Below, piece by piece: positions 1-64,000 of a stretch of DNA of 64,000 bases. Source of the DNA: Granulosicoccus sp. (lineage in GTDB: Bacteria > Pseudomonadota > Gammaproteobacteria > Granulosicoccales > Granulosicoccaceae); contig JALZUD010000043.1 of assembly GCA_023301725.1 (NCBI GenBank), forward strand, positions 1 to 64,000. Direction: 5' to 3'. The first letter of the stretch is position 1, and each line of letters begins with the position of its first letter. The notes beneath the pieces are model-generated. The model was not told the origin of the DNA. It ran no database searches and was given only the letters and a program-made list of their open reading frames with translations. The position numbers and the translations under genes were made by a program.

Positions 1-68
1 ACAACAACACTGGCCACAACTAAGGTGGCCAGTAGAGACAGCAAACGTTTTAGTACGTAGCGCCACAT
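1..68 (-). CDS. ABC transporter permease, DppB type (N-terminal fragment)
   Basis: The reverse strand from an ATG at 68 reads MWRYVLKRLLSLLATLVVAS and runs off the window edge. A short basic start followed directly by a long hydrophobic helix is the usual beginning of DppB/OppB/GsiB-family inner-membrane permeases of peptide and nickel ABC transporters. It starts 46 bases after the stop of the solute-binding protein gene on the same strand, which is the normal binding protein then permease order. Only 22 residues are visible, so the call rests on this N-terminus and on context. Confidence 0.7.
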   Translation of the reverse strand, partial: MWRYVLKRLLSLLATLVVASVV

Positions 69-113
69 ACACTAATACAAGTGCGGCCTAGGAGCTTGAT
101 AGTAAGAATTAAT

Positions 114-1592
114 TCACTCTTCCCAATAGACCCCAGTTAAATCATTCGCCTGCGTAGGGGCGTTCGCCCACAAACCTTTCAGCTTTACGCTGGCAACACC
201 TGTTTTTGCTAACTGAAAAAGATAACCGTTAACGTAGTCGTCGGCAATGATTTGTTGAGCCTCACGTAACATCTGTTCGCGACTAGCAGTCTCTGTTTCT
301 ACATTGAACGCAGACATGAGTTCCTGCAATTGGGCGTTGTCGTATTGGAAGTAATAGTCAGGATTAGCGTAAACACCAATATCCAACGGTTCGGTGTGTG
401 ACACGATAGTGAGATCAAAGTCGCCGCCTTTAAATACTTGTTCAATCCACTGTGCCCACTCCACGTTTTCTATCTCAGTCTCTACACCAATGTCGCGAAG
501 CTGTGCCGCAATAATTTCACCACCACGACGTGCGTAAGAGGGAGGCGGCAGTTTCAAAGACAAGGTAAGTCCGTTTGAATAACCCGCTTCAACAAGCAGC
601 TCTTTCGCTTTTTCTGGATCAAACGCCGATTGCTCAGTGAGATCAACGTACGCTGGATGATGCGGCGCAAAGTGCGTTCCAATGGGTGTGCCATAACCAA
701 ACATGGCCCCATCAATGATCTCTTCCCGATTGATGGCATGTGAAATAGCTTCACGCACGCGTTTATCATTTAGCGGCGTAGACCCATTGTTCATTGTAAG
801 AATGGTTTCGCCTTCGGTAGAACCAAGCACCACTGAGAATCGTGGATCGCTATCGAGCTGAGGCAGATTTTCTGGTGCCGGATAGTTGGGAAATACATCC
901 ACATCGCCAGCCATAATGGCAGCGAAGGCAGCCGTTGGCTCACTAATGAATTTGAATGTGGCTTTTTCTAACTGAACAGGTGTTCCCCAGTAATCAGGAT
1001 TTTTGACAATCTCGACGCGATCTCCCTGCACCCAGTTAGCAAATGTAAATGGGCCTGTTCCAATCGGATGAGTGGCAGCCTCAGCAGCTGTGGCTTCATC
1101 AAGAATAACCGCATCGCCCCAAGCCAGATTGAACAGCAAACTGCCATCAGCCTGCTGCAGATTAATAGCCACATGTAATGGATCAATGACCTCAACACTG
1201 TCGATATTGGCGAAAAGCCCTTTTTGAGCGTTGGTGGAGTCCTCTGCCATTGCTCGATCCAGCGAAAATTTCACATCTTCGGCGCTGAATTGTGCGCCAT
1301 CGTGATAAGTCACGCCCTCGTGCAATGTAAAGACATAGCGTGTGCCTTCGCTTTCAATGGCCCACTCCTTTGCCAATGCAGGAAGCACACTGCCATCGGG
1401 TGCAAAGCGCGTCAGACCCTCATAAATGTTTGCATAAACCACCTCGTCGATGGCGGCAGCAGCCCCAGCGGTTGGATCAAGGTTTGGTGGCTCAAGTGGC
1501 ATTCCCAAGGTAATGTCTGTTCTAGCCGCTAAGGCCGAACCCGACAGAACCGCCGCAACAGTTAGTGCAATTACGGAATAATGCAATTTCAC
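114..1592 (-). CDS. ABC transporter solute-binding protein, peptide/nickel family (SBP_bac_5)
   Basis: Periplasmic binding protein of 492 residues that would capture a peptide, opine or similar solute for the permease starting just downstream. It has a Sec signal peptide (basic start, hydrophobic core, likely cleavage after SGSALA, near residue 22). The mature start carries the family signature around LGMPLEPPNLDPT, followed by the conserved YEGL and YHDGAQFSAEDVKFSL segments and a later INREEII block. Length is normal for DppA/OppA/GsiB-like proteins. The ligand cannot be predicted from sequence. The upstream region to the divergent phosphatase gene contains repeated palindromic half-sites that may regulate it. 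Confidence 0.88.
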   Translation of the reverse strand: MKLHYSVIALTVAAVLSGSALAARTDITLGMPLEPPNLDPTAGAAAAIDEVVYANIYEGLTRFAPDGSVLPALAKEWAIESEGTRYVFTLHEGVTYHDGAQFSAEDVKFSLDRAMAEDSTNAQKGLFANIDSVEVIDPLHVAINLQQADGSLLFNLAWGDAVILDEATAAEAATHPIGTGPFTFANWVQGDRVEIVKNPDYWGTPVQLEKATFKFISEPTAAFAAIMAGDVDVFPNYPAPENLPQLDSDPRFSVVLGSTEGETILTMNNGSTPLNDKRVREAISHAINREEIIDGAMFGYGTPIGTHFAPHHPAYVDLTEQSAFDPEKAKELLVEAGYSNGLTLSLKLPPPSYARRGGEIIAAQLRDIGVETEIENVEWAQWIEQVFKGGDFDLTIVSHTEPLDIGVYANPDYYFQYDNAQLQELMSAFNVETETASREQMLREAQQIIADDYVNGYLFQLAKTGVASVKLKGLWANAPTQANDLTGVYWEE

Positions 1593-1842
1593 GAAAAATC
1601 TCCTTAATATTTGTATAGGCTAAGCGTGGCTAACAGCCACCACCAGCCTTAGTTTGGGTACGACCTTGAATTATTCAACGAATCTTTAATGGTGAGGCCG
1701 AAAGAGCTGTCTCATCCGCCCGTCATCATATCCTGTATTTCCGAAGCCTTACTCGAGTTAAAGAGTTGGATTGCAGATACACAGCCTATACCTGTGCCAA
1801 ATGTCATGACAAAACGCTTAGTCTTGCATGTAACACGCATAA

Positions 1843-1933
1843 GTACACTCCTAATAGCGTTCAAGTGTACGGGCCTACACTAGTGTAGTGCGACCTTCAA
1901 ATCGTTTGTAGGCTTTGAAGGTCTCAGTACACT
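1843..1933. promoter_or_regulatory. Cluster of TACACT/AGTGTA half-sites between divergent genes
   Basis: The 425-base divergent interval 1593-2017 has no gene. Within it GTACACT occurs at 1843-1849, its inverse AGTGTAC at 1864-1870, a perfect 14-base palindrome CTACACTAGTGTAG at 1875-1888, and GTACACT again at 1927-1933. Four related half-sites in about 90 bases suggest an operator for a dimeric regulator of the transporter operon, the phosphatase gene, or both. The regulator is unknown, and no clear -35/-10 pair was found. Confidence 0.35.
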
Positions 1934-2017
1934 GGAGTGGCGAAACCGTGAGCGAATGCATCGATCATGCGTTATTCTGTGTTTTGTCTCACGTTTTCCT
2001 TGGTCAACACACCCAAC

Positions 2018-2674
2018 ATGACTTCTTCGTTTCGCGATCGCCTGCCTCAAGCCTCTCATGCAACGCGTTTCTGGTGGATTCGCCACGCAAAAGTGCCTGA
2101 GGTCATGCACAGAATGTATGGCAGTTTGGATGTTGATTGCGACACCTCAGACACAGCTCTTTTTTCTGGCGTGGCTGCAAAGCTACCAGCAGATGCTGTC
2201 TGGGTCACCAGCCCACTCAAACGCACCCATCAAACCGCACAGGCACTCATCGATAATGGCGCACCCTTCAGCGGTAAGTTTGTGCAAGATGACGATATCG
2301 CAGAACAGAATTTTGGCGACTTAAACGGTCTGACGCACGAGGAGCTATTTGCCATGCGCGACGATGCTTATCTCGGATTTTGGCCATGGCCACCCGAGGA
2401 ACAAGCGCCTAATGGCGAAAGTTTCCCCATGTTACGACAACGTGTTGAGGCATTTAAGACGCGCATGATAGCGTTGCACACAGGCCGGGATATTGTGTGT
2501 GTTGCACACCGAGGTACTATTCTTGCCGCTTTACAAGTTGCGCTAGACCAGCCACTACGCAACAGCGTTAGTGTTGACATTGGCAACGTATCGCTAACCC
2601 GCCTGACTCACCATGGCGACGTACCCGAAGATGGCCCACAATGGCGCATCGTTGATGCCGGTTGGCTGCCATAG
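2018..2674 (+). CDS. Histidine phosphatase family protein (phosphoglycerate mutase-like)
   Basis: Cytoplasmic phosphatase of the branch-1 histidine phosphatase superfamily. The catalytic-histidine motif appears as WIRHAKVPE about 20 residues in (RHA in place of the commoner RHG, an accepted variant). Further hallmarks are the TSPLKRTHQTAQAL segment, an E in the DDIAEQNFGDLNG region, and the second histidine in IVCVAHRGTI. Alpha-ribazole phosphatases (CobC) look like this, but no cobalamin genes are nearby, so the substrate is open. The start is placed at 2018 because the motif begins shortly after it. An in-frame ATG at 1967 would add 17 residues that look non-conserved. Confidence 0.8.
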   Translation: MTSSFRDRLPQASHATRFWWIRHAKVPEVMHRMYGSLDVDCDTSDTALFSGVAAKLPADAVWVTSPLKRTHQTAQALIDNGAPFSGKFVQDDDIAEQNFGDLNGLTHEELFAMRDDAYLGFWPWPPEEQAPNGESFPMLRQRVEAFKTRMIALHTGRDIVCVAHRGTILAALQVALDQPLRNSVSVDIGNVSLTRLTHHGDVPEDGPQWRIVDAGWLP

Positions 2675-2687
2675 AACATCTTCAGAT

Positions 2688-2725
2688 GTAGGTACAGCAC
2701 ACGCTTGCGTGCTGTACCTACTTTT
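2688..2725 (+). terminator. Strong intrinsic terminator, probably bidirectional
   Basis: A perfect 13-bp inverted repeat (GTAGGTACAGCAC at 2688-2700 and its complement at 2709-2721) with an 8-base loop is followed by TTTTAAA. It lies between the convergent phosphatase and fadA genes, so it likely ends transcription from the plus strand and perhaps from both sides. Confidence 0.85.
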
Positions 2726-2754
2726 AAAGGTTCTTATCAGAACCCTTATTCAAA

Positions 2755-6101
<3,347 letters not shown>

Positions 6102-6524
6102 GGGCTTGATCTCCTCAATTTATGGCTGACAGACATAGCCAAACGAATGGTGCAGGGCGGGCTCATGAACAATCAGCCACTCTACAAACTCACTTTATTG
6201 TTATCACATTAGGGTACAGATGCTTTCCCGTACCGTTGGTTCTGTTAACTCTTGCCAAACTATACTTGATAGAGCCTATTGCCGCCTATTGTACTTGCAC
6301 TCTTTACATGCTCCTGACATAAAGCATGTTACTGGGGCGAAGGTGGGGGTCTATTTGTTAAGTAACACGGATTCTTAGCGTTCGTAGGAATGACGTTTTA
6401 CCGGTCTTTTTCCCGGTCGTCATTCCCACGAAAGTGAGGGTCCATACTTGAGGATAGCTCAGGATTCTCTAGTCTTTGCACGAATAACGAGTAGAACTCT
6501 TCTCCCTACGCCAGCGCTATCTTG
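6102..6524. other. Gene-free interval upstream of fadB
   Basis: This stretch separates fadB from the acyl-CoA dehydrogenase gene, both on the minus strand. It should hold the fadB promoter, but no confident -35/-10 pair or fatty-acid regulator palindrome was seen. The only clear structure is the palindromic repeat at 6383-6430. Short open frames here look random. Confidence 0.5.
6383..6430. repeat. Interspersed palindromic repeat copy
   Basis: A 13-bp arm at 6383-6395 (CGTAGGAATGACG) pairs with 6418-6430 (CGTCATTCCCACG) with one wobble, and an inner ACCGG/CCGGT stem sits between. The flank continues as AAAGTGAGGGTCCAT. The CATTCCCACGAAAGTG core resembles widespread gammaproteobacterial palindromic intergenic repeats built on ATTCCC-GGGAAT arms. 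A degenerate relative is present at 14605-14671. It could be a REP/MITE-like element and could also form an RNA hairpin. Confidence 0.6.
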
Positions 6525-8324
6525 CTAGAGAGAAAAATGTGCCTCATCAAGATCCATGAGATTGTCGGCTCCAGAGAGCATTGTCACCGCTAAAGTATTC
6601 GTTCGAGGCAATAGGCGTTCCATATAGAAACGAGCCGTAAACAATTTGGCTCGAAGAAATGTTGCGTCCCCTCGACCCGCCTCTAGCTGCTGATGTGCAG
6701 CCACTGCCGCTCTGGCCCAGAAATACGCCAGAACAACATAACCTGAATACATCAGATAATCCACCGAAGCAGCACCTGCTTCTTCTTTATCCTGCAGTGC
6801 GGCCATGCCAATTCGTTGAGTGAGCTCACTCCACTGCGCGTTGACTCTTTTTAGCGGATTGATGTAGCGCGCCACTCTTGTATCGTCTGCATTGGCTTGG
6901 CAAAACTTATGTATCTGATAGGTGAACGATTTGAGCAAGGCACCTTGTGAACCCAATACTTTTCGACCCAACAGGTCAATGGCCTGGACGCCTGTAGTCC
7001 CCTCATAAATCATGGCAATACGCGCATCACGCACATTTTGCTCCATACCCCATTCTTTGATATATCCATGACCACCAAAAACCTGTAGCCCAAGATTTGC
7101 GGCCTCAAAACCGGTCTCCGTAATGAATGCCTTTGCTATGGGTGTGAGCAAGGCAAGCTCCTGCTCTGCGGCAGCGCGTACTTCATCTGACTCACCTTTA
7201 TGCGCAATATCTACCAGTTGGGAGCAACGGTAGATGAACATGCGCCCACCCTCTGCAAAGGCTTTTTGCGTTAATAACATGCGGCGCACGTCTGGGTGCA
7301 CGATGATGGGATCAGCCACCTTATCTGGGTGAGCGGCACCAGACAATGATCGCATTTGCAGCCGGTCTCGCGCATAGGCAAGAGAGCCTTGAAACGCCAA
7401 TTCAGCGTGTGCCAAGCCTTGAATCGCCGTGCCAATACGAGCCGTGTTCATAAAGGTAAACATGCAATTCAAGCCACGGTTGGGTTGCCCAATCAGGTAG
7501 CCTGTAGCGCCATCAAAATTGAGCACACAAGTGGCATTGCCATGAATACCCATCTTATGTTCAATGGAGCCGCAGTTGACTGCATTGCGGGCATCGGCAT
7601 CACCTTTGTCATTCAACGTGAACTTAGGCACGATGAACAGCGAGATACCACGAGTGCCTGCAGGGGCGCCAGGCAGTCGTGCCAGCACGATGTGTACAAT
7701 GTTGTCAGCCATGTCGTGCTCACCGGCTGAGATAAATATTTTTTGTCCGGTTATCGCAAAACTACCGTCATCATTCGCCTCAGCGCGTGTCTTAAGCAAA
7801 CCCAGATCTGTGCCGCAGTGAGATTCAGTCAGGCACATGGTGCCTGTCCATTGTCCAGATACCAGTTTCGTTAAATAGGCTTGCTGCTGCTCTGAGGTGC
7901 CGTGCGCCTGCAAGGTGTTCATTGCACCATGAGACAGTCCAGGGTACATCGCCCACGACCAGTTCGCCGTACCGTTCATCTCTGACAATATGGATCCCAG
8001 CGAATCAGGTAAGCCCTGACCGCCTAGTTCAACCGGCTGCGTCATTGAGGGCCAACCGCCTTCGACGTACTGTTGATAGGCTTCTCGAAAACCCTCTGGA
8101 GTTTTTACAACGCCGTTATCCCACTGACAACCTTGCTCATCACCGACAGCGTTTAAAGGGGCAAGAACGTCACGTGCAAACTTTGCACCTTCTTCCAAAA
8201 TCGCGTCTACCGTATCTGGGTCGGCATCTGCTGCCCCCTCTAGCTGCGCGTAGTGGGAGTCAAAGTCGAGCACCTCACGCAAGGCAAAGCGCATATCCTG
8301 AAGTGGTGGATTGTAATTGGGCAT
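6525..8324 (-). CDS. Acyl-CoA dehydrogenase, long form with extra C-terminal domain
   Basis: FAD-dependent dehydrogenase catalysing the first oxidation of an acyl-CoA. At 599 residues it belongs to the larger class (AcylCoA_DH_N, middle and catalytic domains plus a C-terminal extension) shared by Pseudomonas FadE-like enzymes and DmdC, the methylmercaptopropionyl-CoA dehydrogenase of DMSP breakdown. Visible features are the N-terminal YNPPLQDMRFALREVL block, the flavin-binding TMCLTESHCGTDLGLLKT region, and the catalytic Glu in MIYEGTTGVQAIDLLGRK. It lies upstream of fadB/fadA on the same strand, favouring a beta-oxidation role. No DmdB or DmdD homologue is nearby, so I do not call it DmdC. 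Confidence 0.88.
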   Translation of the reverse strand: MPNYNPPLQDMRFALREVLDFDSHYAQLEGAADADPDTVDAILEEGAKFARDVLAPLNAVGDEQGCQWDNGVVKTPEGFREAYQQYVEGGWPSMTQPVELGGQGLPDSLGSILSEMNGTANWSWAMYPGLSHGAMNTLQAHGTSEQQQAYLTKLVSGQWTGTMCLTESHCGTDLGLLKTRAEANDDGSFAITGQKIFISAGEHDMADNIVHIVLARLPGAPAGTRGISLFIVPKFTLNDKGDADARNAVNCGSIEHKMGIHGNATCVLNFDGATGYLIGQPNRGLNCMFTFMNTARIGTAIQGLAHAELAFQGSLAYARDRLQMRSLSGAAHPDKVADPIIVHPDVRRMLLTQKAFAEGGRMFIYRCSQLVDIAHKGESDEVRAAAEQELALLTPIAKAFITETGFEAANLGLQVFGGHGYIKEWGMEQNVRDARIAMIYEGTTGVQAIDLLGRKVLGSQGALLKSFTYQIHKFCQANADDTRVARYINPLKRVNAQWSELTQRIGMAALQDKEEAGAASVDYLMYSGYVVLAYFWARAAVAAHQQLEAGRGDATFLRAKLFTARFYMERLLPRTNTLAVTMLSGADNLMDLDEAHFSL

Positions 8325-8535
8325 GACAGGTCAGCTACTGTTGGGTTCTGAAGACAGTGTCGACAACCACTGGACTCAGCTCAATGACAAGAATCGCCTA
8401 AATAGGTATCATTTTTGTTCATAAATGAAAAACAGCTTTATTTATCAATATAAATCAAAGCTTTAAAACAACATTACTTTTTGAAAAAAATAACAATATC
8501 GTCAATCTCAAGCTAACCTTACGGCATGATTCCTA

Positions 8536-9588
8536 TTACAAACTACCGCGATAGGCCGAAGGCGTTTGACCTGTCCAGCGTTTAAAGGCCCTGAAAAAGG
8601 CACTGGTTTCGTCAAAACCCAGCAAACCTGAAACCTCTGACAAGGAAAGCTCGCCAGACACCAGATACTGCATGGCAGCCGCTTTACGCGAATCATCTTT
8701 GAGCTGTTGAAACGAGGTGCCTTCCTCGTTGAGCTGACGGCGCAAGGTACTCACGCTCACACCCAGCTGTGCACCCACCTCTCTTGCACTAGGCAACGCC
8801 TGTGTAAAGTCATCGCCAAACAACGCCAGCACACGATCACTTAACCGATGCTCGTGAAATGAAGGCACAATGAGCCTTAATGGCGTTGATTTTAGAAATA
8901 CTGCCAACGTTTGTTCGTTCTGCACATTGGGCGAGGCAAGAACACCTGACTCAAGACAGATCATGGACTGTTCAGCATCAAAAACCAGCGGACATCGAAA
9001 CATCTCCTGCCAGGCTTTTGACCGAACGGGCTGTGGAAAATTAAACAGCAACTGATGAAGCGGCAAACGGCGCCCAGCAAACCAGCAAAGCAGGCTATGC
9101 CATAAATAAAATGACGTTCTGATACCTACTGGATTCTCACCAGATAGAATTTCATCAAGCGTTTTTGTCTCTCTCGCTACAACGGCAAATCGAATGCATT
9201 GCTTGCCTTGATACTGCCACAACTCAGGTTTTACGCCAGTGGTCATACATACATCGAGGAACTCACCGATACGCTTGACTACTGATTCAAGGTTAGGGCA
9301 ATGAATCACGCATAAGCACATCATTCTAAACGTGCCCGCAAGCACAGGGCCACCACTAACAAGCCCGAGTGATTCATCGTTTAATAACTTAATGGCACGT
9401 CGATACATTCGACCGAACAAGGCCGCATCCAGCTGTTCAAGTTGCTCGATAGTTTCAGCTACAACAATTTCACCTTCAAGGATCGCATTGGGGTTGTGCC
9501 CTTGATCTGACACCGCTCGGAGCAATGCGCGAGCGTAAGTGGCCGATATTTGTATCTGATCGCCAGAGGCTATTGCATCGTGTGCCAT
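8536..9588 (-). CDS. AraC family transcriptional regulator (OruR/ArgR-like, PF12625 type)
   Basis: DNA-binding regulator of 350 residues. The N-terminal two thirds match the Arabinose_bd-type sensor domain (PF12625). The C-terminal AraC domain begins near ALPSAREVGAQLGVSVSTLRRQLNEEG, the first helix-turn-helix, and ends with the family signature around LSEVSGLLGFDETSAFFRAFKRWTG. The start codon lies inside the 3' end of the MATE gene (19-base overlap), so it is probably co-transcribed with it. The next gene downstream is the acyl-CoA dehydrogenase, after a 211-base AT-rich gap, so it could control the alginate/MATE genes or the fatty-acid genes. Confidence 0.85.
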   Translation of the reverse strand: MAHDAIASGDQIQISATYARALLRAVSDQGHNPNAILEGEIVVAETIEQLEQLDAALFGRMYRRAIKLLNDESLGLVSGGPVLAGTFRMMCLCVIHCPNLESVVKRIGEFLDVCMTTGVKPELWQYQGKQCIRFAVVARETKTLDEILSGENPVGIRTSFYLWHSLLCWFAGRRLPLHQLLFNFPQPVRSKAWQEMFRCPLVFDAEQSMICLESGVLASPNVQNEQTLAVFLKSTPLRLIVPSFHEHRLSDRVLALFGDDFTQALPSAREVGAQLGVSVSTLRRQLNEEGTSFQQLKDDSRKAAAMQYLVSGELSLSEVSGLLGFDETSAFFRAFKRWTGQTPSAYRGSL

Positions 9589-10937
9589 TGCTTTGTCCAG
9601 ATACGCCGATGAAAGAGTGGAAACTTAAATAATTCTTCAAGCAAAAAAAGAGCAAACACCCAGCCTACATGAAGATTGAATACCAGAACACAAAGAGCTG
9701 TTAGTGGCACCATAACTAACCAGTTGGCCATCAGATGTATATTTAATGATGTTTTGGTATCACCAGCCGCACGAAGCACATTGCCACAAATAGCATTGGA
9801 TACTCGAGGAAAGGGAATGATCAGTAATATCGGCAGAAAGCTAAGTAAGGCTAAACGAGTTTGCTCGTCAAGATCAGAATAAACCCAATTCATGGAACCA
9901 ATAATAAGAGCGTACACCACCGCCACCAACGCGGCTGCAACGAATGCTGCTCGCCATGCTCTACTCAAGAACTCATCGAGGCTCAGAGCCGATAACGACT
10001 TGCCAATCATCTGCGCCAGCAAGATACCAGTGGCTTGTGTCCAGGTGTAACTCAATTGCCCAGCCACTCTTACCCATGGCGTAATCAATACCATCGCTGC
10101 AAAATGATACACACTCATGCTGGCATAAATTGCAATACACACCTGATTTGCAAACGTCATGCTAATAAAGGTTGCAGCAATTGGCCAGGAAAAGCTGTAT
10201 TGCCGGTGCACTGTGGCTACCAAACTATCGTTTGTCCATCCACCCGCTGTATGCAGGTCATGGTGTGCACGATAGAAGCGATACGCCAAATAGACCATCC
10301 TCATGAACGCACCGATAAACGATCCCCACGCTGCACCTACTAACCCCAGTTCTGGCATACCGTAAAGGCCAAATATCAACGCAATACTGGTAATGATATT
10401 AACCGGTGCAGATATCAAGAAACTATAAAATGCCAATCGGGTTTTTCCACAACCGTTAAAATGACTGGTGAGCGCCGAACTGAAAGTTTCTGCAACAATG
10501 ACCAGCAGAAATACGTACAAATAATTAACGGCACCTTCAGCAATACTCTGTGAGTGGGCCAATTTGTCAATCGCTACTTGACTAAAAAGCACAATCAAAA
10601 CAATACCAAAACCTGCAATAACAACATTGATCAGCAAGCCACAGTAAAACGCACTCTTAAGATCCACAGGGTTGTCACGGCCGTAGGCTTGAGCTACCTT
10701 GATTTGCATTGCATTCGCAAAAGCAAATGTCGTCCCTAGTAGCAGGCCTGTAAAAATCGTAGCAATGCCAATGGCAGCCACCGCGTTCTCACCCAGAGAA
10801 GAGACCAGATAAAGATCAATGATAACCAGAGAGAACATCATAACCGCACGCAAAGCCATGGGCCATGCCATACGGAATATGTCGGCGTTCGTTGGTGTTC
10901 GCTGAGTGTTCAGGCTAGTAGTTCCAGAGAGTTCCAT
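9570..10937 (-). CDS. MATE family efflux transporter
   Basis: Inner-membrane protein of 455 residues with about twelve hydrophobic segments in two similar halves, as in multidrug and toxic compound extrusion carriers. These export cations or drugs by sodium or proton antiport, and some relatives move other organic compounds. Typical traits are the N-terminal FRMAWPMALRAVMMFSLVIIDL segment, the early GIATIFTGLLLGTTFAFANAMQIKVAQAYG stretch and the KTRLAFYSFLISAPVNIITSIALIFG repeat. It overlaps the ManD gene at its 5' end by 23 bases and the AraC gene at its 3' end by 19, so it is tightly embedded in a sugar-acid operon. That setting is unusual for a drug exporter. The substrate is unknown. Confidence 0.85.
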   Translation of the reverse strand: MELSGTTSLNTQRTPTNADIFRMAWPMALRAVMMFSLVIIDLYLVSSLGENAVAAIGIATIFTGLLLGTTFAFANAMQIKVAQAYGRDNPVDLKSAFYCGLLINVVIAGFGIVLIVLFSQVAIDKLAHSQSIAEGAVNYLYVFLLVIVAETFSSALTSHFNGCGKTRLAFYSFLISAPVNIITSIALIFGLYGMPELGLVGAAWGSFIGAFMRMVYLAYRFYRAHHDLHTAGGWTNDSLVATVHRQYSFSWPIAATFISMTFANQVCIAIYASMSVYHFAAMVLITPWVRVAGQLSYTWTQATGILLAQMIGKSLSALSLDEFLSRAWRAAFVAAALVAVVYALIIGSMNWVYSDLDEQTRLALLSFLPILLIIPFPRVSNAICGNVLRAAGDTKTSLNIHLMANWLVMVPLTALCVLVFNLHVGWVFALFLLEELFKFPLFHRRIWTKQWHTMQ

Positions 10938-12150
10938 CGGTGAGGCGTGTCACAGGATGACTACCGGGTTCATATTGATACTGTCTGGCTTCGGTTTCAT
11001 CAAAATCAACACCCAGACCAGGAGCCTCTGACACATACATACGTCCCCTCTCCATTCGATGCATTGATGGGAACAACGCATCACACGCAGCAGTACCTAG
11101 CACCAGATATTCCTGGATGCCGAAGTTGGGCGCCCAAGCGTTTAGATGCGCTTGCGCAGCCATGCACAGCGGTGAATGACTAGGCGCACCATGAAATCCT
11201 GTGCGCACGTGATGCAAAGCTGCTAGATCAACAATACGCTTTACGTGCGTAATACCACCGGCATAAGTCACAGCCACGCGAATGAAGTCAATGAGTTCCT
11301 CCTCTATGAGTTGCTTACAATCCCAGACAGAGTTAAACACCTCACCAATCGCCACAGGTACGGTTGAGTGCTGTCTCAACAACCTCAATGCTTGTTGATC
11401 ATCAGCAGGCGTGGGGTCTTCCAACCAGAACAAGCCCACAGGCTCCACCGCTTTAGCAAATTCAGCGGCTTCTCTGGGTAGAAGCCTATGATGCACGTCG
11501 TGCAGAATCTTCATCTCTGGGCCAAAGCGATCACGCACTGCAGCTAATGCACCAGGCATGAATCGCATATAACGGTCGGTATCCCATACCTCTTGCTTCG
11601 GATGAACCCCACTGAAATCTGTAATAAATTGTTTATCCGTTTGCTTATGGGTGGAGACGCCATAGCTCTCGGCAGGCATACCCGGGACACCACACTGCAC
11701 ACGCACAGCTTCATAACCTTGTTCTTGATAGGCCGCGATAGAATCCATGAGCGCCTCCAGGTCTGAACCTGTTGCATGCGCATACACCAAGGCGCTATCA
11801 CGGCTCTTACCTCCAAACAATTGATACAACGGCATATTGGCAAGCTTGCCTTTAATATCCCACAACGCCATATCAACCGCTCCGAAGGCTGCCATGGCAA
11901 TGGGTCCACGGCGAAAGTAGGCACCGCGGTACATGAACTGCCACATGTCCTCACTGTTGCGCGGATCTTTGCCTATAAGATTAGGTATCAGATAATCGGT
12001 TAAATACGCCGCTGGCAATGTCTCTCTATTATTGAGTGTGGCATCACCAAGACCATAGATCCCCTGATCGGTCATCACTTTCAACGTGACGTAATTCTTC
12101 CCTGGCCCTCCAACAAATACTTTGGCGTCAGTTATTTTCATTAGCTTCAC
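10915..12150 (-). CDS. Enolase-superfamily sugar-acid dehydratase, ManD/RspA type
   Basis: Mg2+-dependent dehydratase of 411 residues in the mannonate dehydratase subgroup, which converts D-mannonate or D-gluconate to 2-keto-3-deoxygluconate. Metal ligands fit at D218 (in HDVHHR), E244 (WLEDPTP) and E270 (AIGEVF), keeping the 26/26 spacing I recall for ManD. The general-base H220 and the conserved H320 (GFHGAPSHS) are also present, with R150 and Y163 near the expected positions. Some members have little or no mannonate activity, so the substrate is uncertain. It lies 41 bases after the oligoalginate lyase, and 2-keto-3-deoxygluconate is also the product of alginate monomer reduction, which makes the placement logical. 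Confidence 0.85.
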   Translation of the reverse strand: MKLMKITDAKVFVGGPGKNYVTLKVMTDQGIYGLGDATLNNRETLPAAYLTDYLIPNLIGKDPRNSEDMWQFMYRGAYFRRGPIAMAAFGAVDMALWDIKGKLANMPLYQLFGGKSRDSALVYAHATGSDLEALMDSIAAYQEQGYEAVRVQCGVPGMPAESYGVSTHKQTDKQFITDFSGVHPKQEVWDTDRYMRFMPGALAAVRDRFGPEMKILHDVHHRLLPREAAEFAKAVEPVGLFWLEDPTPADDQQALRLLRQHSTVPVAIGEVFNSVWDCKQLIEEELIDFIRVAVTYAGGITHVKRIVDLAALHHVRTGFHGAPSHSPLCMAAQAHLNAWAPNFGIQEYLVLGTAACDALFPSMHRMERGRMYVSEAPGLGVDFDETEARQYQYEPGSHPVTRLTDGTLWNY

Positions 12151-12191
12151 ACCGCAAGGTGACGATTATCTATAGTCACGCCTATCTCAGC

Positions 12192-14534
12192 TCACGCACC
12201 AACATCAAATGTCTTGGGCACAACGACTTTGAAACTTCGATCTTGCGCATCAGTAAAATACAAATCACAGTCATAGCCTTGATCATCCAGAAAACTGAAC
12301 ACCCTCTGCGGCTTAGCCGAAGAATACGGCACCAGTAACGTCGCAATGCGCTGCCTTATGGCTTTCGGATAGCGCGCTGTCAAACAGGTACTCACTGGAA
12401 GCCCTGCATAATCCTCTGCCGCCACATCAGGGAAGCCCGTGTGCTGTGACAATTCAGGCGCACCCGCTTCAGACCACAATATCTGCCCATAGAACCCCGC
12501 TTTTTCCCCTGTATAACGAAAGCTCGTAGCACTAAGATCCATGGGCGCATTAGCGTGTAACAACCAATCAATAGACACAGGGCTAGTGGCATCGACTGAA
12601 TCAACAATGACAAAATATTGATTGTTGACGAAATAGATGTCACGCAACACTTGGCTGACTTCAGGCGTTAGTGATTGATAGGCCGCAGTGGCGTCGCCTT
12701 GAATATAGACATGATCGTCGTGTTGAACAGCTTGGGTGATTTGTCCACAAGAACGCATGGCTTGCGCTTTATCCTTCCCGGCATACTGGCCTTTACCGTC
12801 AATGAGAATGGCATTTTTAGAACGCGTTTGCCTGCGCCAGTTCTGATGCATGGTGCTGTTAAAGGCGACATAGTGACCTGACTGGATGGCCAGATCTTCC
12901 CCGTAACCGGCAAGGCAAAATGCATTTTGATCCCCATGGCTATGGCTGACAGACCCATACTTTGAAGACTTCATAACAAACTGTATATGCTTATCAGGGT
13001 CTTGCATGTTTGACTGCACAGCAACCCAACCTACGCCTTTAAACCAACGCAGTGTGTCGTCGTTGGCGAGTGGCTGCGCCGTAATTATTGGAAAGTCTGA
13101 CTGATACACCAACTCATCGAAATTCAGATCCCACCATCCGTAGTTATAAAACGCCATCTCTGTACCAGGATCGTTGCGCTTTATTTCGTCGTAATACCAC
13201 TGGTAGGCGCCATTGCCAGTCACACCGGCAAATTGCCTTAAGTTGTATCCAATTTTCAAGGATGGCAAATCACCCATGGTGCTGTCATCACCAAACGTGG
13301 CACGCCGTGTATCAGGTGCTTTAGTAAATAAAGGAAAATCACCTGTACGCTGAAAAAACGGACGCTGATAAAGATCGATCTCAGTGTAGTTTTTCAACAA
13401 GTTAACTGCATCAATCAGGTAAGCCATACCAGTCATCCAGTAATGCGGCCCCTCGGCCCATCCGCCTTGCTCATCGCCCCAAGGTGAATACACGGTGGCT
13501 AAAAATTCAATGGCATAGTTCAACCAGCCCTCGGCTTCAGGTTCGTCATCGAGTAAAGCAATAGAGGCTGGAATTAACACAGCAGAAACAGCTCTTACCG
13601 CGTGACTATCAAATGGAAACAAATGAATGTTTGCATGTTTGATAATGTGATTGGCAGTTTCACGTGTACGCACCAACAGAGCCGTGCGCACCTTATCGCG
13701 CTCTTCAGCAGTCAGTTCGTCATATAACCAATCGTAACCCCAAGCCAGAGCGCCATTAACTCTGAATGCCCATTCATCGGTGTAACTACGCGATGTTGTG
13801 CCAGCAGGGTTCCAGGAGGCCGTTTCCAGCAACCATTCTTTGCCACGGGCAAGTAAGGCTTCATCTTCAGTGATAACACCTGCTACCGCTAGATGCCTGA
13901 TGGCATAGATCAGCTCTTGCAAATCGATATAGGTTTGACGCCAGATCTTGGCGGTTCTTTTGTGCCCAGGATAACCGGCAGGCTCTTTCAGGATGTCTCT
14001 ATCCATCCATGGCAAAACGGACTTGTTATAAAAAACATCCCACGTGCAATAGTCTGGCTTGTCCGTAAGCTGTAATTTGAATGCAGCAATGGCATCTTTG
14101 TTCATCCATAATCTCGGATGATCCTTATTTGATGTGTTAAACCGCTCAGCTCTTGAAGGCAGCGAGGTTTCAGGCACATCGGCCGATACCGTGAACTGAC
14201 GATCACTGCTCCAGTTAGAGATGTTTGATTGTTTAGCGTCTGACCATAACGCGTATGACCAGACATACGAGCCAGAAGCTAAGGTTGAATTCGGAGTGAA
14301 GAAATTTAACGGTATTGATGTAAAAGTATGCGTGCTAGCTTTTTCGTAGCTGTTCGTTTTCGCTATCCGAAGCACATAACGCGCATCATCCTCGATAGTT
14401 GGAAGCCACGAAAATCGAGGTGGATTTTCTACGCTGTGCGTATCCGAGTCTGGGGAGTATTGAATCGTGAGGCGCCCACTTGCAGGCTCGTCCAGAACTG
14501 CCAATTTAACATCACGATTACTGGCGCTTTGCAT
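12192..14534 (-). CDS. Exolytic oligoalginate lyase, PL15 family (Atu3025-like)
   Basis: Cytoplasmic lyase of 780 residues that releases unsaturated uronate from alginate oligomers by beta-elimination. The architecture is a small N-terminal beta domain (Heparinase II N type, about 1-125), a central alpha/alpha barrel (about 135-470) and a C-terminal heparinase II/III beta domain. Residues remembered as catalytic or substrate-binding in Agrobacterium Atu3025 (R199, H311, R314, Y365, H531, Y555) all fall on the same residue numbers here: R199 in IWRQ, H311 and R314 in DSHAVR, Y365 in GPHYW, H531 in SHSHGDQ, Y555 in GHYVAF. There is no signal peptide, consistent with acting after ABC import. It follows algQ in the operon. 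Confidence 0.92.
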   Translation of the reverse strand: MQSASNRDVKLAVLDEPASGRLTIQYSPDSDTHSVENPPRFSWLPTIEDDARYVLRIAKTNSYEKASTHTFTSIPLNFFTPNSTLASGSYVWSYALWSDAKQSNISNWSSDRQFTVSADVPETSLPSRAERFNTSNKDHPRLWMNKDAIAAFKLQLTDKPDYCTWDVFYNKSVLPWMDRDILKEPAGYPGHKRTAKIWRQTYIDLQELIYAIRHLAVAGVITEDEALLARGKEWLLETASWNPAGTTSRSYTDEWAFRVNGALAWGYDWLYDELTAEERDKVRTALLVRTRETANHIIKHANIHLFPFDSHAVRAVSAVLIPASIALLDDEPEAEGWLNYAIEFLATVYSPWGDEQGGWAEGPHYWMTGMAYLIDAVNLLKNYTEIDLYQRPFFQRTGDFPLFTKAPDTRRATFGDDSTMGDLPSLKIGYNLRQFAGVTGNGAYQWYYDEIKRNDPGTEMAFYNYGWWDLNFDELVYQSDFPIITAQPLANDDTLRWFKGVGWVAVQSNMQDPDKHIQFVMKSSKYGSVSHSHGDQNAFCLAGYGEDLAIQSGHYVAFNSTMHQNWRRQTRSKNAILIDGKGQYAGKDKAQAMRSCGQITQAVQHDDHVYIQGDATAAYQSLTPEVSQVLRDIYFVNNQYFVIVDSVDATSPVSIDWLLHANAPMDLSATSFRYTGEKAGFYGQILWSEAGAPELSQHTGFPDVAAEDYAGLPVSTCLTARYPKAIRQRIATLLVPYSSAKPQRVFSFLDDQGYDCDLYFTDAQDRSFKVVVPKTFDVGA

Positions 14535-14604
14535 ACTTTGCCTCTTGAAGGGTGGTTATTGGCGAAGGAAGATCGACACTGGCTTGAGCAAAAATATAAG
14601 TCAA

Positions 14605-14671
14605 CGTCGTTCCCGTGAAAGCTAATAATTCAGCTTCTTCGCAGCATGGATCGCCACTTTCGTGGAGACGA
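14605..14671. repeat. Degenerate copy of the palindromic repeat
   Basis: In the 227-base gap between algQ and the PL15 gene, CGTCGTTCCCGTGAAAG at 14605-14621 faces CTTTCGTGGAGACG at 14657-14670, with an inner AAGCT/AGCTT stem. Read in reverse, the right arm gives CCACGAAAGTGGCGATCCAT, closely matching the flank of the copy at 6383-6430. It splits the operon, so its RNA hairpin could set the relative amounts of transporter and lyase mRNA. Confidence 0.5.
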
Positions 14672-14761
14672 AAAACAAAAAATAAATGCCATTCAGCAAA
14701 GGCATTAAGAGGTGCGCATAAAACGCACCTCCTAATTCTTAAACATAGAACAAACCACTGA

Positions 14762-16324
14762 CTACTTGTATTGACGATCGTAGGCTGTATTCATGACTGC
14801 TAAAACATCCTCAAGGCCTTGTTTATTCAACTGCGCCATGTAGTCGTCCCATTCCGCTACAACATCTCCAGTGCCCAGAATCCAGGTTTGCTGTCGCTCA
14901 AGCATATAGTCCCTTATTCCGGGCCAGTATTTGTCATACACTTTTTGCTCATCAGCAGTAAACGCGACACCTAGAAATTGATCTATCAAATAGTCGCCTT
15001 CGTCGTACAGAGCAATACCTTCCAGTGCGAACTCGTTTGACCACTGAGTCTCGTAGTTGTAGTCTTGAAAATAACCACGACCCTGTAGCTGTGAACCAAC
15101 CGCATAAAGCTGGTTATTGACTGGCTCATCGCTGTTAAGAACCGAATCTTTAAACACCGCTTTGCCATCGACCAAGTCGTATTGCTGACCCTCTACGCCA
15201 AAATTAGCCAAACGACGACCTGCCTCTGTAAACCAGAAGTCAAAGTATTTAATGGTTTCGACCGCGTGCTTATTCGTACCGCCAATTGCCCAACCGTCTG
15301 GCTTGATAGGAATACGGCGATGCTCTTCTATACGCTTACCTGATATAGAGGCAGGTGGAGCAAACGCTTTAAATGCAAAGCCGTCTATCTCTGAAGAGAG
15401 TCGGTTATATCCAGACGTTGATGCAAACCAGTCATGTGTAGCGCCACCTAGGTTTTCGGACAGCAAGAATTCACGAGACGAGCTACCACGTGTGAATATT
15501 TCAGCATCGATGAGCCCTTCTTCATACCAGCGTGCAACATTCTTTATACCATCTCGATATCCTTCCCCCGCATAAGGGTGTTGGATTTTACCGTCTTCCA
15601 CCATAAAATCATGATAGGTGTCTGAACCTGACGAGCGGCCATCCCATAAAGTTACGAGACGAAGCAACTCAGGCCATTGGCGCGCGAAGTAAGGGACTTC
15701 ATCAGCCTCGCCATTACCATTGGGATCTTGCGTTTTAAATGCACGAAGTACAGCTTCGAATTCATCAACCGTTTCTGGGGCTTCAAGATTTAAAGCATCG
15801 AGCCAGTCATAGCGTATAAAATACGCACGGCCATACTTACCGTCAGGCAGATACGGAATGTAATACATATTGCCATCAGCAGCAGATACGGCAGCTTTGA
15901 TTTCTGGCTTCTCTTCAAAGAACTTTTTAAGATTTGGCGCGTGCTCGTCAATAAGATCATTCAAAGGTAGAAATGCGCCTTCAGGTCCATATTGATTAAC
16001 AAAGTCTTTAATACGGCTTGAACCGACAATGTCCGGGATTTTTCCTGTTGCTAGCATTAAATTCAATGCTTCGGTTTTACCGGTGTTTTCACTGTCTGTT
16101 CGCATGTTGGCACCGACCGTTACATCCTTGAGATGGATGTTGGTTAATGCTCTGGCTTCCTGCTCCACTGGCCAGTCTTCTTCATAGACTGGATAGCGTG
16201 CATGATTCATTTGAATGCTGAGCTCTAACGGCTCATCCACAATCTTGTAGTCATCTTGTGCATTTGCCGTAGAGCCAAAAACAGCGCTCGACAATATGGC
16301 AGTTACTAATAGTGTTTTATTCAT
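14762..16324 (-). CDS. algQ: Alginate-oligosaccharide-binding protein (AlgQ-like)
   Basis: Periplasmic binding protein of 520 residues that delivers alginate oligomers to the AlgM1-AlgM2-AlgS importer. It has a signal peptide with likely cleavage after residue 22 (STANA). The mature sequence follows Sphingomonas AlgQ1/AlgQ2 nearly throughout. It includes the calcium-binding loop DPNGNGEADE at 200-209, the LPDGKYGRAYFIRYDWL region, NLGGATHDWFAST, the PDGWAI block, the VFKDSVL-PVNNQLY stretch and the closing TAYDRQYK. Length matches the family. It is separated from algM2 by 45 bases. This similarity is the best single clue to the operon's substrate. Confidence 0.92.
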   Translation of the reverse strand: MNKTLLVTAILSSAVFGSTANAQDDYKIVDEPLELSIQMNHARYPVYEEDWPVEQEARALTNIHLKDVTVGANMRTDSENTGKTEALNLMLATGKIPDIVGSSRIKDFVNQYGPEGAFLPLNDLIDEHAPNLKKFFEEKPEIKAAVSAADGNMYYIPYLPDGKYGRAYFIRYDWLDALNLEAPETVDEFEAVLRAFKTQDPNGNGEADEVPYFARQWPELLRLVTLWDGRSSGSDTYHDFMVEDGKIQHPYAGEGYRDGIKNVARWYEEGLIDAEIFTRGSSSREFLLSENLGGATHDWFASTSGYNRLSSEIDGFAFKAFAPPASISGKRIEEHRRIPIKPDGWAIGGTNKHAVETIKYFDFWFTEAGRRLANFGVEGQQYDLVDGKAVFKDSVLNSDEPVNNQLYAVGSQLQGRGYFQDYNYETQWSNEFALEGIALYDEGDYLIDQFLGVAFTADEQKVYDKYWPGIRDYMLERQQTWILGTGDVVAEWDDYMAQLNKQGLEDVLAVMNTAYDRQYK

Positions 16325-16369
16325 AAACTGCTAACTCCTCTCCTTTCGTGGTGGTTTTACTGCTCTACA

Positions 16370-17254
16370 TTATTCCTTGACACCGCCAAGGAGTATTCCT
16401 TTTTCAAAATACTTCTGCACAAACGGATAGACAATAAGCACAGGAATAATTGAACAAACAATGATGGCACCTGTTACCGACTCAACACTGTACGGCTGTG
16501 ATGACAAAGTAGCAGTAAATTCTTGATCGTCTGATAAAACGGCGATGGTGTGTCTGAGAAATACCTGAAGTGGTATTTTTTCTTCACTTTGTAAAAGTAC
16601 CATTGCCCAGAAAAATCCATTCCAGCGAGCAACGATACAAAACAGCGTTATCGTAGCAAGAGCAGGTTTTGACAGCGGTATATACACTTTCCAAAGCACT
16701 TGGAAATCGTTAGCTCCATCCATACGAGCTGCCTCTTCGAAGCTTTGAGGCAGCGATTCAAAGAAATTTCTTAGCAAAATAATATTGAATGCGTTTACAG
16801 CAAATCCAACGATAATACCGATGTAACTATCAAGCAGCCCAAGATCACGCATGTTGATGAAAAACGGTATTAGCCCCGCGTTGAACCATAAAGTAAACGC
16901 CACAAAGAGGTTCCAGAAACGTCGACCAATCAATTGCGGACGTGATAAAGCGTAGGCTCCAGGAATGATAATGAGTAGGCTCATTATCGTACCGCCAATC
17001 GTATATATAAACGTATTCAGATACGAATTCCAAAATTTTGGCTCTGCAAGAATATATTTATAAGCAGCCAGTGTTGAATCGACAGGTGTTAAAACAACCT
17101 TACCTGAGGCTGCCGCAAAACCCCCGCTTAACGACACTGCAGCTATATAGATAAAGGGGTAAAACGTTGCTACCGTGAACATTCCAATAAGAATGGATAC
17201 GACAATAGCAAATATCTTATCGCCCCTTGAGTACAGATTCATGTTCATTGCCAT
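16370..17254 (-). CDS. algM2: Alginate ABC transporter permease AlgM2
   Basis: Inner-membrane permease of 294 residues of the sugar (MalG/LplC-like) type with six predicted helices. The cytoplasmic loop that contacts the ATPase is visible as FEEAARMDGANDFQVLWKVYIPLSKPALATI, with the EAA-type motif of binding-protein-dependent permeases. It starts seven bases after algM1 and would form the AlgM1-AlgM2 heterodimer. The C-terminus VQKYFEKGILLGGVKE is typical of this subfamily. Confidence 0.88.
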   Translation of the reverse strand: MAMNMNLYSRGDKIFAIVVSILIGMFTVATFYPFIYIAAVSLSGGFAAASGKVVLTPVDSTLAAYKYILAEPKFWNSYLNTFIYTIGGTIMSLLIIIPGAYALSRPQLIGRRFWNLFVAFTLWFNAGLIPFFINMRDLGLLDSYIGIIVGFAVNAFNIILLRNFFESLPQSFEEAARMDGANDFQVLWKVYIPLSKPALATITLFCIVARWNGFFWAMVLLQSEEKIPLQVFLRHTIAVLSDDQEFTATLSSQPYSVESVTGAIIVCSIIPVLIVYPFVQKYFEKGILLGGVKE

Positions 17255-17261
17255 GAGCCGC

Positions 17262-18239
17262 CTACCAGAGTGATGTGCGCGAATACTTTCGCGATAAGGT
17301 ATTGGCAGTCATTACCAGTACAAAAGCGACGATCGCGTTGAATAGTCCCGCAGCCGCAGCAACATCATACTGTCCGCTCTGCAAACCTTGGCGGTACACA
17401 AATGTGTTCACCACGTCGGCAGTGGACCATGTTGCTGGCTGATAGAGAAGAATAATCAGTTCGAAAGACACTTCCATGATATTGCCTATTCGAATAATCA
17501 ACATGATGATTATAGTGGGCATGATGGAAGGAATCGTAATCCTCCACATCATCTGCCATCGGCTTGCACCATCAACAACAGCACTTTCGTACAGCGACGG
17601 ATTGACGCCTGCAATAGCCGCTAGAAATACGATAGACCCAAAGCCTGCTTCCTGCCAGATACCAGTACCCACAAATATGGGCCGGAACCATTCAGGCCTT
17701 GTGAGAAAGTAAATGGAGTCTAGCCCAAACCACCCCATCACTGTATTGACAACACCTGCAGTGGGCGAAAAAGCGGTAGTAACGATGCCTGCAATAATAA
17801 CAGTGGAGATAAAGTGTGGAAGATAGACGATGGTCTGCGCAGTGCGCTTATAGGTCGCATGCAAAATTTCATTAAACATCAGCGCTAGAATAATAGGCGC
17901 TGGAAATCCGAACAACAGATTCAAAGCGCTGATAATTACCGTGTTTTTTATAGCTCTGAGAAATTGATCATTACTGAAGAGCGTTTGAAAGTGTTCAAAC
18001 CCAACCCAAGGACTTGCAGCAACTCCACGAAATATTGAATAGTCTTTAAACGCTATCTGCAGTCCGTACATGGGTTTATACAAGAACACGATCATCCATA
18101 TAACCGTGGGCAAGAGCATCAGATATATTTGCCAGTCATTTCTGAAATGATCAGCAAGTCTTGCCAGCTTTCGGTTCGATGGCTTTACTTGACGAGAGCT
18201 TTCAATTGACTCGTCAGCTTTTTTAGTCGTAACACTCAC
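17262..18239 (-). CDS. algM1: Alginate ABC transporter permease AlgM1
   Basis: Inner-membrane permease of 325 residues of the MalF/LplB-like type, partner of AlgM2. A charged N-terminal segment of about 35 residues precedes the first helix ([17 protein letters not shown]). The ATPase-contact loop is [31 protein letters not shown]. Its ATG overlaps the algS stop by four bases, giving translational coupling. The best-known relatives are the alginate importer subunits of Sphingomonas A1 and LplB-type permeases. The substrate call leans on AlgQ and PL15 next door. Confidence 0.88.
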
Positions 18240-19330
18240 GTCGCCGTCTTCCCGTCAATAGCAAGACCGCTTGTCGCATCAAACAGCTTAACTAAATGTG
18301 CAGGAGCAAACACCTCCTGAATATTTTGTAAATGATCGATATTGCCGTGAGTTTCGACCTTGATGATGACTTCAACTCCAGCTACGATGGCATGCAGCAA
18401 CGCCTCTGAGCCGAGGGTCTCTACCAGTTCGAGAGATAATGGAATGGTGGACGATTGTTCGCTAGCCTCTAAAGACAGATGCTCAGGACGTATGCCAACA
18501 ACAACTGACTGACCCTGTTCCACTGGTGTGGACTCAGGCACGTTAATTGAAATCTCGCCCACCTTCACGTGAAAGCCGTTTGAATTGGCTTCGACAACAC
18601 CACTGAATTGATTCATTGGTGGCGAGCCGATAAACCCTGCAACGAATGTATTGACAGGATTCATAAACACGTCCATTGGTGTGCCAACTTGTTCTATCCT
18701 TCCATCGTTCATAACTACGATACGATCTGCCAAGGTCATAGCTTCAACTTGATCGTGCGTGACATAGACACTGGTTGCCCCAAGTCGCTTATGCAATCGC
18801 TTGATCTCGGCACGCATCTGAGTACGTAGCTTTGCATCGAGGTTAGAAAGGGGCTCATCGAAAAGAAACACCTTAGGCCGACGTACGATAGCTCGTCCCA
18901 TCGCCACACGCTGGCGCTGCCCACCCGACAAATCAGCCGGACGTCGTTCAAGGTAAGGTGTTAGCCCCAGTATGTCACCGACCTCACTTACTGACTTGGC
19001 AATATGCTCTTTTGATTCTTTGCGTATACGCAGTCCGAACGCAATATTTTCTGCCACATTCAGATGAGGATAGAGTGCGTAGTTTTGAAAGACCATGGCC
19101 ACGTCACGATCTTTTGGTGCCACTCTGTTCACCACTTTATCGTCTATTTGCAGTTCACCATCGCTGATCTCTTCAAGCCCGGCAATCATTCGAAGCGTAG
19201 TGGACTTACCGCAACCCGAAGGCCCAACCAGTACAACAAACTCTTTGGGTGCAATCGTTAAGTCAATGCCATGAACCACTTCGATTTCATCATAGCGTTT
19301 GACGATGTTTTGCAAAATGACATTAGACAT
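18236..19330 (-). CDS. algS: Alginate ABC transporter ATP-binding protein AlgS
   Basis: ATPase of 364 residues of the MalK/UgpC class. Walker A is GPSGCGKST, the signature is [14 protein letters not shown], Walker B is [16 protein letters not shown], and the switch His is in VYVTHDQ. The C-terminal third is the TOBE/MalK regulatory domain. It starts only nine bases after the GntR-family regulator and overlaps algM1, so it is the first structural gene of the operon. As in Sphingomonas and Agrobacterium, one ATPase likely homodimerises under the two permeases. Confidence 0.92.
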
Positions 19331-19338
19331 AGGGCGCG

Positions 19339-20145
19339 CTATCTAAATTGTTGAGTACGAGTAGACCAAGTGGCGCGCCTTGAAGGCAGCTTCCTGATCG
19401 CAGATGAATCTTGATTTTCTATAAACGCCAGCAAGCCTGGATTCTGTGCCAGACGCTCTATCTCTGACTCTAGTGATCCGATGTGTGCAATTAAAGCGTC
19501 TTCGGAGGCTTGTTCATCCCCAGATTTGATTGCACTGACTATGACTTTATGCGCCTCAATTACTTGAAGCCCACGACGGATACCATTGATGCGCTTGAGA
19601 TGTCTAACCCGGTTTACGTCGGCCTGCGTTTTTTGGTGGAAATGCCACACCCCATCCAAACCCGCAGCTGTAAAAAATGCCTCATGCAGCTCTTCATCAA
19701 GTGTTGCGAAGTGAACATAGTCTTCTGCACTCCAGGCCACGACTTGTTGTTCAAGAATTTCATCCAGCAACTGATGACACGAATCATTACTCGGCCTGCT
19801 AGCGGCACGCCGAACAGCGCCTATCTCTAGCTGCAACCTGATGAAACAACCTTCAATATAGGAGTCGATGCGGATCGGGGTAACGTAGGTTCCACTCTTT
19901 GGCACCACAGCCACCAGACCCACATCCTCTAGTCGTATCAGCGCTTCGCGTACAGGTGTTTTGCTTGAATTTAATACGGAGGCTATTTCTTTTTCAGAAA
20001 CCAGCTGCCCTGGTTGAATCTCCATGGACACAATGGCGTTCCACAGCACCCGATAGATTTGCGACACCAACGGCTGACCAGAATCTAATGTGGCACCAGT
20101 TAGGGCATTGATGAGTGATGAGTGTTTTGTGGTCGCAGAATTCAA
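19339..20145 (-). CDS. GntR family regulator, FCD (FadR-like) subgroup
   Basis: DNA-binding regulator of 268 residues. The winged helix spans about residues 22-95, with the recognition region [28 protein letters not shown], followed by an all-helical FCD ligand domain that often binds sugar acids through a metal. It is the first gene of the alginate operon, nine bases ahead of algS, so the natural guess is a repressor released by an alginate-derived uronate. The 334-base gap upstream should contain its operator and the operon promoter. Confidence 0.88.
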
Positions 20146-20191
20146 AGTGGAGGTTTCGGGAGTCGCCTGCTACAAATATGCTAGAACCTCA

Positions 20192-20207
20192 AACTAACAT
20201 ACTAGTT
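20192..20207. promoter_or_regulatory. Possible operator upstream of the GntR-alg operon
   Basis: AACTA at 20192-20196 and TAGTT at 20203-20207 form an inverted repeat with a 6-base spacer, 47 bases upstream of the GntR start codon. FCD-type GntR proteins often bind short palindromes of this size near their own promoters. The rest of the 334-base interval 20146-20479 shows no gene and no convincing -35/-10 pair. Confidence 0.3.
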
Positions 20208-20479
20208 AAGAATTTATCAAGGCAACACACCATTGTTTTGAACATGACACTTGCTGTGGACAAGCAAAATTCATTTTTAATGCATGCAAAACATAGCTTT
20301 AGGCAATTGTAAATTCGCAACGCAAAAGTGGCCAAGTGATCAACTTCAAGAGCACCGTCAAATTAGCATCGCTAACTGCAGGTTCACCCAGAGAACTTGA
20401 ATCACATTGGCCACTTCTTCTAACCACGCTGAAGCAATCAGCGCGTCCTACAGTGTGTTAACGAGACACTATCGTCAGT

Positions 20480-22792
20480 CTAGAAATCCTCCCAGAACTC
20501 ATCGCCACCCGCCGCTTTCTGAACCGGAGGCTGATGAGCCGCATCATTACTGGCCTGAGCTTCGGAAGGCCTTTTGTGCGTTGAAGATGCATTCGATGCA
20601 GGCAATACACGGGGGCTCGAAGTTGCAACCCTAGGTGTCTTAGCTGCGCTCGAACTATCGTTCGATGAAAAGTACTCTATCTGGGATGTTAACAGCGTTG
20701 CTTGATCTCTCATTGAACGACTGGTTGCTGCAGCTTCCTCAACCATGGTGGCGTTTTGTTGGGTAACGCTGTCCATGTGCACCAATGCCTGGTTGATCTG
20801 CTCTATCCCTGCTGCCTGCTCATCACTGGCAACGCTAATTTGACCAACGATATCCGTTAACTTGGATACACTTTCGACAATGTGCTCCAACTCACCTCCT
20901 GATTCCTGCACTAGCTTTGTACCGTCCTTTACCTTATGGACACTGTCCTGAATGAGCTCCTTGATCTCCTTTGCAGCTGAAGCACTTCTGCCAGCCAATT
21001 GTCTAACTTCGGTTGCCACGACTGCAAACCCTCGACCCTGCTCGCCTGCTCGAGCTGCTTCAACAGCTGCGTTGAGCGCTAGCAAATTGGTTTGAAAAGC
21101 GATTTCATCGATCACACTGATAATGTCTGCTATGCGTTCACTCGCTGTCGTAATCTCTTGCATAGCAGTTACAGCCTGTCCAGCGATAACCCCAGTTGCA
21201 GATGCACGCTCTCTAGTTTGCATTGCCAATACATTCGCGTTGCGAGTGTTCTCGGCGTTATGTTTTACCGTGCTCGTGATCTCTTCTGTGCTGGATGCAG
21301 TTTCTTCCAAGTTAGCAGCCTGCTGTTCTGTCCGCTCACTTAACCCGATATTTGCATCCGACAGCTCGTTCGCGCCATTTCTAACTTCGACCGCTACTTG
21401 TATAGATTCCTCAAGAATAGATCTCAGCTTGTTACGCATTTTCACGAGCGATGCATAAGCACCTATGGCAGTATCGTCCCCGTCGCGATCAGCTAGATCA
21501 CCACCACCGATAGCCTCGGCTGCCGCTTGCAGGTGACTTGGATCACCACCGATAAGCCGATGTAAATACGAACCCACAATTAGAGCAAGCAACGCAACTA
21601 AAATAGCTGACCCCACTGTAATCATCACGCTTTTGAGGATCAGTGCATCAATTTTTTTGAGTGCCTCGTCTGATTCCATGTGGCCTGTAATCGCCCAGTC
21701 AATGCCGGCTACCTCAATAGGAGCAAAAGCACTCAAGTAAGAAGTTCCCTTCAATGTCTCGATCATCGTGCCAGACTTGCCATCGTGCGCAAGCTCAACA
21801 GACTCTGACGACACTTCTTCTCTCAGGATGGTATTTTCTTCAATAAATCGTGATTGCGAGCGCATCAGATGATCAGAACCCAGAAGCATAACTTCGCCCG
21901 TCTCTCCCAATCCTCCATCGACCTTCATAATGGCGTTCAGCTTCTCCACTGGCATTTGAAAAGCGAGAATTCCTGTTATTTCCTCTCCTGAATAAATAGG
22001 GCTTGCAACAAATGATGCCGCACTACCATAGGAGGGTAGATAGTCACTGAAGTCTGCAAAAGCACTACGCCCTTTGGGCAAAGACAGTGCTTGTCTTGCC
22101 ACTTGAGCTAGGCCTGTATCCCTATGAGGGCCATTAAATAGGCTGCCTGCAAAATCTATCTCTTTGTATACAGAGTAGACAATCGTGCCATTTTCAGGCT
22201 CTATTAAAAAGATATCGTAGTAGCCAAACTCATTCAGGAATTGATTGAATGCCGGGTGAAATTTTTGATGTGCAGTGTCATATGCTGTTGAATTGCCCAC
22301 AGACGTCAACAAGTTTTTACTACCCAGAGAATTTTCGTTGTTTGTGATGTACACCGACTGCGCAATTCTTCCAGAACGTGTCTTTGGAATGAGTGACTCA
22401 GGGTCGCCGTATTTTGTTGTTTTGTCGGTTAACTTGCTGGCAAAATCATTTCTATAGAATCTGCGTAGGCTTGCATCCATCGCATCCATTTCTTTCGTGG
22501 TCGCGAGTGTATCGCTCGCTAGCGATTTAAACGAACCGTTAAACGCCTCCATTGCATCAGCTGCCATGAGGTTAGTCGACATCGTTTGATTCTGACTGAT
22601 CACTGTATTCAGGTAGTCCTCTACAAATGCCTTCCTGCCATTGATCTCGGCAGTTAACAGGGTATAGGTTTTTTCCTGGAGCGAAATGCTCGCATCACGC
22701 GTAATGATATAGCTCACAACTGCCATGGGCACTAGGCCAGAGATAATCATGGATACAACGATTAACGTTCTCATACTCATTCTTGATCGCAT
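20480..22792 (-). CDS. Methyl-accepting chemotaxis protein with C-terminal pentapeptide
   Basis: Transmembrane chemoreceptor of 770 residues. After a first helix (residues about 8-29) comes a large periplasmic sensor of about 350 residues of the double-Cache type, a second helix around [24 protein letters not shown], a HAMP segment, and the coiled-coil signalling domain with the conserved hairpin [34 protein letters not shown] flexible tail of about 60 residues ends in FWEDF, resembling the NWETF-type pentapeptide that tethers CheR and CheB. It is divergent from cheA and lies beside the alginate operon. The ligand is unknown. Confidence 0.92.
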
Positions 22793-22870
22793 TGTTACTC
22801 AACTCTCCAGCTTTGGCTGCATTTTATGTGGACGGACTAGTACAGCATTCTTCCGTATCCGCTTCCCCTT

Positions 22871-22898
22871 GTATCAGCACCAAAGAGACATTCCTTTA
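22871..22898 (-). promoter_or_regulatory. Possible sigma-28 promoter of the chemoreceptor gene
   Basis: Read on the minus strand, TAAA (22898-22895) is followed after 16 bases by GCTGATAC (22878-22871). The FliA consensus is TAAA, about 15 bases, GCCGATAA. Six of eight -10 bases fit, with one extra spacer base. It lies about 80 bases before the start codon at 22792. Confidence 0.4.
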
Positions 22899-22986
22899 GT
22901 CTTGTTAACATAAAAGAGGCGAAAACATTGTGGTAATGCCGACCTCATACAAAACCTCAAGTGCCATAGCAACTAACTCTAATTTG

Positions 22987-23013
22987 TTAACTTGATGCCA
23001 CACTGGCCGATAG
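22987..23013 (+). promoter_or_regulatory. Probable sigma-28 (FliA) promoter of the che operon
   Basis: TTAA at 22987-22990, exactly 15 bases, then GCCGATAG at 23006-23013. Against TAAA-N15-GCCGATAA this matches three of four and seven of eight positions. It lies about 95 bases before the cheA ATG at 23110. A second GCCGATAT at 23045 lacks a fitting -35. The rest of the divergent interval 22793-23109 holds no gene. Confidence 0.6.
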
Positions 23014-23109
23014 CCCTCTTATGCTCGTTTTCGTAGGCCCAAGCCGATATTGGGCTACCTATGCGAACTTCCAACTCTTAACTCATTAATAGCAAGCGGA
23101 AAAATCAGT

Positions 23110-25155
23110 ATGGAGGACGACGAACTCGAAGAACTCAAGCAAATGTTTCTTGAGGAGTGTCTTGAAAACGTTGAGCTTCTTGAAAACGGTTTGATGCGCA
23201 TGGGCGATGGAGAATGTAGCTCAGACACACTTAACGAAGTGTTTCGCGCAGCACACTCTATTAAAGGTGGAGCAGCAAGTTTCGGCTATCAACCCATGGC
23301 CGAGCTGACGCATCACATGGAAACATTGCTAGACGAGATGCGCTCAGAGAAGAGAACGGTGGATGAGGTTGATGTAGACCTCCTGCTAGAGGCTCTCGAT
23401 ATTGTTCAGTCCATACTGCACGTCAGCAGGACAGAAGGGGCGGGCGACAATGAAAACAGACTGCCACTGCAATCTAAACTAGAGCAAGCCGTATCAGGTG
23501 CAGAAGAGGCACAACAAGGCAATGAGACAGGTTGTGATACCTCTGAGAATCAATCAGCACCGATTCAATCGACTCATTGTTGGTTAATCACGTTCACACC
23601 AAATGCGAATTTTATTCAGAGAGGTAATAACCCCCTACCGCTACTCAAAGAGCTAGCACGAACGGGGGAGTTAGAACTCAACCTCGATAGAGAGAGTGTT
23701 CCAGAGTGGAGTACATTTGACCCAAAGCAAAGCTATTTATCGTGGAAGGGACGGCTCGTCACTTCAGAATCTGAAGAGTCAATACGCAGTATTTTTGACT
23801 GGGTAGAGGACGATTGTGTGCTCGATATCGTTCAGGAAAGTAAGACTCCAGCCGTATCAACGCCAATAGACACTAGTCTGACAACTGAACCAGTTGAACA
23901 AAAGGTAACTAAGGAAGTAACTCCTAAAGAGTCAGAAAAAAAATCGGAGCCTGCAGCTGCCGCAAAGAAAAATCCTGCAAGCTCAGAGGGCGCCTCGATA
24001 CGAATTGCCACTGACAAGATTGACCAGTTGATCAACATGGTTGGCGAACTTGTCATCACACAATCGATGCTGAGTCGCGTTGGCGAGCAATCCGGGCCTA
24101 TTGACGTGCAAGAGCTCAGAGAGCGACTTGCTGATCTTGAGCACCATACCCGCGATCTGCAAGAGAGTGTCATGCAGGTTCGTATGCTACCTATTTCATC
24201 AGCGTTTAGCCGCTTACCAAGGCTCGTGAGAGATTTATCTAAAAAGCTGGACAAAGACGTAGAGCTCACACTGACGGGAGGCACCACTGAACTGGATAAA
24301 ACAGTTCTTGAGAGGATGGTGGATCCTCTGGTTCACCTTGTCAGAAATTCGCTTGATCATGGGTTAGAAGACAAAGCTGAAAGAGCGGAAAAAGGCAAGA
24401 CGGGTAAAGGGCAGCTAGAGCTTAGTGCACGCCAGGAAAGTGGCAACGTAATCATAGAAATCAGTGACGATGGCCGTGGCATCAACGGTGACGTCATACT
24501 CAAGAAAGCCCGAGAGCGCGGCATTGTGCAGCCCGGAGAAGAGCTCAACGATGATCAAATCAATCAACTCATCTTCGCACCTGGCTTCTCCACCGCAGAG
24601 ACAGTGAGCGATGTCTCAGGCCGTGGCGTTGGTATGGACGTTGTACGTCGTAACATCGTGGACCTTGGAGGGCAAGTAAACATACATTCGAAGTTTGGAA
24701 GCGGGACTACTGTAAAGATCAAGCTTCCATTGTCGCTAGCCATACTGGATGGTCAGCTTGTGCGAATTGCTCAGCAAACATTTGTCATTCCTATCTTGAG
24801 CATCATTGAGTCAATGGAAGTGGGCCAGACAGATTTGAGTGTACTACCAGGTGGTGACGAGGTCTGCTTGTTTCGTAGTGCTTACTTGCCGACTATAAAT
24901 GTCGCCCAGCAATTCGAACTTGACACCTCTACAAACCCAAGAATGGTGGTTATTGTTGAAACACACAATCAGCGGGTAGGGCTACTGGTTGACGACATTC
25001 TAGGACAGCAGCAAGTTGTCATAAAGCCACTAGAAAAAAACTACAAAGCCGTAAATGGACTGGCTGGCGCGACCATCATGAGTGATGGCGCTGTCGCATT
25101 AATACTCGACCCTAATGGATTTGGTCAGATCGACTCTCTAAACGAAGCAGCCTGA
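23110..25155 (+). CDS. cheA: Chemotaxis histidine kinase CheA
   Basis: Cytoplasmic kinase of 681 residues that phosphorylates CheY and CheB. The N-terminal Hpt domain carries the phosphorylated His at 49 (AAHSIKGGAASFG). A middle domain follows (HCWLITFTPNANF to CVLDIVQES) of the type that replaces E. coli P2 in many proteobacteria. After a charged linker come the dimerisation helices (IRIATDKIDQLINMVGELVITQSML), the ATPase core (LVRNSLDHGLE, ISDDGRGI, GRGVGMDVVRRNI) and a CheW-like C-terminal domain. The start at 23110 is preferred over 23050 because MEDDELEELKQMF is the usual CheA beginning. Confidence 0.95.
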   Translation: MEDDELEELKQMFLEECLENVELLENGLMRMGDGECSSDTLNEVFRAAHSIKGGAASFGYQPMAELTHHMETLLDEMRSEKRTVDEVDVDLLLEALDIVQSILHVSRTEGAGDNENRLPLQSKLEQAVSGAEEAQQGNETGCDTSENQSAPIQSTHCWLITFTPNANFIQRGNNPLPLLKELARTGELELNLDRESVPEWSTFDPKQSYLSWKGRLVTSESEESIRSIFDWVEDDCVLDIVQESKTPAVSTPIDTSLTTEPVEQKVTKEVTPKESEKKSEPAAAAKKNPASSEGASIRIATDKIDQLINMVGELVITQSMLSRVGEQSGPIDVQELRERLADLEHHTRDLQESVMQVRMLPISSAFSRLPRLVRDLSKKLDKDVELTLTGGTTELDKTVLERMVDPLVHLVRNSLDHGLEDKAERAEKGKTGKGQLELSARQESGNVIIEISDDGRGINGDVILKKARERGIVQPGEELNDDQINQLIFAPGFSTAETVSDVSGRGVGMDVVRRNIVDLGGQVNIHSKFGSGTTVKIKLPLSLAILDGQLVRIAQQTFVIPILSIIESMEVGQTDLSVLPGGDEVCLFRSAYLPTINVAQQFELDTSTNPRMVVIVETHNQRVGLLVDDILGQQQVVIKPLEKNYKAVNGLAGATIMSDGAVALILDPNGFGQIDSLNEAA

Positions 25156-25169
25156 ACGAGATAAATGGG

Positions 25170-25679
25170 ATGACTACAATACCTAATACTGCTGTATCAA
25201 ACGAAATCTCTGAAACTGCAGACCAGTATCTAACGTTCCTCTTAGGGGACGGAGAATACGGCGTAAAAATACTGCAAGTGCAAGAAATAAAAAGCTGGGG
25301 GCCGTATACACCACTGCCTAACTCCCCAAATTATTTACTGGGAGTTATTAACTTACGAGGCTCCATAGTTCCAATCATTGATTTGAGAATACGTTTCGAT
25401 CTTGAAAAAGTTGAATACACGTCCACCACGGCCATCATCATTGTCCACGTCGAAATAGAATCTCATACACGAATAGTGGGCCTGGTTGTCGATCTGGTTT
25501 CTGATGTACATCACCTTGCTCAAGATGCAATACAGTCTGAGGAAGAAGTCATTGGGAGTGCTAACGGAGGCTATATAAAGGGACTAGGGCAAATCGGTGA
25601 AAAAATGGTGATTTTAATAAACCTAGAGCCAGTAGTTACATCAAGTCTTGCCAGTTTACCTGCAAACATAGAAGCATGA
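25170..25679 (+). CDS. cheW: Chemotaxis coupling protein CheW
   Basis: Adaptor of 169 residues linking chemoreceptors to CheA. It has the full CheW fold signatures: YLTFLLGDGEYGVKILQVQEIKSWGPYTPLPNSPNYLLGVINLRGSIVPIIDLR-type segments and the VVDLVSDVHHL stretch near the end. It begins 14 bases after cheA, and its stop overlaps the start of the STAS gene by four bases (ATGA). Confidence 0.95.
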   Translation: MTTIPNTAVSNEISETADQYLTFLLGDGEYGVKILQVQEIKSWGPYTPLPNSPNYLLGVINLRGSIVPIIDLRIRFDLEKVEYTSTTAIIIVHVEIESHTRIVGLVVDLVSDVHHLAQDAIQSEEEVIGSANGGYIKGLGQIGEKMVILINLEPVVTSSLASLPANIEA

Positions 25680-25954
25680 ACATTGTAGAGTTACCTATAG
25701 ATTTCACAGCACCTAACCTAGCCGATATTCACAGCAAGTTAAGTGAGCTAATCGGTGCGGAAAGTGAATACTGCTTTGATGGAAGCCAAGTAAAAAGTGT
25801 GGATGGAGCCGCTATTCAACTATTAGCGGTTTGTCAAAAATCACAACCAAGCTGTATAGATTTAAATGTGCTTAAACCCACAGAGATACTTTCCAGTGCT
25901 CTGGAATTCCTAGACGTTTGCAAGTGCTCACCGATAAATGCCAACGAATGTTGA
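25676..25954 (+). CDS. STAS-domain protein in the chemotaxis operon
   Basis: Small protein of 92 residues with the pattern of STAS (anti-sigma-factor antagonist) domains: an early beta strand, then YCFDGSQVKSVDGAAIQLLAVCQKS, in which the helix after the central strand begins near the serine or threonine phosphorylated in classical members. Here the position reads KSVDGAA, with a serine three residues before the usual turn. It overlaps cheW by four bases and its end overlaps cheR by seven, so it is firmly part of the operon. Its role is unproven; regulation of chemotaxis or of a partner phosphatase is possible. Confidence 0.72.
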   Translation: MNIVELPIDFTAPNLADIHSKLSELIGAESEYCFDGSQVKSVDGAAIQLLAVCQKSQPSCIDLNVLKPTEILSSALEFLDVCKCSPINANEC

Positions 25955-26781
25955 AACCTGCAAAAAACAATCAAACCTTTAAGCTTACAGATCGAGTATT
26001 TGGCGAGTTCCAAAAGGTAACACTTGCTAATACAGGAATTCATTTAGACGACACCAAGCGGGCGATGATCACCAGCCGTTTTTCACGTCGTTTACGCGAA
26101 CTCGGGATGGATAGTTTTGATCAATATCTTGCTTGCATCCGCGACACCAAGCACCCTGAGTACGCAGAATTTGTAGATACAATAACAACCAACCTAACCT
26201 ACTTTTTCAGAGAGCCTCACCACTTTGAGAAATTACGTGAACATATCCTGCCGCGTCTACAGGCTATAACATCAACGGCGGATCCAATTAGGATATGGTC
26301 TGCAGGATGTAGCTCCGGACAAGAGCCCTACTCCATTGCCATAACAGCTTTAAACGAGGCATGTGCCGGGCATAGGAAAGTAAAAATATTGTGTACTGAT
26401 ATCGATTCTAAAATGCTTCGACAAACCGAACATGGAAGCTATCGTTCAGCTGAATTAAGAGGGCTATCAGATCACGATAAGAATTTGTGGTTTAGTAAGC
26501 GACCAGACGGCACTGTAAGAGCCAACCCGAATGTAAGAGAATTGATATTCTGTCGATATCTCAACCTGTTCGACCCTTGGCCAATAAAGCCTTATCTGGA
26601 TGTCATATTTTGTAGAAATGTACTCATCTACTTTGACATACAGAGACAAGAAAAATTGATACGTGGAATGGCCAAACTTCAAAAACCAGGAGCGACGCTA
26701 ATTCTCGGACATTCGGAAACCATCGCCAACTGTGGCGATGTTTATCGCCGAAGCGCGAACACTGTTTACGAAAGAATCTAA
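25948..26781 (+). CDS. cheR: Chemoreceptor glutamate methyltransferase CheR
   Basis: Transfers methyl groups from S-adenosylmethionine to receptor glutamates during adaptation. The N-terminal helical CheR_N domain (about 20-75) is followed by the SAM-binding domain with IRIWSAGCSSGQEPYSIAI and the VIFCRNVLIYFD motif. I place the start at the ATG at 25948, giving 277 residues and overlapping the STAS stop. The longer frame would need a TTG at 25918. The receptor encoded upstream carries a C-terminal pentapeptide that could tether this enzyme. Confidence 0.92.
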   Translation: MLKPAKNNQTFKLTDRVFGEFQKVTLANTGIHLDDTKRAMITSRFSRRLRELGMDSFDQYLACIRDTKHPEYAEFVDTITTNLTYFFREPHHFEKLREHILPRLQAITSTADPIRIWSAGCSSGQEPYSIAITALNEACAGHRKVKILCTDIDSKMLRQTEHGSYRSAELRGLSDHDKNLWFSKRPDGTVRANPNVRELIFCRYLNLFDPWPIKPYLDVIFCRNVLIYFDIQRQEKLIRGMAKLQKPGATLILGHSETIANCGDVYRRSANTVYERI

Positions 26782-26863
26782 ATTCATTGAAATAGGTAGC
26801 AGCTGCTTATTGGTTTGTTATTCACTCAAAAATTTAGCCGGTAACATGATAGGAATGTATGCA

Positions 26864-27937
26864 ATGCCCGTTCATAAAGTACTAATTGTTGACGACTCAA
26901 AAGCATTTTGTATGTTTTTGACAAAAATCATCTCCGCAGACCCAAGTTTAAATGTCGTAGGTTATGCGCTAGATCCTTTTGAAGCACGTGACAAAATCAA
27001 AGACCTCAACCCAGATGTCATAACGCTAGATGTTGAGATGCCTCGCATGGATGGCCTCACCTTTCTACGCAACTTGATGCGACTACGTCCGATGCCCGTC
27101 GTTATGGTCTCCTCACTAACAGAGCCTGGCGCAGCTGTCACTCTGGACGCGCTGGAAGTTGGCGCCATCGACTTCATGGTTAAGCGCCACACATCAGATA
27201 ACCAGAGCATGGACGAGTATTGTTCTGAGGTCGTGCGTAGAATCAAAAATGCGGCAGCTGCAAACATTCGTAGAAAATGCGCAAAGACCACCGAAGTAAC
27301 CGTTCCAGACGTTCCATTGTTAATCCAGCGAATTCGAGCAGACAAGCGTGTTTCCGGAGAATTGAAGAGGTTAGTTGCTATCGGCGCATCCACCGGTGGT
27401 CCTGAGGCTTTACGAAAAGTGTTAGCTGATTTTTACGATCCTGATTGTGCTGTAGTTTTGTGCCAGCATATGCCTGAACGTTTTATGAGTGCTTTTGCGC
27501 ATCGGCTACACACTAGTTCCCAATTTTCGATCGATTTGGCTGTTGATGGGGAGAAAATCAGGCCTGGACATGTCTATGTTGCTCCGGGCGATAAGCATTT
27601 AGAGGTCGTCAACAAATCGGGCTCTTTGCATTGCAAATTGACTTCAGACCCTCCTCTCAGCGGTCATAGACCTTCAGTCAACACCTTGTTCAACAGTGTG
27701 GCAAAAGAACTTAAAAGGGGTGTTGTAGGCGTGCTGTTAACAGGCATGGGAGACGATGGCGCAACTGGGCTCAAGATGTTACACGATGGCAATTACCCGA
27801 CGATAATTCAAGATGAACAGAGCAGCGCTGTATGGGGCATGCCCGGGCGCGCTTCCGAATTAGGCGCAGCAGATCAGGCGATCAGCCTCGAATCTATAGG
27901 GCCTGTGCTGAATGCTATTAATAAGAAGGCCGCGTAG
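26864..27937 (+). CDS. cheB: Chemotaxis response regulator protein-glutamate methylesterase CheB
   Basis: Removes receptor methyl groups when phosphorylated by CheA. The receiver domain has the acidic pair in LIVDD and the phosphorylated D56 in LDVEMPRMDG. The C-terminal esterase has the catalytic Ser in IGASTGGPEAL, His in CQHMPERF and Asp in GMGDDGATGL. The start at 26864 (357 residues) is chosen because AGGA at 26851-26854 sits nine bases upstream and VHKVLIVDD follows at once. No cheY or cheZ follows. Confidence 0.93.
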   Translation: MPVHKVLIVDDSKAFCMFLTKIISADPSLNVVGYALDPFEARDKIKDLNPDVITLDVEMPRMDGLTFLRNLMRLRPMPVVMVSSLTEPGAAVTLDALEVGAIDFMVKRHTSDNQSMDEYCSEVVRRIKNAAAANIRRKCAKTTEVTVPDVPLLIQRIRADKRVSGELKRLVAIGASTGGPEALRKVLADFYDPDCAVVLCQHMPERFMSAFAHRLHTSSQFSIDLAVDGEKIRPGHVYVAPGDKHLEVVNKSGSLHCKLTSDPPLSGHRPSVNTLFNSVAKELKRGVVGVLLTGMGDDGATGLKMLHDGNYPTIIQDEQSSAVWGMPGRASELGAADQAISLESIGPVLNAINKKAA

Positions 27938-27943
27938 CAGCCG

Positions 27944-27968
27944 GGTGTGTGCAGATCCTGCGCACACC
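27944..27968 (+). terminator. Hairpin after cheB, possible terminator without T-tract
   Basis: GGTGTGTGCAG at 27944-27954 pairs with CTGCGCACACC at 27958-27968 (11 bp, one wobble, 3-base loop). A second hairpin GGTGG/CCACC follows at 27972-27989. No run of T follows either, so it may be a Rho-type end, an mRNA 3' stabiliser, or part of the flank of the adjacent inserted element. Confidence 0.45.
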
Positions 27969-27989
27969 TGAGGTGGCTGAGAAACCACC

Positions 27990-28012
27990 GATTTAACGGG
28001 TGCCGGCACCAA
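27990..28012. repeat. Distal att-like direct repeat (copy of tRNA-Thr 3' end)
   Basis: GATTTAACGGGTGCCGGCACC and two further A residues match 29098-29120 at 22 of 23 positions. The copy contains the last 15 bases of the tRNA-Thr gene plus eight bases beyond it. The single difference (G for T at 27998) changes the tRNA terminal CCA to CCC, so this copy is not part of a functional tRNA. Confidence 0.8.
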
Positions 28013-28162
28013 TCGCTTGGTCATATCATCAGCTTCAAACGTCTTGACAATAACAATTCTGGACAAATTCCCCGCTATAAAAAGCGGCAACGACGACAGA
28101 AGCGAAGTTTAGGCATCAAACCCCGATTTTACGCGATAGCTTTACAAGGATGCCAACCAACG

Positions 28163-28717
28163 CTAAAACACCCTATAGATCTGATTCAAGCCGCTATTCG
28201 CTTTCTGTAGATACTTAAATCCTACAGATTCATATCTAGCCTGCAATGCCGATGAGTCAGCACATTCGAGCAGCAAAACGCGGCCACCTACTATTGATTG
28301 AGCCTGCTGAGCAAGAATCAAAACTTCATCAAGCAGGCTCTCAAGGCTTAGTCCGCAGTGGTAGTCGTCATCCTTACCCACTTGTCCAAGCAAAAACGCT
28401 TTGATAGTTTCAGGTTGCTTACTGATTCCGTCCACACGCTTGCCCTCCGATTTTGATAGTTGCGCCAATTCACTTATTTCAATTTCAGTGAATGACAGGG
28501 CAAAGTATGCGCAAACTCTAATAACGTTTGGCTCCACCTCGGCAATCATCAAATAGGTTCGTGCAGTTTTGGCTTGCTCAAACCTGATGGCTGTACGGTA
28601 CAAGAAATTTTGCACGTCCTCATCCCTTGCACAACTGAAGTGGCTGAACAGTTCGGTCAGCTTGTCGGGCGACTGTTCTTGTAGAGCGTCAGATAGCCCT
28701 ATTAGATACGGTTCAAT
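28163..28717 (-). CDS. GNAT-type acetyltransferase, probable toxin; non-canonical ATT start
   Basis: The protein carries features of small acetyltransferases found on mobile elements: a DVQNFLYRTAIRFEQAKTARTYLMI N-terminal block, FLLGQVGKDDDYHCGLSL around the acetyl-CoA site, and IVGGRVLLLECADSSALQARYESVGF at the end. A GTG at 28615 would give 150 residues but drop the conserved start. The open frame extends upstream to a TGA at 28739 with no ATG, GTG or TTG; ATT at 28717 gives 184 residues beginning IEPYLIGLSDALQEQ, the expected family N-terminus. It overlaps the small upstream gene by 16 bases. Either ATT is used or the start was mutated. Confidence 0.6.
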   Translation of the reverse strand: MEPYLIGLSDALQEQSPDKLTELFSHFSCARDEDVQNFLYRTAIRFEQAKTARTYLMIAEVEPNVIRVCAYFALSFTEIEISELAQLSKSEGKRVDGISKQPETIKAFLLGQVGKDDDYHCGLSLESLLDEVLILAQQAQSIVGGRVLLLECADSSALQARYESVGFKYLQKANSGLNQIYRVF

Positions 28718-28860
28718 AGTGCCGCAGCCTTTTTTCGATCAGCACGTGATTTATCAGCAGATACAGTTACAGGCTTCGTGCTCTTAACATCGGCTCGAAG
28801 TTGCTTTGCTGCCTTGTGCTCGGTTACCACAAAGCGCTGGTCAAATGATGATGTAGCCAT
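28702..28860 (-). CDS. Small basic protein, probable antitoxin of the GNAT pair
   Basis: A 52-residue frame starts at the ATG at 28860 with GAGG placed seven bases upstream on the minus strand, and ends TAA at 28702. It is rich in Lys, Ala and Arg with no hydrophobic core, as expected for a short partly disordered antitoxin. Its 3' end overlaps the beginning of the acetyltransferase reading frame by 16 bases, so translation could be coupled. I do not recognise a named family; the antitoxin role is inferred from position. Confidence 0.5.
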   Translation of the reverse strand: MATSSFDQRFVVTEHKAAKQLRADVKSTKPVTVSADKSRADRKKAAALLNRI

Positions 28861-29019
28861 AGTCATACCTCATTATCAGCTGGTGCCTACTGAAGACTCC
28901 AGAATACTCATATACTCACTACACATTACGACACTATCGGCATAGATGGTTTAAAAATTACGCCAACGCCAAAGAACGTGAGCAAGATCGCAACTAGCTA
29001 CGCCACAAGCCAGCGACAC

Positions 29020-29065
29020 TTTCAGATTGTATGTACCAGCTATGTACCAGATTGAGAATCTGAAA
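29020..29065. repeat. Tandem and inverted repeats beside the tRNA attachment site
   Basis: TATGTACCAG occurs twice in tandem (29030-29039 and 29041-29050) and is bracketed by TTTCAGATT (29020-29028) and its inverse AATCTGAAA (29057-29065). The block lies 33 bases from the attachment repeat inside the tRNA. It resembles the arm-type recombinase sites of integrative elements and may be the remaining recognition site for the lost or trans-acting integrase. Confidence 0.45.
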
Positions 29066-29097
29066 ACTGAGCATAGGGAGAAATCACCTAACTAATT

Positions 29098-29120
29098 GAT
29101 TTAACTGGTGCCGGCACCAA
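29098..29120. repeat. Proximal att-like direct repeat at the tRNA-Thr 3' end
   Basis: This copy includes the last 15 bases of the tRNA gene (29106-29120) and eight bases outside it. Together with 27990-28012 it brackets the 1.1-kb element. Confidence 0.8.
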
Positions 29121-29181
29121 GAGTCGAACTCGGGACCTACTGATTACAAATCAGTTGCTCTACCAACTGAGCTATACCGGC
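29106..29181 (-). tRNA. tRNA-Thr (anticodon TGT)
   Basis: The minus strand folds into a full cloverleaf of 76 bases including an encoded CCA. The acceptor stem pairs GCCGGTA with TGCCGGC, the D arm is GCTCAGTTGGTAGAGC, the anticodon arm CTGAT-TTGTAAT-CAG places TGT in the loop, and the T arm holds GTTCGA. The 3' end serves as the integration site of the adjacent mini-element, and integration has kept the tRNA intact. Confidence 0.97.
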
Positions 29182-29362
29182 ATGTTAAACAACGAACTGG
29201 AATTCTATCAAAATTCACGCCAGATTCTGGCAGCTCGCTAACTTCATACCCGCCGAAACAGCGGGAGCGCAGAGTATATGCATTTTATGCGCGTTCGGCA
29301 ACGCACAGAGGGCATGGATGTGAAATATTTTTTAAACCACGCCTTTTAAATCTAATATTCAA

Positions 29363-30157
29363 TCAATTTGCGCTTGATTTCTTGACGCCAGCAACCTGGC
29401 GATTGGCTTGAGTGCCATAGGCACCGCCCAGTACTGCTACCCCCTTGAGTACCAGTAAAGGATCAATGTGCACTGGACTCAGCATCAAGGATTTCAGAAT
29501 TTCAGACTCTCCGCCGGTCACGATAGTGGTTACAGAACCCACAGCCTTCTCCGCTTCCACCACAAAACGATCCATCGCACCCACTGAAGCGAATCCGGTG
29601 CCTCCGGCAATACCTGCTGCGGTGTTATCCGAAAACGGGCTAATCTCACCATCAGCAGCAAACAGGGCGGACGTGTATTTGCCCAATGAGCGTCGCATTG
29701 TATAAATGCCCGGCAGTATTGCTCCTCCCAAATGCTGACCTTGAGCAGAAATCAGGTCGATTGTCGTTGCTGTTCCAGAATCGATCACACACAAAGCGCC
29801 CGTGTACTTGGCACGCGCACCGATCATGGCTGCCCAACGATCCACCCCGAAAGTGGAGGGATTGGCGTAACCGTTTTTTAGCCCTCCAAATTCTGCACTG
29901 GAGACGACTGCAATAGGCTCAACACCCAAACGTACACTGCACCAGGCAGCCAGATTGGGCAATAGACGATCGCCAGCCACATTGGACACAACAACGCTGC
30001 TTGGTAGGCGCGTGCCCAGTGGCTTTAACCAGATGTCGTCGAGCACGTCATGCAAAAAAATGTCGTGCCACGCGAAGGACTTTAACGGATGCAGTCCGTC
30101 ATCATTTTCAATAGCCGCCTTACATCGTGAATTGCCTATGTCTACCAGTATTCTCAT
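29363..30157 (-). CDS. coaX: Type III pantothenate kinase
   Basis: Phosphorylates pantothenate in the first step of coenzyme A synthesis, using ATP and a monovalent cation. The phosphate-binding start LVDIGNSRCKAAI, the STFGVDRWAAMIGA motif and the CVIDSGTATTIDLISAQGQHLGGAILPG block are those of CoaX (acetate/sugar kinase fold), unlike CoaA. Length 264 is normal. Its ATG overlaps the birA stop by four bases, a common birA-coaX arrangement in gammaproteobacteria. The C-terminal tail past LGGAYG is poorly conserved. Confidence 0.94.
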   Translation of the reverse strand: MRILVDIGNSRCKAAIENDDGLHPLKSFAWHDIFLHDVLDDIWLKPLGTRLPSSVVVSNVAGDRLLPNLAAWCSVRLGVEPIAVVSSAEFGGLKNGYANPSTFGVDRWAAMIGARAKYTGALCVIDSGTATTIDLISAQGQHLGGAILPGIYTMRRSLGKYTSALFAADGEISPFSDNTAAGIAGGTGFASVGAMDRFVVEAEKAVGSVTTIVTGGESEILKSLMLSPVHIDPLLVLKGVAVLGGAYGTQANRQVAGVKKSSAN

Positions 30158-31014
30158 AGCACCGTTCTTATTGATACATTGCCGCTGTAAAGCGGTATGA
30201 GCTCACCTGCTCGCTCAACCAGCAGCGCTCCGTGCGTGTTGACCCCACGAGCAACTGTACGTTCCGTGGAGTTATCTCGCACGATAGACACAGGCTGATC
30301 AGCTAGCCAGTCCCTAGCCGCCCATTCTTCTGTGAATAATTCCCAGCCATCCGCTACAAACTTACCGTGCATCGCCAGCACCTTATCGGCTATTGCTCCC
30401 ACGAGTTTATCTCTATCGCTATTTGACAGTTTACTACCTGCATCGCTAATGGACGTGGCACCTATTCCTAAACTAGTAACATTTTCATCACGTCGCACAT
30501 TGATACCAATGCCCGTCAACACATCACTTGCTGGCTTACCCTCTTGCAATCCGCCAGAAATTTCTTGCCCCTTCATTGGCAAAGTAGGTTGGATAATCTC
30601 GGTAAGCAATCCACCTAATTTGCGGTCATTGAGAATCACATCGTTAGGCCATTTCAACATGACAGGCAATTGCAAATGCTCCTCAAGCACTTGCGCCACA
30701 GCAATGCCCGTGACCAAGCTCAAACCCAAAAGTGCTTGAGGAGACTTGTACAAACGCGCACAAATCGACATCGTAATGTTACCAGGCAAGGTTTGCCATG
30801 CATTGCCACGCCGCCCAACGCCAGCTTGTTGCCAGTCGGTCACACACAGCTGTGGACGTCCTTGTGCAAGCAAGCGCTCAATCATGTTGTGTTGAGATCG
30901 TAACCACTCACTCGTGCTGCCCAACGACTCAAATCCATGAACATCAGCGCTGCTGAACTGCCCAGACGAGGCCGCTCCAACAATAGTTTTTACATCCGGC
31001 ATGCACGTTTGCAT
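30154..31014 (-). CDS. birA: Biotin--[acetyl-CoA-carboxylase] ligase, no repressor domain
   Basis: Attaches biotin to the carrier protein of acetyl-CoA carboxylase through biotinyl-AMP. The catalytic domain shows the GVGRRGNAW nucleotide loop, the KWPNDVILNDRKLGGLLTEI block and GIGINV. E. coli BirA begins with a helix-turn-helix that represses biotin genes; here the 286-residue protein has about 25 non-HTH residues before the catalytic domain, so it should be ligase only. The SH3-like C-terminal domain is present. It overlaps coaX by four bases and the peptidase stop by one (TGATG). Confidence 0.93.
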   Translation of the reverse strand: MQTCMPDVKTIVGAASSGQFSSADVHGFESLGSTSEWLRSQHNMIERLLAQGRPQLCVTDWQQAGVGRRGNAWQTLPGNITMSICARLYKSPQALLGLSLVTGIAVAQVLEEHLQLPVMLKWPNDVILNDRKLGGLLTEIIQPTLPMKGQEISGGLQEGKPASDVLTGIGINVRRDENVTSLGIGATSISDAGSKLSNSDRDKLVGAIADKVLAMHGKFVADGWELFTEEWAARDWLADQPVSIVRDNSTERTVARGVNTHGALLVERAGELIPLYSGNVSIRTVL

Positions 31015-32834
31015 CAGCTAACCTTTACCGCCGTTGCCGAAGTCGAGACCAGCCAAGCATCCACCAAAACTTGATCCACCACGCTTAGTACCGCAGTATC
31101 GCTAGGCGCACGCTCGATGGACAGAGCACTCTGGAACAACTGACCCAGCCTAAAATAATGTATATCGATAGAAGATGATTCCGCAAAGCGAGCCAATAGC
31201 TTATCTACAGCCTCTTTGTTAACAGCATATCCTTCCATGGCAATCAAGACATCACCCGCAGCTAAACCGGCACGCATCGCAGGGGAGTCACTCATGACAT
31301 GCGTCACACGCACGCCACCTGCTGCATCTACAACATTGGCACCTAACCAATATACGCCGTGTTTGTTTTCGGCGATCTCTTTAGCACGGTTGCCGCCCAT
31401 ATCACTTGCCGACAGGCGTGGCTTCCAATCCAACTGCACACCATGAAATGCTAGTGCAGACTCCAACGGCAGATCTGTTGTCGAATACAGCGCCGCATCA
31501 AAAAATTCAGTCAGCTCAAGGCCCAGCAAAGACTTAACCAATGCCTGAGGCTCTTGTTCACCAATACCCTCACCTGTTTCTTTCCAGCGCTGCCATAGCT
31601 TCAGCATGAGTGCATCGAGCGTGATTCGACTTTCGCTGTTTGATCGCATCAAACTATCAAGGCATAATGCAATTAACGCCCCTTTTGCATAATAGCTTAC
31701 GATAGCGTTTGGCGCATTTTCGTCTTGTTTATAGAACTTGTTCCAGGCATCAAAGCTGGATTCTGTAACGCTCTGCGAAAGACGTCCTGCTCCACGCTGC
31801 ACTCGAGTGAGGGTTTTTGACAGAACACCTAAATACCGCTCCTGGCTAATCAGTCCACTGCGAACCAGAATCAAATCATCATAGTAAGACGTCATACCTT
31901 CAAAAAACCACAGTAACTCGGTGTACGATTCTGACTGCAACTTATAAGGCACAAAGCGCGCAGGTTTAATACGCTTAACATTCCAGTTATGAAAATATTC
32001 ATGACTGCACAAACCCAGAAAATCTAGGTATTTATCGCTTACGCTACTGTCGCCAGCTGTGGGTAGATTTTCGCCAGTCACCATCAGCGCTGTTGATGCC
32101 CGATGCTCTAATCCACCGTATCCAGCATCAACAACCATGATTAAAAACACATAACGATCATAAGGTGCCGGGGCGCCAAAAAATGCTATCTCAAACTCAC
32201 AAATTCGCTGTAGGTCATCCACAACGCGTTGCTCATCAAAGTGGCAGCGCCCCGTGAAGACTACTTCGTGAGGGACGCCTCCAGCGATGAAGTGAAGACG
32301 TTTAAAGTCACCCATCTCTATGGGGTGATCTATTAGCTCATCATAGTCCGTAGCCTCATAGTCGCCAAAACCCGAGGCATCTACATTGACAGCTTTTAGC
32401 GTTGTAGCGACGTTGAAGGCGGCAGCTTCATCATGCACCGGCCGCTGTAATGTCACAAGACTACGTTGCGCCTCTTGAGCGTCAACCTGCAAAAAGACAC
32501 TCGTGCCGTTAAAGAATGCATGCGTACTGTCAACGTGGGCGGTTCGCACTGACAAATCCCAAGCGTAAACACGATAGCTCACAATAAGTGTCGCCAATCC
32601 GGCGGGGGCTTGCCAACTGGATTTGTCCAGTTTGGTCAACATCAGATTTTTGCCTTCACTACTGGCGGTGATAGACACAATATTTCGCGAAAAATCGCGA
32701 ACCATATAACTACCGGGTATCCAGTTGGGCAGCTGCAATACTTGACCGTTTGGGTCAGGGCTAGTTATTGACAACTGAACATCAATTAAATGCGCGTTAG
32801 CATCGCTGATACCAACTGTGTAGTGAATAGTCAT
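31014..32834 (-). CDS. M61 family metallopeptidase with PDZ domain
   Basis: Zinc peptidase of 606 residues of the glycyl aminopeptidase/M61 family. The zinc site is HEYFH at 278-282, with the third ligand likely E312 in WFFEGMTSYYDDL. The N-terminal beta domain contains the NWIPGSYMVRDFSRNIVSI block typical of the family. A C-terminal PDZ domain (around THVMSDSPAMRAGLAAGDVLIAMEGYAV) probably binds peptide ends. There is no signal peptide, as in many bacterial members. It is first in a run with birA and coaX. Confidence 0.92.
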   Translation of the reverse strand: MTIHYTVGISDANAHLIDVQLSITSPDPNGQVLQLPNWIPGSYMVRDFSRNIVSITASSEGKNLMLTKLDKSSWQAPAGLATLIVSYRVYAWDLSVRTAHVDSTHAFFNGTSVFLQVDAQEAQRSLVTLQRPVHDEAAAFNVATTLKAVNVDASGFGDYEATDYDELIDHPIEMGDFKRLHFIAGGVPHEVVFTGRCHFDEQRVVDDLQRICEFEIAFFGAPAPYDRYVFLIMVVDAGYGGLEHRASTALMVTGENLPTAGDSSVSDKYLDFLGLCSHEYFHNWNVKRIKPARFVPYKLQSESYTELLWFFEGMTSYYDDLILVRSGLISQERYLGVLSKTLTRVQRGAGRLSQSVTESSFDAWNKFYKQDENAPNAIVSYYAKGALIALCLDSLMRSNSESRITLDALMLKLWQRWKETGEGIGEQEPQALVKSLLGLELTEFFDAALYSTTDLPLESALAFHGVQLDWKPRLSASDMGGNRAKEIAENKHGVYWLGANVVDAAGGVRVTHVMSDSPAMRAGLAAGDVLIAMEGYAVNKEAVDKLLARFAESSSIDIHYFRLGQLFQSALSIERAPSDTAVLSVVDQVLVDAWLVSTSATAVKVS

Positions 32835-33004
32835 TGAACAATCCCAGCAATCCCCGTTTGTGCGCGTATATCAACACAAACGGAGATACATTGCAGGTCA
32901 ATCGTTCAACTCATACTACGTATGCGGTAGCAGGCACTGGCATCCGGTACAACCAAGATGTATTTATGCTCACCAGATTGTTCACACAGGCCCGCCTTTG
33001 GCGA

Positions 33005-34144
33005 CTAGCTGCGATTATTCAGCGTGTAATTAGCAGGAACAGATAACTGGCTTTCGCGAATTTCACCGATCTCTATCGACTTGACTTGTGTTTGAATCGA
33101 CAATATCGGAGCCATATTGATTTCCTCAGCTTTTGCCTCTGCCTGTTCAGCAATTTCCTGCTTTACCACTTTTTTGCCCACTGATTTGAGAAAGCCACTA
33201 ACGCTACTTACATCCAGTCGAGATTCCTTCTTCTCCACCACCTCTTCAGGCTCTACACAGGTTTCTCCTCTGGCATCCCACTGCATTTTTTGCGAAACAG
33301 GGTATCCAGACACGGCATCCAGTTGTGCCAAAAGGCGCTTAAAATCCTCAACTTGCTGATCATCAAAATCTGCCAGTACTTCATCGAGGAGAGCGTTAAC
33401 GGCCTCCAACGGCAGCACATCGCTAAACTGATCTGGCAAGGAAATATCGAGTGATGCTCTGTAAGCCGCATCAAAAGTCTCTTCCATCTGCACAGCCTCC
33501 GCAACCATCCCAGTGATAGGTGTGTTCCAGGTGGTCGAACTGACCACATTGGTAGCAGAAGCCCCCTCACTATCAGTCATTACGAGCTGCCAATCCATCA
33601 CGTACTCCTCAGCGGGAAAACCATTCACGTCCCGCTTTGCACCAGTTTTTACAATATTAAAATCGTTCCGAGTAATGTTCACTTCGCACTCGTCTTCTTC
33701 ACGAGCGGCGGACACATTTTCTTCGACTTTCTTCGTATCAGCCGCATAGGTGTCTAGGGCATAGGTTGCCTCTTTTCCGCATCCTTCCAGTGCACATTCC
33801 GTGTATAGCTTTTTTCGATTGTCCATCTGCCACTCTAGGCCCTTGTCCAAACGGATAATCTCACTGGTGTCTGATTTGCGGGTGACTCGACTGAGTAAGT
33901 TGCCGGTATATTTTTCACTATGGTTGATCCTACGCATGTTAGGCATGGTGTGAAATACCGTCTCACCATCTCTGCCGAGTACTCCCTTGAAGCCACTGCT
34001 GCTAGAGCTTGTAGTTACTATGACAGTTCTTATTAACGGCGAGTTATCGTCCACCACCTCGACAGATTTAGAGGCGCAGCCACTTACCAATCCCAAGCCC
34101 AAGCAAGCGGCAATAGCTGAGGTTACGGGAGTTAAATAGGTCAT
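33005..34144 (-). CDS. Predicted lipoprotein of unknown function
   Basis: A 379-residue protein with a lipoprotein signal peptide ending in the lipobox LVSGC, so it should be anchored in the outer or inner membrane facing the periplasm. The first half is beta-rich and resembles proteins that carry a DUF4412-like fold (GETVFHTMPNMRRINH, WQMDNRKKLYTECA, NGFPAEEYVMDWQL). A helical section of about 80 residues follows, then a Lys/Glu-rich stretch (VVKQEIAEQAEAKAEE). I cannot assign a function. The 170-base gap to the peptidase gene shows nothing notable. Confidence 0.7.
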   Translation of the reverse strand: MTYLTPVTSAIAACLGLGLVSGCASKSVEVVDDNSPLIRTVIVTTSSSSSGFKGVLGRDGETVFHTMPNMRRINHSEKYTGNLLSRVTRKSDTSEIIRLDKGLEWQMDNRKKLYTECALEGCGKEATYALDTYAADTKKVEENVSAAREEDECEVNITRNDFNIVKTGAKRDVNGFPAEEYVMDWQLVMTDSEGASATNVVSSTTWNTPITGMVAEAVQMEETFDAAYRASLDISLPDQFSDVLPLEAVNALLDEVLADFDDQQVEDFKRLLAQLDAVSGYPVSQKMQWDARGETCVEPEEVVEKKESRLDVSSVSGFLKSVGKKVVKQEIAEQAEAKAEEINMAPILSIQTQVKSIEIGEIRESQLSVPANYTLNNRS

Positions 34145-34338
34145 ATATGCATCATCCTGATTACGTTTTTATAAATGCGAAAAATGTTGGTCACCCTAAA
34201 GCCAGCCATACGCTCGGTCAATCAGGTTCGCTGTTTTTATATGCATAAAGAGACCTTCAAGAGATTATTGCCGTGACACAGTTCGCACAGTGCAAGCTCA
34301 TCACTCAGGGCTTTTGTTAATGCGCCGAATCCGCCTGT

Positions 34339-35019
34339 ATGCAAGCGCCAAACTCAACCACCAATCTTCCCTCCTGCAGCCGCCTGAAGAGGGCTACCCG
34401 GATTGCAATGGCGTTGAGTTTTGTTATCACCTCGCAACTAGGCGCCTCAGCCATAGCGCAGTCGGGTACGTTCAAGCATCGTGCGCCTGATGGCACTGTG
34501 ACATTCAGTGACGCACCGATGAAGAACGGCGAAGTCATACGTACCAGTTACAAGGGCACCACCAGAGAACCCGTCATAGCTAATCCATGCCGCGGCTTGA
34601 GCACGGCACAATTGGATGCCAAGGGGCGCCAGCTGGATACGCAATTTGCCAGCGCGTCCATCGTCACGGGTGTTGATGCCAGTCTTCTCAAAGCAGTGGC
34701 TCGAGCAGAATCCTGTTTCGATCCGGCTGCAGTATCTCGAGCAGGCGCCGAAGGCCTGATGCAGCTCATGCCTGCAACTGCCCGCGACATGGGAGTTACT
34801 CGTAGTTTTGACGGCGAACAGAATCTGGCCGGCGGCGCACGCTACCTTGCCGCCATGCTGGCGCGCTACGGAGATGATCTTGATTTAGCCTTAGCAGCAT
34901 ACAATGCAGGCCCGGGTAATGTTGATCGCTACAATGGCGTGCCTCCATTTAAAGAAACCCAAAAGTACATTGTTTCTGTGAGAGCTTTCCAAGAGCGTTA
35001 CAAACAACAGCAAGGCTAG
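34339..35019 (+). CDS. Lytic transglycosylase with DUF4124-like N-terminus
   Basis: Murein hydrolase of 226 residues. After an N-terminal signal-like segment ending near ASAIAQ, a short DUF4124-like domain (FKHRAPDGTVTFSDAP) precedes an SLT domain. The catalytic Glu is E124 in AVARAESCFDP, followed by the family motifs GAEGLMQLMPATA, NLAGGARYLAAML and AAYNAGPGNVDRYNGVPPFKETQKYI. It would cleave periplasmic peptidoglycan between MurNAc and GlcNAc. The best start may be an internal ATG (MALSFV), which would give a shorter classical signal peptide. Confidence 0.88.
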   Translation: MQAPNSTTNLPSCSRLKRATRIAMALSFVITSQLGASAIAQSGTFKHRAPDGTVTFSDAPMKNGEVIRTSYKGTTREPVIANPCRGLSTAQLDAKGRQLDTQFASASIVTGVDASLLKAVARAESCFDPAAVSRAGAEGLMQLMPATARDMGVTRSFDGEQNLAGGARYLAAMLARYGDDLDLALAAYNAGPGNVDRYNGVPPFKETQKYIVSVRAFQERYKQQQG

Positions 35020-35090
35020 GGTATTTGCAGCGTATCACCGTGGAAACAACGCTCATTACTCTCTGAGTCTTTTTATGTATCAACAAAGAC

Positions 35091-35119
35091 AGGCTTACTG
35101 TTGCCAGTAAAGCTATAAT
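35091..35119 (+). promoter_or_regulatory. Possible promoter of glnS
   Basis: A consensus -10 TATAAT lies at 35114-35119, 37 bases before the glnS ATG. The -35 position (around 35091-35096) matches TTGACA poorly, so the -10 carries the call. Confidence 0.4.
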
Positions 35120-35156
35120 CGCTGCTCGGATCCATTGCGCCAAGCGCCAGTCACAT

Positions 35157-36821
35157 ATGTCAAAACCCGAGCCCGTCGAGGCTAGCAATTTCATACGTAA
35201 CATCATCGAAGCTGATGTGGCAGCGGGCAAACATGATGGGCAAGTGGTTACACGCTTTCCACCCGAGCCCAACGGCTATTTACATATCGGTCATGTCAAA
35301 TCCATTTGCCTTAATTTCGGTATGGCCAGTCGCTTTAATGGGCGCTGCAATTTGCGCTTCGATGACACCAATCCGGTGCGTGAAAACGAAGAGTATGCGC
35401 AAGCCATCCGAGAGGACGTTAGTTGGCTAGGTTTTGAGTGGAGTGAGCTTCATCATGCATCTGACTACTTCGAACAGCTGTACACGTTCGCCTGTGACCT
35501 CATCCGTAAGGGCTGTGCCTATGTGGATAGCAGCAGTGCAGACGAATTGCGAGCCCTGCGCGGCACATTAACCGAACCTGGCACCCCCAGCGTTTACCGC
35601 GACCGCTCCATTGAAGAGAATCTGGATTTATTCGAGCGCATGCGCGCAGGCGAGTTTGACGACGGTGCCCATGTACTACGCGCAAAAATTGATCTGGCAT
35701 CGGGCAACATGAATATGCGCGATCCCACGCTGTATCGCATCCGAAAAATAGCCCATGTTCGTACTGGTGATAGCTGGTCAATCTACCCCATGTACGACTA
35801 CACACACTGCGTGTCAGATGCGATAGAAAAAATCACGCATTCTTTATGTACTCTCGAATTTGAAGATCATCGCCCCCTATACAACTGGGTGTTGGAACAG
35901 ATAGATGCACCAGGAGAGCCTGAGCAAACAGAATTTGCCCGCTTGGCACTTGAGTACACCATGCTCAGCAAACGACGACTTATCCAGCTGGTAGAAGAGA
36001 AGCATGTTCGCGGCTGGGATGATCCGCGCATGCCAACTATTACGGGCATTCGCCGTCGTGGCTACACGCCAGCCTCCCTACGCGATTTCTGCGAGCGCAT
36101 CGGTGTCACCAAGAACGATTCGTGGATTGAGATGATGGTGCTAGAGAACTGTATTCGCGACCAGCTGAACGTTGAAGCACCACGCCGAATGGCTGTCCTC
36201 GACCCCGTCAAAGTGGTGATCACAGATCTGCCCGAAGACTATGCCGAAACACTTAGCTTCGCCAACCACCCTCAAAACGAATCTGCTGGACGCCGTGACA
36301 TACCGTTTTCCTCTGAATTATGGATAGAACGAGACGATTTCGCCGAGGTGCCTCCACCAAAATATCAGCGTCTCACTGAGGGAGGCGAGGTTCGCCTACG
36401 CGGCTCTTATGTCATCAAATGCAATGAAATCATCAAGGATGCGGCAGGTAACATCACCGAGCTGCGGTGCACACACGACCCAGACACACTAGGCAAAAAG
36501 CCTGAAGGTCGAAAAGTAAAAGGCGTTATCCACTGGGTGTGTGCGAAAAAGGGTGTCAATGCCGAGGTGCGTGTTTACGACACGCTGTTCACTGAGCCTA
36601 ACCCGGCAGTCGCTGAGTCGTTTACCGACATCATCAACACAGAATCGGAAAAAATCTTGACATCGTGCGTTATTGAACCTTCTTTGGCAAATGAAGAACC
36701 TGAAACTCACTTCCAGTTCGAGCGTTTGGGCTATTTCGTTACCGACAGACGAGATCACGCAGCCACAACACCCACCTTTAACAGAACAGTCACTCTGCGT
36801 GACACGTGGGCTAAAAAATGA
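35157..36821 (+). CDS. glnS: Glutaminyl-tRNA synthetase
   Basis: Class I aminoacyl-tRNA synthetase of 554 residues (E. coli GlnRS is 554). The [12 protein letters not shown] motif places HIGH at 43-46, the second signature appears as MLSKRRL, and the tRNA-contacting [33 protein letters not shown] block distinguishes GlnRS from GluRS. The beta-barrel anticodon-binding region follows. Its presence means the cell charges tRNA-Gln directly. A -10 box lies 37 bases upstream. Confidence 0.97.
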
Positions 36822-36850
36822 GTTGATTAGCTGTTTTCGAATGCGATAAC

Positions 36851-36882
36851 GCAAGCGCACTCAAACTCACTCAAGCGCTTGC
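36851..36882 (+). terminator. Hairpin downstream of glnS
   Basis: GCAAGCGC at 36851-36858 and GCGCTTGC at 36875-36882 form an 8-bp stem with a 16-base loop, 30 bases after the glnS stop. No T-run follows, so termination is possible but not certain. Confidence 0.4.
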
Positions 36883-36949
36883 AACTTAGAGTAATAAAGC
36901 GCCATTAAGGTAAAAACAGAGCTATTTACCCGTCTATACACACTTAACA

Positions 36950-36978
36950 TTGACGGATTCGGTTCTAGAGACTATTAA
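36950..36978 (+). promoter_or_regulatory. Sigma-70 promoter of the first LysM gene
   Basis: TTGACG at 36950-36955, a 17-base spacer and TATTAA at 36973-36978 make a good housekeeping promoter. It implies a leader of about 118 bases before the ATG at 37103. Confidence 0.6.
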
Positions 36979-37102
36979 TAATAGGATACGATTAGGTTTA
37001 AGAGAATGCCAGCTGCGCCTTGCCTTCCCGGGTCTTCAGCCAACGCTTCAGAAACCTTAGACGCTAAATAAAAAACTACACATTGGTGGTGAGAGAACTT
37101 TC

Positions 37103-38512
37103 ATGCAGAAAAGCATACCTGTCATATTCAAAAGAAGCCTTCTAGCCGTTGCCATCGTATCGATGAGTGCTTGTTCAACTACACCGAGCAGCCCTAATCC
37201 TAACGATAGTGGTCTAACGAAAGTGGGCAAAGCGACTGCTAATGCTGGCCGTAAAACCTGGAACAGCGCAGCGTATTACCTAGGATTTCGTGACTCACGT
37301 GGTGGCGAAGGAACACAACAAACTCCATCCGATGACAAGCTGCTGACTGCCGGCAACGACTCAGCTAGCGGCGACACTCTAGAAATCGCCCCACTGGATG
37401 AAAAGCGTATTTTAAGTGCTCGTCCCCTGGCAATTGAGCGCAGCGACGACGACTCAAACAGTAACAGCTCATTCGTTGATCAAGATCTGGTTCACGTCGT
37501 AGCTGAGAACGAAACTCTGTGGGATATCGCTAAGAAAACCACTGGCGATGCTAACAATTGGCATGTTCTAGCCGACATTAACAATCTCCAGCAAAATGCC
37601 GCAGTATTCCCTAAACAAAAACTGCTCATACCGGGCGACATGGTCAAGCCAGACTACAATCCAGATGCAACAGCCACTCTCGCTGACAGTACCGATATTA
37701 GCGATAGTGCTGAAGAGGCTATCGTGATTGAAGAAACAGCTGAAGCTGATGCTCAAGTAGCTAGTGCCCCAGCCGAATCAGATGCACCCAGCGCAGGTGA
37801 TCAAGGTACAGCTGTGATCGATTTACAAGAAGGTGAAACTTTGTGGGACTTTGCCAAGCGAACAACCGGCGATGCCACTAATTGGAAGCAGATTGCCAGC
37901 CAGAATAACTTCACCGAAAAACAGGCCACAAGTGTGCGCCCAGGGCAGAGCATCCAGGTTCCAAACGCTCTTCTGAGAGATCCTAGCGAGGTCATCGCCG
38001 CATCACAGCCTGCCGAACTGGTTATCCAGGCAGAAGAACAGACAGATGTTGCCAGCGCGACAGAAGCAGATGATGACAGTTCTCTTGTTGCAAGCGCAAC
38101 GCAGGCAACCGACACTGTGACTGAGACTGCATTAGCAGCGGCATTGCCGGCTACACAAATGCTTGAAAAACTTGCCGCTGATGGTGCTGACAACCTCACC
38201 GAGAGTACTGCTGTTGTTGTCGATGCTGTGCAAGTTGATGAAGCCACTTACGAAACAACCGATGCAATCGACCCGGCAAACTTAGAAGACGACGCTGTTC
38301 AAATCGCCGAAAACGTAAACATCCCAGGCGAGATTACGGTTAAAGGTACTTACTACCCTAAAGCGGTATACAACGACGCCGATTTCTCATCGAGTTTGTT
38401 AATGCGCGTCTCACCAGGCACTCAATTGCAGGTTTCGCGCGCGATGGGCACGTGGTTTGAGGTAGAAACCGAAAAAGGTGTGGGTTATGTTCACTCACGT
38501 GACATCCAGTGA
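37103..38512 (+). CDS. LysM-domain lipoprotein with SH3-like C-terminus
   Basis: A 469-residue exported protein. The signal peptide ends with a lipobox-like SMSAC at about residue 24. Two LysM peptidoglycan-binding domains are visible (HVVAENETLWDIAKKTTGDANNWHVLA and LQEGETLWDFAKRTTGDATNWKQIA), joined by acidic, Ala/Thr-rich linkers. The C-terminus (ITVKGTYYPKAVYND to GVGYVHSRDI) looks like a bacterial SH3 fold. It should sit on the murein side of an envelope membrane. It has its own promoter and is followed by a terminator, then by a shorter paralogue. Confidence 0.82.
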   Translation: MQKSIPVIFKRSLLAVAIVSMSACSTTPSSPNPNDSGLTKVGKATANAGRKTWNSAAYYLGFRDSRGGEGTQQTPSDDKLLTAGNDSASGDTLEIAPLDEKRILSARPLAIERSDDDSNSNSSFVDQDLVHVVAENETLWDIAKKTTGDANNWHVLADINNLQQNAAVFPKQKLLIPGDMVKPDYNPDATATLADSTDISDSAEEAIVIEETAEADAQVASAPAESDAPSAGDQGTAVIDLQEGETLWDFAKRTTGDATNWKQIASQNNFTEKQATSVRPGQSIQVPNALLRDPSEVIAASQPAELVIQAEEQTDVASATEADDDSSLVASATQATDTVTETALAAALPATQMLEKLAADGADNLTESTAVVVDAVQVDEATYETTDAIDPANLEDDAVQIAENVNIPGEITVKGTYYPKAVYNDADFSSSLLMRVSPGTQLQVSRAMGTWFEVETEKGVGYVHSRDIQ

Positions 38513-38539
38513 GACTTAAGCAATAGAACTTTGAAAAGC

Positions 38540-38563
38540 CCGGCCTTGAGCCGGTTTTTTTTT
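38540..38563 (+). terminator. Intrinsic terminator after the first LysM gene
   Basis: CCGGC at 38540-38544 pairs with GCCGG at 38550-38554 around a CTTGA loop and is followed by nine T residues. Confidence 0.88.
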
Positions 38564-38721
38564 GGGCGTAACAAAGTCAAACTTGCTGAAAAAAGAACGT
38601 TTTGTGATGACGCTCTCATTGTAATCTTGAAGAGAGCGCGGTGTTTAACAGCCTACGAAGACGTCGCTTGTCAGAATAGCTCCACGTTGAATCGCTTGAA
38701 CAACAAAGGGCTGGAATAAAA

Positions 38722-39447
38722 ATGACAAAAAGCACCAGTACACTACGAATTTCAATCTGCGCACTAATTGCTTTAGCCGCCACAGGTTGCGCTACCACCA
38801 ATCCAACCACCAGCGCACCAGAAGCAGCTCACGTAGCACCAGAGAGCTACACCTACCAAGTCAAGCCTGGAGATAGGCTGAGCGATATAGCTTTGAGCAT
38901 CACTGGCAATATTGCTGATTGGAAAAGCATTGCCTCATTCAACGGTATAGATGATCCGCGAAGCCTTGCTGCAGGTGACACTCTTGTCATACCCAACGAT
39001 CTGCTCCCTGAAAGCCTTAGCCATAAGGCAAAAACACACGATTCAGTGGCTCAGGTTGCTGCCAACACACGCTCGCCATTGTCCGTACCGACCGGCAACA
39101 GCGTAAGCGTTGCTCGAACAACAAAAGTGTCCAATGAACAGATTGCAGTGTTCCCTGTTTCTGTTAACCGTTCGTTCAATCTTCAACCCATTGTTAAACG
39201 CTCTGACAAACAAGGCATCAGTGCTAGCAACTCGCAATACGACTCGCTACCTCCAACAGTCACTGTGCTTGGTACCTACTACCCTATTGGTGTTTATGCT
39301 GAGCCAGCAAATTATTCTCAGCTAGTAAAACGCGTCGCACCTGGGACACAGTTTCAGCTACACAGTGAGGTCAATGACTGGTACAAGATTGTCACTGAGG
39401 ACGGCTACGGATACATTCGCCAGAGCGATAGCGTTTTCGAGCAATAG
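38722..39447 (+). CDS. LysM-domain lipoprotein, shorter paralogue
   Basis: A 241-residue lipoprotein (signal peptide ending ATGC near residue 22) with one LysM domain (YQVKPGDRLSDIALSITGNIADWKSIASFNGI) and the same C-terminal SH3-like segment as its neighbour (VTVLGTYYPIGVYAEPANYSQLVKRVAPGTQFQL to GYGYIRQSD). The shared GTYYP motif and domain order show the two arose by duplication with loss or gain of one LysM unit. The terminator between them means they can be expressed independently. Confidence 0.8.
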   Translation: MTKSTSTLRISICALIALAATGCATTNPTTSAPEAAHVAPESYTYQVKPGDRLSDIALSITGNIADWKSIASFNGIDDPRSLAAGDTLVIPNDLLPESLSHKAKTHDSVAQVAANTRSPLSVPTGNSVSVARTTKVSNEQIAVFPVSVNRSFNLQPIVKRSDKQGISASNSQYDSLPPTVTVLGTYYPIGVYAEPANYSQLVKRVAPGTQFQLHSEVNDWYKIVTEDGYGYIRQSDSVFEQ

Positions 39448-39456
39448 CCGACCAAA

Positions 39457-39476
39457 CTGCTACTCTCCGGTAGCAG
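39457..39476 (+). other. Hairpin between the LysM and sixA-like genes
   Basis: CTGCTAC at 39457-39463 and GTAGCAG at 39470-39476 form a 7-bp stem with a 6-base loop. There is no T-tract, so it may stabilise the upstream mRNA or weaken read-through. Confidence 0.4.
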
Positions 39477-39509
39477 TGGTAGTCGAACAATCTAAACTGG
39501 GAAGAGCCA

Positions 39510-40049
39510 ATGTCGTTGATAACCCTCACTTTGATGCGTCATGCAAAATCAAGCTGGAAGCAAAACCACCAGGATGATCACGATAGGGATTTAAACGAGC
39601 GAGGCCACCGCGATGCGCCTGACATGGCGAAACGCCTACTCGACCGGGGCAGCATTCCACAACTAATTCTATCGAGTTCAGCGAAACGCACACGTCAGAC
39701 CACTGAGCATGTCCTCTCCATCTTTGGCCCAACCTCTGTAGAAGTCAGTTTCGACAAATCGTTGTACTTAGCCTCTCCTGGTGTGCTGCTAAACGCGGTA
39801 TTAGCGGTGCCCAATAACATCCAACACATCATGCTCATTGCTCATAATCCCGGCATTGAAGACTTGAGCGCACATCTAAGCGCGCAACACGGTGATGTAA
39901 TGCCCACCGCAGCAGTTCGACAATTCACCTGTCAGACAATGGATGAGTTACAACTCGCCGCCGATTCCTTGCGCCGCTCAAATGGCTTGCAAAAGAACTC
40001 AAGCTCTATTGCACTAAGCTTCTCGGATTACCCGAAAAGTCGCAAGTGA
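39510..40049 (+). CDS. SixA-like phosphohistidine phosphatase
   Basis: Branch-1 histidine phosphatase of 179 residues. The nucleophile His is in LTLMRHAKSSW about 11 residues in, and the conserved DRDLNERGHRDAPDMAKRL, SSSAKRTRQTTEHV and LIAHNPGIEDL segments match the SixA family, which dephosphorylates histidine phosphotransfer domains or acts on small molecules. It is slightly longer than E. coli SixA. GGAAGAG lies just upstream of the ATG. The true substrate is unknown. Confidence 0.85.
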   Translation: MSLITLTLMRHAKSSWKQNHQDDHDRDLNERGHRDAPDMAKRLLDRGSIPQLILSSSAKRTRQTTEHVLSIFGPTSVEVSFDKSLYLASPGVLLNAVLAVPNNIQHIMLIAHNPGIEDLSAHLSAQHGDVMPTAAVRQFTCQTMDELQLAADSLRRSNGLQKNSSSIALSFSDYPKSRK

Positions 40050-40169
40050 ACAGCCTGATAATGACTTGAGCCAAAGCTCTTAGACGTAACTCTAGGCCCC
40101 AATCTCCTGTCCTAACCCTCGGCCTCCACGATCCAAACCTAACTCTTAGCCAAAAGCCCTGTGCTGCAG

Positions 40170-40421
40170 CTAAGAGGCGTCCACTGGCGTGACCATGATA
40201 GAAGGCTTATCACCGCGTCGATAGTTACCGGGCTGCTTGATAATCGCAGCCATTGCCGTATCGCGCTCTTCAGCAGTGGCGTACCATCGGGTTCCCGCCC
40301 ATTCGTCACCTAACAGATGTGGAAATCTAAAAGGGTCATTGGCTGGCAATTCAACCTTGACGCCAAAGGGTTTCTGGTTTGTGTCTATCACGGTATTGGG
40401 ATCTCGTTTTTGTTGCAACAA
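40170..40421 (-). CDS. Small protein of unknown function with TTG start
   Basis: An 83-residue frame opposite to its neighbours. The only possible starts are tandem TTG codons at 40421 and 40418, since a stop lies immediately upstream. The sequence is not low-complexity (ANDPFRFPHLLGDEWAGTRWYATAEERDTAMAAI) and looks like a conserved small protein with a WYATAEERD-type segment. No membrane segment or signal is present. I do not recognise the function. Confidence 0.5.
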   Translation of the reverse strand: MLQQKRDPNTVIDTNQKPFGVKVELPANDPFRFPHLLGDEWAGTRWYATAEERDTAMAAIIKQPGNYRRGDKPSIMVTPVDAS

Positions 40422-40569
40422 TTATCCGCTATATCGACCACCCCTGCCGTTGATACAGTGAATCGAGCCAAGCAAAACAGAATTTGTAGGTAATCTTGGT
40501 TTCTCACTAGAGAATTCACGGATAATGCCCCTATGTTTCATTTTTCATGCATTTCTCAGGAGCTTAATC

Positions 40570-40911
40570 ATGAACCTTCGTTTTGCCAAACTCACAGCGC
40601 TTGCATCCGTCGTGCTGGTCTCAGCCTGTACTCAAGAGTCTCAGAACAGCATCGGACGCTCCATTCAGAACTGGACCGGTACGGACGGTATCATCGAGAT
40701 CTACGCAGGCGAAAAGCTAGTCAGGCGTTTCATGGAAATCGACAAACTCTCTACCGCTGCTGGCACCAACAGCGGTGAATCCCGACCCTATCGCTTTGGC
40801 TACGGCATCATGGATGCCAACCTCAATGGCGTACCTGACAGTGGTGAGAAAAAAGTTTATTTCGAATTTAGCGACTATTCCACGTCGTACGTTTTCTACG
40901 AAAAACCCTGA
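40570..40911 (+). CDS. Small predicted lipoprotein
   Basis: A 113-residue protein with a lipobox (VLVSAC near residue 17) after a short hydrophobic signal. AGGAG lies eight bases before the ATG at 40570, which decides this start over the in-frame 40525. The mature part contains DGIIEIYAGEKLVRRFMEIDKLSTA and FGYGIMDANLNGVPDSGEKKVYFEFSDYS, a DxNxNGxxDxxE loop that resembles a dockerin or EF-hand-like calcium site. Function unknown. Confidence 0.72.
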   Translation: MNLRFAKLTALASVVLVSACTQESQNSIGRSIQNWTGTDGIIEIYAGEKLVRRFMEIDKLSTAAGTNSGESRPYRFGYGIMDANLNGVPDSGEKKVYFEFSDYSTSYVFYEKP

Positions 40912-40969
40912 CCTACATCGACCAATAAGTATTTTTTCATAATTAAATGATTATTTTTCAGTGATTTAA

Positions 40970-41075
40970 TTGACTTATCTATTGTAACTACTAAGGTCAG
41001 AGTGCTCCTGCCGATACACTATCGGCGTTGCGTTCTCACCCCCTGAAAGGGTCCGCACGTCGGACCCTTTTTTTT
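40970..41075 (+). ncRNA. Candidate small RNA (about 78 nt) ending at a strong terminator
   Basis: TTGACT at 40970-40975 with TAAGGT 16 bases later could be a weak promoter starting an RNA near 40999-41003. A hairpin GCCGAT-ACACT-ATCGGC at 41010-41026 and then the terminator at 41046-41075 follow. No reading frame fits. It could instead be the 3' untranslated region of the small lipoprotein gene, processed or not. No known sRNA family was recognised. Confidence 0.4.
41046..41075 (+). terminator. Strong intrinsic terminator
   Basis: AAAGGGTCCG at 41046-41055 and CGGACCCTTT at 41061-41070 make a 10-bp stem with a CACGT loop and eight consecutive T residues. It closes the lipoprotein gene or the candidate sRNA just before bolA. 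Confidence 0.92.
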
Positions 41076-41123
41076 GCGTCTCATTCCCGCGTTATACTGC
41101 GCGGCGCAGCAGAGGACAAAACT

Positions 41124-41372
41124 ATGCGGATGGATTATTTCAGCGATCTGGTGGAGAAAGCCATCGACGATTCGCAAGTGGAAATTACCGGAGACGGTAG
41201 CAAATTTGAAGCGCGCGTCGTTAGCGACTCTTTCGAGGGTTTATCAGTGATAAAGCGCCACAAGTTGGTGTACGCAGTACTCAATGAGCACATCAAATCA
41301 GGTGCGATACACGCGTTAAGTATCAAAGCATTCACTCAGAACGAATGGGCGGCGGCGGGTGATCAAAGTTAG
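41124..41372 (+). CDS. BolA/IbaG family protein
   Basis: An 82-residue protein with the class II KH-like BolA fold: VEITGDGSKFEARVVSDSFEGLSVIKRHKLVYAVLNEHI and the conserved IHALSIKAFTQNEW end. The RHK and IHAL-type motifs are diagnostic. Such proteins pair with monothiol glutaredoxins in iron-sulfur handling or act in stress and envelope regulation. AGAGGA lies seven bases upstream of the ATG at 41124, which fixes the start. The length and lack of a long C-terminus point to the IbaG subgroup. Confidence 0.88.
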   Translation: MRMDYFSDLVEKAIDDSQVEITGDGSKFEARVVSDSFEGLSVIKRHKLVYAVLNEHIKSGAIHALSIKAFTQNEWAAAGDQS

Positions 41373-41571
41373 CTAAGGCCCAGTTCTGGCTGGGCTGGTT
41401 CAGCTCAGCCGAAAAACTGCCTCCGTCATAATACGAGCAAATCACGCCAGAACGTTTTGAACATGGCGCGAATCTGGCATTCCCGTAAAGACAACACGGG
41501 TTACTTGCCTCTTGCCATGATTTGGAGCGCACCCGTGCACCGACCACGCCGGATTACGTGAGTGCACATTG

Positions 41572-42447
41572 ATGAGACAAGAACGCCGCCACACAGACGC
41601 AAGTGACACGCCTTGGGTATCCGAGCTCGCACACCTTGCCTCGCAAACAGCACCCAGTGCTGAATCACGCATGAGCACCACGGTTAGTTGCGCTATCCGG
41701 TCGGGTAAGAAGGCGATTTTTGTACCACCCGATATGCCTCAGCTACAACCACGCACGTTACGCTACCTGCGTGCGTTTGCGCGTACTCACAACCTGCAGC
41801 TCGTTGAGGATCGTCGGCGTTTGGCCGTCACCCCTGTACGTGACATGCGCAATGCTCAGAGACCCACAATAGGCAAGGCTCTGGGAGAGCTGATGCAGCA
41901 ACTCGGCTTACCGGGGACAGCACGACCTCAATCGTGGCCTCACCGATTGGGGCCTGACAGCCAGTATATCGAGATCAGCAAACTGATTAAAATGGCAGCC
42001 TTCGCAGCACCGCAAGCCAAACGCTCATCCGTGAAGCTAAACGCAGGCCTTAAAGAAATAACTAACACCCGTGCTCAGACAATCGATGTGTACGGCTGTA
42101 AGTTGGTCTCGGAGGAGATAAGCACTGTGCTGGGTATCTTCGAAACCGCTGGCTTTCGAGCAGTGGGTTACTCAGCTGGCAAACAATATGTCATGCACGT
42201 TTGTCTTGCCGGAGGCGCACTGTCAGAGCCCGAACTCTGGGCAGATTTCCAAACACTGACTAGCACCAACTTCCGACTGCAACTTCACGAAGCCAGAAAC
42301 CCGTCCAGAGATATAGGCTTGTTTTACACCACAGTTTATCTCGACCTTGGTGAGGCACCCTCACCTTGGTGGCTCAATACCTGGGCTGAGAATAGCCAAA
42401 GCACCGCTAATTCCCTAGAACCTTTCACACTTCAACACGTAGGCTAG
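41572..42447 (+). CDS. Protein of unknown function
   Basis: A 291-residue frame without signal peptide or membrane segments. It starts at the ATG at 41572, one codon after a TTG. The central part is basic (PPDMPQLQPRTLRYLRAFARTHNLQLVEDRRRLAVTPVRDMR). The second half is a mixed alpha/beta segment (QTIDVYGCKLVSEEISTVLGIFETAGFRAVGYSAGKQYVMHVCLAGG) followed by NFRLQLHEARNPSRDIGLFYTTVYLDLGEAPSPWW. Codon use resembles its neighbours, so it looks real. No family recognised. It lies between bolA and uup on the same strand, with separate spacing. Confidence 0.6.
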   Translation: MRQERRHTDASDTPWVSELAHLASQTAPSAESRMSTTVSCAIRSGKKAIFVPPDMPQLQPRTLRYLRAFARTHNLQLVEDRRRLAVTPVRDMRNAQRPTIGKALGELMQQLGLPGTARPQSWPHRLGPDSQYIEISKLIKMAAFAAPQAKRSSVKLNAGLKEITNTRAQTIDVYGCKLVSEEISTVLGIFETAGFRAVGYSAGKQYVMHVCLAGGALSEPELWADFQTLTSTNFRLQLHEARNPSRDIGLFYTTVYLDLGEAPSPWWLNTWAENSQSTANSLEPFTLQHVG

Positions 42448-42534
42448 GGCAAACACCCTCGTAAGTTACTGGCTTTAGCACGCTAATACTGTATTCTTGC
42501 CTGCTGCCTTTCAGTCGCTTCAAGAAATCATCGC

Positions 42535-44481
42535 ATGTCATTGATCAGGGTGCAAAACGCGTCCATTGCCTTCGGACCAACCGCCGTTTTGGACAAAGTC
42601 TCCATGACAGTGGAATCAGGCGCCCGCACGGCGCTGGTAGGACGCAACGGTGAAGGTAAGTCCACGTTACTTAAAATGCTGGCGGGCATTCATCAGCCAG
42701 ACACCGGCGAAATCATCGTCAAGTCAGGCTTGAAAGTCGCCTACCTGCCGCAATCTGTTCCTGTGGATTTCACAGGCTCCACCTATGATGTCGTAGCGGG
42801 AGGCTTGGACACCATAGGCATCGTACTCGCTGAATTTAATCGCGAATCGCAACGTCTAGGACAAGGCGAAACACACTCGTCAGACGGCAAACAGCCGCTG
42901 ATCGACAGATTAGCCACCTTACAAGATAAGATTGATGCACAAGATGGCTGGGCTATGATCCAGCAGGTTGAGCAAACGCTGTCTCGCATGCAACTCAATG
43001 CTGACACTCTGGTGGAGAGTTTATCTGGGGGCCTTAAGCGTCGCGTAGTTCTGGCTCGCGCGCTAGTGTCCCAACCTGATATTTTACTGCTCGACGAGCC
43101 CACCAACCACCTTGACATCGGTGCCGTTGACTGGCTTGAAGCTCACCTGCAGGGATTACATTGTGCACTCGTGTTTGTTACCCACGACAGAAGCTTTCTA
43201 GATGCCTTGGCGAATGACATCTGCGAAATTGATCGTGGAAACCTCACACAGTGGCCAGGCCGCTACGCACTTTACAAGGAGAACAAGGCCCGTGCCCTTG
43301 AAGTAGAGGCTGACCAAAATGCCCTGTTTGATAAAAAACTCGCGCAAGAAGAGACGTGGATACGGCAAGGCATCAAAGCCCGACGCACCAGAAACGAAGG
43401 CCGTGTACGCGCATTGAAAAAATTGCGCGAGCAACACGCCGCCAGACGAAACGTGGTGGGCAAAGCTCGCATGTCTGTCAATCAGGCAGAGAATAGCGGC
43501 AAGATTGTTTTTGAAGCTACAGATCTTAATTTTCTGCGTGGCGACACACACATTATCCGCGGGCTTAACACCTCAGTGATGCGTGATGATCGCATTGGTA
43601 TTCTGGGACCCAATGGTTGCGGCAAGTCCACACTGGTCAAATTGCTGGTCGGCGAACTGGAAGCCACAACGGGCACGGTTAAGCGCGGCACGCAATTGGA
43701 AGTAGCTTATTACGACCAGCTACGCGCCATGCTCGATCCAAAGCTCTCAGCAGCTGATAACGTTAGCGGAGGCCGAGATACCGTTGAGATTAATGGCCAA
43801 CCTAAACATATCATGAGCTACATGCAGGACTTCCTGTTTGAGCCATCACGCGCCCGTGCTCCAATAACCGCCCTTTCGGGCGGTGAAACTGGCCGACTTA
43901 TGTTGGCAAAGCTATTTTTAAAACCCTCTAACCTAATCGTGCTCGACGAGCCCAGTAACGACCTGGATGTGGAAACACTGGAACTACTGGAGAGCCTGCT
44001 TGCAGACTACAAAGGCACGGTTATTCTGATCAGTCACGATCGCGAACTTATCGAAAACGTTGTCACCCGCAGCATGATATTTCAAGGTGATGGCAATTTC
44101 ATTGACGTGGCTGGAAGCTATACAGACTTCGAGCGCGAACGCGCAACATCGAACACACTCAAGCCGGTGTTTGAGCAATCCAGAGACCTCTCTGAACACA
44201 TGAAGAGCGCAGCTAACGCTGCAGCAAAACCTGTAGAAGCCGCTGCGAAACCAAAACCTGCCAAGCTAAGCTATAAAGATAAACTTGAACTGGAGTCTTT
44301 GCCGGGAAAAATCAATGAGCTTGAAGCATCCATAGCGAGTATTCATACCGCTATGAACAGCGCAAACTTTTATGATGATAAGCAAAAGGCTGATAAGTCC
44401 ATTAAAAAGGCTGAGACCTTACAAACGCAGCTCGATAAAGCTTATGTGCGTTGGGAGGAGCTTGAGGAAATGACCAATTAG
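42535..44481 (+). CDS. uup: ABC-F family ATPase Uup
   Basis: Soluble protein of 648 residues with two ABC ATPase domains and no membrane region. The first domain has ALVGRNGEGKST and LSGGLKRRVVLARAL, and the second GILGPNGCGKST and LSGGETGRLMLAKLF, joined by the basic ABC-F linker of about 80 residues. A C-terminal coiled coil (ELEASIASIHTAMNSANFYDD onward) binds DNA or ribosomes in Uup. E. coli Uup is 635 residues and influences ribosome function and transposon excision. Confidence 0.93.
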   Translation: MSLIRVQNASIAFGPTAVLDKVSMTVESGARTALVGRNGEGKSTLLKMLAGIHQPDTGEIIVKSGLKVAYLPQSVPVDFTGSTYDVVAGGLDTIGIVLAEFNRESQRLGQGETHSSDGKQPLIDRLATLQDKIDAQDGWAMIQQVEQTLSRMQLNADTLVESLSGGLKRRVVLARALVSQPDILLLDEPTNHLDIGAVDWLEAHLQGLHCALVFVTHDRSFLDALANDICEIDRGNLTQWPGRYALYKENKARALEVEADQNALFDKKLAQEETWIRQGIKARRTRNEGRVRALKKLREQHAARRNVVGKARMSVNQAENSGKIVFEATDLNFLRGDTHIIRGLNTSVMRDDRIGILGPNGCGKSTLVKLLVGELEATTGTVKRGTQLEVAYYDQLRAMLDPKLSAADNVSGGRDTVEINGQPKHIMSYMQDFLFEPSRARAPITALSGGETGRLMLAKLFLKPSNLIVLDEPSNDLDVETLELLESLLADYKGTVILISHDRELIENVVTRSMIFQGDGNFIDVAGSYTDFERERATSNTLKPVFEQSRDLSEHMKSAANAAAKPVEAAAKPKPAKLSYKDKLELESLPGKINELEASIASIHTAMNSANFYDDKQKADKSIKKAETLQTQLDKAYVRWEELEEMTN

Positions 44482-44549
44482 CCTCAAGGACGTCTAGAAC
44501 ACGTAACGCTGCCTGTATATACTGACCGAAACACATTCTAGGAATGACC

Positions 44550-45260
44550 ATGTCGAATTTGCCTCATCCGCACCTCGATCTGGCCGGTAAGATCCGCCCC
44601 GGTCTTGATATTCTGGCCAACGAGATTGTCATTGCCCTGAAGAAGCGTTCGCGGTTTCATGTCAATGCCCCGGTCTATGAGACGGGGCTTGTTGTGTCAG
44701 ACGCCTCACTCACCTTGCTTGAATACGCCTTGGGCAGCATTGAACGATGCCATGCAGAATTGGGGCGTTATACCTTTGCCTCACAAGAGGCGTTCACACC
44801 CGTCTCGAAAGTCTCCCCCGTTATTGATCGAGCGCCGCCTGAGAGCCCTTTGCAGGAAATGCAAAGCGGTTCAGGACAAAAAATTCTCGGCTTCTATCAG
44901 CAATGGCTTGCCCAAGCCTGCCCAGCGGGCGTAGACACAGACACCTACGGCGAAACAGTAACCAGTGATGTGGTGGCGCTGTTAGCGATTATGGAGCGAG
45001 TGAATCTGGGCAAGTCGGTTGCGGAAGCGAAATTTCTTGATCAACCAGGGGCGTTTATTGACACAGCTGGCGAACGTGATGGCCTGTTATCGCTACTAGT
45101 AAAAAAAGACAGAGAAGCTAATGTGCTGGCACTGGCTGCTAACCTTGCTCAACGCTATGACTTACCCACTGAACACGTGGTGGATACCTTTAAATTTATG
45201 ATTGCTACCACTATCGAGATCGAGATCGATTACCTGCGCATGCGAATTAGTGGTGCATAA
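44550..45260 (+). CDS. Helical protein of unknown function
   Basis: A 236-residue soluble protein predicted to be mostly helical. The start at 44550 is preferred to 44544 because AGGA at 44540-44543 is better spaced. The N-terminal segment LDILANEIVIALKKRSRFHVNAPVYETGL vaguely recalls the first helix of AroQ-type chorismate mutases (paired basic and hydrophobic positions), but catalytic residues cannot be confirmed. The C-terminal half (LLVKKDREANVLALAANLAQRYDLPTEHVVDTFKFMIATTIEIEIDYLRMRI) is also reminiscent of that family. Treat this as a hint. Confidence 0.55.
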   Translation: MSNLPHPHLDLAGKIRPGLDILANEIVIALKKRSRFHVNAPVYETGLVVSDASLTLLEYALGSIERCHAELGRYTFASQEAFTPVSKVSPVIDRAPPESPLQEMQSGSGQKILGFYQQWLAQACPAGVDTDTYGETVTSDVVALLAIMERVNLGKSVAEAKFLDQPGAFIDTAGERDGLLSLLVKKDREANVLALAANLAQRYDLPTEHVVDTFKFMIATTIEIEIDYLRMRISGA

Positions 45261-45265
45261 GCCAA

Positions 45266-46816
45266 TCAACTCATCGTTCGAAGCAGCAAAGAATTGCCTT
45301 GCATATCATCAGGCTTATCAATACCCATCAGTTGCAAAATAGTAGGAGCGATAGAGGGCAGCGCGTTGCCATTGCCTAACTCCCACTGCTCAGAGTCGTA
45401 GATAGCGCAAGGCACTGGAAAAGTCGTGTGCTGTGTGTGCGGCTTGCGACTTACAGGATCAACCAGCATGTCAGCGTTACCATGATCTGCGGTTAGCACG
45501 ATGGAATAGCCGTTGCTCACAGCAGCTTCCCACATACGCCCTACCATGGTGTCTACAGTCTCTACTGCTTTGACAACGGCCTCTGGCACACCGGTATGAC
45601 CTACCATGTCGCCATTAGCAAGATTAACAACCACCAGCCCGGCGCTTGCCTCTTCCAATGCCTTCACGATGCCATCGGTCACCTCTGGCGCACTCATCTC
45701 GGGCTGCAGATCGTAGGTTGCCACTTTGGGCGAATTCACTAACAAACGTACCTCATCAGTTAGCGGCTCATCCTTGCCACCATTAAAAAAGAACGTCACG
45801 TGTGGGTACTTTTCTGTTTCTGCCGAGCGTACTTGCTGAATGCCCGCATCAGCAACCGCCTGGCCTAAAGTCACTCCAGGCTCATCACGTGTGAACGCAC
45901 AAGCAAACGGATAACTCGACTCGTAGCGTGTCATGGTTGTCAGCGTGACCGGGATAAACTCTCCACGATCAAATCCCTCAAAAACGTCAAGCCCGATCGC
46001 CACACTCAGCTCTCTCGGACGATCGTTTCTGAAGTTGAAGAAAAATGCCTCCGTGTGTTCATCCCATGGCTCATGTGCGTCGAGCACAGTAGGCACCAAA
46101 AATTCATCGGTCTCATTGTTCTTGTCTGCCATGGACAGCGCCTCATCAAGATCCTTGGCACGTCTGCCGTCACCTTTAGCCATTGCTTTGAATGCAAGCT
46201 CTATGCGCTCCCAGCGCGTGTCACGATCCATAGCATAGTAGCGACCAGATACCGTTGCCAACACACCTTTAGCTGACGCTAAAGCGGGTAGTACACTATC
46301 GATGAATCCCTTAGCGCTTCCGGGTGCGGTATCTCGGCCATCGGTAATAGCATGAAGCACGGGCTTCACTTCATTTTTTTGACAAAGGGCTATCAAGGCC
46401 AGAAGGTGGTCAGTGTGGCTATGCACACCACCATCAGACACCAGCCCCAATAAATGCAATGGCTGGCCCTTTTTACGACATCGATCTAATGCCTCTACAA
46501 TGGCTTTATTGGTGTCCAGCGAACCATCATTAATGGCATCACCAATTTTCACCAGATCTTGCCTCAACACAGTGCCCGCACCAATGGTGAGATGGCCCAC
46601 TTCTGAATTACCCATCTGACCTTCGGGCAACCCGACCGCCCGACCTGAAGCCTCAAGCAAACAGGTTGAATGGTTGGCGTAAATACGATCAAGGTTCGGC
46701 GTATTAGCCATCGCTACTGCATTGTCCAGCTTGGATGGATTCACACCCACACCATCCATAATGATCAACAGAACAGGGCGCCGAGGACACAAGCTGCTTG
46801 ATTGATTAGCGGACAT
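45266..46816 (-). CDS. gpmI: 2,3-bisphosphoglycerate-independent phosphoglycerate mutase
   Basis: Interconverts 3- and 2-phosphoglycerate in glycolysis using manganese. The 516-residue protein has the alkaline-phosphatase-like metal site beginning LLIIMDGVGVN, the catalytic Ser71 in GQMGNSEVGHLTIGAG, the phosphotransferase insert (VHSHTDHLLALI, ITDGRDTAPGSAKGF) and the second metal cluster in VVNLANGDMVGHTG and TADHGNADMLVD. GGAG lies seven bases upstream of the ATG at 46816, which is better than 46822. It is convergent with the helical unknown gene, six bases apart. Confidence 0.96.
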   Translation of the reverse strand: MSANQSSSLCPRRPVLLIIMDGVGVNPSKLDNAVAMANTPNLDRIYANHSTCLLEASGRAVGLPEGQMGNSEVGHLTIGAGTVLRQDLVKIGDAINDGSLDTNKAIVEALDRCRKKGQPLHLLGLVSDGGVHSHTDHLLALIALCQKNEVKPVLHAITDGRDTAPGSAKGFIDSVLPALASAKGVLATVSGRYYAMDRDTRWERIELAFKAMAKGDGRRAKDLDEALSMADKNNETDEFLVPTVLDAHEPWDEHTEAFFFNFRNDRPRELSVAIGLDVFEGFDRGEFIPVTLTTMTRYESSYPFACAFTRDEPGVTLGQAVADAGIQQVRSAETEKYPHVTFFFNGGKDEPLTDEVRLLVNSPKVATYDLQPEMSAPEVTDGIVKALEEASAGLVVVNLANGDMVGHTGVPEAVVKAVETVDTMVGRMWEAAVSNGYSIVLTADHGNADMLVDPVSRKPHTQHTTFPVPCAIYDSEQWELGNGNALPSIAPTILQLMGIDKPDDMQGNSLLLRTMS

Positions 46817-46933
46817 GTTCATGCTCCATTAATGGGTATGACTTAAGAATTGATTAAACCGCCGCGCACATCCAAACCCTATAAAACGTTTGATGCACGT
46901 GACGCCAAAGGCCACCACTGCCTGCCTTGATTC

Positions 46934-48064
46934 TTAGCGCTTATTGTCATCGTCAGATGACTTCGGATCATCCACGGTATCAGACGAAGAATCGTCGACT
47001 TCATCAGAATCCATCAGGCTGTTTCGGTACGCGCCATTGGCATCAGGTTTTTTGATCAGTGCAGGATCAACTTCACCAATTTTGCGCTCGCCGGCCTTGT
47101 CTTGTGTGTCAGCACCAGAGTCACTCTTAGGCGTCTCTAACGCTGACTTGACCGGTGGCGCAACCGATGGCGAAGGTGCCTTGTATTGCGGGTCGTGAGA
47201 TTCTGACCGAGGTGCACCCTTGCTTGTCGCTGATGAACCAGAAGGTGAAGTAGGATCTGGAACAGGGTCTGTAGGATCGGGTTCGCCATCGTCCTCGTCA
47301 TCAAGGTTATCGCGTGATATTCCTGCAGCGCGCATACGCTGTTTGTATTTTCGCGAAAAGACAATACCCACTTCATACAACAGCCACATCGGTATGGCTA
47401 ACAGCGTTTGAGAGATCATGTCAGGCGGTGTTAGGAACATGCCCACAACAAATGCTGCGACAAAAACGTACGGACGTATCTTGACCAATTGCTCTGGAGT
47501 CGTAATACCTACGGCCACCACAAGTACTGTTGCCACTGGCACTTCAAAGGCGATACCAAAAGCGAAGAACAACGTAATGACAAAATCCAGATAGCGCCCG
47601 ATATCGGTACTGACTGTGACGCCTTCAGGGGCAACACTTGTGAAAAATCCAAACACGAGAGGGAATACCACGAAATAAGCAAAGGCCACGCCCAGATAGA
47701 ACAGCCCTGTGCTGGACACCAGCAACGGTACGACTAACTTTTTTTCGTGGGCATACAACCCGGGGGCCACAAAGGACCACACCTGATATAACAGGTAGGG
47801 CACCGCCAAAAAAACACACAACATGAGCGTCAGTTTGAACGGAATAAAAAACGGAGCAGCCACGTCAATCGCAATCATTTGGCTATCGGGCAGATGACGC
47901 AATAAGGGCGCAGCAAGTGCTGTGTAAATTTTGTCTGAGAACCAGAACAGACTAAGAAAAAGAATACCCACTGCCAACAACATTTTTAGCAGGCGATCTC
48001 GCAGCTCTATCAGGTGTGATAGAAAACCCTGCTCCTGATCAACCGCTGAATCTGGTGAGCTCAT
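46934..48064 (-). CDS. tatC: Twin-arginine translocase subunit TatC with long acidic tail
   Basis: Core receptor of the Tat export pathway. Residues 1-245 match TatC with six helices, including [13 protein letters not shown] at the start, the [13 protein letters not shown] loop and the [25 protein letters not shown] end. E. coli TatC is 258 residues; this one is 376. The extra 120 residues (from about 255) are Asp/Glu/Pro/Ser-rich and probably disordered in the cytoplasm. Such tails occur in some gammaproteobacteria, but their role is not established. It follows tatB after 43 bases. Confidence 0.94.
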
Positions 48065-48107
48065 ACGACGCTCGCGCCACTATAGTGATGCATTGGGATA
48101 GCACAGA

Positions 48108-48656
48108 TCATGTGTTGTCGGTACTCGATTTACCAGCGCTCTTGTCCAGCTTGGTGGACGCCGTATCAGGCTTGGAGGCCCAGCTTTGCGCCACTGCGCT
48201 GTCTTGCGTTTTGCTGGGTGTAACCACACTCTGATCAACACTCACCTCTTTAGCAACAGCAGGCTTTGTTTCGGACTCAACAGGCGTTTCAGTAGCCGTA
48301 TTTGCAGGTTGATCAGGTTCATCGCTGTTGGCGTTCTTAACGGTCGTTTCAAGCTCATTTAAACCCTCCTTGGTGCTCTTCAAAATTGATGCAGAAGTTT
48401 CTTGGAATCCTTTTTTTGTCGAAGACACCATATCGCGCAGCTCGTTGATTTGCTCACGTTGGTCGCCAATCAGTTTTTTCAGATCGCCAGTTTCTAGCTC
48501 CGACGCCAGATCTGTTTTTACGCCTTTAACAAACCGTTGGAGTTTGCCAATCCACTGCCCAACCGTTTTGGCTACTGCAGGCAGCCGCTCCGGGCCGATA
48601 ACAATCAGCGCAACGATACCAATCAATACAATTTCAGTGAAACCGACATCAAACAC
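48108..48656 (-). CDS. tatB: Sec-independent translocase protein TatB
   Basis: Partner of TatC that receives twin-arginine substrates. The protein of 182 residues begins MFDVGFTEIVLIGIVALIVIGPERLP, the single helix, glycine hinge and GPERLP motif of TatB. An amphipathic helix (VAKTVGQWIGKLQRFVKGVKTDL) follows, then a charged tail. It lies 52 bases after tatA. Confidence 0.95.
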   Translation of the reverse strand: MFDVGFTEIVLIGIVALIVIGPERLPAVAKTVGQWIGKLQRFVKGVKTDLASELETGDLKKLIGDQREQINELRDMVSSTKKGFQETSASILKSTKEGLNELETTVKNANSDEPDQPANTATETPVESETKPAVAKEVSVDQSVVTPSKTQDSAVAQSWASKPDTASTKLDKSAGKSSTDNT

Positions 48657-48708
48657 GGCGCGTCTTCTCTCGAGGCAATGGGCGGTAATTTATCGGACGC
48701 AATTGGCT

Positions 48709-48945
48709 TTAGGCCGATTTTTGATCGTCAGTTTTGTTCATCACCGTCTCATCGACCTCATTAGCGGCGTTTGTAGTGGCATCTTCCAGTTCGGCCTTAG
48801 GAGAATCTTCTTCCTTGACGGCTTGCTTGAAGCCTTTTACAGCCGATCCGAGATCGCCACCGAGGTTTTTCAGGCGCTTTGCACCAAAAATCAATACAAC
48901 GATTACCAAAATGATCAGTAGTTGTGGAACGCTAGGCATACCCAT
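48709..48945 (-). CDS. tatA: Sec-independent translocase protein TatA
   Basis: Pore-forming Tat subunit of 78 residues. The short N-terminal helix ([40 protein letters not shown]) has the FGxKRL hinge and amphipathic helix typical of TatA, and a charged tail follows. It starts 25 bases after hisE, consistent with a hisIE-tatABC transcription unit. Confidence 0.95.
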
Positions 48946-48970
48946 TGTGTGTTTTTCCGTTTTGTCGTGT

Positions 48971-49291
48971 TCAAACGTTGCCGCGCGAAGCTTTCTCGGT
49001 ATGTCCGGAAACCCCCTCGCGACGTTCTAGTTCTCTTAATATATCCGATACATGCAAGCCTTTGGCGCTCAACATCACCAACATGTGAAACCACACATCG
49101 GCAGCTTCGGATACCAAGTGTTGCGGATCCTCTTCCTTGACCGCGAGAATAAACTCGATGGCCTCCTCACCCACCTTCTTTAATATGGCGTCTTCACCGC
49201 GCGCAAACAAGCTCGATGTGTAGGAATTTGTCGAATCTGAGTGTTTGCGCAACTCAATTTCATCACTTAACCGCTGAAGTACATCACTCAT
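48971..49291 (-). CDS. hisE: Phosphoribosyl-ATP pyrophosphatase
   Basis: Second step of histidine synthesis, hydrolysing PR-ATP to PR-AMP. The 106-residue protein has the MazG-like helical motif [38 protein letters not shown] with its acidic metal ligands. The ATG at 49291 sits inside the end of hisI (ATGAGTGA, 8-base overlap). Longer starts would run through the hisI reading frame. It is separate from hisI, unlike the fused E. coli HisIE. Confidence 0.93.
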
Positions 49292-49673
49292 GACCATTTC
49301 CGTATATTTGTGCCGGATCTTTGACAACGGGGCTCGTTGTTTGCCACCGCCCGGCATCATCCAGCTGCCTGTAAAAACAATCCTTGCGTCCAGTATGACA
49401 AGCGATACCGCCGATCTGTTCCACACTCAATAAAAGCACATCGCCGTCACAGTCCAGGCGAATGTCATGTACCTTTTGCACGTGCCCCGATTCCTCTCCT
49501 TTGCGCCAGATTTTTTGTCGTGAACGAGAAAAATACACTGCTCGCTTGGTCGCCACGGTCTCTTCCAGAGCTTGCGCATTCATCCACGCGACCATCAGCA
49601 CCTGCCCACTCTGAGCATCTTGCGCAATCGCGGGAATCAAGCCCGCTTCGTTAAAGGATACGGCATCGAGCAT
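49284..49673 (-). CDS. hisI: Phosphoribosyl-AMP cyclohydrolase
   Basis: Third step of histidine synthesis, opening the adenine ring of PR-AMP. The 129-residue protein carries the zinc- and magnesium-binding block [31 protein letters not shown] and the preceding [15 protein letters not shown] motif. It begins 108 bases after hisF, with nothing recognisable in that gap, and overlaps hisE by eight bases. Confidence 0.95.
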
Positions 49674-49781
49674 GGGCTTTTTTTCTGACTATTGAGGCTT
49701 GCGTCACAAGGACGTTTTGAAGTCGATCAGTCTATCACGCAGGCGTTGCGTAACAGGCACATTGTCAGCAGCTGCAATCCA

Positions 49782-50555
49782 CTAAAGCCTGACCTCAATG
49801 CCTTGAGCCGCCATATGCGCCTTGGCTTCGGCAATACTGTATTCGCCAAAGTGAAAAATGCTGGCCGCAAGAACGGCATCCGCTCCACCTTTGAGCACGC
49901 CATCCACCAAATGATCCAGATTACCGACGCCTCCAGAGGCAATAATCGGAATTTCTACCGCATCGCTGATGATACGCGTGAGCTCAAGGTCAAACCCGAT
50001 TTTGGTTCCGTCACGATCCATACTGGTTAGCAGAATCTCACCAGCCCCAAATTCTGCCATCTTGATGGCCCATTGCACGGCATCAATCCCAGTGGACTTG
50101 CGCCCACCGTGGGTGAAGATCTCCCAACGCAACGCCTCATCTGGAGTAGACACTCTTTTCGCATCCAGCGACACGATGATGCATTGCGACCCCACTTTGT
50201 CGGAGGCCTCTCTGACAAGTTCAGGGCGATTAACAGCCGCGGTATTGATACCCACCTTATCGGCCCCTGCATTGAGGAGCCGACGCACATCGCTCACCTG
50301 TCGAATTCCGCCTCCCACCGTTAACGGGATGAATACTTCCGAGGCTACCTGTTCAACCACTTGCACGATGGTGTCGCGATCATCGGAGCTTGCCGTAATA
50401 TCCAGAAATGTGATTTCGTCAGCGCCTGCCTGATTGTATTTACGGGCTACGTTGACAGGGTCACCGGCATCACGAATATCAACGAAATTAACACCCTTGA
50501 CCACTCGACCAGCATCAACATCCAGACAAGGAATAATGCGTTTTGCAACCCCCAT
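49782..50555 (-). CDS. hisF: Imidazole glycerol phosphate synthase, cyclase subunit
   Basis: TIM-barrel subunit that uses ammonia from HisH to form imidazole glycerol phosphate and AICAR. The 257-residue protein starts [22 protein letters not shown] with the catalytic D11, and has FLDITAS, the GGGIR turn, and the second catalytic Asp in [11 protein letters not shown]-type motifs. It directly follows hisA with no intergenic bases, so the two are probably translationally coupled. Confidence 0.97.
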
Positions 50556-51317
50556 TCAAGCCCCCTTCACGCTAGCCATACGGCTTTGATAGTCGTCAGC
50601 AAGTGCCTGCGCTGCAGGTAGATCTATCGTGCCTTCGTACAAGGCGCGTCCCACAATCGCACCTTCAATACCTGTTTGAATATGCTCGCCCAGAGACTCG
50701 ATATCAGCCAAGGTGGATACACCGCCAGAGGCGATAACGGGAATACCTACCGCTGTGGCAAGTGCAGCTGTTGCTTCTGTATTAACCCCTTGCATCATGC
50801 CATCGCGGCTGATGTCGGTATAGACAATGGCGCTCACGCCTGAGTTCTCGAAACGCTGAGCCAGCGATACCGCTGTTACCGTGGAAGATTCAGCCCATCC
50901 GTCAGTAGCCACAAATCCGTCATTAGCATCTAGGCCCACGATAACGTGTCCAGGAAATTCACGACACAGTTGATCAACAAACTCAGGTTGTTTGAGCGCC
51001 AAAGTACCGATGATCAAATACTCGATACCGGCATCCAAATAAGACTGCGCCGTCTCTATAGAACGAATGCCACCGCCGATTTGCACCGGCACGCCAGCAC
51101 ACGCGGTGCAAATAGCCTTAACAACATCGGCGTTTCTGGGCAACCCGGCAAACGCACCGTCCAGATCAACCAGATGGATTCTGCGGGCACCCAATTTTAG
51201 CCAACGAACAGCGACCGCAACAGGGTCATCATCAAACACTGTGTCGTCTTCCATGCGCCCCTGTCGTAAGCGCACGCACTTGCCATCCTTGAGATCAATA
51301 GCCGGAATAATAATCAT
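50556..51317 (-). CDS. hisA: ProFAR isomerase
   Basis: TIM-barrel isomerase that opens the ribose of ProFAR (fourth step of the pathway). The 253-residue protein has [20 protein letters not shown] with catalytic D8, [14 protein letters not shown], and [15 protein letters not shown] with the second Asp. It is the half-barrel-duplication sister of hisF. Its stop abuts hisF. Confidence 0.97.
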
Positions 51318-51363
51318 GTGTCACCAGTTGTAGTGTATGAGCGCAAGAAACTTGTCAGTCAGG

Positions 51364-52008
51364 CTAAACCTGAGCATTCCATTGCACAAAATTCTTGAGT
51401 AATTGAAGACCCGCATCGGCACTTTTTTCCGGATGAAACTGACAGGCAAACACATTGTCTTGCGCAACAGACACGGCAATTCGATGCCCATAGTCACAGA
51501 AGCCAGAAACGGTATCGTTGTTCGAGGGCACACAGTAATAGCTGTGCGCAAAATAGAAGCGAGAACCGTCTTCAATGCCTTGCCACAGCGGATGCGCCTT
51601 AGCCTGCATCACCTTACTCCAGCCCATATGTGGCACTTTCAATCGTACGCCGTCGTCTGTATGCAATGGGTGCTCAAAACGTTTTGCTTCACCTGGCATA
51701 ACGGACAGGCACTTGACACCGTCGTTCTCTTCGCTTTGATCAAACAAGACTTGATATCCCATGCAGATCCCCAGAAAAGGCTGACCCGACAGCGCCCCTG
51801 ACAGCAATTCTGCCAAGCCATGTTGCTGGATTGCTGCCATGCAATCTGCTGCAGCCCCCTGTCCCGGGCAGACGATTTTATCTGCTGAACGAATAATGGC
51901 TTCGTCATCCGTGACAACCACCTCATGCTCGGGCGCTACGTGCTCTATAGCCTTGGACACCGAGTGAAGATTACCCATGCCATAGTCTATGACTGCAATG
52001 CGCTGCAT
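51364..52008 (-). CDS. hisH: Imidazole glycerol phosphate synthase, glutamine amidotransferase subunit
   Basis: Releases ammonia from glutamine for HisF. The open frame runs further upstream, but the family start is MQRIAVIDYGMGNLHSVSKA at 52008, giving 214 residues. The nucleophilic Cys lies in FLGICMGYQVLFD, and the catalytic His/Glu pair in QFHPEKS near the end. An oxyanion-type PGQGA replaces the commoner PGVGA, as in many relatives. It lies between hisB and hisA. Confidence 0.96.
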   Translation of the reverse strand: MQRIAVIDYGMGNLHSVSKAIEHVAPEHEVVVTDDEAIIRSADKIVCPGQGAAADCMAAIQQHGLAELLSGALSGQPFLGICMGYQVLFDQSEENDGVKCLSVMPGEAKRFEHPLHTDDGVRLKVPHMGWSKVMQAKAHPLWQGIEDGSRFYFAHSYYCVPSNNDTVSGFCDYGHRIAVSVAQDNVFACQFHPEKSADAGLQLLKNFVQWNAQV

Positions 52009-52045
52009 TGTCTTTAGTTCCAATAGTTTAGTGAAGGAGCTTGTG

Positions 52046-52639
52046 CTACAAGCTGCCCTTGGTTGAAGGCATCGCATCAGCGGCACGTTCGTCAATAGCA
52101 CACGCCATGCGCAACGCACGACCGAATGCCTTAAACAGTGTCTCTATTTTGTGGTGATCGTTCTCGCCACGAATAACATCCATATGCAGGGTTGCCTTGG
52201 CATGATTAGCAAAGCCTTGAAAGAACTCGGATGCCAAGTCAACATCAAAATTGCCCACTTTGGGTCTTTTAAAATCTGCGTGAAAATGCAGACCTGGACG
52301 CCCTGAGAAATCAATAACCACGCGGGACAGTGATTCATCAAGCGGCACGTAGGCGTGACCGTAGCGCGCTATGCCACGGCGATCACCCAGAGCCGTGTTG
52401 AACGCATCACCCAGAGTTATGCCGATGTCCTCAACGCTGTGGTGGTCATCAATATGCACATCACCGTCGCAAGAGATGCTGAGATCGAACAACCCATGCC
52501 TGGAAATCTGGTCGAGCATGTGATCAAGAAACGGCACACCCGAGGCGAAGTGTCCTTTGCCAGAACCGTCCAAAGACAGCTCGACACCGATGGATGTCTC
52601 CAGAGTCTTGCGCTCTAACTTAGCTATTCGAGATGACAT
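52046..52639 (-). CDS. hisB: Imidazoleglycerol-phosphate dehydratase (monofunctional)
   Basis: Manganese enzyme of the sixth histidine step. The 197-residue protein has the internal duplication with metal-binding [13 protein letters not shown] and [11 protein letters not shown] in the first half and the matching [17 protein letters not shown] and [17 protein letters not shown] in the second. It lacks the phosphatase domain fused in E. coli HisB, so histidinol phosphatase must be separate. The start is at [15 protein letters not shown]. It heads the his gene run; 225 gene-free bases lie upstream. Confidence 0.96.
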
Positions 52640-52864
52640 CTTCTCAAAACTCCCGCAAAACGCGAAAGCATACACTTTCCCGACGCCAAGTTGACGTCTC
52701 AGTGCGCTAAGAATGAGTGCAGAGGCGTGGTATCAGCCTGTTTAGGCAAACAAAACTCGCATCACGAGCCGGATAACACAAAATTCGGTGCACTTTTTTC
52801 AACAAAAGGGCGAGTCTTGTCTCATCTCAATGTGGTTTAACTGAGGAGCAGCTCAGAACCCAGC

Positions 52865-53308
52865 TCAGGGATCTACGTTTAGCCAGAATGTCACGGGGCC
52901 ATCATTAACTAGCGCGACCTGCATATCAGCACCGAATTGTCCTGCACCAAAACTGCTCACAGCCGGCTCCGCAATGGTCACCAGATACTCGAACAGCGAT
53001 TTGGCCAGTTGCGGCGCAGCGGCTCCGGAGAATCCCGGCCGTCGCCCTTTGGCAGTATCAGCAACCAGGGTGAATTGCGGCACTAGCAGTAGTCCACCCT
53101 CGGATTGGAGCAAATCAAGGTTCATGCGCCCATCGTGATCCGGGAATATACGGTAACTCAACAATCTATCCAGAAGCTTTGACGCCGTTTGTTGAGTGTC
53201 GGCTTTCTCGATGCCGATTAAAGCCAACATGCCAACGTTAGTTCTCGCGATACAGTCATCAGAAACCGTGACAGATGCCTCATTTACGCGTTGAATCAGT
53301 GCTTTCAT
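52865..53308 (-). CDS. dtd: D-aminoacyl-tRNA deacylase
   Basis: Hydrolyses D-amino acids wrongly attached to tRNA. The 147-residue protein starts MKALIQRVNEASVTV and has the GLLLVPQFTLVADTAKGRRPGF catalytic region (PQFTL in place of the usual SQFTL) and the cross-subunit motif near NDGPVTFWL, the Gly-cisPro hook. It is followed by a 225-base gap before hisB and is divergent from the acyltransferase gene. Confidence 0.94.
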   Translation of the reverse strand: MKALIQRVNEASVTVSDDCIARTNVGMLALIGIEKADTQQTASKLLDRLLSYRIFPDHDGRMNLDLLQSEGGLLLVPQFTLVADTAKGRRPGFSGAAAPQLAKSLFEYLVTIAEPAVSSFGAGQFGADMQVALVNDGPVTFWLNVDP

Positions 53309-53892
53309 GGGTTTATTTTTGTGCTGTGTTTTTCAAAGTAAGAATTTTCCTACTCAAATTTCAGATTTTTCTGACTCGAATTGGCGGCTATTCCTATAGA
53401 AATTATCCTATCTGTCGTTGATACTAACGATGTTTTCAGGGTTGGCATAGTTATGGAGGCACCGCCAGCGTCTGCGCGACTGCACAGATGCTCTGCTCAT
53501 TGATGAGCGTAGTGTTTGATTGCAAAATCAAAAGCTGAGCCGTGAAAAGTTCATCTCTGGCATGGAGTTGGAGATTATTGGAGCGACATGAGGTCAATCC
53601 ATAAGCCTAAGGAATCTGCCTGCCCTAGCCCACGCTGTTACCCCCTAACCGTGGAGCTTTGGGCAGGCAGCTAGGTCTTAATCCTAGCGTCTCACCCAAT
53701 CTCTGGCACAGTGCTTCAACATATAGCGCTTTCTCTTTATGCGATCAGGTCGTGTCGCACGGCTCTCAAGCGCCTCGACACCAGCAACAGAAAAAGCAGC
53801 AGGCTACACTTGTATTTGAAGCCTCCTGAGAACGTACCAAAAAGCATGTTACTGCTGCCTGTCATATCGCTCAATAACCACCGGAACCCTGC
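53309..53892. other. Gene-free, hairpin-rich interval between dtd and the acyltransferase
   Basis: This 584-base stretch contains no credible gene. It should hold divergent promoters, but the most obvious content is the series of hairpins at 53495-53688. The segments 53309-53440 and 53700-53892 show nothing I can name. Confidence 0.6.
53495..53688. ncRNA. Candidate structured RNA (series of strong hairpins)
   Basis: Four hairpins occur in succession: GCTCAT-TG-ATGAGC (53495-53508), TTTGATT-GCAA-AATCAAA (53515-53532), a long compound hairpin (53616-53670) and GCTAGG-TCTTAAT-CCTAGC (53670-53688). The compound one stacks a 10-bp stem (CTGCCTGCCC with GGGCAGGCAG), a 5-bp CCACG/CGTGG stem and a 4-bp GTTA/TAAC stem closed by five C. 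It has no reading frame and matches no 6S, SRP, tmRNA, RNase P or riboswitch signature I know. The strand is undetermined. Confidence 0.45.
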
Positions 53893-54780
53893 ATGATTGC
53901 CAAAATCATTGGCATTACTTTGCGTGTGCTCGGTGCCCTGCCATTATCGCTTAATCAGCTAGTCGGTCGAAGTCTCGGTAGGCTTGCCTGGATGACAAAC
54001 AGCAGCGCTCGCCGCATTACTGAATTCAATCTGCAACACTGCTTTCCTGATATGGACCAAAAAGAGCGACAGAGTCTGGCGTTCAATAGCTTGATGCATA
54101 TCGGACAGCAGTTCACAGAGAGCGGATGGATCTGGCATCGTCCACTTGCGCAATCCCGCCCTCTCATTAAAGAAGTCATTGGTGAACAATTCCTAAACGA
54201 CGCCATAGCGTCCAAGCGAGGCGTCATCATTTGCACGCCACACATAGGCAACTGGGAGCTTTCCCCCCTGTACATGTCGGGCTTCGGCAGCCTCTCCTAT
54301 TTTTACAAAAGCCCCAGAATGTCCGAATTGGGGCCCCTATTAATAAAATGGCGTTCTCACATCGGAGGCAAACCCATACCCTTGGATACGGGCGGTATTC
54401 GTGAAGCCCTCAAAGTGTTGAAACGCGGCGATATTCTGGGAATACTGCCTGATCAGGAGCCAGACCAAGACAACGGGGTCTACGCGCCGTTTTTCAAACA
54501 ACCTGCGCTAACCATGACGTTACTCTCGCGTCTGGCGGGGCGTAGCAAGGCTCACGTTTTGTACTTGGTACTGGAAAGGTTGCCTAAATCTCAAGGCTGG
54601 CGTATGCACTTTCTACCGTCTGATCCAGGTATTTACGACAATGACCCGCAGACATCAGCAGCAGCGATCAATCAAGGCGTGGAACGCTGTATTGCCATCG
54701 CTCCAGAACAGTACGTCTGGAGCTATAAACGCTTTAGCACAAAATCTGACGGCTCCCGACGAAGATACCCACGAAAATGA
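53893..54780 (+). CDS. Lauroyl acyltransferase, LpxL/HtrB family
   Basis: Membrane-associated acyltransferase of 295 residues that adds a secondary acyl chain to lipid A or a related lipid. An N-terminal hydrophobic segment (GITLRVLGALPLSLNQLVG) precedes the catalytic HxxxxE-type motif PHIGNWEL and the LPDQEPDQDNGVYAPFF block. The ending VWSYKRF is the usual LpxL close (YxWxxKRF). Paralogues LpxL, LpxM and LpxP cannot be told apart here. Confidence 0.88.
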   Translation: MIAKIIGITLRVLGALPLSLNQLVGRSLGRLAWMTNSSARRITEFNLQHCFPDMDQKERQSLAFNSLMHIGQQFTESGWIWHRPLAQSRPLIKEVIGEQFLNDAIASKRGVIICTPHIGNWELSPLYMSGFGSLSYFYKSPRMSELGPLLIKWRSHIGGKPIPLDTGGIREALKVLKRGDILGILPDQEPDQDNGVYAPFFKQPALTMTLLSRLAGRSKAHVLYLVLERLPKSQGWRMHFLPSDPGIYDNDPQTSAAAINQGVERCIAIAPEQYVWSYKRFSTKSDGSRRRYPRK

Positions 54781-54852
54781 TGGGTCTTGCATCACCCGAG
54801 GCAAACCCGCACAATGTAGCTTGAGCGAGCCTAAAACTCGCTAAATATGATG

Positions 54853-54952
54853 ACTCAACGGGGTGCTGAAAAGCTGAGAGTCCGATTTGCTATTCGCAAG
54901 TTGGCACAACCCGCATAACCTGAACTGGGTAATACCAGCGTAGGGATTGAGT
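54853..54952 (+). promoter_or_regulatory. TPP riboswitch controlling thiBPQ
   Basis: The thi-box landmarks are all present: GGGGTGCT at 54860-54867, GCTGAGA at 54873-54879, and CTGGGTAATACCAGCGTAGG at 54925-54944. The P1 stem pairs ACTCAA (54853-54858) with TTGAGT (54947-54952). It lies 43 bases before the thiB start. No terminator follows; instead ATCATC near 54970 can pair with GATGAT overlapping the start codon, which suggests control of translation initiation. High thiamine pyrophosphate would switch off transporter synthesis. Confidence 0.95.
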
Positions 54953-54995
54953 TGCTGCTCCGACAGTCATCATCCGATTAGCACTTCCGGTAACG

Positions 54996-56063
54996 ATGAT
55001 CATGTTTCACTCTCGCTATAACTTGCGCAAGCTTTGCAGTCCTAAGGCTCAATCGCGGCTGTCGGTTTTGACCGCAATGCTTGCCACCTCCTCTTTGATT
55101 TTTGGCAACGCCTACGCTTCGACTACGCTCACGGTATATACCGACGAATCGTTCACAGCTGACTGGGGCCCTGGCCCGATAATTAAAGAAGGCTTCGAAA
55201 AACAATGCGGCGACTGCACCCTTAATTTCGTGGCTTTGGACAGCTCAGCTGGCATTTTAAACCGTGTGCAACTCGAAGGTAAAAACACGAAAGCCGATGT
55301 CATCGTCGGACTCAACGCCAATCAGATTGCTATTGCCGAAGATTCAGGGTTGTTGGCTCCAAGCGGTGTTGACACCAGCGACCTACAACTACCCATCGAA
55401 TGGGATTCAGACACCTTCGTGCCGTACGACTTCGGATACTTTGCGTTCATCTACGACACAGAGGCCTTGTCCTCACCACCGACTAATTTTGAAGAACTGA
55501 TTGCATCACCTGATGAGGGCATGATCATCATTCAGGATCCACGCACCAGCACAACAGGCTTTGGTTTGTTGTTGTGGTTAAAATCGATCTACGGCGATGA
55601 GGCTGCCGCTAAATGGGAAGCACTGCAACCGCGGATACTCACTGTCACCAAAGGTTTTAGCGAAGCCTACTTTTCGCTGTTCCTCAATGGTGAGGCACCC
55701 ATGGTTCTGAGTTACAGCACATCGCCCGGATATCACATGGAAGTTGATAAAACCGAGCGTTATCAAGCAGTCGCTTTTGATGAAGGTCACTACCTTCAGG
55801 TGGAGTTAGCTGCACTACTCAAAAGCTCACCTAACAAAGAGCTTGGGCAAGAATTTCTGCGCTACCTGATTGATCAGGACGCCCAAGCAACCATACCACT
55901 GGGTAATGTCATGTATCCCGTTGTAGAACTCGAAGATGGCCTACCTGAATCGTTCTCCAAACTTATAGAACCCGCAAGCACTCGGCTTTTCTCTTCAGAG
56001 GAGGTGCGGGATAATCGCCGCGCATGGATAGACGAGTGGCTTGAATCCTCTTCGGGATGGTAG
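54996..56063 (+). CDS. thiB: Thiamine ABC transporter, periplasmic binding protein
   Basis: Captures thiamine and its phosphates in the periplasm. The 355-residue protein has an N-terminal signal ending near FGNAYA, then the ThiB start TLTVYTDESFTADWGPGP. The conserved DVIVGLNANQIAIAED, FVPYDFGYFAFIYD, IQDPRTSTTGFGLLLWLKSIYGDEAA and VLSYSTSPGYH segments line the ligand pocket. The start is at 54996 or 55002 (two in-frame ATGs). It is under the TPP riboswitch and overlaps thiP by seven bases. Confidence 0.94.
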   Translation: MIMFHSRYNLRKLCSPKAQSRLSVLTAMLATSSLIFGNAYASTTLTVYTDESFTADWGPGPIIKEGFEKQCGDCTLNFVALDSSAGILNRVQLEGKNTKADVIVGLNANQIAIAEDSGLLAPSGVDTSDLQLPIEWDSDTFVPYDFGYFAFIYDTEALSSPPTNFEELIASPDEGMIIIQDPRTSTTGFGLLLWLKSIYGDEAAAKWEALQPRILTVTKGFSEAYFSLFLNGEAPMVLSYSTSPGYHMEVDKTERYQAVAFDEGHYLQVELAALLKSSPNKELGQEFLRYLIDQDAQATIPLGNVMYPVVELEDGLPESFSKLIEPASTRLFSSEEVRDNRRAWIDEWLESSSGW

Positions 56064-57742
56064 AGGCGAATACTCGTAATTTAACTGACACCATGAGCCA
56101 AACGCCGTCGCGGGCGTGGCCATGGTGGCTTAGTGGCACTCTGTCGCTGGTACTTATTGCCTTGCTGACAGTGCTACCAATGGCAGTCATGCTCATTGAA
56201 GCTGGCTCTATCAACTGGTCGGCAACAACGTCCAACGTGTTCAATCAACGCGTTGTGATTTTTAGCTTTGTGCAGGCGTCGCTTTCAACCCTACTCGCTC
56301 TAGGGCTTGCATTGCCAGTCGCACTCGCCCTAGCGCATACACAACACTTTGCAGGTCGCAGCCTGATCATTACCCTGTTCAGCTTGTCGCTGGTTATTCC
56401 TACCGTTGTGGCCATCTATGGCATTGTTGCCGTATTCGGCAAAGCTGGCTGGCTGAGTGCTTTACTGGCACAATTTGGCCTTGATCCTATTAAGCTCTAT
56501 GGCTTGCAGGGTATTCTCATTGCACATGTTTTTTTCAACATGCCTCTAGCTGCGCGCGTGCTACTCATGACGCTGGAATCCATCTCTCAAAATCAATGGC
56601 GATTGGCGCAGCAACTGGGCATGCGCCCACTGTCTATTTGGCGTTACATAGAATGGCCAGCCATTCGCGGACAACTCCCCGGACTTGCCTTATTGATATT
56701 CACGCTTTGCTTTACTAGCTTTGCCATTGTCATGACACTAGGTGGTGGACCTAGAGCCACCACTATTGAAGTCGCTGTATTTCAGGCGCTTCGGTTCGAT
56801 TTTGACATTAGCACAGCAGTTGCGCTCGCTTTGGTGCAGCTTGGCATTTGCTTAGCACTGGCCTTGTTATCCACCCTGTTTAAAGCGGAGACTGGATTGG
56901 GCTTCGAAACCCTACTTAAACACTCACAAAACGGGCGTAAACTTTCGGATAAAACCCTTACAACGCCATGGAGTGGTGCTTCGCATGTTGCAGTGAACCT
57001 TATCGTTATTAGCATAGCGAGCATCTTCGTATTGGCCCCACTGCTAGCGCTTGTATTAGCAGGCTTTAATGACAAAACACTCTGGGTATTACGAGATCCT
57101 CAAACTCTGCGGGCAATACTCAATACGGGGGCCGCAGCCCTAGCAGCCGCAACGCTGGCAATAACGCTAGGACTTGGCTTACTGTTCAGCGCTCGGCATC
57201 TTCGAGTTCGTCTAAACCACGAGCGTAGTGGTTACGGACTACAACTAGCTGGCAATGTCATTCTTATACTGCCGCCTATTGTTTTAGGAACAGGCTTGTT
57301 TCTTTTGCTTCGACCCTATGCCGATGTTTTTTCTATTGGCCTGTTGTTGGTTATTCTCATCAACAGTTTGATGGCTCTGCCCTTTGTTATTCGAATTCTG
57401 GAGAATCCTGTCGTGCAAACTGCTCGCAAGCACGACGCATTAGTGCACTCCTTAGGAATTCATGGCCTATCCCGATGGCGCTTTATTGATTGGCCACAGC
57501 TACGCTCACCATTGGCTTTGGCATTTGCAGTATCTGCAACCTTATCGGCTGGAGATCTTAGCGCTATTGCTTTGTTTGGCTCTGAAAGAGTGACCACATT
57601 GCCGTTGTTACTCTACCAACGCATGGGCAGCCACCGACTGGAAGAAGCTGCCGTAACAGCAAGCTTACTTTTACTGTTGTGTCTTGCCCTCTTTGTGTTT
57701 TTACAATGGCTGATCAAGGAAAAAAAACATGCTAAAGCTTGA
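56057..57742 (+). CDS. thiP: Thiamine ABC transporter permease
   Basis: Inner-membrane permease of 561 residues formed of two tandem permease halves, about twelve helices, as in E. coli ThiP (536). Each half carries an ATPase-contact loop: QNQWRLAQQLGMRPLSIWRYIEWPAIRGQLPG in the first and KHDALVHSLGIHGLSRWRFIDWPQLRSPLALAF in the second. The start ATGGTAG overlaps the thiB stop, and the gene end overlaps thiQ by 14 bases. Confidence 0.94.
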   Translation: MVEANTRNLTDTMSQTPSRAWPWWLSGTLSLVLIALLTVLPMAVMLIEAGSINWSATTSNVFNQRVVIFSFVQASLSTLLALGLALPVALALAHTQHFAGRSLIITLFSLSLVIPTVVAIYGIVAVFGKAGWLSALLAQFGLDPIKLYGLQGILIAHVFFNMPLAARVLLMTLESISQNQWRLAQQLGMRPLSIWRYIEWPAIRGQLPGLALLIFTLCFTSFAIVMTLGGGPRATTIEVAVFQALRFDFDISTAVALALVQLGICLALALLSTLFKAETGLGFETLLKHSQNGRKLSDKTLTTPWSGASHVAVNLIVISIASIFVLAPLLALVLAGFNDKTLWVLRDPQTLRAILNTGAAALAAATLAITLGLGLLFSARHLRVRLNHERSGYGLQLAGNVILILPPIVLGTGLFLLLRPYADVFSIGLLLVILINSLMALPFVIRILENPVVQTARKHDALVHSLGIHGLSRWRFIDWPQLRSPLALAFAVSATLSAGDLSAIALFGSERVTTLPLLLYQRMGSHRLEEAAVTASLLLLLCLALFVFLQWLIKEKKHAKA

Positions 57743-58382
57743 TCAAGCGCATCTATCGCTAGGTGAACGGCATTGGACATTCAACATCAGTCTTCACGCA
57801 AGTTGCACCTATGCCTTGTTGGGCCGCAGCGGCTCAGGCAAAAGCACCTTACTCAATCTTATCGGTGGCTTTATACAACCCGATAGTGGGGAGATCGCTT
57901 GGCAGAATCAGACGCTGCTACAAAGCCAACCCGCACAACGCCCTATTACCACCTTGTTTCAACAGAACAATCTGTTTGAACATTTAACGGTATGGCAGAA
58001 CATTGCATTAGGCATTGCGCCCAACCTGCGTCTATCAAATGATAACAGCCACCGAGTGGATACTGTCATCAAACACATCGGACTGGATGGCTATGCATCA
58101 AAGCGACCGCCACAGCTCTCGGGTGGAGAACAGCAGCGAGTGGCGTTAGCGCGCTGCCTGTTGAGACAAAAGCCCATACTCTTACTGGACGAACCCTTCA
58201 GTGCTCTGGATGCAACCACCCGCAATGAGATGATTGGTTTGCTGCACACAGTCATCAGTGATATTCGACCTTTGGTGATTATGATCACACATGATGAAGA
58301 TGATGCTAAGGCGCTCAATGCACAAGTCTTGAACATGCAAGACACATCAGTGCATCTAGCCACTGATTCGACTAATTCTTAA
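57729..58382 (+). CDS. thiQ: Thiamine ABC transporter ATP-binding protein
   Basis: ATPase of 217 residues that drives ThiBP. Walker A is LLGRSGSGKST, the signature LSGGEQQRVALARCL, Walker B ILLLDEPFSALDATTRNEM, and the switch His is in MITHDEDDAKAL. The short C-terminus without a TOBE domain is normal for ThiQ. It ends 52 bases from the convergent threonine aldolase, with no clear terminator between. Confidence 0.94.
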   Translation: MLKLDQAHLSLGERHWTFNISLHASCTYALLGRSGSGKSTLLNLIGGFIQPDSGEIAWQNQTLLQSQPAQRPITTLFQQNNLFEHLTVWQNIALGIAPNLRLSNDNSHRVDTVIKHIGLDGYASKRPPQLSGGEQQRVALARCLLRQKPILLLDEPFSALDATTRNEMIGLLHTVISDIRPLVIMITHDEDDAKALNAQVLNMQDTSVHLATDSTNS

Positions 58383-58434
58383 CACGGCTTGCCCCCGATA
58401 CACCTTCACATCATGAGGTTCTCATCCAGTTTTT

Positions 58435-59499
58435 CTATGCGTTGAAAAAATCATGCAACACAGAAGCCACTCTGTTTACATCTTCGCTCGACACATCGGC
58501 GTGAGTGACCAAGCGACAACTCTTACCTCCGGCAGACAACAACACATTATGTGTTTTGGCAAACTGCGCCAGCTGCTCCCCCACATCGTCAGCAAGATCT
58601 AGCCAAACCATATTGGTTTGTGTCCAGGCAGCACGCACTGTTGCACCTTTAACACCGTCCATTGCAGCTGCAAGCTTTGCAGCATTATCGTGATCGTCTT
58701 TTAATCGATTAAGTCCATCAGTCAATGCAATCTGTCCAGCAGCGGCTAGAATGCCAGCCTGACGCATTCCACCACCGGTGACTTTGCGCCAGCGTTTAGC
58801 CGTGTTGATGAACTGCGAACTACCTGCCAATAAAGAACCCACAGGTGCGCCTAAGCCTTTTGACAGGCACAAAGAAACCGAATCAAAGCACTGGCCGATC
58901 TGTTTAAGTTCAACACCAAGCGCTACCGCGGCATTCGCTACGCGTGCCCCGTCCAGATGCAAACCCAAGCTATGTTCCTTGGCAAACACTTGAGCCTGCT
59001 GCATGCTTTGCAGACTCTGAACCCGACCGTGTTGCGTGTTTTCAAGACATAGCAGACGTGTTTTAGCAAAGTGTATGTCGTCTTCTTTTATCAATTTTTT
59101 GACTTCTTTAAGGTCCAAGCCACCATTAGCATCCCAAGGCAGTGTTTGTGGTTGAATACCCCCTAATGCCGCAGCCCCTCCACCCTCATATTTATAGGTG
59201 TGAGAATCATCGCCCGCAATGTATTCATCACCTCGCTGGCAATGAGTGAGAAGCGCCACAAGATTCGATTGAGTGCCAGTGGGCATAAACAAAGCGGCCT
59301 CATGGCCTAGCAATTCTGCTGTTTGCTCCTGCAGTGCATTAACCGTTGGGTCGTCACCATAGACATCATCGCCCACGGAGGCATCACACATAGCACGGCG
59401 CATTGCCTCATTTGGACGGGTCACCGTATCGCTTCTAACATCAATCTGCCTAGCTGCCACTGAACTCACACTCACCACCGTATTTGAAGTAATAAACAC
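58435..59499 (-). CDS. ltaE: Low-specificity L-threonine aldolase
   Basis: PLP enzyme of 354 residues that cleaves L-threonine or L-allo-threonine to glycine and acetaldehyde. Family features are IDVRSDTVTRPNEAMRRAM at the start, VGDDVYGDDPTVNALQE, HLDGARVANAA and the PLP-binding Lys in SLCLSKGLGAPVGSLL. It sits between two thiamine genes but on the opposite strand to thiBPQ, 113 bases after the kinase gene on its own strand. A link to thiamine metabolism is not evident. Confidence 0.94.
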   Translation of the reverse strand: MFITSNTVVSVSSVAARQIDVRSDTVTRPNEAMRRAMCDASVGDDVYGDDPTVNALQEQTAELLGHEAALFMPTGTQSNLVALLTHCQRGDEYIAGDDSHTYKYEGGGAAALGGIQPQTLPWDANGGLDLKEVKKLIKEDDIHFAKTRLLCLENTQHGRVQSLQSMQQAQVFAKEHSLGLHLDGARVANAAVALGVELKQIGQCFDSVSLCLSKGLGAPVGSLLAGSSQFINTAKRWRKVTGGGMRQAGILAAAGQIALTDGLNRLKDDHDNAAKLAAAMDGVKGATVRAAWTQTNMVWLDLADDVGEQLAQFAKTHNVLLSAGGKSCRLVTHADVSSEDVNRVASVLHDFFNA

Positions 59500-59612
59500 G
59501 CAATCGCCACGTGTACCGACTAAATTCTATTTTTGCGCAGACTATCCACTATTTGCCACTAATCTGTCGCGCATGCCTTAGACAGAGGCTAGCAAAAGAC
59601 CAAAAAAACACC

Positions 59613-60299
59613 TTACTTGACAACAAAAACCCACAGTTGCCCCTCTTCTACCGACACTGCGATAGCGTTTGAGACAGCCACATTACTCAGCCCCAGCGTG
59701 CAGCCACTGCCAAGCTCCGCATCTTTGAGTGCGTAGTCGAGCCCTTGTGTACAAACACCTCTGGCGCTGGGCATGGGTAAAAGACTAATAGTTTGCGAAG
59801 GCAGTACAACGGCCACCAAAGGATAATCAGGCGTTACAACATAGGCCCTTACCGAGGCATCAATGTACGAAATTTCAAAAGGCCAGCACGCCTGAAGCGG
59901 CAACAGCCAGTTAAACAGGTGGTGATCACTGCGACCACCTGAAACACCTAACAAGGTCACACGACTGACTGATTGCTCAGAAAGCCAGTGCAATGCCAAT
60001 TCAAGGTCGCTGTTGTTTTTACGGCTAGGGTAACTTTTGGTGACACTGTTTTTCAATCGGCCATCGCTCAATACTTCAGGCGAAACACTGTCAAAGTCAC
60101 CCATAAGAATATCAGGCACCAGCCCCGTATCCAGACAATGCTCTATACCTCGATCTACGCCAACAATGATGTCACAAGTATCCACACGCTCACCAGGCCA
60201 AAACTCACAGTTGTAATCGCCTCCAGCAAACACCCACGCTTGCGATTTGACAGGGGTTGTGTTGATCTGGGCATTGTCAGCGGAACTGATACTACTCAT
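59613..60299 (-). CDS. thiN: Thiamine pyrophosphokinase
   Basis: Transfers pyrophosphate from ATP to thiamine, giving TPP in one step. The 228-residue protein shows the N-terminal GVDRGIEHCLD, the acidic ILMGDFDSVSPE metal motif, NNSDLELALHWL (the DxTDxExAL-type site) and LLGVSGGRSDHHLFN. Its C-terminal beta domain ends near LWVFVVK. Together with thiBPQ it makes a complete thiamine salvage route. The start at 60299 overlaps the upstream gene by eight bases; 60311 is possible. Confidence 0.9.
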   Translation of the reverse strand: MSSISSADNAQINTTPVKSQAWVFAGGDYNCEFWPGERVDTCDIIVGVDRGIEHCLDTGLVPDILMGDFDSVSPEVLSDGRLKNSVTKSYPSRKNNSDLELALHWLSEQSVSRVTLLGVSGGRSDHHLFNWLLPLQACWPFEISYIDASVRAYVVTPDYPLVAVVLPSQTISLLPMPSARGVCTQGLDYALKDAELGSGCTLGLSNVAVSNAIAVSVEEGQLWVFVVK

Positions 60300-61554
60300 T
60301 GATAAAACCATCGGCGAACGACAAGGCTTTCGTCAAGCCCACTAATGTGCCTGAAAATCGCTCGCCTTGAGTCTCATCCACTGAACTGAGTACATCTATA
60401 TCTAACTGCAAGCCCTCGACCATAGCAGGCAACAGTCGCCCGCTCAAAAAACGGCTTTCAGCCACCAGCTGCTGTGCGCCAAGCTGATCTACTCTAATTT
60501 CTGATCCATAGACGTCTCCAAATGCTTCATCGTCAACACTCCATCGGATAAGCGACGGCGAGTCTATTTCACGCTCTGGAAAAAACAGCGCCATAGTTGT
60601 ACCCTGGCCCGGATTGCGATCAAGGGTCAGTTTCGGTAATCCAGCATCCGGATTGACAGGTTCACTGACCTCCGGAGAGGTGAGAGCCACATAAAGCGAG
60701 CATGATTTTTGCCCAGTTAGCTCAATACAATCAGCTACCCACGATCCAAAGAAGGCCGTCAATTGTTGCTCAGGCTCTTCATCGTCGACGTTGTTGTCCT
60801 CAATAGGTGCAATTTCTTGCACTGCCAACGACGGCGCATTATTGACATCATTGGGTAACTGCTGAAAATTAGGCAGCTGGCAATCGGCGTCAGTGGGTAG
60901 GCGTAGCCCAATTAGCTGGCTTAACTCAAACACACCACTGTGTCCTGGTGGTGCTTGCTCTGCATTAACAGTATTGCCGACAACCGTTGCATGGAGAACT
61001 TGCCGCTCCCCCGTGACCGTGGACAGGTAAGTTTGCTGGATAAGCCCAACAGCATCTGGCACACCTTCAACCCAGTAGCGCTGCTCACTACCACAAGGCT
61101 GAAACGAATTTCGCTCAGCGCCAAAAACATAAAAACCCTGCACTGTCGGTACGGTGGCGCTTTGTAAACTTACAAGGGTGCGCAGCTCCTCTAATCGTTG
61201 ATTAGACATATCAACAAGACATTGCTTGGCAATCTGTTCGGCTTCGCCCCGTGGCGATGAAAAATTCAAGTACCAAAGACAGTTCTGACGCCGATATTCT
61301 TCAAACGCTTGCTGTGATGATTGCAACCCTGACAACGATTCACCTGATAGGGAGCTTTCCAGAGAATTCGTGATCGACGCAATATTGGCATCTGAGATAT
61401 CAAGGTAGTTATCCAGACAACCGTGTATCAGGTCAAGATCTTGAGATTGTGCGCTGCATTGCGCTAGAACAGAGTCCTCAACGCCTTGAGCGTAAGGGCT
61501 CGTCGCTGCTAATAGCAACGTAAAAGTAGCCGCAATACGAAATAACATGACCAT
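60292..61554 (-). CDS. Secreted multi-domain protein, LprI-like N-terminus
   Basis: A 420-residue exported protein with a signal peptide ending near SPYAQ. Residues about 25-120 resemble the LprI/DUF1311 domain, with paired cysteines and QQAFEEYRRQNCLWYLNFSSPRGEAEQIAKQCLVDMSNQRLEEL. The middle holds FYVFGAERNSFQPCGSEQRYWVEG, a motif shared by periplasmic lipoproteins of unknown role. The last part (FFGSWVADCIELTGQKSCSLYVALTSPEV) recalls invasion-associated locus B domains. It overlaps the kinase by eight bases. No function can be stated. Confidence 0.7.
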   Translation of the reverse strand: MVMLFRIAATFTLLLAATSPYAQGVEDSVLAQCSAQSQDLDLIHGCLDNYLDISDANIASITNSLESSLSGESLSGLQSSQQAFEEYRRQNCLWYLNFSSPRGEAEQIAKQCLVDMSNQRLEELRTLVSLQSATVPTVQGFYVFGAERNSFQPCGSEQRYWVEGVPDAVGLIQQTYLSTVTGERQVLHATVVGNTVNAEQAPPGHSGVFELSQLIGLRLPTDADCQLPNFQQLPNDVNNAPSLAVQEIAPIEDNNVDDEEPEQQLTAFFGSWVADCIELTGQKSCSLYVALTSPEVSEPVNPDAGLPKLTLDRNPGQGTTMALFFPEREIDSPSLIRWSVDDEAFGDVYGSEIRVDQLGAQQLVAESRFLSGRLLPAMVEGLQLDIDVLSSVDETQGERFSGTLVGLTKALSFADGFINE

Positions 61555-61762
61555 GTGGCGCCTAACTCAGCAAGGGATGAACTTCCGATCGTACAGACTT
61601 TGCAGTCGTCATCCAATGGTGGCCACGAAACATATCGAAGGAAAGTTACACAATCTAGGCACAATTCCATCAGTGCAGCGGCGTATAATCCGAATTCCGT
61701 CACAATTATTGGTCGCTTGAAGCACTTGCCTCCAAACACCACACAGCGATAGCCACAACACA

Positions 61763-63325
61763 GTGATTCATCAAAAGGCACCAAAAGCCCACTCTGGCGC
61801 AGCTCTACTCTGGACCTTAGTCTGGATCATTGGTATGGCGTCCATAGCTTGGGCAGCTGTAACGTATGCGGTGCCAGCATTTGAAAAGAAACAGCGAAAC
61901 ACGATAGTACGCACGGTTGCCAGTATGAGCGAACTACCGCTGAGTATTAACATCGATGGATTCAACGCCACGCTCTCAGGACAGGTTCAGGACGCCGAGA
62001 GCAAAAAGTCCATAGTTGACGCATTGGGCTTCCATAAAGGTGTGTTCACTGTTAACGACAAGTTAAGGGTCGCTCAAATTGAACAGCCCACAGACTCACC
62101 AGCGACTCCTTTTGTATTTGAAAAGCTGACGGCAAACCTTACAGGCAAAACGCAAAGCTCAACGGTACGCGTACCGTTAAGATCACGCGATACGCGCCAA
62201 GCCATTGAAGAGGCATCCAAGCGCGCTGATGCCGCAACCCACAACGAATCTGCCAAAAGCGAAGAACTCGCAGCTGAACCTTCTTCGGACACGACGAGTG
62301 CTATCGCTGCAACAGCTGTTGTGTCGAAAGACAAAGAAACATCAGAGTTGTCAGGTGTCGCAGTGGCAAATGCAATTGACACAATACCTGTCACCACTGA
62401 GGCGCAAGATGTTTCAATCGCATCACACTCTTTAACCGACCCTGATACACACAGTGAACCAGCTGATACAACAACTCAAAGCGATACAACTCCGGTCGAT
62501 TTAGAAGTACCGACAGAGATCGAGGCACAAGTTGAGACAGAAGCCATAGTGGAATCAGAGGTAGTCGTGGCTGCAAGCGTGAAGCCCGAGGCAATCGTTG
62601 AAGCTGAGAACAACGCGATCACAGAAACAAAGACGGAAACAGAGACAGAGACAGAAACAGAGACAGAAACAGAAACAGAAACAGAAACAGAAACAGAGGC
62701 AGAGGCAGAGGCAGAGACAGAGACAGCCAACATTCAGCTTGCAGAGCTATCCATACCGTTAGTGCAAACCCAGTCCTCTAGCTCAGGCGAGTCAAACGCA
62801 ATAACCACTGTGCGCCCGGATGTACTCGTCGAAGAATTACTAGAAACCGCGCGCGCCGAGGTAAAGGCATCTCAGTTAAACAACACAAATGAGACAGCAC
62901 CTCTGGATCCAACTACGCTTCAATCTGAAACACTAGCGTCAAAGACGCCTAAATCGGCAACAGAGACAGCACAGAAATTGCAACAGGCTTTGACCAGACT
63001 GCCGTCCACGCAAATTCTATTTGAATCAGGTAGTGCAGTATTGACCCCCGATAGCATTGACACTCTGAATCAAGTTGCTGATGTACTTATTTCGTACCCA
63101 GAACCTACCGTGTCTATTGAAGGACACACTGATGCTTTGGGTGAGGGTGTTGAGAACCTTGAGCTTAGCTTGGCAAGGGCTGTAGTAGTGCGCAGCTTTC
63201 TTATTGACAAAGGAGTGTCTATGCTTAACCTTCGAGCCAAGGGATTTGGTGAAGATATGCCTATCGCGAGTAATGATACAGCCGCTGGACGCGCTACCAA
63301 CCGCCGAATCGAGTTCAAATTCTGA
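61763..63325 (+). CDS. OmpA-family protein with BON-like domain and Thr-Glu repeat linker
   Basis: A 520-residue envelope protein. One N-terminal helix (LLWTLVWIIGMASIAWAAVTYAVPAF) anchors it. A BON-like domain follows (SINIDGFNATLSGQVQDAESKKSIVDAL), then a long acidic, disordered linker containing a run of Thr-Glu pairs. The C-terminus is an OmpA domain that binds peptidoglycan (ILFESGSAVLTPDS, IEGHTDALGEG, LSLARAVVVRSFLIDKGV, NRRIEFKF). The layout resembles mycobacterial ArfA. A TATAAT lies at 61684-61689. Its stop overlaps the next start (TGATG). Confidence 0.85.
   Translation: MIHQKAPKAHSGAALLWTLVWIIGMASIAWAAVTYAVPAFEKKQRNTIVRTVASMSELPLSINIDGFNATLSGQVQDAESKKSIVDALGFHKGVFTVNDKLRVAQIEQPTDSPATPFVFEKLTANLTGKTQSSTVRVPLRSRDTRQAIEEASKRADAATHNESAKSEELAAEPSSDTTSAIAATAVVSKDKETSELSGVAVANAIDTIPVTTEAQDVSIASHSLTDPDTHSEPADTTTQSDTTPVDLEVPTEIEAQVETEAIVESEVVVAASVKPEAIVEAENNAITETKTETETETETETETETETETETEAEAEAETETANIQLAELSIPLVQTQSSSSGESNAITTVRPDVLVEELLETARAEVKASQLNNTNETAPLDPTTLQSETLASKTPKSATETAQKLQQALTRLPSTQILFESGSAVLTPDSIDTLNQVADVLISYPEPTVSIEGHTDALGEGVENLELSLARAVVVRSFLIDKGVSMLNLRAKGFGEDMPIASNDTAAGRATNRRIEFKF
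62621..62726 (+). repeat. Hexanucleotide repeat (ACAGAR) encoding Thr-Glu pairs
   Basis: About seventeen consecutive units of ACAGAA or ACAGAG, with a few GCAGAG variants near the end, encode a run of TE and AE dipeptides in the linker of the OmpA-family protein. The unit is a multiple of three, so slippage changes linker length without a frameshift. Confidence 0.9.
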
Positions 63326-64000
63326 TGGATTTAAATGAGTTAATCAGTCAGCTACAAAGTAATGAGCTAGTCAGTAAACTAATCAGTGCAGCCCAGCTGT
63401 ACACGGAGATTCTCATCGCTATTGCTGCAGCGGGCCTGTTTGGCTTGTTCGCGGGGCTGATGATGCAACGATCTAAACACAAACGCAAACTTGCGCACCT
63501 CACTGAATCTAGCGAAGAACGATATGCCGCTTTAAAAGAGTCTGCAAACCGAGATTCCGAGCAACTCGAAGAACAATTGCAAGTCCTGGCAGCAGACTCA
63601 AAGTCATTGAATGCAAAAAATAGTGTTCTGATTGACACCGTAAAGCGCAACGACGCCACCTTGCAAAAGGCACGAGCAGAGTCAATAGAACTCAACCGTC
63701 GGCATACCGAAACCCAAGAGCGCCTGCAGCGCATAATCCAGCAAAAAGACAGAGAATTTGCTGAACTGGCAAACCCACGCGCAACAGGTAGCCAGAAACC
63801 GCACTACGTGAATTCAGAGTATTCGAACCGCGAATCCACCCTGAGCGATGAACTTGATACCGATTTGTACGCTGAAGAGACAGTCGCTATTTTTCCAGCG
63901 AAAAAGCGTGCTCAGGACTCGCACGACGCCGACGTAGTCGCTACCATACCCTCTGGCCGGACGCCTGACTCACCAGCTAAGAAGCGGCGCAGCATCACTG
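63325..64000 (+). CDS. Membrane-anchored coiled-coil protein, truncated by window end
   Basis: The frame starts at 63325 (TGATG overlap with the OmpA-family gene) and is still open at the window end after 225 residues. A single hydrophobic segment (LYTEILIAIAAAGLFGLFAGLMM, residues about 26-48) is followed by a long charged coiled coil of heptads (KESANRDSEQLEEQLQVLAADSKSLNAKNSVLIDTVKRNDATLQKARAES) and then a polar region. The overlap makes it a probable functional partner of the OmpA-family protein, for example in envelope organisation. No family recognised. Confidence 0.65.
   Translation, partial: MDLNELISQLQSNELVSKLISAAQLYTEILIAIAAAGLFGLFAGLMMQRSKHKRKLAHLTESSEERYAALKESANRDSEQLEEQLQVLAADSKSLNAKNSVLIDTVKRNDATLQKARAESIELNRRHTETQERLQRIIQQKDREFAELANPRATGSQKPHYVNSEYSNRESTLSDELDTDLYAEETVAIFPAKKRAQDSHDADVVATIPSGRTPDSPAKKRRSIT

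Follow-up and report, generated by a model that had tools for sequence, protein, structure and literature searches.

Between dtd and a lipid A acyltransferase gene of Granulosicoccus sp. lies a gene-free region crowded with hairpins. What kind of element is it, and does it stand alone or lead the acyltransferase mRNA? A sequence-only reading of the window (the whole stretch of 64,000 nucleotides that was analysed) had proposed a candidate new structured RNA at 53495-53688. We compared the locus with those of related genomes, mostly draft assemblies and many of them metagenomic. The comparison points to a probable answer: a diverged, Gac-controlled small RNA (sRNA) of the Csr type, with reduced capacity for CsrA and an added 3' hairpin.

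The intergenic region and its hairpins

The proposed position between the two genes was confirmed, and the surroundings are as follows.

52865-53308, - strand: dtd (NCBIfam TIGR00256)
53309-53892: intergenic region separating dtd from the LpxL-like acyltransferase gene
53893-54780, + strand: LpxL-like acyltransferase gene
54849-54963: TPP riboswitch (Rfam), downstream of the acyltransferase gene and preceding a thiamine-transporter-like gene

The TPP riboswitch is kept in nearly all relatives and is ordinary. The dtd-lpx intergenic region of the relatives mostly measures 800-1,000 nt, and in most of them a rhodanese-like gene of ~400 nt on the - strand sits between the RNA and the acyltransferase gene. 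This gene occurs in L020-L029, L031, L036, L040 and L041. Neither the window (53690-53892) nor L004 has it at this locus; L004 (= G024, a Granulosicoccus MAG) is the genome closest to the window.

All of the hairpins described earlier were found on the + strand. They make up the 3' portion of an RNA gene (~53337-53675), so that the interval first proposed contains them but is too narrow: the conserved unit runs from a palindrome at 53337 to ~53675.

53430-53601, + strand: sRNA body, with the orthologous part at 53435-53579
53494-53509, + strand: SL4, 6 bp, stem GCTCA/TGAGC, loop UUGA without GGA
53515-53532, + strand: SL5, 7 bp, TTTGATT/AATCAAA, loop GCAA, z -4.7
53553-53575, + strand: SL7, 9 bp, loop AUGGA, where the relatives have their terminator hairpin
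53579-53601, + strand: SL8, weak, loop AUGAG in the window, AUGGA in L004 and GGA in L020
53616-53670, + strand: compound C5 hairpin, stems of 10, 3, 5 and 4 bp, loop CCCCC, a clade-specific 3' addition

SL6 is broken in the window. The compound hairpin had been described with stems of 10, 5 and 4 bp capped by five C; it is present, with a further 3-bp stem in the series. For a sequence of its composition it folds with exceptional stability, at -34.5 kcal/mol and a z of -6.4 relative to dinucleotide shuffles. For 53470-53700, the fold z was -4.0 (+ strand) and -2.6 (- strand). A coarse scan with mononucleotide shuffles placed 53495-53688 about 7th in fold stability among 330 stretches of that length in the window. 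This rank, no better than the top few percent, is not decisive by itself, and conservation among the relatives therefore had to decide. A stability of this rank would suit chance hairpins or a REP-like mobile repeat, but the element is conserved at a single locus with no further copies in the genome or family, and we consider such an origin extremely unlikely. A mobile attC/REP-like hairpin was also sought by DNA and model searches, which gave no second copy.

An Rfam scan had been proposed as a check. At the gathering threshold the whole window yielded tRNA and TPP only, the intergenic region none, and at E <= 10 the matches in the intergenic region were at chance level.

A decoy-like RNA in related genomes and its promoter

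Most other Granulosicoccus genomes carry at the dtd-lpx locus an RNA of ~150 nt with 6-9 GGA motifs, several of them in hairpin loops, and a terminator. It was found in 14 genomes, at more than 100 bits or as tandem copies. With its promoter, the element covers ~250 nt of the + strand and includes the palindrome, half-sites in 22-nt steps and a -10 box GATAAT. Its loops are of the kind GGCC-AGGAT-GGCC, and the intrinsic terminator is a G+C-rich hairpin, itself displaying AGGAU, followed by a U run (GGCCGGGTGTTTT). In the four relatives tested (L020, L021, L028 and L034), GGA occurs 7-8 times per ~155 nt, above shuffled sequences (P 0.015-0.041), and [AC]A?GGA occurs 7-10 times (P <= 0.013); these motifs lie mostly in hairpin loops. 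ANGGA displayed in a hairpin loop is a binding site for CsrA (PMC7652899). Judged from its sequence, the relatives' RNA is a predicted CsrB/RsmY/RsmZ-type CsrA decoy missing from Rfam: on the relatives' loci only TPP was found above threshold, and no Csr/Rsm family model detects the RNA. The earlier proposal of a new structured RNA therefore holds as to structure and the lack of an Rfam match, but the RNA is not of a wholly unknown kind. Two to three tandem copies, some of them degenerate, occupy the dtd locus in L033 (440-1351) and L034 (2584-3003); Rsm sRNAs, too, can occur in tandem (PMC7911923).

The relatives also bear on the suggestion that the hairpins are a cis-regulatory 5' leader of the acyltransferase mRNA. 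The acyltransferase start codon lies on the same strand, ~210-220 nt downstream of the RNA gene, and the window copy is without an obvious terminator. However, the convergent rhodanese gene intervenes in most relatives, their RNA terminates at a U-tailed hairpin of its own, and conservation is lacking between 53681 and the start codon (56%). A leader is therefore very unlikely.

The promoter region of the window copy contains the following elements.

53337-53354, + strand: predicted upstream activating sequence, a palindrome of the GacA/UvrY type (AGTAAGAATTTTCCTACT) kept by L004 and most relatives
53347-53404, + strand: three TTCCTA-like half sites spaced 22 nt apart, or two turns of the helix, the series reaching close to the -35 region and kept in relatives
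53420-53425, + strand: -10 box GATACT, placed by alignment (GATAAT, AATAAT or CATAAT in relatives)

The palindrome of the relatives reads GTAGGAAAATTCCTAC. In the window, GTAAGAATTTTCCTAC at 53338-53353 is the sole exact match to GTARGAANNTTCYTAC in its own 4.33-Mb genome, and no one-mismatch matches to GTARGAANNTTCYTAC were found there. The published GacA consensus is TGTAAG-N6-CTTACA, located 75 bases upstream of rsmY (PMC4950607). Transcription is expected to start near 53430, which would put the palindrome ~85 nt before the start; this spacing was counted for Gac control because it resembles the -75 of rsmY (PMC4950607). The TTCCTA-like repeats may offer the regulator further half-sites along a single side of the helix.

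The same genome has four other GTARGN6CYTAC sites, none of them accompanied by a GGA-rich RNA; one (L051) is within an ORF and the others look coding. Palindrome sites with two mismatches in this genome revealed no second CsrB-like RNA. A search across the class located the same palindrome at a different locus in another gammaproteobacterial family (L104 and L105), where a GGA-rich RNA and terminator follow it; this ties the palindrome type independently to Csr-type RNAs. These Csr-like RNAs (L104 1370-1600, L105 1351-1600) have 9-10 GGA downstream of the palindrome, and the adjoining ORF presumably encodes a TtcA-like protein. In G023 (L030, positions 38-300 of the intergenic region), the palindrome is retained but stands before a different, GGA-poor RNA body, which makes this a second example of remodelling downstream of the promoter.

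The genome of the window encodes both CsrA and a GacA/UvrY-type regulator. Three csrA genes score above the Pfam cut-off, and a GacA-like regulator gene lies directly before uvrC and pgsA (gacA-uvrC-pgsA cluster). The best NCBIfam match of its product is UvrY/SirA/GacA at 192 bits, below the curated cut-off of 280. A first GacA candidate (L056) was dropped as a FixJ-like regulator beside unrelated genes.

Orthology, constraint and divergence of the window copy

A covariance model (R1) was built from 12 relatives, with the window, L004 and L020 left out. Its best match in 53200-54000 was 53435-53579, in register and at full model length, with 12.1 bits (E 4e-4), a weak score that is not significant genome-wide. 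Two other matches in the same genome (L060 and L061), at 13 bits with E ~1, were judged to be chance. The orthology of the window copy is strengthened by the shared locus, the shared promoter and an intermediate genome, L020 (G025), in which an R1 copy at 106 bits and the C5-loop hairpin occur together.

Stems not conserved between relatives would have refuted the sequence-only reading, but SL4, SL5 and SL7 persist through paired changes. The SL4 stem covaries, with GCTCA/TGAGC in the window and ACTCA/TGAGT or ATTCA/TGAAT in others. The SL5 core TTGAT/ATCAA is paired in 15-16 of the 16 aligned sequences, and SL7 has the same 9-5-9 geometry as in L021 with several two-sided pair changes. These paired changes, the orthologues at the same locus and the conserved promoter argue for an independent RNA, one of the two forms first proposed.

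The C5 hairpin is common to the window, L004 and L020, folds in all three (z -6.4, -6.4 and -5.3) and has an invariant loop. A second model (R2) found it at the dtd-lpx locus only, in G000, G024 and G025 only. Two of its pairs show two-sided changes among three sequences, and 19 of 500 shuffles reach its covariation score; the covariation is thus suggestive only. DNA matches in G047 and G013 (L016 and L017) were weak and judged to be chance.

Identity to L004 is 77% over 344 nt, almost gapless. It reaches 80% in the promoter, 82% in SL4, 88% in SL7 and 85% in the C5 hairpin, with a peak of 93% at 53639-53668. SL1-SL3 share only 58%. The spacer from ~53680 to the acyltransferase start codon shows 56% with gaps, and the four-fold degenerate sites of the two flanking genes 50% and 63%. 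Because their identity exceeds that of the four-fold sites and the spacer, the promoter, SL4, SL7 and the 3' hairpin look constrained, and the 5' hairpins do not. This level of conservation, together with the palindrome and hairpins retained in both the window and L004, speaks against a decaying remnant, in which the decoy function would have been lost in the clade while the promoter and some stems survived by inertia. The lost GGA motifs and U-tail, the weak R1 score and the disappearance of the adjoining rhodanese gene from the locus agree with such decay, which we nevertheless regard as improbable.

Three ANGGA sites remain in the window copy.

53453-53457, + strand: ANGGA site 1 (ATGGA), position retained in nearly all of 16 aligned RNAs
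53562-53566, + strand: ANGGA site 2, in the SL7 loop
53609-53613, + strand: ANGGA site 3 (AAGGA), in a linker, common to L004

Each of the three is matched in L004, which has a fourth in SL8. One lies in a clear loop (SL7) and two lie outside strong stems. Most of the loop GGAs have been lost in the window and its sister genome L004, and in the window RNA GGA is not significantly enriched (6 in 262 nt, P 0.32; ANGGA 3, P 0.09). An abundance of GGA above chance, mostly in loops, was not found in this copy, and we therefore filed it as a diverged variant rather than a full member of the Csr/Rsm group. Downstream of SL7 the window reads UAUUGG; the U-run that the relatives have there is absent, and no clear terminator takes its place. 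The C5 hairpin is followed by CUAGGUCUU. In the literature, RsmY reduced by mutation to one GGA no longer bound RsmA (PMC2375449).

Predicted function and known systems

In the reading that we favour, transcription from ~53430 would be turned on when a response regulator of the GacA/UvrY type binds the palindrome at 53338-53353. The RNA would descend from a CsrB/RsmY/RsmZ-type decoy that sequesters CsrA through loop GGAs at the same locus across Granulosicoccus. Remodelling in this clade would have removed most loop GGAs, leaving three ANGGA, and added at the 3' end a hairpin of 55 nt whose CCCCC loop is exposed. The RNA would still bind CsrA, at a lower capacity of one or two dimers, and the added hairpin may shield the RNA end or contribute a function.

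It is also conceivable, if unlikely, that the RNA has been repurposed, being still switched by Gac but no longer a CsrA decoy, with the exposed UUACCCCCUA loop pairing, as an antisense seed, with G-rich ribosome-binding sites. C-rich loops act as antisense seeds in several base-pairing sRNAs. In line with this, the SL4 and SL8 loops are without GGA, the C5 loop is invariant in three genomes on a stem kept through changes, and the 53639-53668 segment is the most conserved. A precedent is RgsA, which is controlled by GacA (indirectly), has one GGA and does not sequester RsmA (PMC2375449). Against repurposing, three ANGGA are kept at positions matching L004, which also keeps its fourth in SL8. 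Since three such sites could serve one or two dimers, we ranked the reduced decoy first, the repurposed base-pairing RNA second and the remnant third, and persisting CsrA binding at lowered capacity is the most likely outcome.

A further reading, tentative and rather unlikely, is that this Gac-controlled RNA has been caught in mid-switch, a decoy that lost its protein-binding loops, gained a C-loop hairpin and is becoming a base-pairing or dual regulator with living intermediates. G025 would then combine the decoy with the new hairpin, and G000 and G024 would represent a late stage; this ordering is equally tentative.

Small-RNA papers on the genus Granulosicoccus were not found in the literature searched. 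The genus now gains a candidate for the main output RNA of its Gac/Csr switch, and the covariance model finds this RNA across the genus where Rfam finds nothing. The locus also offers a three-step evolutionary series for studying how a protein-decoy RNA loses or changes function.

Among known systems, CsrB/CsrC of Enterobacteria and Vibrio share the decoy logic of multiple GGA loops and activation of the UvrY type. CsrB is longer than the Granulosicoccus RNA, which is ~150-250 nt with 6-9 GGA in relatives and, unlike CsrB/CsrC, is without an Rfam match. RgsA of Pseudomonas, likened here by description and not by sequence, is a GacA-influenced sRNA with few GGA, but is RpoS-dependent and without the palindrome (PMC2375449). 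RsmX/RsmY/RsmZ of Pseudomonas (Rfam RsmY and PrrB_RsmZ) differ in that the RNA described here matches no Rfam Csr/Rsm family in sequence and that the window copy has three ANGGA and the extra CCCCC hairpin. They resemble it as intergenic sRNAs with a single promoter, a palindromic GacA sequence tens of bases upstream and a series of short hairpins, and the Granulosicoccus relatives share with them many GGA loops, the terminator hairpin and, in some genomes, tandem duplicates.
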